Positions 1 to 64,000 of a stretch of 64,000 bases of DNA are shown in pieces. Position numbers and translations under genes: made by a program. This stretch comes from Caenorhabditis elegans. Lineage: Eukaryota > Nematoda > Chromadorea > Rhabditida > Rhabditidae. The stretch lies in NCBI RefSeq assembly GCF_000002985.6, contig NC_003283.11, positions 11,718,001 through 11,782,000 of the forward strand, written 5' to 3'. Positions within the stretch are counted from its first letter, which is position 1. Every line of letters starts with the position of its first letter. Below the pieces are notes generated by a model. It searched no databases and had not been told where the DNA came from. It saw only the letters and a program-made list of their open reading frames with translations.

Positions 1-671
1 TTATTTTTTGGGCAAGGCTTGGGTAAGAAGTTGCGAAGCCTTGGGTAGGAAGCTGGCGGCAAACGCCGAGCGCGGGCAAAGTTACCAAATAAAACTTTTA
101 TTTGAGAAAAAATAAAGCATAATTGGAAAAAAAGTCCAAAGAACAGCACCAAAAACAAGCAAGACTGAGAGAAATGTGGGGAGGGCAAAAAAGAGAAACA
201 TTAAGGCATGTACAAGATAAAAATATTAAAAAAGGCTTCTTTGATTACGGAATTTTTGAAAGTTCTTGGGTGCAGTGGAATAAGGAATAATGTTTTATTT
301 TTTGATGTTTTTTTTGAAGTGGTGAATTTTTTAATGAAGATAATTTGAGATTAAAAAAACATTTTCGAGTTATAAACTTACTGTGACGTGAAAATCTCTT
401 TAATTTAAAATTGGAGATCAAAATAATCAATTTTAAATATGTAGTTCTGGGTCGAAATGTTCTATTGTGTCACTTATCAATTTTCAAAACAGGAAAACAG
501 TTAACTCCGTGATTGTTTTTCAGTCAATAAAAACTGAATTTCAAATGAGGAAAACCAATGTCCAAAAGAGAGTTTTAATTTTCGGGAAGCGGGTGGAGAA
601 ACAAAAACATTTGAAAAATGACATAGCAATACAACGATCCAATTCTTTGAGCTCTCTTAATTTCAAGCATT
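1..671. other. 3' flank of daf-11, no gene seen
   Basis: This AT-rich stretch holds the 3' untranslated region and downstream flank of daf-11. The first 70 bases contain imperfect GC-richer repeats of the type 'gggcaaggcttgggta' and 'gaagccttgggtagg'. Short open frames on both strands lack splice context and show no recognisable protein. I see no RNA gene. Confidence 0.5.
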
Positions 672-3600
672 CTAGTTATCTGGAATAGTTGAAGCTTGAC
701 TATCAAGCCTTCCATGTCCAATTGTTCGACCTGCTGGTTCATCTTCTAGCTCTTCCATTTGGGTACTTACAATACTTGTCAGATCAACTTCTTTTGGTTT
801 TCCTTCACCTTCATCCTCATCCACCAGTACTTCATTCATTTCTATCTCTTCTTCATGTTCTTCCAATGCTTCCTGTAATGTCTGCTGTCGTTGGAGTCGT
901 TCTTCTTCATTTTTTCGTTCAGCTATCACTTTTTCTTTCGCCAACGTCATTTTGTCTTTTGGTTTTAATGCTGTTGCTGCAGCTAAAAGCTCTCCATCTT
1001 TTTTCATTATTCTTGAAAGTTCGTCGTTCAAATCATTTTGGAATTCAACAACTTTAACTTGTTCTCCTGCATTTACTCCTTCCAGCCAATACGTTAAAAT
1101 ACGACCAATTCCCTGAAAATGTGTTGTTTTGAGTGCTTGATTGCAATTATTGTTTCGGAGGATTCTAACTATCCATAAGTTTCCGAAATTTATATAATTT
1201 TCATCATTTTAAAAAGTTTAAAAAATAGTAGGTTAACCAAATTTGATTAAAGGTGGAGTAGTGCCAGTGGGGAAAGTGTTAAAAACTACTCCTATGGTCC
1301 CAAAATTACCAAATCATTTACTATATATAAAGCGCTTATTCTGTGTGTTCATAGTTTGTAGTCTATGTAACCTTTGTAGTCTGTGAAGTTTTGGCTTCTG
1401 TGGGGATAGTGAGTTGGGGTTAGTGTAGGGATATAGTCGGGGTACTGTAGTGGGACAATAGTGGTACGGTAGGAATACTGTAGGGTTACGGTAGTTTCAG
1501 AAAAATTAGTTTTCAGCCCCAGAAGTCGGGGGCCGCGCCGGAGGTGCGGTTCACGGCTGGTATCATGATAAAACGTTTCAAAACTTTTTTGAAAATTTTT
1601 TATTCACTGTCAAAAAGTGGCAATTACTCAGTTTTTGCCACTCATAATTTTGAAAGTCGACCAAAAAACAATTTTTTTTCTACATTTTTTATGTTTCACT
1701 TTTGTTTAAATTATTTGTATTAAAACATTGTAGCGGTCAAATCCTGCGACATTTCTTTAAATTTCCTCAAAAGCTCGTATTTTTCAAAATTTTGGCAATT
1801 TGCCAAAATTTTGACCGGAAGTTATGGAGAATCTAAAAATTTTTGGAGCGTTTTATTATGATATTCGGTTGTTTTAGATTATTATAAGTGCATTTAGACA
1901 AAATCCCCACTGGCGCTACTCCACCTTTAATGTTGTGCTAGAAAAATATAGAAAATAGTTTACAACTCACTTCAATAGTACGGCCTCCTCTGTTACTACA
2001 CACAAATTGAGGAAAATTTTCTTCTAGCAATTGTTGGCTTGCCAATGTCATTTGAATTCTATCCTCCACTCCAGAGCTTTCCATTTTTGAAGCTAATATA
2101 ACAGCTTCTCCGAAACAAGCATATCTTGGAGCCTTTTGCCCAATAACACCAGCAAACACTGGCCCAGAGTTGAAGCCCCATCGACAATTCAAAAATGTAC
2201 CGGGACGGTGGGGAATCTCAAAGTGATGGAGGCACTGGAAGGTTTAAATTGTTTTTTTTTAACAGCATGTTACAATTTTGAATTATAATATTTTAAATTT
2301 AAAATCAATCGTTCTTATCAACAAGCTAAAATTCTCAACCCCAGTGCTTAAATTTATCAGGAAATGCCCCACAAATTGTTTTTTTCTACTATAAGGTCAT
2401 CGGGCCCAAGGTGATTTTACTTCAAAATATTCAAGTTTTGTTGCCCATTATCTTTAATTTACCGTACCGCCTCCAAACACAAACTTACATCTCTTTGAAG
2501 TAAAGCAATCATACAAATGCTCTTCACATGATCCTTTTCCATTACCACCGGTAAACCAGCAGCTACACAATATGCATCTCCAATTGTTTCCATCTGAAAC
2601 TTCTTTTCTGCTTTAAAATGATATTTTTGAGTGAAGTTTTGACAAGTCAGCCTATAGTTTTGACGCGAATTGGCTTTTCAGAATTTATTTCTCTAACTAG
2701 AAAAACATTCAGAATTTGAGTTAACTCTCTAAATTGTGTTTAAATATTACTATTCTGTTTAGAATCACCTTATATCCTCCTTGCTGACTGATAATTAAAT
2801 CAAATCTTTGATACATTCCAGATAATAAAGTAACGACTTCCATTGGTTGGCTTTGTGAACACAAAGAAGTAAATCCAACAATATCCGAATAAAGAATCGT
2901 TGCATTTTCATAAACTTTTGGATCAACTGCTATTCCATTTTTCAAATCATTAGCCACAGATTTTGGAAGAAGTTCCATCAGAAGTTGATCTCCTTTTTCC
3001 TGTTCTTTTTCCAATTCTGCCGTTCTATTCTTCACAGTTTCATTCAATCCTTGAGTGTATGCTGTCAGATTCTTAATCATCAAATCAACAAGTGATCCTG
3101 ACATTTTAAGAACCGTATCGATGATTTTTCTTGCTAATGCAATATCAGGACGAACGGAGCCAAAGCAATTTTCAAGCATTTTAATAAGGTCATTGTGCAT
3201 TTCAATGCCTTCTGGAATTATAATTGGAAGCGGAAATCTGCTAGCAATTGCATCGTTTTCATCATCAATCAGTACACTGTCATCTTCTTCTGTATTTTCA
3301 AAAATTAACAAAATGAATTGAAATAAGAAGAGCAATACCTCTCGGAGAATCAAAAAGTTGCTCTACAAACTTCTTTTTCAAAATAATCTCATGTAAAATG
3401 ACACCAAATGAATACATGTCGCACTTTTTACCAAATTGTGGAGTAATCAAGGCTCTTTCATTCCGATCCGCATAATTTTTCCATATTTTTTTCATAGCAG
3501 GATCAAAATAATGCAGTTCTGGAAAAAAGTGTTCATCAAACGTGGACTGTCACTTGGGGCGTTCGCTTTGAACTGCTCGGTTAAAAGATAATAGGTTTCT

Positions 3601-6600
3601 CGGCTCGTTTTAAAGATATATGTAAATACACTTTCATTTGTAAATCTATATGTAGAAAAAAAAATCTAACAAATACTTGCGGTAATTGTCGGCCATTGTT
3701 TTTTTTAATAGATTGCATACTGTGGTGCTTCGGAGCGTTTCAAAGAAAATTTTAAATTTATCAGAGCGCACCTAGGATTTTTTTCATTTCCCAGGTTTTC
3801 TTTTTAAAACTCATTTTGATGTTTGATTTGGAAGAAACCTTGTAATATACTCATCATTGTCTTCCAATTATTCTCTCCCACTATTTTCATGATAATTTCA
3901 AAAATCAAAAAGAAAAAGTGTGATAATGTTGTTCCGGGTTGACATAGTGCCCGTCACCATGACTATTTGAGAGAATTTTCGTAATAGTTATGTTTGTCAC
4001 TTCACCGCACTATGTTTTCAACTCTCGTAAGATAATTACATATGTCTTTCTCTTTTAAACAAACCTTCTGACTTGATGACTGGAGTGTGATCTTCTGTGA
4101 ATATTTGGCCGCTTGTTTTCCATTTAACAAGAAGACGGTTAACACCAAAACCACTCAATTTGACAATCCAATGAGAATCGAGCATACAATTATGTAAAGT
4201 CAGATTACCATGAAAATCGATAGCACTTGCATGAATATATTCTAATCCTTTTAAAATATCTCTCAAAAATAATCCTTCAAATCTTGTGGCAGTTCCACGT
4301 TGTCGTTCTTTTGTGAATATGTGATCATGCAAGCTACCTCTGGAAAGTATTTGATGAATAAACGTAGAATCTAAAAATCTTAATCTCTATTACCTGAAAC
4401 ATTGATTCCAAATAATATACATATGGGATGCCTTATCAATAGTTATTCCAACAAAACTGTTAAGATTATCATGTTGTAAATGGGATTTCATCTAGAAAAA
4501 AAGAGTAAGGATGAATGGTTATTGCTTGAGAACTTGCGTCACCTGATAGAGTAGATTTATGTCAATTTTATCATATCTCAGCTTGTCACGCATTACATAT
4601 TTATCAGCAAGTACATAAACTTGATCTACTGTAGCAATATGTTTTGTTCTTGCCAATGATTGAAGTCTCTGTTTTTCTTCCATATTTCTTTGCAGACTTT
4701 GAATCGACATATGCTGACTCTGAAAGTGACCTATTATGCTGAAAACTAATCTTCATAGAAGTTTCATCATTTCGTTGAATTAAAATTTCAGATTTACATT
4801 AGTTTACTCAACGTCAAAAGGAAGAATTTGGTATAATCTGGCAATTATTACAAATGTGATTGATTTGTCAAGTTTCAAAGGTCCCATATTAAAATTCCGA
4901 AGAGCATCAGTTTCGTGACAGTGCTCAATAATATTAAGTCTTGGAATATTTTAAATGAGAATCAATTTTACACGTGGTATCAGGTTGCCTCATTGCGGTT
5001 TGATCTACACAAAATGCGGGAATTTTTCCCCAGGAAAATGTGACGTCAGCACACTTCCATGCGAAATCAGATGAAAAGTCTGCGTCTCTTCTCCCGCATT
5101 TTTCGAAGATAAAACCAAAATGGGACACTTTGACACTACGTGATTCTACAAGTCTTACTTTCTTCAAAATTTCTCTAAGGATTTGATAATTTTTTATTTC
5201 CCGCTTGATGCTTGTCAAACTTTAAATGCACTTCTAAACTTGAAAAGGAATTTCAATATTTTTGCTCAAGCTTCTAACTAGAGACAAATCAAAAATTAAA
5301 TTAAATTTGGTTGAACACAGTAACCACTCCATAAAACGTACCCCTTCTGTATTCGTGAGGTCAATGAAACGAACATCCTGAAAAGGGATTACCCATGGAT
5401 TACTGATTGATCTTCCTTTGCTGCCATTGCAACTAGAATTAATACTGAATAAGGAGTGTTCAACTCAAATATCTTACCACTTCCGTATTGTTGTTAATAT
5501 AATAATAAACATCAATAGAACACCCATAATAACAGCAATTGCAATGATCACACTGAAAGAATCGAATTCTTGAACGACCATCAGAAATATAATAAATTTT
5601 CAGTTGTCTTCTTTTTTTCTAGTTCACAAGTCTTGCATCGCTATGTACACCTACGCCATGAAGCATAATGATAATAAGAAGACAACGGCAAAGTAGAAGA
5701 AGAAGGCGACAAGGGAGAACTAATAAGATGTCTCTCTGCGCTCAGCGAGCTTACCCAGTCTGATCGCAAATCTCTCCATGGAAACCACATAACGGCACGT
5801 CCTTCAATGGCTCGAATGAAGATGTCGAGTTTAAGACAAAATTCAGACATGCTTGATCAGGGCATTTCTTATCTGTTGATATTGTGCCGAGTGGCATTAT
5901 GAAGTTATTTGAATTTAGTGATTTGTCGACTACGAGAACATCGTAACCTGTAATAATAAATGATTTTAGATATCTTGCAAAAGCTTTTCAAGTACCTCTC
6001 TTCAAGGAGAACAATTAAAAAAAGTTTTTACAACTACGTACAACATGACCCTGTAGTATGTAGTTTGTTTAGAAACTTTAATCTTTGAAATTATGAAATT
6101 ATAGTGTGTAAAAAGCTCAGGAAAATTGATCGTTTTTTTGTTTAAAAAACTTTGAAATCTAAAATTTTCCTGCATTTATTATATTATATGCTTCGAAATT
6201 TTGAATCCGTATTTTTTACCTCGGCACCATATAATTAACTCTCTTATACCTGCAATTCTCTGTCCATTTGAGTTGATAAAAATCTCTCCGAATGGACCTG
6301 GAATACTCATTGAAGATATTGCTTTTTCTGGTTGAACATAATTAAACAATGTTGTATTTGTGATAGCTGTATATAGATAATAACCGAGTAGATGATATCC
6401 TTCGTACATTTGAAGAGAAATTATTGTTTCTTCTATGGTTGAAAATGAGTATGAAGACAGGAACGATGATATCTTTGATTTATCATAACAATTGTTATAA
6501 ACCTGAAAAAATAAAATGTTCAAACTAAATTTTCAAACTATTCTAATTTGTAATTCCCCGTAATCTTATTGTATCTGTTTCATATATCTGTTTGACAGAA

Positions 6601-8008
6601 TAATTATTATGTTTGTTGTGGCATAACACCCCGCAAGGCCAATTGCGGGGTTAATCAAAGCACAACTTTTTGTAGGTGTTCCAAGTTTGACGGGTAACAT
6701 GAATTTTAATCAGGAGGCAGGCTTCAACTGATGGCTTGGTGCATAATTTATAAATCGTAGATATTTTTCAAAAACGCTTCATCAGTTGAGTCTACGGTGG
6801 TTTTTGTTTGTAAACTTTAAAAAATTGTTTTAAAAACCTACTATATATGTACTGAAAATAAAATGAAACTAACTGCAGAAAATAAGTTAATGGTTATATT
6901 TCAACAGTGTTTTCCTTTTTTAAATAAAATCTAGTTCACATCACACTTACAATGATAGCTTTATCGAACAACTCAGCAATTGCATCGTTTTCTTTCCACG
7001 GGAATGTGAGCTCCAATGAATTTTTTGAGATTACAATCACTGGAGTGTACTCTTCTGTTGTATAATTATTCATACTCATAGCTGTCATAAATTCGGTGTA
7101 GTCATTTAATTTGTTACCAAGAAACAAGAGAATAACTAAATAATTATGTTTTTAATCAATTATATTAATAAAATTACCTCTTGCAGAAGGTTCAAAAATT
7201 GTGATTGCATCAGAGATATTGACACTGTTCTCTCTTTTTCCAATTCTTACGGTCTCTTTCAACGCAATATTATTATTTTCAAAAATATCTTCAATGGTAG
7301 AAAAGTATATTTCACTGGCCAGCTCGTCACCTTCATAGCATTCTTCACAGAGTACAGCCCCAACTTGTCCCCATTCAAAACCTCTTAGAAGTGATACAAG
7401 ATTTTGTGCCAAATTCTGAGGGGATCTTGTTACCATCTTAAACATATTATGACATTTTAATAGAAATAACGTTTGAATCTTACATCAATCATTGTAGGAT
7501 GTTCGTATGGATAACCTTTCAGAATATTGATTTCCAGTGATTGCATTTCAGCTGTGAGGTTGGCGAAACGTAAAAAATCTGGAATTTTTCGAAGGTTGGT
7601 TTATTTTTCTCAGTAATGTTTTGTACTTACTACTGGAGCATGTTGGTCCCATAGTAATTCTATAATTTTTTGAATGATAGTTTTGAAAAAATGTAAATAT
7701 ATCCTTAGTATCTGACTCTGAATTTCCACAAGACCCGCTTTTAAGAACCACATTTCTGAAAACAAGGATAATGAAAATAAAAATGTTAAAAAATTCAAAA
7801 GCTTACTCTAAAGTGACATTTGGAGAAAACTTAAGAACATCTTCTTTTGCTTGATTGAAGATTGCATCTCCATTTGTTATTGAAGAATCAATAAACAATG
7901 TGACTGGCACATCAGTCGCTGATATCTTTGACGATGTTTCCAGCAGTATGAATATGAAAGAAATGCAGACGAAAGCGATACCGTCATAATGATGACCAAT
8001 TAATTTGG
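672..8008 (-). CDS. daf-11: Receptor-type guanylyl cyclase DAF-11
   Basis: Single-pass receptor guanylyl cyclase that makes cGMP in chemosensory neurons; known to act upstream of the cGMP-gated channel in dauer and olfactory signalling. About 17 exons. A hydrophobic N-terminal segment (7910-7990) is followed by an extracellular ligand-binding-like domain (7.8-5.76 kb). The transmembrane helix is VIIAIAVIMGVLLMF (about 5.5 kb). A kinase-homology domain (5.4-3.3 kb) lacks HRD and DFG (FHGN and GFG instead). A dimerisation coiled coil (about 3.0 kb) leads to the cyclase domain (SDIVGFTSLCSQ, METIGDAYC, SGPVFAGVIG; 2.9-1.97 kb) and an acidic coiled-coil tail ending at 672. The start is unresolved: the first recognisable exon opens with no ATG. 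A tiny upstream exon near 8573-8579 (ATG CTT G) would splice in phase at 8008, but this is only a candidate. The cyclase site has two unusual substitutions (see findings). Confidence 0.95.
1247..1930. repeat. Inverted-repeat (MITE-like) element in a daf-11 intron
   Basis: The last daf-11 intron (1113-1970) holds a 684-bp element. Its terminal inverted repeats (1247-1272 and 1905-1930) both read TTAAAGGTGGAGTAG inward and match over 26 bp with one mismatch. The ends begin with TTAA, which may be the target site. Inside are a GTAG-rich stretch (about 1411-1495) and a 15-bp palindrome (1784-1798 with 1800-1814). No transposase frame is present, so it would be non-autonomous. Confidence 0.75.
6629..6650. 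other. GC-rich hairpin in a daf-11 intron
   Basis: CCCCGCAA (6629-6636) pairs perfectly with TTGCGGGG (6643-6650) across a 6-base loop, inside an otherwise AT-rich intron (6503-6950). It is too short for a microRNA precursor. It could be a remnant of a repeat. Confidence 0.5.
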
Positions 8009-8202
8009 CTGACAACTCGGGCGACACTTTGGCACGGCGAGATGAGAATCAAAGTTATTAATGACAGTTCTGACTTTGAAATTATTAATCAAAACATATT
8101 TTAAAAAGAAATGAAAAATTCAGAGCTTATTCGTAAAAATTCCAAATTGATAAACTAGCATGTAGAATCGTATAATTAGAGAAAAATTGAATGGGAATTT
8201 TT

Positions 8203-8392
8203 TAAAGGTGGCGTACCGAAATTTGAGACTTTGCTTTTTTAGACCCGAAATGGTCCAAAACAACCAAATTTCGTAATGAGATGTTCTGAAATTTTTGATT
8301 AAGTTTTGCTAATAATTAAGAGATTGTAAAGGAAAAATGGTGACATCTCAAAAATAGAAGCAGATTCACATTATGTCTAACTGAAGGTTGCA
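8203..8392. repeat. Dispersed repeat, longer copy
   Basis: Contains 'aaggtggcgtaccgaaattt' and, about 110 bp later, 'cagattcacattatgtctaa'. Both blocks recur in the same order and orientation at 9192-9276 without the spacer between them. Confidence 0.7.
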
Positions 8393-9191
8393 CATGGTTT
8401 CTAGAAAACTAGCGCATAAATGTTATGGTTCGATGGATTATTTCGGGTGCATTTTGAGAGTTTGTGTGAAGGTTGACTTGAAATTTGTTTGATAAAAAGT
8501 GACTTGAATGAAAAATAAAACAAGTGAACAGATATTAGTGAAACAGAAGAATAAAAATCTCGAAAACAATACCAAGCATGTCGAAAATAACGGAAATTAA
8601 ACAAACTATTGTTACATGTTCAGACAGTTAATAGAATTGACTTCCTTTCAATAAGATGTTTATGGTAATTAGTAAATCAGAAGACACGTTCGACAAGCGG
8701 AAACAAACAAAAAATAATTAATATCTTTTACCAGGAAGATAAATCAGGTGATAAAGCTCGGAACTGGGAATATTCATTTGGGGGAAGATCATAACAGGGT
8801 TGTTTGGACTTTTTGATCGTCGAAAGAAAGTTATACCCAGAAATCGGAATCTTTTGGGAATTCCGGATGGTTAACGATGCACAAATATGGTAGACGTCTA
8901 TGGGGAGTTATAATAAAGAGAGCTGCTTTCACTATAGCTTTCAATTCAAGTTTTATTATTTTCGAAAATATATTTTTATTTAGTCTATTGGTGTTTCTGG
9001 AGTTTATGCTTTAACATACCAACAATATATTTTTATTATGGCGCTATCGAAAAGTGTAAATCTTTTATGTAAGTGTGACTGAGAAAAGCATCCATCAATT
9101 ATTCAAGAAATAGATGTACTAATATCATAAAATTTATATCATTACTTTTTCAAAATTTAGAGATATTCTATAATTGATAAAGAATTTTTTT

Positions 9192-9276
9192 TAAGGTGGC
9201 GTACCGAAATTTGAGACTTTGCTTTTTTCGACCCGAAATGGTTCCAGATTCACATTATGTCTAACTGAAGGTTGCA
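9192..9276. repeat. Dispersed repeat, internally deleted copy
   Basis: Direct-orientation copy of 8203-8392 that lacks about 105 bp of the interior. The left block (9192-9242) and right block (9245-9276) are almost identical to the longer copy. Confidence 0.7.
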
Positions 9277-9979
9277 GTTTCAAAATAACATTGAAAAATG
9301 TGTTTTGGCTCTTATAAAGAATCCTCGTGATTCTTCAAAAATATTTTTATGAAAATTACAACAGATGGGGGTGCCTTCAGGGTTATTATGTGATTAGGAA
9401 ACAGCCATTTCTAAACCTAATGAGTACAAATGAATTTTTATAATGCACAAGTACCAAAAGTACATAAATGAAGCTGAGAAAAAAAACGTTAAAATGTCAG
9501 ATGAAACAACATTTGTGTTTCTAATCTTAAGCTTAAGTTTGACAACATCATTTTAAACTTTTTGAAGTATTCTAGAAACCGAAGATCGCCAAAAAAATGT
9601 CAGGTGCACACAGATAGACAAAAATATGAAAAGAAATGTCAGTGAACCATGAGCTTCTTCATCAAATCAGTGACCGCTTGCCGAGAGGAGAGCTCCACCC
9701 CCGTTTTACCAATCCCTTTCATCAATTACTTCTATTTATTCATGTATATATATTCCGAAAGCGAGACTTTCCGTATTAGTAATTGATAACAATAGATTTA
9801 TATATTATCCGTCAATTGTGATATTCATACGGTAATCCACTTCACTTCAGCAAAGGATTAGCAAAGAAATTATTAAGATTTTTATGAAATATTCATATTC
9901 AGTTTTCTAATACTTTATTTTTCTCAATCTCTCCTGTATCCCCCTATCGAATTATCAATTTGTTTTGATTATCAAAGCT

Positions 9980-12159
9980 TCAATAGATTTCCTGCATTTG
10001 CTCACGCTCTCGAAGTCGCTCTTGCTCTTGGGCATGTTTATACTGAAAAATATTATTATTTGAGGTGTGATGAAGTGAATCTTGCAGTGTGCATAGTTTA
10101 AACTAATGTGTATCATTAAAAAGTTTATTCGTTGTTTTAAATCTACTTCGGATAATTTATTCTTTGAGTCGAATTATAAAAGTTAACACTTTCCAAATTT
10201 AAAAATGAATTCTCATTTTGCAAAAACTTACTTTACTCAAAAAATTAACATCAGATTGTGCATAATAATTCATTTCACCATGCGGGAAATCGGGATCATC
10301 AACTTGATTCCATACTTTAATTTTTAGAATGCAACCTGAATTTTTAAACATTTGAGATTTCAAAACTCAAAATAAAAATGTATACCTGTAAGCAAACCAC
10401 CAATAACAGCAGTTACAAGAATTGTTAATAAACCTAAAGCTTGATATTGTGCTTGCGAAACGTTCTCTCGATCTCCATGGAGTTCGCCTCCAATCCAATA
10501 CGGATAAATATGGTATAACCTGGAAAATAACAAATAAAAACTCGAATATTGCCCACTTATCAAATTTTGTAGTTTTTCAATCAACTCAATAGGGTACCTG
10601 TTCTCACCTAGAAATGAAACATTTCCGAATCAGGGGAGCGCAAAAATACTGCATTTATTAAAAATTTACAGTAACATCTTTATGTATGTCACACCACCAC
10701 AAGAAAAAAAAAACTTACGTCTTTCCATAACTTTCTGGTTCATAGAAATAAGCAAATCCTATACTCAATAAACCGGCTAAAATACCAGGCATTCCATGTA
10801 GATTATGAACTCCGCAAGTATCAAAAAGATGGAAAGTTCTTTCAAGTCTTGGCTGAAATTAACAAATTAAAATGTTTTGCTTAAAAATAATAGACACACA
10901 CTGATCCAAGCATGTCCAATAACTGAGAGAAGAGCAGCTATTACACCGACAATAACTGCATGATATGGATGGAGAACAGCGTTTGCAGATGAACCTGACA
11001 TTTCAAAAATTGTATTATTCATGTTGTCTATTTATCCACACCTATAGCAACTCCTCCTGCTAAAGTAGAACTTTGAATATGAATCATATTAAATCTACCA
11101 AGAGTATCAACACATGAAGATATCATAAATGTTGTCACTGTTCCAGATGCCATTGCTAAATAAGTATTCATAATAGCTCGATGACGTGCATCTTCTGGTT
11201 CTTGTATTGCTGCGTTGAATGATGGAAAGAATACCCAGAGAAGAAGAGTTCCTGTAGAGGTTTTTATTCAATTGTTGTGAGTTCCATCAATATGAACAGT
11301 TTAAAGATGAAAACTTACCAATCATTGAAAAAAGATCAGAATGATGAATTCCTCCGTGCTCATCCATTTCCATTACATTCTTCTTGTGTCCAACACAAGC
11401 AGCTGCTAATCCGAAATATGCACCGAATGTATGGACGGAAAGAGATCTACCACTGTCGTTTACCTTAAAATCTGTTTGTATTATTAATTACTGTCAATTG
11501 TTTATCTAACATGAAGATAATTGAAAACATAATGTTCAACGAGAACATTTATTCCTGTCTCGAAAAATGCAAGTAAAAGGAATTGAACTGGAGTTAACCT
11601 TCCTAATAGCACACCCATTGTGATAAGTACAGCTGCACATGAACTTTCCGCAGATATCATTCTGGAAACATAATCTAATTTAAAGTCATAATAAAGTATT
11701 ATCAAACTCTGGAATTCCAATACTGAATAATCCTGTTTCTTGAAATGCAACGGTCATAAATCCACGAAGAAGCATTGCAAATTGAATCACAAAAGCAGAC
11801 AATAAAAGGTTTACAGATACAGCTGAGAATCCATATCTCTAAAAAAAATACGAATAAATTATGCATTCATGTGAGAGTTTAATAACTAATTGCAGTGAAC
11901 TAACTTTTAAAAATGCCATGAGAAATCCGAATCCCACAAAAATCATTAGATGGACATCCTGGAACACTGCAATAATAAATCATTTTTGTTTTAAATTTTA
12001 ATCAGGATTCTTACATGGATAATCAGTTCCTGAATAAACTCTCCGAGAATCATCAAGTGGATCAATGTATTTTACATATTTAGCAAAAAGAACAATAAAA
12101 ACAGTTTGCATTAATCCAGCAATAATTGCAAATTGTCGTCGATGTAGAACCGACCACAT
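9980..12159 (-). CDS. rhr-2: Rh-family ammonium/CO2 channel RHR-2
   Basis: Multi-span membrane channel of the Rh branch of the Amt/MEP/Rh superfamily, expected to conduct NH3/NH4+ or CO2. The start is ATG at 12159 (MWSVLHRRQFAIIAG), 2 bases after a TTCCAG acceptor, consistent with trans-splicing. About nine short exons encode successive hydrophobic helices. Family signatures include ISAESSCAAVLITMGVLLG, NDSGRSLSVHTFGAYFGLAA and FDTCGVHNLHGMPGILAG; the last is the Rh-type 'CGVHNLHG' block that separates Rh proteins from Amt transporters. The last exon (9980-10042) encodes a charged cytosolic tail of Gln/Glu/Arg repeats ending in QEIY. B0240.1/rhr-2 is the C. elegans gene I recall next to daf-11. 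Exon edges in the middle are approximate. Confidence 0.92.
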
Positions 12160-13424
12160 TCTGGAATTTTTCGTAGAAATTTATATTAAAAAGTTTGATG
12201 TGAGAGTTAAAAAATAAATACTTTTACATTATAGGTATTTTATAGGTACGTAAATTTAAGAGTAAGTTCAGAGGATTCGTCGCTTGAATTTTTGTAAAGA
12301 ATTATATTGTAATTTCACAAGATTTTAACATACCTTCTAAAAAGCGCATGTATTTAGTCAGATGGGTCTCGCCGCGCGAAAGTTAATGATAGTGTTGTTT
12401 TAATTTACTTTTTTCAGTGAATTTTCTATTTTTTTTTGTTTTCGAATGAAGTAATAAAAAAATGAAGTAATCTCTCATTGAACAATTCCAGGAAAATCGA
12501 CGAGGGGGACAGCCGCAAAAAAATACTACCGTAAACTTTTCGCGCGCCGAGACCCATCTGAATAAATCCGTGCGCCTGTAAGAAGGTATGCCAAAATCTT
12601 GTGAAATTGTGATAGTAAGTCTTATAAAACTAGAATAAACATGTTTCGTTTGGAAGTCTGGAGGTCAACTCGATTCCTCTTCTTGATTTTTGAAAAGAAT
12701 AGTGGCCACCTATATGAACTCTTATTTAGGAATATTTTATTTCCTAATAGTAGGCATAAGATTTCTTGGAAGTTTAGTATATGATCAAACGAATTAAGTG
12801 GAAAAGAACTGAAAACCAAGGTCCCCGATTTTCTTGCAGTTAAAAATCGAAAAAGTACAAAAATTTCAACAAAAAAAAAACGGAAACAAATAGTTGAATG
12901 TTGAACTGATGAAAACTCCCTTCTTCTCTTTTCGTTCTTTCTCTCATCATTTTCTTATTGCTACAATCAGGTAATCGATATGGTTGTACTGTTTTGTCCG
13001 TCGTGTGTCATCTCACCGCCTACTTCTCATCATTCTTTACGACTGCCTGATAATCTTTATGCCTATCAATCTTAGTCTATTAAAATCTGTGTTATGACAA
13101 AAAAAAACGTTATTGAAATGCGCATGGATTCAAATTTTATTTACCATGTAGAGTTTATCGGTACAAAAAAACATTCACAAAAATGATAACTGTGATGATG
13201 GGAAAGAAAACTGGGATTGTGGGACACTGTAGAAAACAAGGAAAGCAGAATTAGAAACTCAAAGAAACTAACACAAAATAAAAATGATAACATGGGAAAC
13301 GTTGTATGAATTTTCTTACAATTCATCTGTGAGACAAATCATCCGAATGGTTCGTGAGTGTTCCTCTGGGAGATTGAGTGAACTGAAAAATAAATTCGCT
13401 TATTTTTTCTTTCTTTTCAAATTA
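12160..13424. other. Intergenic region between npp-22 and rhr-2
   Basis: About 1.27 kb with the rhr-2 promoter side and the npp-22 3' end. It contains the 12305-12614 inverted-repeat element. The rest is AT-rich and I see no supported gene. Confidence 0.5.
12305..12614. repeat. MITE-like element with ~80-bp inverted repeats
   Basis: The left arm (12305-12383) and right arm (12533-12614) are inverted copies. Both contain 'cacaagatttt', 'catacctt', 'cagatgggtctcg' and 'gcgcgaaa'. The central ~150 bp is AT-rich and non-coding. The size and long arms suggest a foldback/MITE element just upstream of the rhr-2 start. Confidence 0.8.
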
Positions 13425-15470
13425 TCACCTCAAATGGCTTCCGAATGTGGTAACAACCCTCTGAAGACTTGATTTGAGCGATGCGTCAACGATACGCAGG
13501 AATGTCACATCTGATTTGTCAGCTACTGACTGAAATGAAGAAAAGTTAGTTTTCGAGTGATATAGTCGTAACAGGGAATAACCATTCCTTTATGGGTAGT
13601 TTAAAATTGTCAAATAAAATTTTTAAACTCACCGCTTTAGCTCTTTCATATGTGTCAATGGCTGCAATGAGTTTACAGAGCAGCGTGATGAGATCTTTCA
13701 AGTCTTTCTGAACAACTCCGAATCTGTCTTCTCCCATAGAATCAACAACAAGCATGTATAAAGCCTCAGCGGCGTAGGCGTTCATATGAGCATCAAAACG
13801 AGAAATCACTAGTTTTTCAGTGACTCCAAACCCTAGGAAGTTAGAGATTTTGCTAAGAAGTCCAACAGTTTGTGTGTTGTGAGATCGAATAGGAGCCATG
13901 CTTTTCTGTTGACGGCTTTGTCCTGTGCCACGATAAGCCATTTCACGCATTTTTCTTGGCATCAGGAGAGCATCTCGTGGGACATCTTCATTTTCAATAT
14001 CGTGATCATCCCAAGAATATCCGACGAGACGAGCAGCCGAAACAGTCATCCTTGAACAAAGTTCATCAAGCATTCTTACACAAGGCAAGGAAACAGCTTT
14101 CCAGTTACGAGGATGTTTTCCAGGTTGCGATAGAGAGAAAACATCCACCCGTCGCTTCTCATCATTCCACGCAATTGTTCGAAGATCATGAAGAGCAAAG
14201 AATTTCAGAAGTGAATCATCAGTTTCGATGACATTTGGAAGAGTTCTTGTCTGTTCAGGAGTTGGTGAGTGAACTGTATATGGAGGCGGGAACGGGAAGC
14301 TGATGGGCTGAAAAATTAGAACTATTGATTATTTGATTGATCAAAATTAACCGGTCTCAACGAACCTTCATAACAATCTGATTCACTATCTTCATGGATA
14401 TTTTTGAATAAAACTGTTGCGTGAAGCATAGTCCGAACAATACAACATGGAATGGGATATTCAATAGAAGCCACCATGCTGAGAATCCAGAAACCATGGG
14501 TCCAACAACAAGAATCAAAGCTACGGCTGCGGTGTATGAGATAGCCGCATCAATTCCACAGATCTCAGAAATATTTGCATATGGAAGAGACGTTCCAAAA
14601 TCGATGAGAGTTTTAACAGAATTCTGAAAGTTGTTCTGTGAGTTATTAAAAATAGAATATAAACAAAGTACCACTTGGATATGCGAAAAATTGAGTTGAT
14701 AATCCGAACGGAAAACGACTAGCGCTGATGAAATTGCTATGGCGAGCGAAATAGCAACAAAGGCGAATTCTCTGGAAAATGAGAAATCCGCAACACAGAA
14801 GGCTGTGTAGACAAATGTGAGGCGGGTAACAAATTCGAGTGCAACTCCAGCTAAAGCGAACGTATCAGTAGCTGCCAATCGTGGAAGTTGATCAACTTAA
14901 ATTCGATTTAAAATTAAGAAAAAAGAGTAATGAGCTCACCTTTGCAAAATTTGATAATGCTGAAAAGAGACATGGCTACAGAAGCAATACCAACGAAAAT
15001 GATTGAGGCCCATGCGTTTGGATAAATCCACCACGCCAGGGAGTCTGAAAAAGAGAAATGTCCAATCATAGAAAAATAAATAAACGTCAACCTTGAACTG
15101 AGCTGAAAGGGGCCCAAATCGTGAGTTTCAAAATGGATACTGTGACAATGAAGAAAATGGTGGACAGATATCCGCATGCAGCACCAGCTAATCTCTTTCT
15201 AACACTGATTTCCGCTTGAAACCAATCCACGATTTGATCGAAAATTGTGATTGGCTTCTGTTGAACACGCGGTGAACTGACTGTGCGGTTTGGGGACCTT
15301 CGCAAGTTTGGTGAAGATGATGAACTGCTTGCAGCGGGAAAATCGTTCTTTCTATAATTATTCTCATTGTATGAATCTTTACTTAATTGATACCTTCTTC
15401 CCGGAGAAAATTGATTATATAGATGTTCATCTGTCGTTGTTGTGAATGAAGAATGACTATCACCCATCAT
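13425..15470 (-). CDS. npp-22: Transmembrane nucleoporin NDC1 homologue NPP-22
   Basis: NDC1 anchors nuclear pore complexes in the pore membrane and helps their assembly. Six exons (15470-15092, 15044-14940, 14895-about 14671, 14622-14366, 14307-13634, 13529-13425) give about 580 residues. The first ATG lies just after a TTTCAG acceptor. The N-terminus is Ser/Arg-rich and disordered (residues 1-75). About six hydrophobic segments follow (for example CGYLSTIFFIVTVSIL, WASIIFVGIASVAMSLFSII, FAFVAISLAIAISSALVVF, AAVALILVVGPMVSGFSAWW). The C-terminal half is soluble and mostly helical (RMLDELCSRMTVSAARLV, FLGFGVTEKLVISRFDAHM), matching NDC1 architecture. It lies 263 bp downstream of the spe-42 stop on the same strand. 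Confidence 0.9.
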
Positions 15471-15732
15471 TTCTGAAACAATAAATCAGTGAATTAGAGT
15501 TCCAAACGGGAAAACCCATAAATAACAAATAAAATGAAGTTTAAATGATAATTTATTTGAATTCAATTGGAAAATAATCATTGAAGTTCGAGGAAATAAT
15601 AAGAAAACTAATAAATGAACGAAATCATTTCGAAAACTGCGCCAAAAGGCAAATAAATTTGAACTCGAAAAGTACATTGTCATTGGAGCGCGCTTTCCCC
15701 AACGGCGGGAAAGTTAATTTTTCAAACATCAT

Positions 15733-18700
15733 TCAGACGACAGTGGTTACTGCGGTGGTGGTTGTTCCTTCTGTTGGTTCTTTGTCAGGTTCGTCGTCTT
15801 CGCGTTCACTCAATGAAATATCTGGAATAGATGATTATTAATGTTTAAATAAAGTTAATTTTACCTGAGTCATCAATAATTGCGTTACTCTCCTCATAGT
15901 ATAGCTCAATCCCGTTAATACATTGCATTTCCTCCTCGCATTTCACACAGAAAAGAGTCACTGAGAAACAGTTGATACAGTAAAAAGCACTACAATGAAC
16001 ACACACTCGCACATTTCTGAATTAATAGCTTTGTTTTCTTGATCATCAATAAACAAAACTAACTCTTGATCAGACACTTTCATATCGTACTTTTCACATT
16101 TTACACAATCGGAGCACACGAATCCACGACTTTGCATTGTTCTCCGAATTATGACATCTTCACCACCCACTACATCTTTCTGTCAATTATCAATGTTACG
16201 AGTGCAAAAATTACTTTTAAATCAAATCGGAATGTCAAATTCAGGAAAAAATATATCTGTTTTTGAATACTATCAATTCGCAAAATCGGGATTTATCACT
16301 CAAAAAATACGGTACCGGTGACGTAGTGATGTAGTAAGTAGTACTGTAGTGGCTAACTTTTTTTCAATGTTTAAGTTGTGAATATCGAGGAATTGAAAAT
16401 ATTTCAGTCAACTCGAGACCGGAAATTCCCATTTACCTTATTATTTCCTAACATTTCTGTCAGCAAATTTCGTCGACTTTGTAAAATTTTGTTATAAAGG
16501 CTCAATGCACGAATTCTTACTCGATTCGGAAAGAAGTAATCTGCCAATACAAGTGTTTGCCTTCCAAAATATGCCTTCAAAAATTAAATATATCTTAACA
16601 GTACTCCTCAACTCTTCAAACCTTCAATCGACAAAGAAAAAGTGCAGCGATAAACATGAGAAACATCACCATATTTTCTGTATAGTTTGGAGGATTTGGT
16701 TCGTTGAAACATCGTCTCCAACGATTTTCACGGTCTCGAATACTTTTAGTAAATGGACTGAAAACATCGAGAAATTCATTCATCACATCTGACATTGAAC
16801 TATTTCCAGCAACTTTCAATTCATAATGAGCAGGAGTATCGATATTTGTTCGGTTCATTAAAGTATGAACAGTTGATAGAGTCTGAAACTTTGAATCTAT
16901 AGATTTGAAGTCAATATAATTTTATTCATTTAATTACCGTAAATATACCATAATCAAGCATACACATAAAGAAAGGAGTGACACAACTGACAATTGTGAT
17001 GAAAATATCTAATCGAAATTTAGGTCGCTCTTGTTCTGTCATTTTCCACTGACCTCGACTGACATACTAAACGGTGTCTAAGATTTTTAGAATGATAATG
17101 AACCAGAGAAACCTACCTGCTTTGATTCATTTGCCATTAATGGCATGACTTTACGAGCTCCGCGAAATGCACAATCTTGATCAATTTTTGTAAATTCTTT
17201 TGTGAGAAAACGGTTTTTAAAGTCGTCATTATAGTTGTAGTTATACATGAACCGAAGTGTCTGAAAAATATCAGTTCAAAATTTTGTATGTTAACATATT
17301 ACTTATTTAAACTCACATAGATGAACGGCCATATGAGCAATCCTGGCATGATACAATATCGAAGAATAAATGAAATTATATTGATAATCCGTATGTATAC
17401 ATTCACAATTCCCATCAAACTTTTCTTTATACTTGCTCTCAAGTTTGCAGTTGTATCATCTGCAGCATTTGGTTTACCATCATCAGATGACTGGTATTCA
17501 GCTCGAATGTTTTTCGCCTTTTTTATCTCTTCTATCACTGGATTCACTTTCTTCAGTGCCCATTTTGCTGCTTCAATGTGTACGTAGAAAATCTTTTTCA
17601 CCGCGAATTCAATTGCTTGAAAGTAAGCTGCATAAAATGGTACAGCTGCTCCTTTAACTCCTTTTCCAATGATAGAAGGTAAAGAACATACTTCCGTTGA
17701 GAAACCCTTTGCTTGATGGCAAATCTTAATGTTTTATAATAGGATTGATATGTTGACTGATTGAATACCTTTGCAGTTTTCTGAATCATTTCACAAGCAT
17801 CGCCGTGGCTTCCAAAAAATCGAGCTTTCCCCTTACAATAAAAATATGCGTCGTCGAAAATATCAAGACATTTTGTATAGGGAGTTTTGAGCATATTTCG
17901 ACATTGATTTGACAAGTTGGCTATAACTCGATAATGTCGCCTCATGATGTCCACAAATCTTAATTGAAACAATATCAATTTAATCAAATTACAAGAATTT
18001 GACATTTTGGGTATCCCAATTGCAACTTACTTTGTCATCTTTTCATCTAGAACCAATAGCATTTTCTTGACCTTATTCATTGGACCAGATACATTTTGAA
18101 GAAGTGCACGAAACCGAGAAACAAGCATAGCTCCTTTATCCATTACATTCCCTTCCACATCATTTCTTGAACTCATAACATCAATTTGAACGCAGGCAAC
18201 ACCAGAAGCTACTTGATGAATATTTCCAATAACATTCATTGCAGGACCCTGAAATTAGTTTGAGATGTTCCCGTGAATAGATGAATTGATAAAACTTCAA
18301 AAGCCATTGTGACAAGAAGAATTAAAATTATGTTTTTGATTTTTGTAGTCAACATGACGTGGATAGAAATCATAAAGTACGTCATCATCTGAAACGAAAT
18401 ATTTTATTAATTCCACATAAAAATCCTGAAGTACTTACTTTTGGAAATATCAAAGTGAAAATCAGAAAAACGTGGATAATTGTGGATATGGAAGTTCCAA
18501 TACTATATTGAAAATATTTAACTTTAGATTTAGGATATGATCTACTTACAACTCCGGGTATTGTGAATATTTGAACGACAACAGAAAATACATAACTATT
18601 CCAAATAATTCAATCATTAGGATGTTTCGGAATAGAAGTACAATAGAATTAGCTCTGGAAAAATAATTTTAAGATTTTCTTTTTTCTCAAAATAATTCCA

Positions 18701-18968
18701 AAAACCTTGTTCCATCTTCGAATAAATTGTCATAAATCCCATCATCTTTTTCCTTTTTCCATGGAGGATATAAAACGGACAACCATTTTTTCAAACGTTC
18801 AGAATATCTTAAAACTCGGTTTTGACCTGATTTTTCTCTGAAATTTTTCATGTGTTTGAACAAAATCCACACTCTAACCAACCGTCTGATATTATTAACC
18901 ACAAATTGAAACTTTCTCACAGCTCGATTGGCTCGACGTTTTACATTCCATAATCCAATTAAGCCCAT
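15733..18968 (-). CDS. spe-42: Sperm membrane protein SPE-42 (DC-STAMP domain plus RING)
   Basis: Multi-pass sperm protein required for fertilisation in C. elegans; relatives include DC-STAMP and Drosophila Sneaky. The start is ATG at 18968 (MGLIGLWNVKRRANRAVRKF). Several N-terminal membrane helices follow (18.65-18.3 kb), then a long Cys-containing domain (18.25-17.3 kb). The DC-STAMP region contains DCAFRGARKVMPLM (about 17.15 kb) and more helices (17.0-16.6 kb). The C-terminal C4C4 RING-like domain comes last: CSDCVKCEKYDMKVSDQE joined to VCVHCSAFYCINCF and FCVKCEEEMQC. That join needs a 45-bp intron (about 16017-16063), because the straight frame changes inside the RING. The tail is Glu/Thr-rich, ending TTTTAVTTVV. 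About 13 exons; some borders are approximate. Confidence 0.9.
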
Positions 18969-21900
18969 AGTTGATACAATTCAGTTAGATTTTAAAAAGG
19001 TGAAATAAATATTTTCACCATGATACGTTTTGAAAATTTGTGAACCGCTGGCAAACAGATTTGAGTTCACGTTTTGAACATTTTCTCCGAATTGGGAAAC
19101 TGCAGGTGTCCCTTTTCTCGGCTTTGCTTACTAAAGAGCCAAGAGAGCCAAACGGATTGGCATTTGAGACCTATGTGATTCAATAGCTCATGTTTTGAAA
19201 CGGTTATACGTGGAAAAGTTAGAATAAGGTTTTCAAGCAAAATGTGCCTACTTGTGTGCCTATGAAACCAATTATTTCGAATTTTTCAGAACTACGAGCT
19301 TCAATGGAACTATAGTATACACTAACTATAGGATATACATCTCTCGGAACCGCTGGCAACAATATTAATTTTTCAAACATTTGTGAACTGAATTACAGAA
19401 TACACGTTACCAAAAGTACATCGATTGTTTATTTCTTTTTATCACCAGAAGTACATCTGATTTCGGAACAGGCGTTCACTAATTTTCGTTGCTTCATTGC
19501 AATGAAAAAAACGAGTTGCTTATCGTAATGCTTGTTATCATATCACTGTATCTATTGCCACTTCATATCTCATTTCCTCTTTTTGTAGGCCGATTTGGGT
19601 CAATCCGATATAGAGAACACCTATAAACAAACCCCTTTTTTTTCATTTTATGACGTGAACATTCAGATCCTCAATAAAACGGATGGGTGTGGTTATGTTC
19701 TTGTCCCCTCGAACACAACTTTTAATTGTATTTCTAATTCTCTGAAGAATTTCAGATTTCTGAAGAGAAGAATTCAATTGTACTGTCATTCCCGTCCCTT
19801 TTTGGGGCTTCCGACGCAATGTTGCCTCTTTTCAATAGATACGACGAATAAAAAAAAACAAAAAACAAAGAAAATGATTTTGCTTCCGATTGCTCACCAG
19901 GCTTCAATCTATACTGTACATTTTTCCCCAATAAATATAAAATTTGGATAGTAGAGAGACAGAAAATCAAAAAAAAATATATCGTAACTTGTATATTGTT
20001 CCATAAGAGAGACGCACAAAAGGATATATTTGATGGTGTGTGAAACCCGAAATCGTCGTGGTTACCCCCGTTGTCGGCGACAATTTCAACAGACTTTTCA
20101 TACTGACTGGTTTTCGGTCGACAGTCATTTTTCACCCACTTTCAATTTGACTAAACTTGGTCAGTGTTCGGTTTTTCATTGGTTACACAACCTTAGATTT
20201 TTTATTCTTTGTGTTTGATCCCTGATTTGACTAGAAAACATTAATTTGCTTGTTTGATACTCAATTTCCCATGTGCCAGTTTAATTTTGACAGTTGTAGG
20301 AATTCCTGGTTTCGTTAAAAATTAGTATTTCAACCATTGATTTGTTTTTGAAGGTATCTGTTAATCTATCAAGAATTTATTGTAAGAAACCACAAACTCG
20401 CCAAAATCTTGGTTTTGTATTTATTTTTCATATTTATTTTTTGTATTATCTATTTTTTAAACTCACTTTCTTACTGACTTGGCTTACATAAATAAAACCG
20501 TTCAAATTAGATGATAGATGACTTTCAAGAACTTAAAATTGGCAGAGAGTTACCTTTTTCAAAATGATGCGTATAATTCGGCACAATTTAGTTTTCAACA
20601 CAATACAACATAAACAAAAAGTAAACAAAATTTTTAAAAGTTCGTCAATTATCAATTTGGTCAATTGTACGTAGTAATTGAATCCTTCTTTCCATCAACC
20701 GTAACCATATTTCGACTTTTGCTTGCCCCTTTTCCGTTTAATTAGCCTTTCCTCCCACTTTCCCCCGTGCCCACCTATTTCCTCTCGTACTTTTTTTTAT
20801 CGTTTTTCGAGTACCTTTTTTCTGCTTTTCATTGTGTTATTCGACCCCGTATTTCTAACTTTCTGCAACCTGTTTCTTGTTTTAAACTATTTTAAACAAG
20901 TCAACATTCCTTCCCATCTCTGTCGGTCACTTTCATCTCCTAATCGTTCAGACATTGTTGCGATACTTGAACTTTTATTGTACTGTTTTAGTCTGATTGT
21001 TTTTTCGCGTTTTAATGTTTCTCTCGATAATTCAAAAAACAAATAAGTAAGATGTAAACAATAAAACATCTAGTAACAGTAGGCAAACATGAACATGTAC
21101 TTGATCGGCTTCCAATGGCGACTTTGCCAACAAATCTCTGTTTTGTTTTCTCTATTACATGTATTCAGCTAAATGGTGTGAACATGTTTTGTTCACTTTT
21201 CGCTGAAAAAAAACCGATTTTTTTGGGATTCCACGTCAACATTTTCTCATCGTCTTTTGTGTGGTTCGTATTGGAATTTATGCAAACTGATTTTTCATAT
21301 TTTTCATTGCCAGTACAAACACACAATCGATTCAATTTTTTGAACATATTACAGAACGTCGTTTTTCTCTCAATTATTATTGACTTCACAAGGAACAGTT
21401 TTAATTGTACCTGATTTTTTGAAGATTAGAATTTTGATAGTTGTACGAATGTTTAGGGATCAGCAAATTCTCTGGGAGATTTTTAGAAATCAAAAACAAT
21501 TTTTGATCTAATTTTTGGTTGAGATAATTTTTCAACAAATTATAAATTACAAAAAAATAGATCCAGATGTTTTTCATGCTCTTAAACACTTATAAAGTCA
21601 TTGAAAACCTACAAAAAAACATCAAAAAATTGAAAATAATCAGTACTTTCGAAATTAATATGTTTTATATATGAGATCTTCCCATGAGTCTTTCGAGAAG
21701 TTCTGATAGTGAGTGAATCTTTGAAAAAATATATTATTTGTTAACTTCTGTTAATTGTTAATTTCACTGTATATAAAATTCTATCAATTTTTAGTGTTTT
21801 TTTTTTGACAGTTTTATTTTTTTTTGTAATTAATTTTTGTACTATTGAAAACTCTTTTCCGTATCCTTCGATACTATATCTGTTTGGTTTCTAGTTTAAA

Positions 21901-22229
21901 CTATCCTCTAATCCATTTTCTAATCCAATCAAAAACTATCGACCTCAGACGATAAACCAAAAACCAAACTGACGTCGTGATGCGATGCGCGTTCTTGAAA
22001 TAGGTGTGACAACCCGCAAGCATATCGCTTCAAAAAAAAGAAAGACAAGAAGACGATAACAGATATCATTGTTAATCAGTGTGATGGGTGGGAGTGAGTA
22101 GTACGTGCTGATACACTTCTTCCGCGCATTTCCTATATCTCATCTCTACCTTTTCATTCACCCCGTTGTCTGCTTCTACTCTCTTTATATTCTTTATTCA
22201 ATTTACTCTTGAATGGCATCGTTGAAATT
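18969..22229. other. Long intergenic region upstream of spe-42 and the repeat-protein gene
   Basis: 3.26 kb between divergent genes, so it should hold both promoters. Pyrimidine-rich tracts (about 20700-20900) and several short frames (for example 19595-19951 and 20723-21046) are present. None shows a domain, splice support or credible codon use. No tRNA, microRNA-like hairpin or clear transposon was recognised. Confidence 0.5.
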
Positions 22230-25200
22230 ATGATGATCGCAGCTCCGACATCATTGTCCAAGAACGTCGAAGACGGTGGCAACTTCTCAGCAGATTCACC
22301 GCCATCACTCAATTCTGATGACGAGCAACTCGACGACGCTCCGTTTTTGAGTCATCAGTTGTCCGACGATCACGAGTCATTTTCTGAGGTAAGAGAGGGT
22401 TTTCATGAGTACAGTATTCAGTCAAGCTGTGATTAACAAAAGTTCTTTTGGTTCCGTGTTTCTTTAAAAAAAGGTTTGATTTTGTGAAGTCGAAACGTTT
22501 TTTTTTCTCGCAAATGCATTTTTAGCAATGTACAACATTTTTTGAAAATAAAGGAGCAAACTTTATTCATTAAAACTATAGCTTCCTTCAGAAGTTTGTA
22601 CCTAAAATAGAACTCTTACTTAAAAGTACATTCAAATTTAGCGTAAAGTAAACTGCCACTCGTGAGAATTTGGGATCTGCTGAAAATTTAACCTCGTAGT
22701 TTTTGTCTCATAGGCACAGATAGGTTTTTTGATGGCTTGCACTGAATTTTTTCAAGCGTTGCCATATGTTATAGAAAATGATCTGCAAGTGACAGTACAA
22801 CTTTTAATTAAAAATAGAAACTTATTGACATTAAATATTCATTTTTTAGAAGTTTCTACGCAACATTCTGACACACGATTATCAGAATCTGATGCCACGT
22901 CGAAGAGAAAAATTTGTTGAAATCACGAAAACTGTCACTGTCACTGAGGTTTGTTTTTTTTTTGTTTCTTTTCGAGTTTCTTCTCTCAAAAGTCAGGTAA
23001 TAATCAATCAATTAATGATCAGTGACATTGTTTGTCTGATTCTTCTCTTTCTTCTTTTATTTACCATCCTTTGTCAAGTTCTTCGTTTTCATAATAATCT
23101 ACCATGTCGATTCTTTTCAATTTTGTTCCAACACCTGCAAAAACCAACTTCCACACTTTCAATTCATATTTTCACATCTTGATACCCCATCATCATCATA
23201 ATTCTTTTCAATTCACTACTATCTTCAAAACCAATCAAGAACCGACTACTGAACTTTCACCCTCAAACTGATCACTATACCTGCGCAACACACTTTTTCT
23301 TCTCGGTTTCTTTGAATAACTTTTCATTTCACTTTCAGATTTTTGTGGAATGTATTGAAAGGGATGAAAGAAAAAGTAATATGAGATTATAGGAAATTGC
23401 AACAAAGTAATAAAATATGAGAAGGTTCTATGAAAGTTTCCAAAAAAAACTATTTTACGGAACTTCCGACTTTAAGATTCTTTCGATTTTCGAAGAAAAG
23501 AAATTAATACTGAAAGCTAGCATTTCAAAAATTAAACATTCAGTAGACTGATTGTTCACATTGATTTCTATAAAGCGTCTGAAAAATCAAACAATAAAAA
23601 AACTAGAATTTTATAAAATTTCGATGACGAAATTTCGATTAATACGAAACTCATAACAAAGATTCTAAACAACTTGTTTTCGCTGGTCGGAATAACATGA
23701 ACTTATCGCAGTTAACAAAATTATTTTCATTTTGACCTTCATTTTCTTCTCCTATCATATGTATTGTGATTGTTGAAAATAATTCATAAAATAGGTGTTT
23801 GAAAGGCGAAATGTAAAAAATAATTTTAATTCAGATAGTCAACGGAGCACCAGACAAGCATCCGTCTTCGTGTGAAGTTAAAGTGACAAACGTTTCGCCG
23901 GCTGGACCTCATCCGGTTAACGTTTCCATAAAACATTTACACGAGAAATGGCATTCTTGTGAAGAGTTGGACAGATCAGACAACGGAGAAGACTTGGGAA
24001 AAGGGACCGTAATTCGTATTCAAGAAACACATAAACCATTCAATTGCACTCAAAAGAAACACCAAACAAATAAATTTGTATATGAAGACGTGATTAACAC
24101 AAAAGTAAGAACCAAGTTAGAATGGTTAATAATTTATTATAATTTTAGATGGAGAGCTCAACAAAATCTCGTCAACCTCCATCAGCCAATAGTACACTTT
24201 TCAACCGGTCTAGTGATAATATCATAGATTTAGAGTTTAGACATCCAATTCTTAGAGAGACATCTGAAAAGAAATCAGAAAGAACAGAACAGAAAGCAAA
24301 TGGAAATAATGGTACAAGGCGTCGCTTTGCGGATTTAAGGAAAAGAGTGTCGACTACTACAAAGACTTCTGTAACTGAAACAGAGAATGTGACAACTACA
24401 AGAAGAAGTAGCAGTGCTCATAGTACTCATTCAAAGAGGTAAATTTAAATCATCTTTAAGATTTTTTTTCTATCTGGACCTCGGGTTACAAGAAACATTG
24501 TTATCGGTTTTTTTGTGGCAAAATCATTGATAGATCCTCAAAACATTTTACGAAGTCTGTTAATACTGAAATTATCTTAAAACTTACTTGCAAAGCTTAA
24601 AATAAACTCTTAAACAATAATGGTTTTACTTCCAGAAGCTCCGCAAAACCAGAAGTTCATACACTGTATTACCGGAAATTTGTGGACGAAGAAACAAAAG
24701 GAGCAGATGATGATTCAAGTGATTCTGGAAGTGTTATAATTTATAGAGATGCTGTCACACGACGTTCTCGCTCAGCTGATCCTCTTCAGAATTCATCTCC
24801 AACAATGTCACCGATTGCTCCACCAAGAAAACGATTAGGAAGAGAAGAATCATTGCATTATTATCGAGATGATGACGAAGTTATTCAAGAGCAATCAAGT
24901 ACTGAGAAGAGTCGAAGAGTTACTGTAAAATCTCCTGAACCAGGAAATACATCAGTTTCTATGAATGATAATGTTGAAGGTCGAAATTTAACTGCAGGAA
25001 TTACATCTATATCTATGAATGATTCGTGTACAGATACTTCATACGAGTCAAGATTTTCTACAATTCCACGGGCAAGGAGTTCACCTCCAGGAAATCATCG
25101 GGTCAATCATATTCAGGTCAACGTAATCGGTCCGATAAGAGTTTCAGAACCGGAAAGTAGGCATCCAGTCGTTGGAAGTGTAGGCGAAGATGTAACAATG

Positions 25201-28200
25201 GATATTTATATTGAGAGAAGAAGATCTGGATCAAATCCAAGAAGAGATTCACATGTTTCTTTTGAAACATTAGAAGCTCCGCCTAAACCACCAAGAAGAT
25301 CAAAATATGATGAACATATTCGAATTGGAGATCCAATTGCCACATCTACTCCAATGACAACAATCGAAAGAAAACAGACAAGAGAAGAAAGAGTTTCAAC
25401 TGAAAGTGGTCAATCTAGTAGGAAAAGTACAAGAAGTTCTCGTCCTCCAGATATAAATATCATTGAGTGTGAAACCTTCCTCAAAGAAACACGTTCTCCG
25501 GCAAGAACTCCAGCTACTCCAATTGTAGTTATCAATCAGACTCCATCTTCACGAAGAAGTTCACAAGATTTGCTCGGCGAGCCAGGGCAAAGACGCCGAA
25601 AGAGCACAGTAACAGATATTGATTGGTATGCTGCATTTAATATGAAGGTTAGTTGGTTAAACCGGTTGTATAGAGGATTATTGACGCAATTTATTCGCAA
25701 TTCCAAAAAAACGGTTATTATTTTGTGTCACTTTCGTTTCTCAAAGTTCTACATTTATAAAATGGTGTTCGATATTTCTAAAATAGTTAAAATATTCAAA
25801 AGAAAAAAGAAAAAGAAAGTGAGTATTTTTTAATAATTTAATTTATAAACGAGTTTTAAACATTTTCAGGATCCATCTTCACCAACTAAAATTGCTCGTC
25901 CTTCATTTGCTTCTCATAATGAAGAGAGAAAAGCTTCGAGAGATCTCAGAAGACGTGCTTCAGATTCTTCCATGATTGGAATTCCACCAGCAGATATCGA
26001 TTTAAATCAGATTTTTCTGTGTACAGTCCCACCGGAAATCAAGAAAGATGAAAAGTGTCAATGCAATGCTTGTCGATTAATTCGAATGTCTGAAGCTGAG
26101 AGAGCAGTTCGAATTGAGAGATCGGGTCGGTCAAGGCAGAGTAGATCATTTACCAGAACCACTGAATTTGTAAGCTATGCAAACCTAAAAAATCTGGGCA
26201 GACGGTTAAAAGTTCAAATTATTGTCTTTACCATGGCATTTGTTCAATGATAATCGTTTTAAAATTGAAATTATTTTTGGCACAGTTATTATTATTTGTC
26301 GATTGAGTGTCGTTTTGATCATAAAATCAGGTTTAAATTCTTAATTTTCTAAACGTAAACAATTTGCCAAAGTTTGTGTTTTAGATGCAATACTAATAGA
26401 GAGTGCAAGTCTAATAGAAATACCATATTAATAGAAAAAGCACGGTAAACTTGAAAATCAAAGTTTAACTTGTACTAAAAGGCATATTAATTTTTTACAA
26501 AAGATCCTATCAGAAAATAACATTCTTCATTTTTCAGGAAACTCGTTCCAGTACACTTCCATCAAGACACCGAACTGCTCCAGTTGACATTGAACTTGAA
26601 GATATTTTCAATCCAAAGCCATTCTCCCATCCATCTGCCAATTCGAAGCCTCCGACACCTCCAAATCGTCGTCGTCATCCTCCATCTGCTTCAGTTGCAC
26701 ATTCACAATCATCCTTCGTTGATGAGTCACCGTCGCAACATTTTGTCACAACTACTATCGATCGTAACCAGGTGACACCGGTGACTACTACCACAACTAA
26801 CATGAGGGAATCAGGTCCTCTGTTGCATGAAAATTCTCACAATCAGTTGCTTTCATCTTCTGATAACTGGGTTGCACAGATGATGAACGATGCTAGTGAA
26901 TGGGAAAATAATGTTTCTAGTCGAAAATCTTCAATATTATCAACTTCTTCAACATCAGCTAGAAAGGCTTCAGTTGCCAGGAGAATTAGTGTAGATGAAT
27001 TGACAAAACCCGAGAAAAGAAAGTCTCGTCAAGCTGTTCCTCTTCCACCATCTGATGTTAGTATTGATGATATTTTCACTGCATTGACACCAAGAAAAGA
27101 AGAAGTTCAATCAGAAAGAAAAACATTCATAGTGACACGAAAACAGAGAGCACAGGACGTTGATGCTATCGATTTTGAAAAAGATCGTGAAACACCAATA
27201 GCTCCCCCAAGAAGTGGAAAACGAAAAAGTGATGCAACTGAAAATCAGCCAGAAATTACTTTGGAACTGGATGTTGAAAAACACGAGATTGATTCTTCAA
27301 AAGTTTCCACTTCTACTATTAATTTGAATGACGAAAGTATGGAAACACGGAACACGAATGATTCAAAAGACTCATTCGATGATGAAGTCAACCCAAGAAA
27401 TCAACGTTTAGTCGTTGAGATACCATTTTCTGAACCAAGAGTCACATCAACTGCTACAATTCAACTAGAATCTTCGGATGTCGCTGGAGAAAACTCTGAA
27501 AACAAGAGACCTGTCATTTCAATGAGATCCAAATCAGAAATTGCCAAGAAGGAGAAAGATGCTCAACGATCTGGTTTTGTTATTATCCCTCACTCTAAAG
27601 AACATATTCTTGATGAATCCAATATTTCGATGGACGATGTGTTCAACACAACTCCGCATGATCAATGTCGAGTCCCGGATATTGATGCAGATTCATCTAA
27701 GCACACATCTTCTGATTCGAGAGAAGTTTCAACTGTCACTATCAATTTGGACAATGTTTTCCCTACGGAAGAGCCAAAGCTTGTAGCGAAAGATAACTGT
27801 GAAATAGAAGCGGAGGAAGAACGGATAGGAAAGCGAATTAAGCAATTTGAACGCACAACTGGTGAACAAGAAATTTCGAAAAATTCTGAGCCAACTGAAG
27901 ATGAGATGCCTGATGAGAAAGACCACAGAACATCAGCAGTCAGTATTGATTTGGATAAAGTGTTTGTTCAAGGAACTGCTAAAAAGCCTGAAAATGATGA
28001 ATTCGACGAAAAGATAAAAAGAGGAATTGCTGAGTTTGAACGGTCAAAGCAAGAGAAAGAAGTGCAAAGATCTGGTGTAGCTGAAACTTCTCACTCTGGC
28101 AAGCACATTTTTGATGAATCTAATATCTCAATGGATGATGTGTTCAATACATCCCAGAAGTATAAATCAGATGAGAAGTTATCTACGCCAGAAAGGACAG

Positions 28201-31200
28201 TGGAGCCCGAGGTTTCGACGGCTACTATGAATTTAGATAACATCATTTCTGCATCGGGAATTGCAACAAGGGAGGAAAACACCAACGTACTCGAAGAAGA
28301 GGAAAGAATTCAGAAGCGAGTCGAAGAATTCAAGAAAACTACAGAAAACCTGGAAATCCAAAAAGAAGTTGTGTTAACCAAAGAAGAAGTTGACAATTCT
28401 GATGTGAAAGAACATAGAACATCTGCTGTCAACATTGATTTGGAAAAGGTTTTCATTCACGGATCGTCCAAAAAGCCTAAAAATGACGATGAGAAGATAA
28501 GACGTGGAATAGCTGAGTTTGAAAGAACAAAACAAGAGAAAGAAGCTCAACGATCTACTGTAATTGAGACCTCTCAATCTAACAGTCGCATTTTCGAAGA
28601 ATCGAGTATTTCGATGGACGATGTATTCAATAACTCTTTGCACAATGAAAGCCAAGTATCTGAAATTACAGAGGCTTCTGATCCATCTGACCTAGTTTTA
28701 ACTTCTACTACTTTCCATAACGTCATTGAAGAAAAAATCGATGATGATGTAACAAAGACCGACAGTAATGTCGAAGAGGAGAAGGAGCAAGTTCGGTTAA
28801 GAATTGATGAATTCAAAAGACCAACAGAAGAGCAAAATCTCCAAAAAGAATTTGAATTGACTAAAAAAGAAGAAGAATATTCTGTGAAGATGGAAAACAG
28901 AACATCCGCAGTCAGTATCGATTTGGACAAAGTTTTTGATCAAAGCTCCAAAGAAACAACTGTAAGCAATGAAACTGACGAAAAGATAAAAAGAGGAATT
29001 GCTGAGTTTGAACGGTCAAAGCAAGAGAAAGAAGTGCAAAGATCTGGTGTAGCTGAAACTTCTCACTCTGGCAAGCACATTTTTGATGAATCTAATATCT
29101 CAATGGATGATGTGTTCAATACATCCCAGAAGTATAAATCAGATGAGAAGTTATCTTCGCCAGAAAGGACAGTGGAGCCCGAGGTTTCGACGGCTACTAT
29201 GAATTTAGATAACATCATTTTTGCATCGGGAATTGCAACAAGGGAGGAAAACACCGACGTACTCGAAGAAGAGGAAAGAATTCAGAAGCGAGTCGAAGAA
29301 TTCAAGAAAACTACAGAAAACCTGGAAATCCAAAAAGAAGTTGTGTTAACCAAAGAAGAAGTTGACAATTCTGATGTGAAAGAACATAGAACATCTGCTG
29401 TCAACATTGATCTGGACGATGTCTTCATTCAAAGATCTTCTAAACATCCTGAAAATGACGAAGACGATGAGAAGATAAGACGCGGAATAGCTGAGTTTGA
29501 AAGAACAAAACAAGAGAAAGAAGCTCAACGATCTGCTGTAATTGAGACCTCTCAATCCAACAAGCACATTTTTGACAAATCAAACATTTCGATGGATGAA
29601 GTATTCAACGAATCGCAAAATGGCCAGAAAGATTCGAGTAATATTGATATGAAGGAAACTGATATGCCAGAAAAAGAAAGAGATGACCAGAGATATGTAG
29701 ATGTGCACAGGGACAAGAAACCTTTCGAAAATGGAGAATTTGAACCAACGTTTAACGGCTCTAAAATATCGAATGAGCCGAAACAAATTTCAATCACAAC
29801 TATCAATTTGGACAATGTTTTTCCTACGGAAGAGCCAAAGCTTGTAGCGGAAGATAACTGTGAAATAGAAGCGGAGGAAGAACGGATAAGAAAACGAATT
29901 AAGCAATTTGAACGCACAACTGGTGAACAAGAAATTTTGAAAAATTCTGAGCCAGCTGAAGATGAAACGTCTGATGAGAAAAAACACAGAACAGCAGCAG
30001 TCAGTATTGATTTGGATAAAGTGTTTGTTCAAGGAACTGCTAAAAAGCCTGAAAATGATGAATTCGACGAAAAGATAAAAAGAGGAATTGCTGAGTTTGA
30101 ACGGTCAAAGCAAGAGAAAGAAGTGCAAAGATCTGGTGTAGCTGAAACTTCTCACTCTAGCAAGCACATTTTCGATGAATCTAATATCTCAATGGATGAT
30201 GTGTTCAATACATCCCAGAAGTATAAATCAGATGAGAAGTTATCTACGCCAGAAAGGACAGTGGAGCCCGAGGTTTCGACGGCTACTATGAATTTAGATA
30301 ACATCATTTTTGCATCGGGAATTGCAACAAGGGAGAAAAACACCGACGTACTCGAAGAAGAGGAAAGAATTCAGAAGCGAGTCGAAGAATTCAAGAAAAC
30401 TACAGAAAACCTGGAAATCCAAAAAGAAGTTGTGTTAACCAAAGAAGAAGGTGACAATTCTGATGTGAAAGATCATAAAGCATCTGCTGTCAACATTGAT
30501 TTGGACGATGTTTTCATTCAAAGATCTTCTAAACATCCTGAAAATGACGAAGACGATGAGAAGATAAGACGCGGAATAGCTGAGTTTGAAAGAACAAAAC
30601 AAGAGAAAGAAGCTCAAAGATCTACTGTAATCGAAACTCAATACTCTAGCAAGGACATGTTTAATGAATCTGATATTTCACTGGATGTTGTGTTCAATAC
30701 ATCCCAGAAGGATAAATCAGATGAGAAGTTATCTTCGCCAGAAAGGACAGTGGAACCCGAGGTTTCGACGGCTACTGTGAATTTGGATAACATGGTTGCA
30801 CTGTCTAAGGAAAGAAGGAAAGAAAACAACGAAACACAAGAAGAAGAGGAACAAATCCAGAAGAGAGTTGAGGAATTTAAAGAAAGTACGGAGGAGCAGA
30901 AAATCCAGAAATCTATTGAGTTAACGAAAGAAGAATGCACCTCTGATGAGAAAGAACTCAAAACCTATTCTGGAAGTATTGATTTGGATAAGGTCTTCAT
31001 TCAAGGATCTTCTAAAAAGCCTAGAAATGATGAATCCGATGAAAGGATCAACAGAGGAATTGCTGAGTTTGAAAGAACGAAGCAAGAGAAAGAAGCCCAA
31101 CGATCTGTTGTAGTTGAGACTTCTCCATCCAACAAGCACATTTCAGATGAATCGAGCATTTCAATGGATGAAATCTTCAGCAGGTCCCAAGACAACAAAA

Positions 31201-33844
31201 GTACTTCTAATTTTGAAAAGTCAGGTTCAATACCAATTATAGTCCTGCCTGGAGAAGAAAAAGAAGTAGCATCTGCTAGTATCAATTTGAATGGTGTATT
31301 TTTGGAAGGAAAACAGAAGACATCCACTGATTACGGGAGAGAAAAGGTCAATAAGGTTCAAGAGAATAGCGGATCTTATTCTACTCGGCATGCTATGGAT
31401 GGTGCTAGCATATCTTTGGATGATATTTTCAATACTTCATCAACTTCACAAAAGACTGAAACTGACAAAATTGATAACTCTCAAGAATTTCCTCAACTTT
31501 CCAAACCAGTTCTCAAATCTTCGATTTCTCTGGATGACTTATTCAACAACACTTCAGGAATTGAAAAGACTACATCCGAGAAGACAACAACTACAACTAC
31601 CACTAGAACTGAAACAACAACTGACACTTATTCAAAGCGGTCAACATCAACTCTTGTTGATCGTTTTGGATATGAAACTGCCACACCTCCAGCCATTTCA
31701 ATCGCAGCCATATCTTTTGATCAACCATCTTCTTCTTCGCCCCAAGCTTTTCCTCGTAGTAAACATCAGAATCTTTCTTCTCTAACAGTTCCAGGAAAAT
31801 GGAATGAGTCAATGATGTCAAATACATCAACAATAAGTCTAGATGATTCATTCAATAATTCATTTTCAAAATCTAACACTTCACAAGTATACGAACCAAG
31901 AATGAGAAAACCATTGACTCTTCCTGTTGATAATTGGATTGATAATTTGGTATCAGAAGCAACAAATGAAGCCACCAAAGAAGCACCGAAAACTCCAAAA
32001 AGTGACACTCTCAACTATTTCCGATCACCAACAAGAATAAGTCAAGAGATTAAATATGAATGGGTAGCTGATATGATTGGAGATATTGATAGAAAAAACA
32101 AAGGAGGACATCAATCAGAAGAGGAACATCTCCAGAAACATGATAGCACATGGGTATCAAGTGTCGTGTATCGACCAACATTAGAAACAAGTGCATATAC
32201 TTTACGATCAAGTCAACTCAACACAGACTGCAAAATGGAAATTGATTTAGAAAATGTATTTGATGAATGTTTAATGGGAAAGAAAAAAGATGATGAACAT
32301 TGTGAATGCTCAGCTTGTCGACTCACAGAACAAGAGTTGGAAGAGATCAAAAAGAGAAAGGTGAGTAGTTTGGGAATTGTTTACTTTTACCGCTGACAAT
32401 ATCAGTTTTGGAATAAGTTTTTTTTTCAAAGGTTAAATTACATTTCAATTAATTCCAGATCGAGCTTGAAAACATGACAAGTGAGCAGAAAATTATTATC
32501 TCCGAACCATCAGATAGAAGAAAATCAGTAGACTTTTCGAACCCATCGCAAATTTCACTTAATGAAGTTTTCAGCCCTGAAGGTTTGTTTCAAAAATCTG
32601 AAAAACAGCATGCAACATTAATTTCAAAATTAATTTTTTAGTTCCTCTTCGTATCGAAACCGAACACGCCCCAGCACCTTCTACGTCATCACCTCCTCTT
32701 GAGTCAACTAGAATTTATTACCTTTCTCCAAAAGTATCTGAGACGGTTACAACAACTCATCAATGGAAAGATGCTGGTATTCCAATGGATGAAATCTTCA
32801 GTCCAGTATCGTCTACCGCAGATGGTAATCGTAGATTCTCAAACTTCTACGAAGACCGTAGTGGATGGGATACTATTGGAAGTGAAGATAGTGGAGTTAT
32901 GTCAGGTGGTGATAGAGGAAGAAGAAGATCAACAAGAATTACGGATCAAGTTATCGATGAAGCATTCCAAGGAATTTTCGATTCACAACCATCAACTTCT
33001 ACAGCTCATCCGAAGCCAGTGAGAACTGAGTGAGTTTTTAAAGAATTCTTTTTAAGGGCATTCTCTGTTAGATACACTTTACATTTAAAATGACTTCAGA
33101 ACTCATTATGACGATTACTACATTACTTCCCTTCAACAGGAAGATCTAGATGCAACTGATTCTGAAGTTGATGGAGAAAATCTGGATGTGAGCACATTTG
33201 TGGATGATATTTTAGGAAAGAGCATGGATGAGGCTGCATTTTTGAGTAGTACTAAATCACTCAGAGGTAAGAAACGTCTTCTAAGAATCAAACATTATAT
33301 TCTACTTTCAGAGCACACAGATACATCAATCGATCGAAAAAAGTCAGGGGAAAAAGTTCATTCATACTACCGAAATCGAACGGATACATCAATAGACAAA
33401 CGCTCAAAACCCGAAGTAATCACTGAAGATTTGGAGACGTCAGAACTACAAGATGAAATTATGAAATTAGTATTCGTAGAGCCATCAGTTTCTAAATCTG
33501 ATTCATCAGCTAACATCAAAGCTTCTCAAAACAAATCCACAACAAAACCATGTGACGAAGAGTTGCTGGAAATTGAAATCAAGTCAGAATACTTCCTTAT
33601 CAAAGGATCCTACTCACTTCTTATTCCAAAATCAGACCCTCTTGGAAAAATGTTACAAGTGAGCCTCTCTCTGCAATTGCTCGTCACTGTGTTTACGTAC
33701 TTTCAGAAACTCCGCGAGCAGAACGATTCATTGGCAACTCTTGATTTCTCACTTACAAGAAAGCTCAAAAAGTTATTAGTCAATTGTATTCGGGAAAAAG
33801 CAGGCAGCTTGGATATGGTATCTATGTCTTCGCAGTGTATGTAG
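22230..33844 (+). CDS. Giant acidic repeat protein with IxLDxVF motifs and CxCxxCRL modules
   Basis: I do not recognise this gene. Twelve exons join in frame: 22230-22388, 22850-22948, 23835-24104, 24149-24438, 24636-25647, 25870-26169, 26538-32360, 32459-32582, 32642-33029, 33100-33266, 33312-33658 and 33707-33844, giving 3,038 residues. The start is the first in-frame ATG (MMIAAPTSLSK). The protein is mostly hydrophilic and looks disordered: Ser/Arg-rich early, then acidic and Lys/Glu-rich. Exon 7 (5.8 kb) holds tandem repeats with three related cores (TATxNLDNxF, SxDLDKVF, SISMDDVFN) separated by helical stretches such as EEEERIQKRVEEFKKTTE and IRRGIAEFERTKQEKEAQRS. Two Cys modules, CQCNACRL (exon 6) and CECSACRL (end of exon 7), flank the array. 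The C-terminus (KSEYFLIKGSYSLLIPK, FSLTRKLKKLLVNCIREK) looks more folded. No signal peptide or membrane helix is seen. A scaffold or cytoskeletal role is a guess only. Confidence 0.88.
27745..31140 (+). repeat. Coding tandem repeats, ~160-200 residues per unit
   Basis: The 'SIDLDKVF' core recurs near 27945, 28430, 28915, 29405, 30005, 30495 and 30970, so at least seven units of about 480-600 bp are present. Some units are nearly identical at the DNA level: 28005-28426, 28977-29398 and 30063-30484. Others are diverged. This points to recent duplication on top of an older array. Confidence 0.9.
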
Positions 33845-34003
33845 ATTTTAAAAAATACGTTTAAAAATAAGATTTAAAAATCTAACAAGAATTCAATTGA
33901 ATTAAATAATCGATAAAATCGTAATTATATATTTTACGGGACTAATTTCTAACATTTTATAATTATCGGTCATAATTAATTTCTTATTTTCCCATTTTTA
34001 AAT

Positions 34004-36025
34004 ATGGGAAATACAATGATCAAAGTAACAAGACCGACTAGTTCTTGTAAGTTTTTCGATTGAATCCTGCCACAAATAATTCAGTTCAAATTAATTTTAG
34101 AACAACTACATATTTCATTGACTGAAAATTGTCACTACAAACAAAAAATCCCTTTAAAAATTCACATGTTTTACACATATTTTTAGATGAAGGACTCTCG
34201 TCTCGCGGTCAGAGTTTAATCGAGTCCATCGATCACGCTTCGGCTACATTTTTGAAGATGAACGTAGACAAATACGAACCAACACGCAATCCTAACGGAG
34301 TCGTTAACTTTTGCACTGCCGAGAATAACATTTGCACTCCGCTTTTAGAAGATCGGTTCAAACATCTTGAATTGTTTTTCCCAAACATCGAACATCTAGT
34401 GAGATATCCACCAGCTGGGGGATGGCCTGAAACTCGAAGAGTTCTTGTCAAATATTTCAAAGAGTTTATGGGTGCTGGAGTGACAATTGATGAGCTTGTA
34501 TTGACAGCTTCAACGAGAACTGGTTATGATGTTACAAGCTATTGCTTGTTTGAACAAGATGGTAAGAGAGAATGCAATAAAATTATTGTATGATGGGTTT
34601 TTGACAGACATTTTGTTGACCAATGGACCGATTTACACTGGTACCATTTCAAATGTGCAGGAAAAAGCTCAATGTCAAGTGGTGTGTGTAGAGGTATAAT
34701 ATGTCATTTGAAAAAATATAGAAATATTTAGTGACAGTTAGAATGTGCTTTAATTCCTAACTTGTTAGCGTAAAACCTAAAATATGTTCTCGATTATCTT
34801 CGAATCCATTTCACTTTTTTTTTTAATTTTCAGACTGATCTTTCCAACCCACGTCTTGATGTTAAAATGTATGAAGCAGAGTTGAATCGACAAATCGCCC
34901 TTGAGAATACAGTTTCTGGTGTAATTATTGTTAATCCACACAATCCTCTGGGTGTGACGTTCCCTCCTGAACAAGTCATCAGTCTGTGTAATTGGGCTTC
35001 CTCGAAAAACTTGAGAGTTGTGATTGACGAAGTTTTTGCAAACAGTGTCTTCGATAAATTGAATTCAAAGTTCCGACCATTCCTGTCTTATCGTCATCGT
35101 CTACACCGTCCTGATAGTGTCGCATGGTTATGGAGTGTTAGCAAGGATTTTGGACTTCCAGGACTCAAGTTTGCAGTGATACATACAACGAATGAAGGAC
35201 TTTGTCAAGCGGCAACAAAACTGCAAATGTACTATCCGTGCTCCCCATTCGTTCAAGATTTTGCTGTGAACTTATTGTCTGATTCAGGTAAAATAACTTC
35301 AATTTTGATTTAACATGTTTTACAAAAAACAAAAACTTGACGGGAAGTATAGTCTCTTATATTTTCAGAATGGCTACGAGAGTTCCATCGTGAAGTGAAC
35401 AAACGTATTTCAATCCACTATCGCTACACTTCTGATAATTTGAAACGTTTGGAAATCCCATTTATTCCAGCTCAAGCAGGAATATTTGTTTTTGCCGACT
35501 TCTCCAAGGTAGATCATTTGAACTTACAAAAATTTGATGATGATTCACTCTGATCAAAAATCGCTTACGTTTTACTTACTATGATTTTAGGGGAAAGAAG
35601 ACGAATTATATTCAATAATCATCTTAAACTTTTATAAACAAGTTTTAAAGTGATTTTGTGGTTCAAAGATTACATGAGCAGAATATAATAAATGTTAAAT
35701 CAGAAACAAAAAAATAAAGTGTAACTTTATCTATTTCGGTTTCAGTGGAAAAAAATAACTTTCAAGTGATTTTTTGTTTCAAAATACAACACGGATATCA
35801 TTTTAGCATCTTACTTCGTTGGATTCTGTAGGAGAACTTGCATTGTTTGAGCGTCTTGCTGAAGCAGGAGTAATGCTGACTCCGGGTGTTCATCAGAAAT
35901 GTCACGTGTTTGGATGGTTCCGCATTGTGTTTGCCTGCACGAAAGAAGAGCTTGAAGAAGGATTCAGAAGACTTTACATCCATTTGGGAAGTCAACTACA
36001 ACCCGTAGGAACTGTTGAATATTAA
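34004..36025 (+). CDS. ACC-synthase-like PLP-dependent aminotransferase (class I/II)
   Basis: Fold-type I PLP enzyme resembling 1-aminocyclopropane-1-carboxylate synthase and its animal relatives. The animal proteins generally do not make ethylene precursor, so the substrate is unknown. Exons 34004-34046, 34187-34561, 34608-34693, 34834-35287, 35369-35508 and 35807-36025 sum to 438 residues in frame. Visible motifs are YPPAGGWPETRRVLVKYF, the cofactor-loop region LVLTASTRTGYDV, NPHNPLGVTFP (PLP-binding Asn/Pro), VVIDEVFANSVF (Asp that pairs the pyridine nitrogen), WSVSKDFGLPGLKFAV (Schiff-base Lys in SKDFG) and FGWFRIVFACTKEELEEG (Arg for substrate carboxylate). All key residues appear intact. 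It starts only 160 bp after the giant repeat gene on the same strand, a spacing typical of worm operons. Cytosolic by lack of a signal sequence. Confidence 0.88.
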
Positions 36026-39000
36026 TAATTAACTAGATTGCTTTACGTTTTTTTTCAAATTTTAATTGTTCACACCTACTTATTTTATGTGATGCGCCCC
36101 CCCCCCCCCCCCATATTTCTTTCTTTTATTTTTCAATTTCTTGCTTTTTTCCACTCGTTTTTTTACTTGGCTTTTACATGAATATATGGATAGATGTGCA
36201 CTTTTCTTCACATTTCTCACTTTTTGGATGGCCCCAAAGTGGGCGTCCAGAATGTGCCAGGCACGAAGGACCACCCAGTGTTCGTAACAGATGGACAAAA
36301 ACTGACAAGTATGTCCAGCCTTTTTTATGAACTTTTGTCGGTCCACTCGTTTTTTAAAAACACAAAAAACAAGAAAGAGCTAAAGCAAAGCTGGGAAAAC
36401 GTTAAGAGCTTGCATGTGAAGCAGAGCTTTTGACTGATGTTGTTCAGGCAATTGACTTGAAAGTTCATCCCACAAAACTTTGTCATTATTAACTCACTTG
36501 TAATTTGAGTTACCGTATTTCTATTTCTATTTTGAGAGAGTACTCTTAATCCGTTCCAGTTACATCATAGATTCTTTGTCTGAAATAAAAAGTCTAGATA
36601 AACACTCACATCTGCAAAACTTTAACTTAATATTTTATAAGTAACTCTCTGTGTTACGAAAATATCGGAAAATAATGAATGTGCGACTGATACGTATTTA
36701 AGAAATAATTTCAGATTAGGAACATCAAAAACTTAAAAACATAGAGAATGATCGACCACATAGTCTGAGATTTCAAGAACATACGCGTAACACTTTTCTG
36801 AACTATTCCAGTGTTTTTATGTTTGATCGATCAAAAATTGTATGATACACCAATTTTTAGGAGTTTGGATTTATTTTAGAAAAGTTTTTTTTTTGAAAAA
36901 ATGTTCTGCATTGCAAAATGTGTTGACTTGCCAAAATAATTTTTATATGTTTTTTCAAAACTTTGATTGAGAATTTTACCATGGTCAAATAACTTTGAGA
37001 GGATTTCCAATAATTATTATTACTGATTCTCTGATGCGGAATGTTATGTTGAATACCCTTTTTTGATTGATACTAGGTTCGTTTGGAAATTCAGAATAGA
37101 TAACTTAACCCGGCGAGGTATCATGGGCGCCTCATCCGAGCATTTTCACAGTCCTACAGTATGCTTCAGTTCATGAGCTTCACCCTGCAGAGTGACGAGG
37201 TTTAAACTGAAAACCTTTTCTTCTTAGATAGGGTGTTTATGTGAGCATTTATTTTTCAAGGCAAACTAAAGTAATTCATAATTGCAATGTTTAATTGGTT
37301 TTCCTTAGCATTTTCAGTATAAAGCTATTCTTTGATAAACAAGCGGTACTTTGGTCAAACAAAGCAATCTCATCCAAAACACAAAATATAGAATTCTAGA
37401 TAATAATGATAATGTATCTTTTAAGTATTGTTTACAACAGTAGTTTTAAATATTATTCATAGATCACATGCCCTGGCACACATTTTCATTCTCACTTTCT
37501 TCCCCCCATAAAACAGCGTCGTTCAAAAAACGAGTAAAGATCTTGCAACTTTAAAGAGAATATGTTTTCTTTACTTTCTTGTTTTTTGTGCTCTTGTTTT
37601 CTGTTCTTCGTGCCCTTTTCCACGCGACTAAATTTAATTTCCCACCCTCTCCCACGCCAATTCCAATTTTCCCCCATCTACAATCATCCAAGTTTTGTTC
37701 CATTTTTTAGAGGGTCGATCGTTTGCTCAAGAGATTACATTATTTACCTGAGCGCCCGCCAGTTAGTTTGTCTCTTCACTCACTCCATCTTTGAGTTTCA
37801 CAAGAATCCAACTCGGTTTCTTCTACATACATATATATTCCCATATTTTACTAAATATTTCGTGTCTTCCCTTCTTTTTTTTCTCCACTTTTCCTCCTAT
37901 CTTCATCATTTATCAACTACACTGACTCCACCCACATTCCTATCCATTTTGAGTCCTGCAAATTGTGCAAAAAACAGATGACCGCCCGACTCAGAGAATA
38001 TTGAATATTCAATTGGTGCTCTTGTTAAGTGATAAGAGCGCGGCGCCAGGAAATCGGGAGACTGACACGTCTGTCTGGAGCCATCATTTTCCCACTCTTT
38101 TTCTAACTTTCTTGCATTCCCCATTTTATAATCACTCTCGAAATTTTATGTGAAATGTTTTTGAACTCCACAACTTTCTACTAAAAAGTATGTTCCAAGT
38201 TCATTTAATCCTCGGCATATTGATCCTATGAGTTACGAATTAATAAGTTTCACCCTATTACGAATTACAAACATTGATAAACTACACAATCCTCTCACTG
38301 TTTCTTATCTTTTGTGCTCTTACAGCTGCGCCTAATTATTGAAGAATTTTAGAATTATTTATCAGATTAAAATTCAAAAGTTTTAAAGAGCTCTTCCTGA
38401 GAAGATTTTCGTTCATTTGTATGAATCTGACAAAAAACCTTCTTTGAAATTTTTTAATATAATCTACCCTCTATTCTCTATTAGTTCTGCACCCCCTTGC
38501 TCCACTTTGAAAGGTCATATCTTGGTTCATTTGGAAAATATCAGTAAATAATTAATCAGAAGACAACCGAGATAGAAAGCAGTTGAGCAACGGGTGCAGT
38601 AGAGAATATACGATATAAGTTTGTACAACAAAATTAGTAGATTTTTGAAACATAATATAAAATTTGCATTGTTATTGCAACGACAAAGTACCGTGAAGAT
38701 CTCCAAGAAAACCTTCAAAACCAAATTTTACGATTTGGCTTTGGTCGTTGCGTCAATTAAACACACTGGCTGTTGTTCTGACCAGGGTGACTTTGGATAC
38801 TTTTATGAGATTCTCAAAACAGCCGATCGGCCGTTGACCTCCTCTCTTCTATACTTTGTTCGTTCTGCCTCATCACCTCTTTTTTCTTCCTCTTTTTTAC
38901 ATTTTCACATATTCCGAATTACTAATTAATTGTCCCGAATCAAGCTGTTCAAAAAATGACATTTATGGTGGAGTTCTAACATGACATTTACGAAAATAAG

Positions 39001-39667
39001 TGTCGCCCCCGACCGGAAAAGTAGGTGGATGCCAAAAGAAGGAGAAAAATGATTCCACAATCGGAAACAAGCTCAAACCTTTTCTTGGATTGTTCACGCA
39101 TCATTGAGAATTTTATTGGGGATAAAAAATATCTGGGCGGGATATAGAGACTTTGAACAACCATGAGAAGTTGAACCTTCATAAGTTTATTTCTAACAAC
39201 TTTTATACAATATTTCAAGAAACCTCCTGAAAAAGTTCACAAATCACTTCCTTTTCTAATTCGAAGTTCTGTGGACTTTGCATTTGAAGAGTCAACTTTT
39301 GTTTCGAAACCGGAAAATTGTATTCGATTACATCAGAATACAACATAAAAGAAATGTGACGTCGAATCTTAACACTCAGGTTCTAAACTCTCCATTTTGT
39401 TTGAAATTTCCGTTATTAAATTAACACTATAGACATCTTCTCAATTAGGTGTGAATTCCTAAACCAGAAGAACACCCACGTCACTTGAATCTTCAGCCCA
39501 CACGCATTGCAGAAGAGTGCAACCTAATCTGGTTACTCCTCCTATATCCTCCGTCTTCTCCTCAATTTCACATTTCAACGGACAGCGTTTTTTTTGTTTT
39601 GAGATTTGCACATATTTCTCCAATTTTATCGTTATCTTAATTTTAATATAATATTTTTCAGTCGCTC
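36026..39667. other. Intergenic region upstream of smoc-1
   Basis: 3.6 kb with no convincing gene. It contains a 16-base C run (36097-36112) and pyrimidine-rich blocks around 37560-37930. Several short frames exist (for example 37562-37981 and 38621-38929), but they are built from C/T-rich low complexity or lack splice context. It presumably contains regulatory sequence for smoc-1. Confidence 0.5.
36097..36112. repeat. C16/G16 homopolymer tract
   Basis: Sixteen consecutive C on the plus strand, 72 bp after the aminotransferase stop. The G-rich strand is the minus strand. In C. elegans, long G runs are known deletion hotspots when the DOG-1 (FANCJ) helicase is absent. Confidence 0.9.
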
Positions 39668-40592
39668 ATGCGGCCCGAACACTTGTCTTTACAATTATTG
39701 GCTTGGATATACTTGATTAATGGGAATCCAATTGTTCAGAAAGGGGGACTTGGTAGGTTTCTGATTTTAAATTTGTTAATTGTAACTTTAATGTTTTTTA
39801 GAAGTTCTGGATATTACTGACTCAAATGATTTGTCTGTTCGTCAAAGATTCGAAGAAGTTATACGTCTAGATTGTGCATCACAAAGACGAAAAGCATTAA
39901 AAAGAAAAACTGACGGAGATGCTAGAATTTATATTCCAACATGTTCTCCAAAAAACTCATTGTAAGTTTCTTCGTATACATATTTGTTAAGTTTACTCAA
40001 TTTTCAGATTATATGATAAAGTGCAATGCTATGATGTTTCAATTTATTGTTGGTGTGTGGACGAACTGTCCGGAGAGCCAAAGTTAGGCTCATCGACAAC
40101 AAGAGGAAAACCAAAATGTGAAGAAACTCCAACAACTACAGTTGCTCCAAAAAGAGTGAGAAGAAACAATCGGTGTAAGGAAAAGAAGAGAACACGATTT
40201 CTGAGGCGATTAGTATCAACTCTCAAATCAGAAATGATAATGAGTGGAATAAATGCAACAAAAGTTAGCAGAGATTCAGCAATTAGATGGAAGTTTAATC
40301 AACTCAATATAAATCATAATAATGTGCTTGAAAGAAGTGAATGGAAACCTTTTAAATCAGTTTTGTTAGAATGGAAGAATGTCAGACAGTGCTCCAGAAA
40401 TCTTTTCAAAACTTGCGATCTGAATAAGGATAGAAAATTGACATTCGATGAATGGAGAAAATGCATTGTTCAAGGTGTGTTTTTGAGAAAAATCATCTGA
40501 TTTCTCATTTAATTTTTTCAGAAATCAACCGAGTACCAGCCAAACGTCCAGATCAACTAAACCCATTCCTGTACATTTTAAGATCAGAATAA
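39668..40592 (+). CDS. smoc-1: Secreted SPARC/SMOC family protein SMOC-1
   Basis: Secreted matricellular protein; known in C. elegans as a positive modulator of BMP signalling. Exons 39668-39752, 39802-39962, 40009-40474 and 40522-40592 sum to exactly 260 residues, the length I recall for SMOC-1. A short hydrophobic leader (LSLQLLAWIYLI) follows the ATG, which lies just after an ATTTTTCAG acceptor. Residues about 50-110 form a thyroglobulin type-1 domain (LDCASQRRKAL...YIPTCSPKNSLYDKVQCYDVSIYCWCVD) with the diagnostic CWCV. A basic linker (KRVRRNNRCKEKKRTRFLRR) leads to the SPARC-type extracellular Ca2+ domain. One EF-loop there is clear (DLNKDRKLTFDE); the other (NINHNNVLERSE) lacks acidic residues at some ligand positions. 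The last exon ends FLYILRSE. Confidence 0.93.
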
Positions 40593-40946
40593 TTTTAAGT
40601 TTTAATCCTCCCCCTCAATTTGCAATGTTCTTTAAAAATCTACCACGGGTAACCTCCTTCCATTAATCTATTAACCTATATTTGTCTTTCATTCACATAT
40701 TTGTTTCTCAACAGCATAATAAGTTTGCTTAATTTCAGAGCTTGTAGTTGTCCGGTGTTGAAATATCGTATTTATTTGTAGAAATTGTATTTTCATATTT
40801 TCATTGTCAGTTCAAAAACAAAACATATGCATTTAAATTAAATAAAAGTGTTCACTTTTAAAATAAGCACGTGGTGATATTGAAATAATAAGAAAAAAAT
40901 CACTATAAAAAGAACCTCAGAATTCAAAAAATCTATTTCGAACAAA
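40593..40946. other. Gap between smoc-1 and the PTP-like gene
   Basis: 354 bp holding the smoc-1 3' UTR and probable promoter of the next gene. An AATAAA-type polyadenylation signal lies near 40840-40845 ('aaataaaagtg'). No other feature was seen. Confidence 0.4.
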
Positions 40947-42548
40947 ATGGTTGGTGACGGTTCACTTTCTTCTGAATCAGTTATTGGTCTTCACACTTAC
41001 AATAGTGCAGCCGATCTAACTAGTGGACATGTGTAAGTTTTCAAGGTTTTCAATAATATTTAAGCTTAATTCATTTTCAGTATGACACTTGAAAAAAACG
41101 AGTATCTATTTGATCTGAACACAAAAAACGCTTGCACTCGTCCACTGGATATTTTTATCAAACTTCTTTCAACTTCCTCTGTCGGAAAAGAGTTTTCACA
41201 TTTCTCGTCTCTTCCATTGTCACGACTTCGCACTGTTGACGCTTTCTTTGATCACCCCGAATTGAATAAATTTGGAGAAATTCAAGTTTACGAGCAGACG
41301 CGTGTTCGAGCCGTTCATCGTCAAGGTAATTCAAAAACTTCAGAATAAAAATATGTAAAACTAGTGGGGCGTTACGTCATTACACATTTATTTACTACAT
41401 TATATTATTTTAGTATCGCAATTTATGTCAAGTCGTTAGTGAAATTTTAACAAATTAACTGAATATTCCACGATATCTCTATTTTAGTTCCACGCCTTGA
41501 TGTGGTGGCAGTACGTGAATTTCAATGTTTGACGTTCAAAAACAGAAAAAAAGCGTTAGGTCTTTCATGTAGGCGCCAAAACACCTGCCTGCCTCACCTT
41601 AAGGCGACCTTCGCCTGCATCGCGCACCGTCTATCAAAATAAATATGAAAATACCCCCTTATGGCTGTCACAAGGGACACTAAAAAGACGGAATGTCTAG
41701 ATTCTGACTACCCGTCTAAATCCAATCTTCTACACATTTCAGGTCATAATTACCTCAACTCAAGTTGGATCGACGGATATCGTGAAACTCGAAAATTCAT
41801 TGTCGCCCCGTCTCCTATGTCTGAAAGTGTTGCTCAATTTTGGCGGTGTGTTTTCGATCGTAATTCTCTTATTGTGGTGACACTGTGCGAGCTCCTGGAT
41901 GAAAAGGGAAAACCATTTGTGCCTGTAAAGATTGGAGAACCATTGGTAATTGATGATATGACAATTGAGTTGGATAACATTCGAAAAGTTCGACCGGCAA
42001 CTTACTCTTCTGTTCTGAAGATTTCTGAGAAAGGTGTCGAATCTCATAAAACAGTGATTCTTCTGACCTATAGTGGATGGGGAAAACTTGGTTATCCACA
42101 GAAACCATCTGATATTCTGGATTTATTGGCAGATATGAACCATATGAGAACAATTCTCAGAAAACAGGGACTTGAAAAGAAGATTTTTGACGACAGTCAA
42201 CGGACACCAATGACATTGGTGTGTTTTGATGGATTCAGTAGAAGCTGCACTCTTGTTGCTTTGGATATTCTTTGTCAACGTCTGACAGCCTCTCATGAAA
42301 TTGGTACTCCATTTGTTGATATTCTGGATACAATTGCTAGACTTCGAATGCTTCGTGGTGCAGCCTGCATGGTGATACGTTCTTTATAACTAGATTAAAA
42401 TTAATATTTTCAGAAAGCCGAGCAGTTTGTCTTCTTATCAATGTCAGTTCTCGAATATGCCATTCGTCATCATTTGGTGAATGTGGAGGATCTCGGTAAA
42501 ATCAGCTTGAATGGGTTTATCATTCGCAATAATCCTGAATCTTACTGA
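40947..42548 (+). CDS. Protein tyrosine phosphatase-fold protein, probably WPD-deficient
   Basis: A PTP-domain protein of about 365-378 residues. Exons 40947-41032, 41081-41325, 41701 (or 41743)-42371 and 42414-42548 are in frame with either third-exon start. Recognisable PTP blocks are HNYLNSSWIDGYRETRKFIVAPSPMSESVAQFWRCVF (split here by the reader: 'YINAS..DGY' then 'FIA..P....FWR'), TVILLTYSGWGKLGYPQ (WPD-loop region), and LVCFDGFSRSC (the CX5R loop with Cys and Arg kept). The canonical WPD is WGK, so the general acid Asp is missing, and the usual His before the Cys is Val. It probably acts as a pseudophosphatase or a slow enzyme. The KNRY region is weak, and the exon border there is uncertain because a dispersed repeat lies in the intron (41572-41640). 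Worms have many such diverged, often germline-expressed, PTPs. Confidence 0.85.
41572..41640. repeat. Dispersed repeat in the PTP-like gene intron
   Basis: GC-rich stretch with 'ggcgccaaaacacctgcctg' and 'cttcgcctgcatcgc', typical in composition of the 'cctgcctc' repeats seen often in Caenorhabditis introns. It is markedly GC-richer than its surroundings. Confidence 0.55.
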
Positions 42549-42933
42549 CCCGTTTTTTCAAGTCTACAAATAAAAGATTCTTCAAATTTTTTATTCTCAT
42601 TTTATTTCCTTCCGGATGACCTACATTAAAACTTGAGTCATTTTCCCAATTACCACCTTTTTGGAATGTCACTTTCAAGTGTCAAACAATGAATACGTAC
42701 ACATATCTTCAGATTTACTTTATATTTCTTCACATCTGTCACTGCCAAATATTTCAACAAATTCCAGTGAGTCCAGTAACTGGTTTGAATTTCAACAACT
42801 TTTTTAGAATCTGATTTATCTGAGAAACTATCTTTGTCAAGAATGTTATTATCTTTCAGAAAAATTTGTTAGACAATTTTCACAACGTTCGATGAAAGGA
42901 TATTTCTGAAAGTTTATAGTCTTACAGGTTGGA
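42549..42933. other. Gap between the PTP-like gene and the Met-Gly protein gene
   Basis: 385 bp, same-strand spacing compatible with an operon or a separate promoter. TTACAG at 42922-42927 lies 6 bases before the first ATG and could be a trans-splice acceptor. Confidence 0.4.
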
Positions 42934-43894
42934 ATGGGTATGGGAATGGGTATGGGAATGCCTATGGTTATGTCAATGCCAATGCATAATCTTGTTGGAA
43001 ACCCATTTGAACAAGGAATGGAAATTGTACGTTTTCATGTCATGATTTTCAATTCATAGTTCTCTAAAATTTAGGAATACTCTCCAATAACTCAACTTGT
43101 TTCATCAGTTGCTCATCTTGTTGAAATGCATCAAAAAAGTAAAGAAAGAGAAGAAGATCATCAAAATTCCCATGGTCCAATGTTTCCGGAATTCTCACAG
43201 CTACAGAGCCAGATGAGACGTAGGCCATCGATCTCAGAATCTGGAATTTCATTGAATGGACCACGATTTAATTTAATCCCGTACAGTCAAGACGGCCTGG
43301 GTTCATCTGGTTCATCGACAACGTCTAGAATTATTAATTCAATATCTCGTAAGAATGGATTTCTTCAACATGAGCAAAAATTCAATTTCAGCTGATACGA
43401 TTCCACCTGTAATGTGGAGGATTGGTGATCTAATTGGAAAGCATGATACAAATGAAAAAGAGAACTTGTACGATATGACTAAGATCAAAGGATTCCCTAT
43501 TACTAAAGTGGGTCGATTTACAGTATATTAAAGTTGTAACAATATTTCAGAGTCTTGATAATGAGAAACTATTTCGAGATGAAGATTTTGCAAATAAATC
43601 GAATAAATCTTGGACAGTCTTGGAAATTGCTAGAAAAATGTTGGGTGTTGGTAAGTTTTTCTTCTGAGTTTGCAAAATTCATTTGATGCCCTGTGTAATT
43701 TTGAATATTAAACAAAACTTTTTGTGCAAGATCGCTGTGAGACCTTTTGTGAAAATATAGCGTGTATGTACCTTTAAAATGAAGTCTCAAGTTTTTAAGA
43801 AACTTTGATAATTCCAGATGAAATACCGACTGCCAACGAAGGAAATGCAATAGCTCAGTTGATTGAAGAACTTCGAAAAAATAAAGAAAATTAG
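42934..43894 (+). CDS. Small uncharacterised protein with Met-Gly N-terminus
   Basis: Not recognised. Five exons (42934-43026, 43075-43348, 43392-43507, 43551-43650, 43818-43894) sum in frame to 219 residues. The first 17 residues alternate Met with Gly, Pro, Val or Ser (MGMGMGMGMPMVMSMPM), encoded by an imperfect ATGGGW hexamer run, so the true initiator among the in-frame ATGs is ambiguous. Next come a Glu/His/Gln-rich helix (LVEMHQKSKEREEDHQ), a Ser-rich linker with RRRPSISESG (a good basophilic kinase-site context) and a C-terminal region with SWTVLEIARKMLGV and AIAQLIEELRKNKEN, both likely helices. No signal peptide or membrane segment is convincing. Its 3' end faces the next gene only 68 bp away. 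Confidence 0.75.
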
Positions 43895-43962
43895 TTGAAA
43901 TCATCTATTCCAGTTTAAACTTGTAAGAATACAAAATTCAATAAATTATCTATCAACTATAA

Positions 43963-44996
43963 TCACTGTCGTTTCAAATATTCTCCATAATCAATAACTC
44001 CATCTCCATTAAAATCCAAATCATCCAAAACAGCATCAACAAGTCTCTCTGTTTCTGCTTCATCTGATACTGGAACAGGATGTCCGGAATCTAAAAAGTA
44101 TAAAGATAAGTCTATAATTGATTGGTTATCCAGTACCGTGTGCATCATGAGTGTGAGTAAGAGCCTTCAAAATTTCAATTCCATCAATAAAATTGTCCTT
44201 ATTCAAATCATGCATTGAGAAATAATGGAACCGTTGTTGTTCTTCTGTTAGCTTCTCAACTTCGATTTTATTTTCCAAATGTTGTTTGATATGTCTTAAA
44301 ACAAAAGAAGCGTACTATTGAAAATCTTTCTCAAATTACTAATGAAATGTGTCTTGAAACTCTTTTCGAGAAAAACTAACTATAACTTCTAACTGTAAGG
44401 GAAAAATGTAAATATTAACATTTTTAAAGTAGAATTTTAAATAGTTGTCAATATTAGGAATGTCCAAAACGCTACCTATTTCTCAGCCGTGAAACTTTTT
44501 GACACCACCGGATGTGCGCCTTTAAAGAGTACAGTAACTTTTGTTGTTGTAGCGCTTTTTTTAATAGATTTTTGCTCAAATGCTTTAGTTAATTTTTTCA
44601 AAATAAAAAAATCAATTAAATCATATAAATTTTGAAAAATAGTGTACCAACAATGAAAGATCGATGAAATTAAAAAATTACAGTCCTCATTAGAGGCACA
44701 CATCCGCTTGTATTTGACAAGAAGTGTCGTGTCGAGACCGAGTTATGTGCTTTTAGCGCGAAAATTGCTAAATTTCGCATATGGCATATAATTGCATCTA
44801 CATTTACTTTAACCAAACTAATTTTCATACGTACACTTGCACTTACTCTTCATCGTGTACTTCTTTTTCTTCAGCAAACTTTGCTCCTTGAGCTTCTAGC
44901 ACTAAAATTTAATAATTTATAAACATTAGAAAGTTATAAACAGATTTGCATACCTAATAGAAGGAATACAGTTGAGATGAATAAAAATCCACGCAT
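43963..44996 (-). CDS. MCFD2-like EF-hand secretory protein, short paralogue
   Basis: Small secreted or ER-luminal Ca2+-binding protein of the MCFD2 type; MCFD2 partners with the LMAN1 lectin in ER-to-Golgi cargo export. Exons 44996-44954, 44901-44847, 44294-44137 and 44090-43963 give 127 residues. The N-terminus (MRGFLFISTVFLLLLEAQG) is a signal peptide. Then come HIKQHLENKIEVEKLTEEQQRFHYFSMHDL (a helix conserved in MCFD2, seen in pieces here) and two EF-hand loops, DLNKDNFIDGIE and DFNGDGVIDYGE. Both loops have acidic residues at positions 1, 5, 9 and 12. The C-terminus is YLKRQ with no retention signal. It is the downstream member of a tandem pair with the 45530-46378 gene and lacks that gene's Gln-rich insert. 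Confidence 0.9.
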
Positions 44997-45529
44997 TATA
45001 GAGTGGGAATATGTATAAAATCAATAGAAATAGACAGAAAACTCTTTTTCTCAAGACTGCCAAATGTCAATATTTTATTATCAGTCTCCCCCTGCTTCGC
45101 CTTTTAGTTCCAACGCAAAATTTGGTAGTGCAAAAGCAAAAGCAAACATGAATTTTATTGTTACAGGTGCTAAATACAAATTTTCATTTGTTTTTATTCG
45201 ATCTCAACTAACTATAAGATAAACCAATAAATTATGCTTTTTACAAATGGGTTTCGAAAAATCATCACAACTTGAGAAATGATGGGGAAAATGCAAAATT
45301 GGAAAAATAACTAAAGTTGTAGGACTGGGAAATGGGGAGGGTGTCTGACTATTATGTACCAGTTAAAGTGTTAAAAGTGACGAGGATAGTATGATAAAAT
45401 GATTTGTTACAGCAGTCGATATAACCCATCAAAAGACGTAGAATGTTAATAAAACATTGAAAACTTTGGAAACGAGGAATTGGAAATTATGGCTATTAAT
45501 TAGATCGTTGTCCTAATCAGAATTCTCGA
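44997..45529. other. Gap between the two EF-hand genes
   Basis: 533 bp containing the 3' UTR of the upstream gene and the likely promoter of the downstream one. Nothing else was recognised. Confidence 0.4.
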
Positions 45530-46378
45530 TTATTGTGTGCCACCAGCTTTCTGCATTTGTTCCTGGTGAGATCTTGCTTGATCTTCTCGAAGCTTTTGTG
45601 CTTTGAGGAACTCTCCGTAGTCGATGAAGCCATCAGCATTGAAATCGTCGTCCCTGAAAATATTCAGTAAAGTATTTTTTTAAGACTTTGAATATTTTAG
45701 TGCTTTCTTATGCTAATTGCTAGCAGTAGTCTCTAGAAAATAAATTAATTAAATATATATCTCACTTTAAAATACTATCAATCATCGTCTCCAATTCAAC
45801 TTCACTTGGGAGTGGTGGTGGCTGATGATTGGCATTGGCATTATTTTGTGTATGCTGTGGTCCTGGATTCTCGGCATGGAAATGCGTTATTGCCTTAATC
45901 AACTCGACTCCATCCAGTTTCCCATTTTTATCTAAATCGTGCATATTGAAATAATGGAATTGAAGTTGTTCTGGCGTCATGTTAGCAGTTGGGTCCACTT
46001 TTCCGTCCAAATGTTCTTTTATGTGGCTGAAATGTTTTAAATTAATTTTGAAAATTGTTATTAAAACTTACTGTTCATCTCTGGCCTGTTCTCCACCAAA
46101 CTGCTGTTGCCCAGGCTGAGCATGTTGAGCTTGTTCCGCTTGGCCACCCTGATTTATTCAATACAATTTACAAAATTAAAGAAGCTTTAAAATAATAAAA
46201 ATCACTGTATCCAGATTGTTTTTCAGTTCAATTTCTAGCGAAAATAATTTTCTTATTATTCTTTACAAACATTGTTTACCTGTTGTGGTTGCTGTTGATT
46301 AGAACCAGGAAACTGCTGTGGTTGGTGGGCAAAGGAACCAAGAATGAGGCAAGATACCACCAAAATGTTGGCTGCCAT
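45530..46378 (-). CDS. MCFD2-like EF-hand secretory protein, Gln-rich paralogue
   Basis: Second MCFD2-type protein, probably a cargo co-receptor or luminal Ca2+ sensor in the early secretory pathway. Exons 46378-46280, 46148-46072, 46026-45766 and 45653-45530 give 186 residues. The signal peptide is MAANILVVSCLILGSFAHQ. It is followed by a Gln/Pro-rich segment (QQQPQQGGQAEQAQHAQPGQ) not found in the paralogue. The MCFD2 core has HIKEHLDGKVDP, MTPEQLQFHYFNMHDLDKNG and EF loops DLDKNGKLDGVE and DFNADGFIDYGE. An Asn/His/Pro linker lies between the two EF hands (PQHTQNNANANHQPPPLP). I recall it as F55A11.1. It is divergent from syx-5, another ER-Golgi gene, across a 540-bp shared upstream region. 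Confidence 0.9.
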
Positions 46379-46918
46379 TCCTGTAATATTATAATCACTA
46401 AAATATAGACAAAACTAAGTAAGAATACAGAAAACGGAATCAAAAACGGAAGCGTGAAGTGGAAGCTGTTATTTTATTTGTGTCGATTTACGGGGAGATA
46501 CGGTAATCGGGAGGCAACGTGTTCCAAATCTTACGGTAATCGCTGAAATTTCTTAAAACAATAAATCGAAACGAAAAGTTATGTGTATTTTTTTAATAAA
46601 ATTAACTTGACTGAGCATTTTGGTTGAGAAATATAAAACTTAAACTGAAAATTAAACAAAAAAAAAAGAAAAACTAGTGCATTGAGGAGCGTGTTTGTTG
46701 CGCATAAAATACGCAACGCCACGCACAACCTCCGACCACACATTGATTTTCTTCTCCACGAAGTCGAGCCGGTTTAGTGGACTGTTGCGACAATGCAGCG
46801 AAATATTTGTTATTTGTTTTTCTTTTGAAATAATATTTTTACCGTGACATTTGAATATATTAATCTTTTCGACGCTTTCAGTCATTTAAACAATATTTTT
46901 CAGTTTGTTCGATGTCGG
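46379..46918. other. Shared upstream region of the EF-hand gene and syx-5
   Basis: 540 bp between divergent starts, likely a bidirectional regulatory region for two early-secretory genes. A TTTTTCAG acceptor (46896-46903) precedes the syx-5 start. A short upstream frame beginning at 46912 overlaps that start. Confidence 0.5.
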
Positions 46919-48977
46919 ATGTCGGACTTTCACAACATTAGATCTCGTCGACGAATACCAGAAGCCAGTTCTTACTCAACAGTCGATTTTGATTACGATC
47001 CAGATCAGAAGAATCACACTTCAGCAGTTGCTCCGACTAGTTTCGCGTATAGCTCTCTCACAACCGTTTTCAACGCGTCAGCTTCACAACTTTGGAATTC
47101 TGCGCAGGTTTGTCTATCGGAACGAAGAAAGATGGCTATCTGTATATTTCTGGTTTTTATTTTTTCATGCATATATCTTTCAGGAGGCGCTTGTATCCTC
47201 CTACGACACAGCGGAAGGCACTGAAAGCATAGACGCAGATCGATCAAAGGTAGTAGAAACACTTGAATCGCTGAGTATTTTTGGAAATCCACTTGATCAT
47301 ATCATTATCACAATGCCATCAAGAGATCGAACTTCGGAATTCCGGGCGACAGCCAAATCATACGAAGTGAGTTTTTTCATTAAACTTCTAAAAATAAGCT
47401 TTTATTTCGAAACATTTACTTTTAAAACGTGTTATTCGGGTTTCACATCAACATTTGGACGAGACGAATATATCGATTTTTGCGAAACTCGAAATACACT
47501 TCGAACAGAAAAAAGAAACACGAATCACCTGTTAATATTTTTAAAAACATTCTAGGCGATAATATTTTTATTATTTATATAAAATTCGGGTAACATATAA
47601 TTTTTCAGATGAAAGCAGCCGCAAATGGAATTAGACCTCAACCAAAGCATGAGATGCTATCTGAATCCGTGCAGTTCAATCAACTCGCAAAGCGAATCGG
47701 AAAAGAATTGAGTCAAACGTGTGCAAAAATGGAAAAACTTGCCGAATATGCTAAGAAAAAGAGCTGCTATGAAGAACGATCTCAAATTGACCATCTTTCA
47801 TCAATTGTCAAGTCTGACATTACGGGTTTGAACAAACAGATCGGACAACTTCAAGAATTTTCAAAAAGACGTGCAGGAAACATGAAAAATCAAAATAGTG
47901 GACATATACAATTAGTTGTAGTTGGATTGCAGTCAAAATTAGCGAATGTCGGAAAAGATTATCAAAGCGTACTGGAAATTAGTACAGAAACAATGAAGGC
48001 TGAAAAAAATCGCCGAGATAAATTCTCGAGTGGTGCAGCAGTTCCAATGGGACTTCCTTCCTCCTCTTCCGGAGCTAATGGTATTTTATTTTCCTCGCTC
48101 ATTCAATAAAAATCTGAAATTTTAGTTCGTTCAAAGCTTCTTCAAGATGATGAGCAGCATGGCTCCTCAAGCATAGCTCTGGATATGGGTGCTCTGTCAA
48201 ACATGCAATCACAACAGACTATGGTAAGTTTTCAATTTGAAAAATATGAAATTTTTTTTGAAAAACTATCAATATTAAATTTCCAATGCTCCGTGTTTAG
48301 GAGAAGTACAGTGAAACTTTTTTTAAAAATTAATATTTTTTGCCAATAAAGCAAGTTTTATCGAAACTAATTTAGAACAGCAAAGAATACATTTGAAAAA
48401 TTGCGATGTTACAAAAAATTTGTAAGATTTCTATGATTTTAGTTAGGAAATGTTAATATTTTCTTTGGAATTCGTTTTTTTCTTTAAAAATTTAAAAATT
48501 ATATTTCTAATAGTATTAACCAAAAATTATGACTTGATAGAATATTGTAGACATTTTTGAGCGTTTATTGAAAACATAAAAATCGTGAAAACTGTAAATT
48601 GCTCAAAAATCAAACAAAAAAATAGATAGAATATAGTTAGTTTTTTTAAACACTTTCCAAGAAACAAATATTTTCAGCAACAAAGAGATTCATCATTGGA
48701 ATATGCGCAAGCCCGTAGCAACACCATGGCGACAATTGAAGGATCCATCTCCGAACTTGGCCAAATTTTCTCTCAACTGGCTTCACTCGTCAGTGAGCAA
48801 GGAGAGATGATAACAAGAATCGATTCAAATGTTGAAGATACAGCTCTTAATATTGATATGGCACATTCAGAGCTTGTGAGATATCTTCAAAATATTAGCA
48901 AAAATCGATGGTTAATGATTCAAGTTTTTGGAGTTCTCATGGTTTTCTTTGTTGTATTTGTTCTTTTCCTCACCTAA
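46919..48977 (+). CDS. syx-5: Syntaxin-5 homologue (Golgi Qa-SNARE)
   Basis: ER-Golgi and intra-Golgi target SNARE (older C. elegans name syn-3). Exons 46919-47107, 47184-47366, 47609-48080, 48126-48223 and 48678-48977 sum in frame to 413 residues. Features in order: a disordered N-terminus; the syntaxin-5 signature TMPSRDRTSEFRATAKSYE, a short helix close to the Habc domain; the Habc bundle (FNQLAKRIGKELSQTCAKMEKL ... YEERSQIDHLSSIVKSDI, given in parts); a Ser-rich linker; a SNARE helix (MATIEGSISELGQIFSQLAS then VSEQGEMITRIDSNVED) with the central Gln; and a C-terminal anchor (WLMIQVFGVLMVFFVVFVLF). It lies 366 bp upstream of sel-11 on the same strand. Confidence 0.95.
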
Positions 48978-49343
48978 ACATTTCCATTTTTCATTGGTTC
49001 TTTTTTTTTCCGTGATTGCTGACTTGTTTGAATGTGTCTATTGTAAAAAAAGTGGAAAAGTAAATTCAAATTGCTTCTCCTATCACCTATAATCATTATT
49101 TTCCTCTACTATTATTTCCATGAATTAGCTTTTACTTCTCTGTCTTGACCCGGAAATTGATGGTAGAACTCCGCCTGTGATTAAAATCTTCTCTATTTTT
49201 AGCATAAAGCTTTTTAAATTTTAATCAAAACTATTCATATTATTTCTTATATTCATGGTATTTTGAACCAACTCTTACTTCTTATTATTATTATTATTGT
49301 AATTTTTTGGTTCATAATTATTTTCAGATCCCTCGGAATTCAG
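48978..49343. other. Gap between syx-5 and sel-11
   Basis: 366 bp with the syx-5 3' UTR. TTTTCAG at 49321-49327, 16 bases before the sel-11 ATG, could be an SL acceptor. The spacing is compatible with a two-gene operon. Confidence 0.4.
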
Positions 49344-51667
49344 ATGAGGGTATCAGCTGGACTAATGATTGGTGGCTCGTGTGTGGCGACTGCGGCCACC
49401 ATACTCAACGCGTTCCTGATCAACAAACAGTTCTATCCATCAATCGTATATCTCTCAAAAAGCAATGCAAGTATGGCAGTGATATATGTTCAAGGAATTG
49501 TTCTTGTATATCTCATGTTCCAATTGCTCAAGTCTATTTTATTCGGAGATTTGAGAGCTGCAGAGGCTGAGGTAATTTTCAATATTAAATCAGTACTGAA
49601 CATAAATAAATTTCAGCATCTGTCAGAACGTACATGGCATGCAGTTCTGGAAACATGTCTCGCATTCACTGTATTCCGTGATGATTTCTCAGCAATATTC
49701 GTTATGCAATTTATTGGTCTTCTATTTATCAAATGTTTCCATTGGCTGGCAGATGATCGAGTTGATATGATGGAGCGTAGTCCTGTTATTACACTACGAT
49801 TCCATCTTCGAATGATGACTGTACTTGCTGCTCTTGGATTTGCCGATTCGTATTTCGTGTCAAGTGCCTATTTTACAACGATTACTCGTGGTGCCAGTGC
49901 TCAGATTGTATTCGGATTCGAATACGCCATTCTTCTTGCACTTGTACTCCACGTGACAATTAAATACTTACTGCATATGCATGATCTTAGGAATCCTCAA
50001 TCTTGGGATAACAAAGCCGTTTACCTGCTCTACGCAGAACTTTTCATCAGTTAGTTTACGTTCTTTTTTTCAAAATGTTCACACCAAATTCCATTAATGT
50101 AACGACCGGCGCACCTTACACGAGCCGACAAATGTATTAAAGTAATTGGAAAATGGTTATATTCGACATTTCGAATTTTCGAATTTCGAATCGAATTAAC
50201 GGTCAACACTATTTCAATTTTCTACCGTATACCCTATGAGAATTAGAGAAAAATTCATTTTGATAGAATGCACGAAATATTTTTTTGAATTCATACTATT
50301 TTCACAACTAAAAAGGATAAAAAAAGGGGTTCTCAACAATTGTGATTTTCAGATCTGATCCGTTGCCTTCTTTATGGATTCTTCGCCGTTGTAATGCTTC
50401 GAGTTCATACATTCCCACTCTTCTCAGTTCGTCCGTTCTATCAATCAGTAAGAGCTCTTCACAAAGCATTCCTCGACGTTATTCTTTCTAGAAGAGCAAT
50501 TAATGCTATGAACAGGTATTTTACGACTATCAAAACTCTGTAAATATTTTATTATTCCAGCCAATTCCCAGTAGTATCAGCTGAAGATCTAGCTGCAATG
50601 GATGCTACTTGCATCATCTGTCGTGAAGAAATGACTGTCGATGCTTCACCAAAACGACTACCATGTTCCCATGTGTTCCATGCCCATTGTCTCCGCAGTT
50701 GGTTCCAAAGACAGCAAACATGTCCAACTTGTCGAACAGATATTTGGCGTAAGAAAATTCCCCTCATATACTCTCGTTTTCCTATTTTTTTAATTTTTAG
50801 AGGGAAGAAATGGTGCGGCAGCAGGAGGAAATGCGGCTGATGCTGCTGCTAATGTGGCGGATGCAAACGTGGCTGGTGCACAAATTGGGGCAGGAATGCC
50901 TCCATTCCTACCTTTCCTCGGACATCAGTTTGGATTTCCACAACAACCAGCTGGTGCCGGAGGTGCTCAGCCTGGAGCAGCACAAGCTGGTGGGCAGCCT
51001 GGACCATTCCCTCATCAAATATTCTATGCACCGGCTCCAGCTAATCGTCCAGAATTCATGGTAGAAGAAAAATAAATCGAAAATTAATCTACCCTTACAT
51101 TTTCAGAATCTTATTCCACCGCCACCACTTCCAATGGCTGGACCACCTGGAATGTTCCCGATGATGCCTCCACCACCACTACCACAGGTTAATACAACAC
51201 AAGGAACTTCTAGTGAAACTCCACCAGTCAACCCATCTTACTCACAACTTTCCACTGAAGAGCTTCGTCGAATGGAAGGCGAGTCGAGAGAAGCGCTTCT
51301 GGCACGTCTTCAAGCAATGGACAACATTATGGTTCTTCTCGAGTCCGCACAAATGCAAATGATTCAATTGGCAACGGTTACTCCGATCCGTCCTCGTCCA
51401 GTTGTCCCTAGTGATGAATCAGAACAAGAAGCTCCCGGACCGTCAACAGATCAAGTCACTTCGGAAGAACAAGAAATACCAGCAACATCTTCAGCACCTT
51501 CTATCTTCCGTACTGAATCTCCCTCAACATCCTCAACCGCTCCATCAACATCATCTCCGGTAACTGCGTCTTCCACACCAACAACTTCTTCCACTCGAAC
51601 TCCAGAAGCCGAAGAAGTCCGTCAAAGACGCCTAGCACGTCTTCTAGGGGAGAACGCAAATCAGTAA
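49344..51667 (+). CDS. sel-11: HRD1-type ER ubiquitin ligase SEL-11
   Basis: Membrane RING E3 ligase of ER-associated degradation; known in C. elegans as a negative regulator of LIN-12/Notch and SEL-12. Exons 49344-49571, 49617-50049, 50353-50515, 50561-50748, 50801-51060 and 51107-51667 give 610 residues in frame. The N-terminal half holds about six membrane helices (for example MIGGSCVATAATILNAFLI, VIYVQGIVLVYLMFQLL, FAIL-type stretches near 49.9 kb, CLLYGFFAVVMLRVH). The RING-H2 finger is CIICREEMTVD, then CSHVFHAHCLRSWFQ, then CPTCRTDIW, with all eight ligands present. Behind it are an Ala/Gly-rich stretch, a Pro-rich region (PPPPLPMAGPPG) and a Ser/Thr/Pro/Glu-rich tail. mir-250 and mir-61 lie antisense just downstream. 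Confidence 0.96.
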
Positions 51668-51924
51668 TCCTGAATTACCTGTAATTAATTTCTCGTTGTC
51701 TATTCTTGTGATTTTCGGTTTTTCTCTCCCAAAGACCTACTCGATTGGGTTTCTCACGTGTATTCTGTATGCTATTATTTGTTTCTAGTAAGTTATTATA
51801 TCAAATTTAAAATGGTTCCACTTTCTCTCAAGTCCAATCCATTTCTTGTCATTTAACGCCTCCCCCTTGCACTTGGTTTTTCGAATGAAATCGTCTTTGA
51901 AACTTTGTTAACTTACAAAATGGG

Positions 51925-52010
51925 TACGAGCACCATGCCAACAGTTGACTGTGATTCGTCCATTTATTGTGTTTGGCGGATCACGAGGCAACTGAAGGCG
52001 TGGTCCGAAG
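51925..52010 (-). ncRNA. mir-250: microRNA precursor mir-250
   Basis: On the minus strand, the mature 3'-arm product occupies 51954 down to 51933 and begins UCACAGUCAACUG, which I recognise as miR-250. The 5' arm (about 52003-51977) pairs with it: ACCACGCC, CAGUUG and CGUGA face AUGGU, CAACUG and UCACAG. A loop of about 25 bases lies between. The precursor sits about 50 bp from the mir-61 hairpin on the same strand, so both probably come from one primary transcript. Confidence 0.9.
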
Positions 52011-52061
52011 ACCCTTGAATATAGTAGTTTGAATATCAGTAGAACGGGGAAATTGAAGGAT

Positions 52062-52148
52062 CACCGAAACCTCGAGATGAGTAACGGTTCTAGTCATTGC
52101 CATACGGAGGAAGGACTAAGCCCCGTAACCCATCTCGAGGTTCAGCGA
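52062..52148 (-). ncRNA. mir-61: microRNA precursor mir-61
   Basis: On the minus strand the mature 3'-arm product runs from 52096 down to 52075 and begins UGACUAGAACCGU, which I recognise as miR-61. The 5' arm (52148-52111) holds GAACCTCGAGATGGGTTACG and pairs almost perfectly with CGTTACTCATCTCGAGGTTT. Published work on vulval precursor cells describes mir-61 as a direct LIN-12/Notch target that represses vav-1. The LAG-1 consensus sites listed next fit that. Confidence 0.95.
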
Positions 52149-52243
52149 TAATGGAATAGGCAGGGAGTAGCAGAATAAGGGGACAGAACGGCCACCAAGT
52201 GACCCGGAAATGAGGAGAATGGCGAAGTGGCGCGATTGCGCAG

Positions 52244-52251
52244 CTTTTATA
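52244..52251 (-). promoter_or_regulatory. TATA-like box upstream of mir-61
   Basis: TATAAAAG on the minus strand, about 96 bp upstream of the mir-61 hairpin and in the correct orientation for a mir-61/mir-250 primary transcript. Whether it is used is inferred. Confidence 0.5.
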
Positions 52252-52264
52252 GGCACGATCACTG

Positions 52265-52271
52265 GTGGGAA
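52265..52271 (+). promoter_or_regulatory. LAG-1 (CSL) consensus site, proximal
   Basis: GTGGGAA matches the CSL/LAG-1 consensus RTGGGAA. It lies about 117 bp upstream of the mir-61 hairpin. Confidence 0.6.
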
Positions 52272-52336
52272 TACTGACGAGAGACGGCGCCTCATCGCAG
52301 TGATGTGAAGAGACGCAGAGAAAAATTTCGCCTGTC

Positions 52337-52343
52337 GTGGGAA
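52337..52343 (+). promoter_or_regulatory. LAG-1 (CSL) consensus site, distal
   Basis: A second GTGGGAA, in the same orientation and 72 bp further upstream of mir-61. Two such sites this close together are consistent with direct Notch control of the microRNA. Confidence 0.6.
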
Positions 52344-53254
52344 ACTCCGCCCACTTTGGTGCGCGCGAAAAGTTGAAGTTTGAATTTATTTTTTCCAAAT
52401 TAAGAAAATTCATTGAATTTCGTGAATTATCTCTAACTTTCGACAATAATATAATATAAAAAGTTATTTTCAGCATTAAATCGAACGAAATCAAGCTTAT
52501 TTGATGTGAGAATCGACGAGTGAGGAAGTTTATGCCTAGAAATTGGAATATCGATGCCAAATACTCATTTTTCTGTTTTGCCGATTGGTTTGTTCGTTTT
52601 CTGAACCAGATAATAATTTATTTTCGAAAAAATACAATAGTCCAACGTGTATTGTTGAAAATCGAATTTGTATTATATAAATCTCTAAATTCTAGGCGTT
52701 AAAGCGTAAAAATGGCATTAAAATTTACAATTTTCTTTTTTGAATGTGGTTTTCACTTTCCTTGATAGATTATGACCTTTTTTGCTCAAATCTTCATGCA
52801 GAGTTTTTCAATTGACTCGGTAGAAATTCCTGAAAAGCAGAAGCTCACTACGGTAGTTCGTGAAGTCTGTAATCTGACGTAATTGTGTGCTGGATTCTGC
52901 ATTCCCAAGTGCACGTTTCGCTTTTTTTTTGTTAATTTCAAAGCAAACATAATCACTTACTTCTTGAATTTACCGTTTAATATGTTTTCAGGAACTTGTA
53001 TTGAAACTATAACGAATTTAATTATTGATTTATTGAAAAAAAAATTAAGTTTGCTCTCTTGAACTTTTATTTATCGTAATTGCTTCGTTTCCGTTGCCGA
53101 TTAATGCACTCTTTATCAGTAAAATATTTCACTCATTTCAAGTTTCGAAGAGTTCATATTGATTTTCTTATTAAAGACAATACCGAAAACCGAACATCAA
53201 TTTTGTCTCTAATGAATGTTCCCTTACTTAAATAAACTAAATTTCAGAATCATA

Positions 53255-55168
53255 ATGATCAACAAAAATGAACAAACTGAAAGCACCTCAGGAGCAGCAG
53301 AACAAAAAGAGGACGATGAAGAACGTAATATAATTACAAAAATTAACGTAATTACAAGAAAACTGTATTTTAAAATTTTCAGAATATGTACAACTTAGTA
53401 GTCTCGGAGAATATAAGGACGAAGTTACTCCTCTTTTAAGCCCGAAACATGTTCCATTGGTTTTGGGAAAAGTGACCAAAGAAGCAGCAATTGCAACACA
53501 TTCAGCTTTGCATGGTGGAATGTCGGAGGAAAAAGAGCGACAGTGAGTAAGAGTGAAAAACTATTTGAATCAAGAAATTCATCTCATTTTGTTTCAGAAT
53601 TCGGGACATTTACGACCGTCTCGATATTGATAATGATGGAACAATAGACATTCGAGATTTGACTCTTGCCCTCAAACATGAGACACCTCACATTCCTGCA
53701 AATCTCGCACCTGTTATCATGTCGAAAATGAGTCCAGATGATGAGGGACGCGTCGACTTTTACAGTTTTTCAAGTTACGTTCTGGAAAACGAGCAGAAAC
53801 TTGCCGAGATGTTTGCCGATATGGATCGTAATCATGATGGACTAGTCGATGTTGTAGAGATGAAAAACTATTGTAAAGATATTGGAGTGCCATTAGACGA
53901 TCATAAAGCACAACATATAGTCAATAAAATGGATCAAACCGGCTCAGCATCTGTTGATTTAAAAGAATTTCAAGAATTTATGATGCTCTATCCATCATCG
54001 GATCTGAAAGATATTGTCGATTTTTGGAGGCACAACTTGATTATTGATATTGGAGAAGACAGTCAAATTCCAGAAGATTTCAGTCAACAAGAAATGCAGG
54101 AAGGCATTTGGTGGAGACATTTAGTAGCTGGTGGAGCTGCTGGGGCTGTTTCCAGAACATGTACTGCTCCATTTGATCGCATCAAAGTTTATCTACAAGT
54201 GAGTTCGTAAGATTATTTGAATCAAAATTCTAGTCGATTTTCAGGTCAACTCTTCGAAAACAAATAGGCTTGGTGTTATGTCATGTCTGAAGCTGTTACA
54301 CGCCGAAGGAGGAATCAAGTCATTTTGGAGAGGAAATGGTATTAATGTGATCAAAATTGCTCCAGAGAGCGCAATCAAGTTCATGTGCTACGACCAGTTG
54401 AAGCGATTGATCCAAAAAAAGAAAGGAAATGAAGAAATCAGCACTTTCGAAAGGCTTTGTGCCGGATCAGCAGCTGGAGCAATATCTCAATCAACCATTT
54501 ATCCCATGGAAGTCATGAAAACTCGTTTGGCTTTGCGGAAAACTGGCCAACTGGATCGAGGAATCATACATTTCGCGCACAAAATGTACACCAAGGAAGG
54601 TATACGATGCTTTTACAAAGGATACTTGCCAAATCTAATTGGTATTATTCCTTATGCTGGAATCGATTTAGCAATTTACGAAACATTAAAACGAACATAC
54701 GTAAGATATTACGAGGTAAGTGATAAAATAAAAGCTTATTGATTTCTTAGTATTGTTTTTTAGACAAACTCCTCAGAACCCGGCGTTTTAGCTCTCCTTG
54801 CTTGTGGAACGTGTAGCTCAACATGTGGACAACTTTCTAGCTACCCATTTGCACTAGTTCGAACAAGGCTGCAAGCTTTATGTACGGAATACTCTCATCC
54901 CTTTCAGATATTTGCATTCATTTTTTTTTTCAGCTATCACACGTTATTCCCCACAGCCTGATACGATGTTTGGACAGTTCAAATATATACTACAGAACGA
55001 AGGAGTCACTGGATTCTATAGAGGCATTACACCTAATTTTTTAAAGGTATACACCGAATCAGAATGTCGTCTTCATTTATTATTCTTTTTCAGGTTATTC
55101 CGGCAGTCAGCATCAGTTATGTTGTTTACGAAAAAGTGCGGACGGGTCTCGGCGTGAAAATGTGTTAA
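53255..55168 (+). CDS. Ca2+-dependent mitochondrial ATP-Mg/Pi carrier (SCaMC/SLC25A24 type)
   Basis: Inner-membrane carrier that exchanges ATP-Mg for phosphate, gated by cytosolic Ca2+. Exons 53255-53324, 53383-53542, 53598-54198, 54245-54715, 54764-54881, 54934-55046 and 55094-55168 sum in frame to 535 residues. After a disordered N-terminus, the regulatory domain has EF loops [24 protein letters not shown] and a weaker [12 protein letters not shown]. The carrier domain follows with three repeats. The Px[DE]xx[KR] signatures are seen as [20 protein letters not shown] and [10 protein letters not shown], each followed by a GxxxFYRG-type turn ([22 protein letters not shown]). The C-terminus is [16 protein letters not shown] recall it as F55A11.4. 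All key residues look intact. Confidence 0.93.
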
Positions 55169-55774
55169 AATCGGATAAAGAAAGGTGAGTGAGAACGAGA
55201 AGCATAAAATAGAGATAAAAAGTCTCCCTATCACTTTCTCAAGAAGCGTGGAACAGATCGCAACAATTGAGAAGTTTATCAAGCCTATTATATGATTTTT
55301 TTTTTTACAGGTTCCCGTATGCTCACGAGGAGGCCTCGAGGATATTCATCAGTTCTTGCCATGTTCGATTCATTCCATAATACAATTCTTTTTTTTTCCA
55401 CGAACTTTCTTGTTGACAATATCAGGACGATCTTTACGGGTTAAGCCTGTATGGCGATCGCATTTTTCAAAGTTCAATAAATAATAATTCAGTTATTTAA
55501 CTCTCAATAGAAAGATTCTTAGACATTCAAACTTTAACTGTACTCATGGAGATTAAGAACTATGTAGTCTTTCTCACGATTTTATACTCCGCGTCTCTAT
55601 TTCTCCGTTCGTGCTACGTGTACGTACACATAATCGTATTCGGCTAAATGGAAAGAAGACGATGGACAGAGGCAAACTAGGCCAATCAAAAAGGAGAGAC
55701 GGGATTGAGGGGAAGAGAGATGCAAGGGCGATTCGAGGAGGAAACACCTTCTCTATTCACATCCAGAAGTTGAA
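55169..55774. other. Gap between the carrier and acyltransferase genes
   Basis: 606 bp with the carrier 3' UTR and likely acyltransferase promoter. Nothing else was recognised. Confidence 0.4.
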
Positions 55775-58490
55775 ATGATGAGGATTCCATGTCTACTACG
55801 TCCATTACTCGGATGGTTTTTTGGATTATGTATTTTATTTTCTGCTCTCTTCGGAAACTATATTATCACATTATTTCTTGGGCTTCCGATACTTGGAAGG
55901 CACAAACAATGGCGAAATCTGATGGATCGTGCAATTTCCTATTGGATGACAATTCCTATGGTACCTGTTATCTTGTAACTTTATACCGTAGTACTTTGCT
56001 AATCCTTTTATCTGTCTTTACAATGTTTTCACTTAAAGTCCAAGGTCACCATATGCGCACGCGAATACACAAATTTGAATTCTTCTTTTTGAAATGTTCC
56101 AAATTCTTACGATCTGCGTCTCAAACTATTTCTCTGAAGATGACATCAGGGTCAGCGTATATTGTATGAATAACCATATCTCTGCTTCCTCCAGACACAA
56201 ACGTTGACCATACGAGGTATAGAGAAAGAGACACAGACGACAAGGCAATTGAAAACGACGTTTTGAATAGAAAAGAACAATCCAAAAAAAAAGTTGAATG
56301 ATTTCAGGGGTTGCTCGAATTTCTGATGGGTGTAAGGATACGTGTCAGTGGAGATGAAATTGAATTCGGAAGTCCTGCAATGATTGTTATGAATCATAGA
56401 ACACGGTAAATGCTTACAGGGCGGCTTTTGAAATTCGAAAAAAAAGTAAATTAGACAGTGGGATTTAGACAGTGGATTAGACAGTGGGATTTAGTTTAGT
56501 CTATATATTAGTCCAACATTGCTGAATGCCAAAATAGAGCAAAGTTTCAAAGTTTCCAATCAAAATTTTGGGAAATTGCCAAACTTTCAGAAAATGTAGA
56601 CTAATTAAGTAATTTGGATCTTTCGAATCTGCCTATCAGATACCAAGAATATTCTTTTTAAAAACTATACGTGTTAATTTTCAAAGTTTAAATTCTAGAC
56701 TTGATTGGATGTACATGTGGTGTGCACTTTATCAAATCAATCCATGGCTCATCACTTCCAATAAAATTTCATTAAAAGCTCAACTGAAGAAGCTTCCTGG
56801 TGCAGGATTCGGAATGGCTGCTGCACAATTTGTATTCCTTGAACGTAATGCAGAAGTTGATAAAAGATCATTCGATGATGCTATAGACTATTTCAAGAAT
56901 ATCGATAAAAAGTATCAAATCTTGTTGTTTCCTGAAGGTACTGATAAATCAGAATGGACAACATTGAAGAGTCGAGAGTTTGCAAAAAAGAATGGACTTC
57001 GTCATTTGGATTATGTTTTGTATCCCAGGACAACTGGTTTCTTGCATTTATTGAACAAAATGAGAGAACGTAAGTTTTTGAATCTTTTAAAAACGAAAAT
57101 TGTATCAAATTACTATGAATATTGACAATGAGCATATTTTAAACGAAAGCGCTAAGAACTTAATAGGAGTCTGAACATAATGCTACCGGTTAACAGTTAT
57201 TTCAAAATAGTCAGAATATACAGAAGTGCCACCAGTTGGATCTTGAGCTTCAGCGCGACCTGAAAAAGACTTGCCAACTTATAACATAAGCTCATTTTTT
57301 GGGCCAAAGCTTGGTAATACGTTACTGCGAAGTGCCGATTAGGGCCAAAAAATAAATTTTTTATGATGTGAAATTTTAAAACTTCACAATTCTACTAAAT
57401 GTGCTGGAGCAGCTAGAACTTTGGAATGATAACAAGCAGCACTCTTTTACCATATTTATAACTTACCAAGCAACACTTCAAAGGTCCATTTTTCAGCTTC
57501 CTCATCAGTAATTAGGTTCAAAAATGTACATTTTTACCGTTTTATTAAAATTCAAAAAATAATAATTTTAGAAGAATACGTTGAGTACATCTACGACATT
57601 ACAATTGCTTACCCTTACAATATTGTACAATCTGAGGTATTATTTTCTCAAAATTACTAATCTTAATTTCGTTTTTATAGATAGATTTGGTCTTAAAAGG
57701 AGCAAGTCCACGAGAAGTCCATTTTCATATTCGAAAAATTCCAATTTCACAAGTTCCACTTAACGAGCAGGATGCAAGTAGATGGTTGACAGAGTAATAA
57801 GCTTGATTATCTAGAAAATGTTTAAATTTTGAATATTTTAGTCGATGGACGATTAAAGAACAACTACTTCATGATTTCTACAGTGAGGAACAACCGATAA
57901 ATCGACAGTTTCCTGTTGAACGAGGAGATGGAGTTTGGAGAAGTGTAAGTCCATGTTTTAAAATGCTAGTAAAAATAGAGTTCGTTCCACCTAAACCAAG
58001 AAGTTTAAATTACATAAATATACGCACACAGCCATTTGCAGGTACGCGTTTTGAAACAATGAGGGCATACAGTCCTAGTACGTTACTGCTGATGTTCAGG
58101 TGCATATCAAGAGACTTTTACTAGCATGTCCATAAAATATCGCAGTTATATTTTTTTAAATTTCAATTACAAATGTCAAACTATAATTTTGCAGTGGAAA
58201 GAACCAAGAAGGCATTTTTATGTGAAACTCACTTCCTTGATGTTTTGGACACTTGTAATCTCATTTTGCTCTTATCATATTTTCTTCGTGAGGACTCTAC
58301 AGGTAACATGAAACAGATAATAATAATTTCTGAAGTAATTATTTATTTTTTTCAGCTTGGATTTCTCTACTTTTTTGTTATCAGTTTTTATCTCAGTTGG
58401 AGATACGGTGGAATCGATAAATATATAATTTTCAAGTGGCAGGAATCACGAAAATCTTTGCAAAAGTCGCCATCATCTTCTTCTATATAA
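55775..58490 (+). CDS. LYCAT/LCLAT1-type lysophospholipid acyltransferase
   Basis: ER membrane PlsC-family enzyme; relatives (LYCAT and worm acl-8, acl-9, acl-10) transfer acyl chains to lysophosphatidylinositol or lysocardiolipin. Eight exons (55775-55960, 56308-56405, 56699-57069, 57572-57636, 57681-57793, 57842-57944, 58195-58302, 58356-58490) give 392 residues in frame. An N-terminal membrane anchor (GWFFGLCILFSALFGNYIITLF) precedes motif I NHRTRLDW (the catalytic His-x4-Asp, split across the exon 2/3 junction). Then come motif III LFPEGTDKSEW and the family marker EYVEYIYDITIAYP. Two C-terminal hydrophobic helices (LTSLMFWTLVISFCSYHIFF and LGFLYFFVISFYLSW) match the LYCAT layout. I recall the family but not with certainty which acl number this is. 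Confidence 0.9.
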
Positions 58491-59770
58491 TTTCATATTT
58501 TTTTAAATCTTTCTCGACTAGTTTTTTTAATTCAAAAGTTTTGTTTTATTTTCATTCACTTGACACACTTCCGAGAGACTCATTCGTTTAATATCATCGG
58601 GTATTTTCATCGAAATAAATATTTCCTACACTTAATTTTCCATAAATACTGTTTTTGGCGAATCAATTTGAACTGGAATCTAATCGTTTTCAGGGGATAA
58701 TTGGATGATATCCTCTTCACTTTCCAAATTATTAAACATGCAGGAAATCACTAATAATCCAGATTACAAATGTCTATTTGTTTGCGGACGAGGAGCCAAT
58801 GTACAGTAAAGAAGAAGGAAAATGTGCATTGTTTGCCACAAAACGCGGCTCTTAACTCTCAAAATCGTTCCTCCCGAGTTTTTCTCTGAAGGATTTTCGA
58901 GATGATTCACTTTGAAACTATCTTTGCGGATATTTCTTTTCGATCGAACGGCGGTAAGATTTTTTATTTTTTCTGTTGCAAAATTTGAAATCATACTGAT
59001 CTGAACTTCCATAATCTATGATTTCCATGACTGATCCATGACTGAGAATTAATGAGACTGTAAAAATATATATCCAAAACATAAAAATAATAGTTTATCT
59101 AGTTTTTAAATTGCCAAGTTCATAAAAGTCGATTATTTGTACCAGGTACTATTTGTTTCCAGATATTTTTTTTGGTTTGATTGTGTACAAAACGCATTGG
59201 AAATAGAACAGTTTAATATGACATTCAAAACGTTAATTCTTTGCTCTCTCAAAAACCTGCCACGTAAACACAAAGATTTCTACCGTTTTTAACTATAAAC
59301 ATTTTAAATTAGGTCCAGGTAGTTGTCTCTATTCAAACATTAAACTATCCTTCCGGGTTCTTTTCTTGTTAGCTGAATAAAAATCTACATTTCTATTTCA
59401 AAAAATTGTTAGCAGCTGATTACCAGCTAGTTTATCGAATACTTTGGTTGTTCCTTTAATGGGATTCGACCAAAATAAAGTTTTTGTGGGTTTTGAACTT
59501 ACGTTTCAATTGGTCATGCCAGAACATTTTAGGGGTTCAAAGCTAAAAAAGTTTGACTGAGAATTTTAAATTATTTAAAATTTTTCGTAGTTTTTTGTTA
59601 CGATATTCGGCCATGTTAGACTATGAAACGTGAATTCAGACTAAACGCTCATAACTGTTTTCTCCCTAATTTATTGGCTCTGAGAAACTTTAAAATAAAA
59701 ACCTTTTTTACTCTACTTCTGCTCTCTCTACTACCTTCTTTCCAAATTTGAGCAATTTTCAGACTTTCAG
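58491..59770. other. Gap upstream of the GST-like gene
   Basis: 1.28 kb with no supported gene. A stretch near 59590-59645 ('cgatattcggcc...ttagac...ttcagactaaa') loosely resembles the inner right end of the element in the daf-11 intron and may be a decayed relative. Confidence 0.4.
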
Positions 59771-62700
59771 ATGTTTTGGAAGAAAAAATCGAAATCAAAA
59801 TCTTCTTCGGCATCAACGCCAATCAAATCGACCTCTTTGCCAACAATAAACGAAGTAAGTTTCATTTTTTGTGGGAATTCAGAAAAATAATCATCTTTCT
59901 GTTTTTTTTCTTTTCATTTGAAATCCGATCCCAAAATGTTTACGTGTGTGGCGATAATAAACGATCATCTCTTTCACATCTGAATCTCTTATTCTCATAT
60001 ACTCTATTTCTCATTTCTCTTGGCAAGCCTATGATGTCTTTTTGACGCGTGTTCTGCCCTCCGTCGCTTCTTATCACTGATTGTTTGTCTTCATTTACCC
60101 CCGTCTTGATGATGTACTATAAAACCGGAGAAAATGACACAAAAGACTTTTGTTGCAAATTTTCATTTCTCATGTAAACATTCGGTTCAATCGAACACCC
60201 GACATTTCGAGGATTTTATTCCACAGGTCAATTATATTCACTGGTAGATTAAAACTCATTTTTTTTCGTGGATCATCAGCTTCAAATTTGATTCTAGCAT
60301 AATTTTTAAAGTTCTTTAAGTTTTGTGTTCATTCTGCCATCAAAATATGATCACCAATTTTTTAAGCTCATTTGCAAATCACAAGTTTTATTGCGGGTGA
60401 CATCAACATTTAAGCAATAATTTGGAAGTATATTTGAAACTTTTTTTTTGAATTTCAAAAAAAAACAGCGTTATGGAGTAAAACACATACATAGTTCAGA
60501 AATAAGTTATCTTTTAAATTGAGCTTTGAAGTTAAAAAAAACTAATAGATGAGATATTTAGATAAGTTCTAAACGTGACTTCATCAAAATCATTGAAAAT
60601 TAAATTTAATATCACATTGAATTTTTATTCATTATAATAGTTGTTCTAAAATATTTTGGCTGGAACTCTCAATTTTGATGTTACTGATCTAATTTACTTT
60701 AGAAAAACTGATTTTTGAATTTGTCACTTTTTTGATAGGAACAAATACCAACTTTAAAAACTTATTCCTATTCTTAAGGAAATCACAAATTTCCTCAGTT
60801 TTCTCCATTAATATTGGTTCTGAAACTCATATATTTGATATCTCTCGGTTCATTATAAAAACCGGTTTTTGCAATAAATAGACCATGAATTATTTTGATT
60901 TATTAAATATTTTCATTCATTCTGTTTCTGCATCTCATTTTAATGAATTTATTCATTTTCATTATCTTTTTTTGTGTTCAACGCAGTTTTATGGTAGCTT
61001 CGGGTGATCGCTTGTGCTACTAGAAGTTGTCTTTCAATCTGATTTTTGTTTAATTTTTTAATAAAATATAATGATTACCTATACTTGAATATCCAAAAAA
61101 GTTTCAAATCAATTTTCCAAATTTCAATTCCGTACATTTCTATTTAAACTCTGTAAACTTATTCGATATTCAATTTTTAATACTTATATAAATAATATGG
61201 CATTTTTGATAAATTTATTTTAAAATAGTTATCATACATTGGGAATTTAAACAACAAGTTGGGTTTACTACAACACGGTTTTTTCAAATTTCAACCAACA
61301 ACAAATTGAAATTGTTTGCGTAACGTTTCTTCTCTATTGTCAATCATTCGCAACTTTGGAAATGTTTACTCGAAATTTGTGAAAATGAATGAAAACTTTC
61401 AAATGACCCATTGGAATTCTCAGTTTGAATCTCCTCCTCGATAGATAAATTTATCGTAATCTTCATCTAGATGTTCACGTCAACCTGACCCTTTTTACAT
61501 CTTTGACATAAATATTCGCATGCCATTTTCATGTATCAATGCCTCATGGTGTTTAGTGTTCAATGCCATTTTTTCCTTTTCCGATCGATCGTCTCTTTCT
61601 CTCCATTTTCAATTTTCCCTCTTTTTCTTCTTACACTCTTTCAATTTCAGTGTATTTCTCTCATATTTCCGTCAAAATTTCTGTCAGTTGTGAGAAGCTA
61701 TGTGAGACGTTTTTTTTTCTCAAAAACATCAATTTTTCATAGCTCCCGGCACTGGATAAGCCAATTCGTTTTTCTAAAATTTTTATTTTCATCTGACTTC
61801 TGCTATATCAAAGTTTTTAGCAATCCAAAATTTTTGTTATTTGTTTTCATTTTCAAATATCTGCCCTTTTATGGATATCACTTTGAATTATAATCAAGTA
61901 ATTGATAAGAGGAACAGTTGTTCTTTCAATTCAAATCAAATTAACTTCTTCTCTCATCTTATTGCAAACCAAACACTTCTGCGGGGAAAAAGTGTCACTT
62001 TTGAAACTAGATTGATGGTGATGGATGAGAAGGTGAAGGTTTTCTAGTATTAGAGAGCCAATTCCATTTTTTTTTGTTGGCTGAACGATTGATTTCTAAA
62101 AAAAATGAAAAGTTAATTTAAGTTTGAACATTTCATAACGCTCATTTTAATACCGAATGATTTATTTGAACGTTTTCAAAAGCACTGCTTCAAAATGTAT
62201 AGTTTTAAAATTAAATAAAGCGATTATATAATGTCTCAATGCAGCTGAAAATTTGTTCTCTTTTTTTCAACTTTGGGTTGTAGTTATGTTGTGATGATTC
62301 CAATTACCAACTGTGCCTAAGGTTTTCCAAAAATACCAACATTTTGGTGATGAACCAATATTTAAAGAAAAAGTTTTAAAAACATTATATTGTCGTATCA
62401 TTTCAGAAAAGAACAATTTTCAATATTCGAAAAACAAATGTTCAGACATCGAGACGAGATTTCTTGATATATGGTTGTTTCGTAAAACTTTAATGGCATT
62501 TAGGAATAAAATGTTCTCTTTTGCTACTGTTACCTTTTAAAAATCCATTTTCGAAAATAAACTAAATTATCAAAAAAATTTTCGATTATGAATCAAGAAA
62601 TCTCAATGGAGTTCTTACATTGGAATTCTTATTCAAATTTGTCCTGTATGACAGGAATAAAAATGGAAATGCTCTAATTTCCAAATTTCCTCACAATTAA

Positions 62701-64000
62701 ATATTACATACCATTTTCGAAAGAATTCGTAAAGTTTGGTTTATTTCACATTTCTTCAACGAAAAAAAAATAGAAAAATATACAGGTTTTAAGATTTCAA
62801 AAATTGCCTATTTCTCCTAGAAATTAGTTCAATCTTAAAAATAGTTTACCTAGAAACAAAACAGACAGAAAATTTGGAACTTGACGAATGTCAATTGCAA
62901 GTCTGCAGGTGTCGTGAAAAACACGAATGAGCTGCTTGATTTTTCTTGATCAGCCTTTCCCTTGACCATGCTCATAATAGCATTTGAAATCAAGAGACGC
63001 AGACAAAGATAAATGAGTTCCGTCTGTGATTTGCTTTCCCCCTCCAACAACTCATTCCTCACCCGATTTCTCCAAAAAACTTATTCTTATTGTAATAAAA
63101 GAAAACAGAATATATCAATAAAATGACTCCAAGCCTTGCTCTACAGTATTCTATTACTTATGCCCTTTCTCCAAAGTTCGTGGTTCGTGTTTTCTTCCTT
63201 TTTTCATAATTTAACTCATTGGACGTTTAAGTAGAAAATTGCAATTTTAATTTCAGAAATCATCAAGCAGTGGCCGACATCTCAGTGTTTCTGTAAGCTC
63301 AACAACTCAGAAGAACTTTGTGAGTTTTTTTTTCAGAGGAAGGCTCTGCCTGACTGGAATTCTTTCACTTTTTAATCTAAAAAACGATAATAGTATTTAG
63401 AAATTCAATTTCAGTTTCAGCCAAGCCCTGTTCAAAGCCGAAAGAATAAAATGGACACAATGCACGGATTTCTAGTTCCAACCTACACTTTACATGATTT
63501 TGATGATGGGGAAGAATGTAAAGTTGTCAGAATGATATTCCAAATGTCTAGAGTTCCATATGAGTTCAAGCATGTTCATCGAGATGATTACATTCTTGAA
63601 GGTATGTGTTTTTTTTTAATTTGCATGGTTTTTATATGTATTTTTCACCAAAGACTTTACGAAGCAACTACATTAGTGACTACTGTATAGTGCAATAATG
63701 ATTTTTAACGTTGCGTTTGGGAATAATAAAAGAGAATATACGGTTCATATAACGAGAACAATATAGATCAAGATTTAAGTATTTCGAATAACAGCTAACA
63801 AATGTTTTTCCAGATTACCCATTCTATGCTCTCCCAACACTTGAAATGAATGAAAGAAAGTACGGAAGTGTTTTGTCAATTTGCAGACACTTGGCTTGGA
63901 GATACAGTAAGTTTTGAAAATTTTCTGTTTTCATCGTATCTATTAGTTTTAAAGATTTGTCTGGAAAAACGGCATACGATGATGCTCAAGTTGATGATAT
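59771..64000 (+). CDS. Sigma-like glutathione S-transferase homologue with N-terminal extension (partial)
   Basis: 5' part of a gene that continues past the right edge. Exons 59771-59854, 63257-63319, 63415-63601, 63814-63906 and 63955-edge are in phase. The first exons encode a Lys/Ser-rich extension (MFWKKKSKSKSSSAS, SSSSGRHLSVSVSS) absent from ordinary GSTs. The thioredoxin-like N-domain follows: YTLHDFDDGEECKVVRMIFQ, YEFKHVHRDDYILEDYPFYA, LPTLEMNERKYGSVLSICRH. This matches the sigma-class layout, with the LPTLE cis-Pro for glutathione and a GS-type S residue. The catalytic Tyr position (LTYF in typical enzymes) reads LHDF, so activity may be lost. A second start at 63451 (MDTMHGF) would give a protein without the extension. 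Intron 1 is 3.4 kb. Confidence 0.82.
59855..63256 (+). other. Long first intron of the GST-like gene
   Basis: 3.4 kb, unusual beside the 45-60-bp introns nearby. It is strongly AT-rich with many A and T runs. Short frames (61531-61893 and others) are T-rich low complexity. No embedded gene, tRNA or hairpin was recognised. It may hold enhancers or an alternative promoter for the short isoform starting at 63451. Confidence 0.45.

Follow-up and report, generated by a model that had tools for sequence, protein, structure and literature searches.

The window, a 64,000-nucleotide stretch of Caenorhabditis elegans DNA, contains on its forward strand a gene predicted at positions 22230-33844, corresponding to chrV:11,740,230-11,751,844, that encodes a protein of 3038 amino acids. 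The hand-built gene model has twelve exons, at positions 22230-22388, 22850-22948, 23835-24104, 24149-24438, 24636-25647, 25870-26169, 26538-32360, 32459-32582, 32642-33029, 33100-33266, 33312-33658, and 33707-33844. All of its junctions are GT/AG, and the exons join into a single open frame with a lone stop at the end. The model was built from the sequence alone, and its start codon and isoforms are predicted. Exon 7 (26538-32360, 1941 codons) is enclosed in an open frame of 1975 codons, has the borders TTTCAG/GAAACT and AGAAAG/GTGAGT, and coincides exactly with the interval to which the original prediction had assigned an unrecognised giant protein built on a repeated short core. It holds 28 of the 31 cores described below. 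Three of the examples quoted for the interval, ADIDLNQIF, QISLNEVF, and IPMDEIF, fall outside it, in exons 6, 8, and 9, respectively.

A spectrin-repeat cluster at C5:11.904-11.914 Mb, about 150 kb from the gene, is presumably sma-1 (R31.1), the cosmid neighbour of R31.2, and R31.2 was therefore dropped as a name for the gene. An excerpt of PMC3096668 presents R31.2 as a body-wall-muscle protein, reported to be probably thick-filament-associated, and a passage of PMC5598954 also mentions it. The Thyroglobulin/EF-hand exon at positions 39991-40500 of the window matches the description of T04F3.2 in an extract from PMC3360750, and the gene is therefore probably located near cosmid T04F3. T04F3.2 is also listed in part of PMC1950093, and T04F3.1 is termed merely a "hypothetical protein" in an excerpt of PMC3530454. 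A literature search by the names of neighbouring genes found nothing.

The strict form of the core, I-x-[LM]-[DE]-x-[VI]-F, occurs 21 times along the protein, and 20 of these matches fall in exon 7 (mean 0.007 and maximum 1 in 1000 shuffles of the protein). A relaxed pattern has 29 matches, of which 26 are in exon 7 (shuffle mean 0.42, maximum 4). The shuffle figures are descriptive because the patterns were derived from the same protein. Two drifted copies, VNLDNMV and ISLDDSF, bring the list to 31 cores. The repetition of the core, previously estimated at 25-30 copies, is real. VFVEPSV near the C-terminus, a 32nd match to the regular expression, is not core-like and was left out. The last residue of the core is F in 27 cores, I in three, and V in one. 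Across the 100.3 Mb genome, a less stringent version of the pattern, written for DNA, matches 1284 times on the forward strand and 1301 times on the reverse strand, compared with 570 and 566 matches of a reversed-pattern control; at this genome-wide rate, one strand of exon 7 should contain about 0.075 matches.

The tandem array (27624-31178, forward strand) is composed of seven units of 161-200 residues, starting at positions 27624, 28125, 28608, 29097, 29586, 30186, and 30675, and an eighth S core at 31158-31178. The cores belong to three main classes, S, N, and D, named according to Ser, Asn, or Asp at position 2, and their order in the units is S-N-D. The fixed alternation described in the original prediction is found in six of the seven units but not in unit 3, where the decayed N slot is TTFHNVI. 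In the typical unit 4 (29097-29585), the cores assigned by unit alignment are ISMDDVF (S), MNLDNII (N), and IDLDDVF (D). The core INLNGVF (31281-31301), behind the array, probably corresponds to the N slot of an eighth unit that has decayed.

The units also contain two charged helices each, 14 in total, in the span 27816-31115 (forward strand), as delineated from the sequence and the unit model. In unit 4, helix 1, EEERIQKRVEEFKKTTE, follows the N core, and helix 2, DEKIRRGIAEFERTKQEKEAQRS, follows the D core. The cores had been described as separated by charged helices, which applies to the N and D slots, whereas none of the 14 helices lies between the S and N cores. That there are two helices per unit, constrained as strongly as the cores, had been overlooked. 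The description of the motifs as dozens of identical copies was too strong, since the three main classes are not identical and a helix of equal conservation accompanies them. In an AlphaFold2 model of unit 4, calculated from a seven-row alignment, the mean pLDDT is 60.6 and only the helices are confident: the block means of pLDDT rise to 85 for residues 52-89 and to 91 for residues 121-150. The cores appear in the model as short helices, 3-6 residues long, with low confidence (block means of about 53-61), and the unit lacks confident overall packing (pTM 0.20). By charge-hydropathy, 20 of the 21 blocks of the protein are negative, some only just below zero, and the chain thus scores as mostly disordered, in agreement with the original prediction. 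The only block on the folded side (+0.227) is formed by the last 38 residues (33728-33841, forward strand).

Cores are also present beyond the tandem array, as had been proposed. After removal of residues 1045-2262, the remaining 1820 residues contain four strict and ten relaxed copies, whereas shuffles of this remainder contain on average 0.004 and 0.14, and the observed counts were reached in none of 5000. Because the alignment places INLNGVF among the N slots, as a remnant of an eighth unit, nine of the ten are clearly dispersed. The dispersed cores, all on the forward strand, include IELEDIF (26589-26609), VSIDDIF (27057-27077), ISLDDIF (31410-31430), ISLDDLF (31524-31544), ISLDDSF (31833-31853), ISLNEVF in exon 8 (32552-32572), and IPMDEIF in exon 9 (32779-32799).

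On either side of the array, a core is followed by a similar cluster of four cysteines, a feature that had escaped the original prediction. The module in exon 6 (25996-26079, forward strand) consists of the core IDLNQIF and C-x11-C-x-C-x2-C (CQCNACRL), and that at the end of exon 7 (32241-32324, forward strand) of the core IDLENVF and C-x10-C-x-C-x2-C (CECSACRL). The modules, candidates for zinc binding, are 36% identical, and the spacing from the core F to CxCxxC is equal in the two. The first Cys precedes CxCxxC by 11 residues in exon 6 but by 10 in exon 7, and it fails to align. A single-sequence model of the Cys4 region is unreliable (mean pLDDT 41.5). The protein also contains six previously unremarked W-x3 motifs, all on the forward strand: WYAAFN in exon 5 (25624-25641), WVAQMM (26868-26885), and four at positions 31800-32168, namely WNESMM (31800), WIDNLV (31935), WVADMI (32061), and WVSSVV (32151). 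The shuffle mean is 0.39, and six were reached in none of 5000 shuffles.

No Pfam-A family was detected above its curated cut-off in any part of the protein, with some of the queries extending a few codons into introns. The best match of exon 7 was GDH_HM1 (20.2 bits, E 0.00055, cut-off 21.2), followed by three weaker ones. A sequence search of the PDB gave no match to exon 7 at E up to 1 and none to its end at E up to 10; the best values for the unit profile and the Cys modules were E 0.098 (JetA) and E 0.4, respectively. The C-terminus matched engineered triple-ETV6 chains at E 0.0015, a similarity judged to be due to chance, with single-domain values of E 38 or worse. The pattern therefore corresponds to no named family found in Pfam or the PDB, and it is within these collections that the protein may be called unrecognised. 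Searches of the worm's own genome with exon 7, exon 6, the end of exon 7, a half-unit, and exon 11 identified only this locus among the matches listed, where the counts are lower bounds and one match to exon 11 at E 0.98 was set aside. The array gave 64 pattern matches in GTDB genome contigs (prokaryotic by description) and 58 in IMG/VR (viral by description), none of which was confirmed. Literature searches did not find the peptides ISMDDVF, ISLDDLF, ISLDDIF, IDLDKVF, INLDNVF, ISMDEIF, or IDLDDVF, and a general one on multivalent repeat scaffolds returned nothing specific.

Comparison of the seven units gives a dN/dS of 0.08 for the cores, 0.09 for the helices, and 0.58 for the linkers; the unit pairs behind these values are not independent because several units are recent duplicates. 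Synonymous divergence is no lower in the cores (pS 0.63) than in the linkers (pS 0.44). The S core of the next unit, at the end of the alignment, was scored as linker, and the contrast between cores and linkers is therefore understated. With the helices set aside, 22% of the residue comparisons differ in the cores versus 48% in the linkers, and the real core placement ranks first among 119 circular shifts. For the cores alone with the helices kept in, six of 159 shifts do equally well because the helices compete. Judged by these substitution patterns, the cores of the array are under strong constraint at the protein level. The N-class copies are the least conserved array cores (pN 0.19), and in four of the seven cores of the N class the final F is replaced by I or V; therefore, not every core may dock.

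In the Ser-class cores, position 5, which is +3 from the Ser, is D or E in 12 of 13 copies, compared with 4 of 18 in the other classes (Fisher p 0.00017, for copies that are not independent). Outside the array, all five Ser cores are acidic at +3, versus 57 of all 378 Ser in the protein, and the difference from the other cores there (2 of 5) is not significant (p 0.17). The acidic +3 residue suggests that the Ser-class cores are under CK2-type phospho-control.

The repeats, the disorder, the lack of a matching family in Pfam or the PDB, the constrained cores, and the cores outside the array are what a multivalent docking scaffold predicts. Several other explanations were also considered. Neutral expansion of the array by unequal crossing-over, yielding a repeat without a docking role, is in keeping with the closeness in DNA of units 2, 4, and 6 and of units 1 and 5 (pS 0.10-0.16), which identifies these units, by sequence comparison, as recent block duplications; the strongly uneven constraint on cores and helices versus linkers and the presence of cores outside the array render it improbable. 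The helices could instead be the functional element, acting by coiled-coil formation or by docking, with the cores serving as secondary caps or as sites of phosphorylation. GIAEFER in helix 2 is the most conserved seven-residue stretch among the units (pN 0), and E at position 2 and F at position 11 are invariant in all 14 helices; however, ten cores are located beyond the seven units, in parts of the protein that contain none of these helices, and we regard this explanation as rather unlikely. It is also conceivable, if unlikely, that mutual binding between the cores and the amphipathic helices builds a network or condensate that collects no foreign partner. Acidic cores and charged helices recurring with disordered spacers would provide two possible types of sticker, but the unit model shows no confidently predicted overall packing.

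Further alternatives identify the cores or helices with known motif classes; the sequence was compared with the SIM, clathrin box, AP2, LIR, PIP box, PP1, KIX, and thymosin patterns and with the LD consensus of PMC10281804. Only a loose KIX-like pattern (30 of 31 cores) and the first half of the LD consensus fit most cores, and both are very permissive. The LIR pattern matches two cores and loose DxF 12, and the PIP box, PP1, clathrin box L-O-x-O-[DE], AP2 DP[FW], and FxDxF patterns match none of the 31. The LD consensus is printed as I/LDxOOxOO in an excerpt of PMC10281804, and its first half, [I/L]-D-x-O-O, extended to accept M at the first position, is present in 24 cores. The cores share with the LD motifs of paxillin, DLC1, and RIAM the character of short acidic-hydrophobic peptides with an [L/I]-D-x-hydrophobic-hydrophobic start. 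Nevertheless, docking of a paxillin- or RIAM-like LD helix on a helical bundle, such as talin, FAK-type FAT, or the vinculin tail, appears quite improbable: the full consensus with the second hydrophobic pair occurs in only one core, the extra conserved hydrophobic residue, I, sits two places before L/M instead, the F is conserved, and dozens of copies are present in the worm protein, many of them part of tandem units that also contain a distinct helix. The KANK KN motif LDLDF, which binds talin R7 according to the same excerpt (PMC10281804), likewise alternates hydrophobic and acidic residues and ends in F. However, its F directly follows the second D, rather than three places after D, and a beta-hairpin precedes its helix, unlike in the worm cores. 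Binding of SUMO by the V-x-I-D-L-D of D-class cores is very improbable, since [VIL][VIL]x[VIL] matches none and [VIL]x[VIL][VIL] one of the 31 cores and a SIM leaves the conserved F unexplained, even though [VI]-D-L-[TSDE], a SIM pattern, is found in eight core neighbourhoods. The I-x2-F-[DE]-[KR]-[ST]-K of the helices resembles the thymosin helix; helix 2 is a partial match by eye, having in common with beta-thymosin/WH2 an amphipathic helix with I-x2-F. Actin binding of this type is extremely improbable given that LKK[TVS] is absent from the whole protein and that the thymosin and WH2 Pfam families gave no match at E up to 1.

We give about even chances to the reading that the protein is a mostly disordered scaffold, multivalent and probably cytoplasmic, whose docking module has two parts; we infer its cytoplasmic place, the binding and its mode, the partner, and the phosphorylation. 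A constrained repeated motif on a disordered chain is what characterizes a multivalent motif scaffold, as distinct from a homologous family, and both were found. The docking peptide would be [S/T/N]-I-[S/N/D]-[L/M]-D-x-[V/I]-F, probably adopting an induced helical turn, in which I, L/M, V/I, and F could fill one hydrophobic groove and the Asp meet a basic residue of the partner. The pre-formed charged helix may make a second contact by its I-x3-[I/V]-x2-F face. Seven tandem units and the dispersed cores would enable one molecule to hold many copies of the partner, and in each unit the Ser core would be switchable, the Asn core neutral, and the Asp core fixed, that is, permanently acidic. A rather doubtful elaboration is that the unit represents a three-state docking register with occupancy graded by kinase activity, and a new class of docking motif that has a helical co-docking element of its own and is perhaps nematode-only. 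CK2-switchable Ser, neutral Asn, and phospho-mimicking Asp cores would then recur in fixed order seven times, and kinase activity would set the occupancy between a fixed floor and full load.

The KNL1 MELT, Xin, and APC repeats are tandem motif arrays on disordered scaffolds, with phospho-control in KNL1. The worm protein is similar in that a docking motif recurs in many degenerate copies along a single disordered chain, but the sequence of its motif is unrelated, and its three classes have a fixed order and are paired with helices. A giant, strongly constrained repeat protein is encoded in the genome of a model organism without a family assignment in the libraries searched, and its repeat provides a ready-made motif definition for finding the partner and other bearers. 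If docking takes place as inferred, the protein would be a natural titration device, with about thirty graded motif copies per chain, in an organism in which each copy is editable.

The gene is modeled on the forward strand as 12 exons (22230-33844) with GT/AG borders and a single reading frame, and its predicted product has 3038 residues. Exon 7 (26538-32360, forward strand in the model) coincides exactly with the interval in which the original prediction placed an unrecognized giant protein. Two observations support the predicted gene model as coding: exon 7 lies inside an open frame of 1975 codons, and dN/dS among the internal repeats is 0.33 overall, which is below 1.

The whole protein contains 21 copies of the strict core heptamer I-x-[LM]-[DE]-x-[VI]-F, versus a mean of 0.007 and a maximum of 1 in 1000 shuffles, and 29 matches to a relaxed pattern, versus a shuffle mean of 0.42. 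The 29 relaxed matches, together with ISLDDSF and VNLDNMV, form a list of 31 cores, from which VFVEPSV, a match to the loosest pattern, was left out. Residue use in these cores is I (26); L (22) or M (8); D (25), E (3), or N (3); V (19) or I (9); and F (27). The predicted repetition across the protein is confirmed and enlarged. Cores are also present outside the tandem array. When residues 1045-2262 are taken out, 4 strict and 10 relaxed copies are left in the other 1820 residues, numbers never reached in 5000 shuffles. INLNGVF, which is among these ten, aligns with the N slots of the array and probably belongs to an eighth unit that has decayed. At the DNA level, a looser version of the pattern matches 2585 sites in the genome (100,286,401 bases, seven contigs), versus 1136 for a reversed-pattern control; the 20 strict copies in exon 7 therefore far exceed the background.

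The array in exon 7 (27624-31178) consists of seven tandem units of 161–200 residues each. Within a unit, an S core is followed by an N core, helix 1, a D core, and helix 2, the cores being named after Ser, Asn, or Asp at position 2. One more S core, the eighth, comes after unit 7. The predicted fixed order of three cores thus holds over the seven units, except for the decayed N slot of unit 3. Units 2/4/6 and 1/5 are close in DNA (pS 0.10–0.16, versus 0.40–0.70 for the remaining pairs) and, judged by this divergence, are recent duplicates. The duplicate units and the offsets between similar DNA blocks, for example 972 and 2061 bases, point to multi-unit unequal crossing-over. Similar blocks within 27624-31157 are at least two units apart (2/4/6; 1/5). 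These blocks suggest that the crossing-over was recent and that the copy number may vary between strains.

Pooled over 21 unit pairs, which are not independent, dN/dS is 0.08 in the cores, 0.09 in the helices, and 0.58 in the linkers. When core and helix positions are shifted circularly along the unit, cores and helices together rank first of 159 placements, cores against linkers with the helices dropped first of 119, and cores alone with the helices kept in sixth of 159. The helices are therefore as constrained as the cores, a point absent from the original prediction. Their consensus over 14 copies is [DEK]-E-x-[IV]-x2-[RG]-[IV]-x-[EQ]-F-[EK]; the E (place 2) and the F (place 11) are invariant. 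An AlphaFold2 model of unit 4, based on an alignment of seven rows, has a mean pLDDT of 60.6 and a pTM of 0.20 overall. It contains two long helices, one at 52-89 (block means up to 85) and one at 121-150 (up to 91); short helices of low confidence are modeled at the cores, and the remainder is mostly coil. In the charge-hydropathy analysis, 20 of 21 blocks are negative, a few barely so, and the last 38 residues form the only block on the folded side. The C-terminus (exons 10–12, 33100-33844) has no assigned family; its best PDB similarity, to ETV6 chains, was rejected as a chance-level match.

As predicted, no named domain was found: no Pfam family exceeds the cut-off in the parts of the protein tested, and exon 7 has no match among PDB sequences at E up to 1. 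The nearest Pfam family is GDH_HM1, which aligns to a charged part of the array and falls 1 bit short of the cut-off, and the best PDB match of the unit profile is JetA (E 0.098). A genome search with five query stretches of the protein identified no paralogue. The LD consensus is printed as I/LDxOOxOO in PMC10281804. Its first half, with M allowed at the first place, fits 24 of the 31 cores, but the full consensus only one, so the protein is not classed as an LD-motif protein. LD helices join helical bundles with Asp against a basic residue, according to PMC4938799, and by analogy the cores may work in an LD-like manner. The SIM, clathrin-box, AP2, PIP, and PP1 patterns do not fit the cores, and thymosin-type actin binding was rejected for lack of LKKT.

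Position 2 of the cores is Ser in 13, Asp or Glu in 10, Asn in seven, and Pro in one. Position 5, which is +3 from this Ser, is acidic in 12 of 13 S cores versus 4 of 18 others (p 0.00017, duplicates included); outside the array the counts are 5/5 versus 2/5 (p 0.17). Protein-wide, 57 of 378 serines have an acidic +3 residue. The arrangement in the S cores corresponds to the CK2 pattern S-x-x-[DE] and suggests that S cores could be phosphorylated and that D cores could mimic the phosphorylated state.

The array is flanked on each side by a core followed by a Cys cluster, C-x11-C-x-C-x2-C in exon 6 and C-x10-C-x-C-x2-C at the end of exon 7, both on the forward strand. CxCxxC-R-L and its spacing to the core F are equal in both; the first Cys is off by one. 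The clusters contain 8 of the protein's 21 cysteines, and we infer that they are putative twin metal-binding modules. For the end of exon 7, structure prediction from the single sequence gave no reliable model (mean pLDDT 41.5). W-x3-[MLVIF]-[MVIN] motifs take up 6 of the 10 tryptophans; the shuffle mean is 0.39, and none of 5000 shuffles gives six.

The window covers bases 11718001-11782000 of contig C5. Pfam matches place a guanylate cyclase on the left and a class I/II aminotransferase directly downstream; others nearby are an Ndc1 nucleoporin, a Thyroglobulin/SPARC-type exon, a tyrosine-phosphatase exon, an acyltransferase, and a GST. The signature residues of tyrosine phosphatases are a His before the Cys, C-x5-R, and the WPD-loop Asp. 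The exon at 41649-42389 has C-x5-R (VCFDGFSRSC) and lacks both the His and the Asp (WGK there); it may encode a pseudophosphatase. The stop codon of the gene lies ~160 bases (33844-34006) upstream of a possible ATG, assigned by reading, of the same-strand aminotransferase gene, a distance that comes near the spacing rule for C. elegans operons. AATAAA is absent from 33801-34300. The description of T04F3.2 in PMC3360750 fits the Thyroglobulin/EF-hand exon of the window.

The predicted multivalent scaffold agrees with the repeat, the disorder scores, and the constrained cores, but has to be extended to the equally constrained helices. The best-supported reading, which we give an even chance of being correct, is that the protein is disordered and acts as a multivalent docking scaffold whose module has two parts, a core and a charged helix, which would dock jointly.
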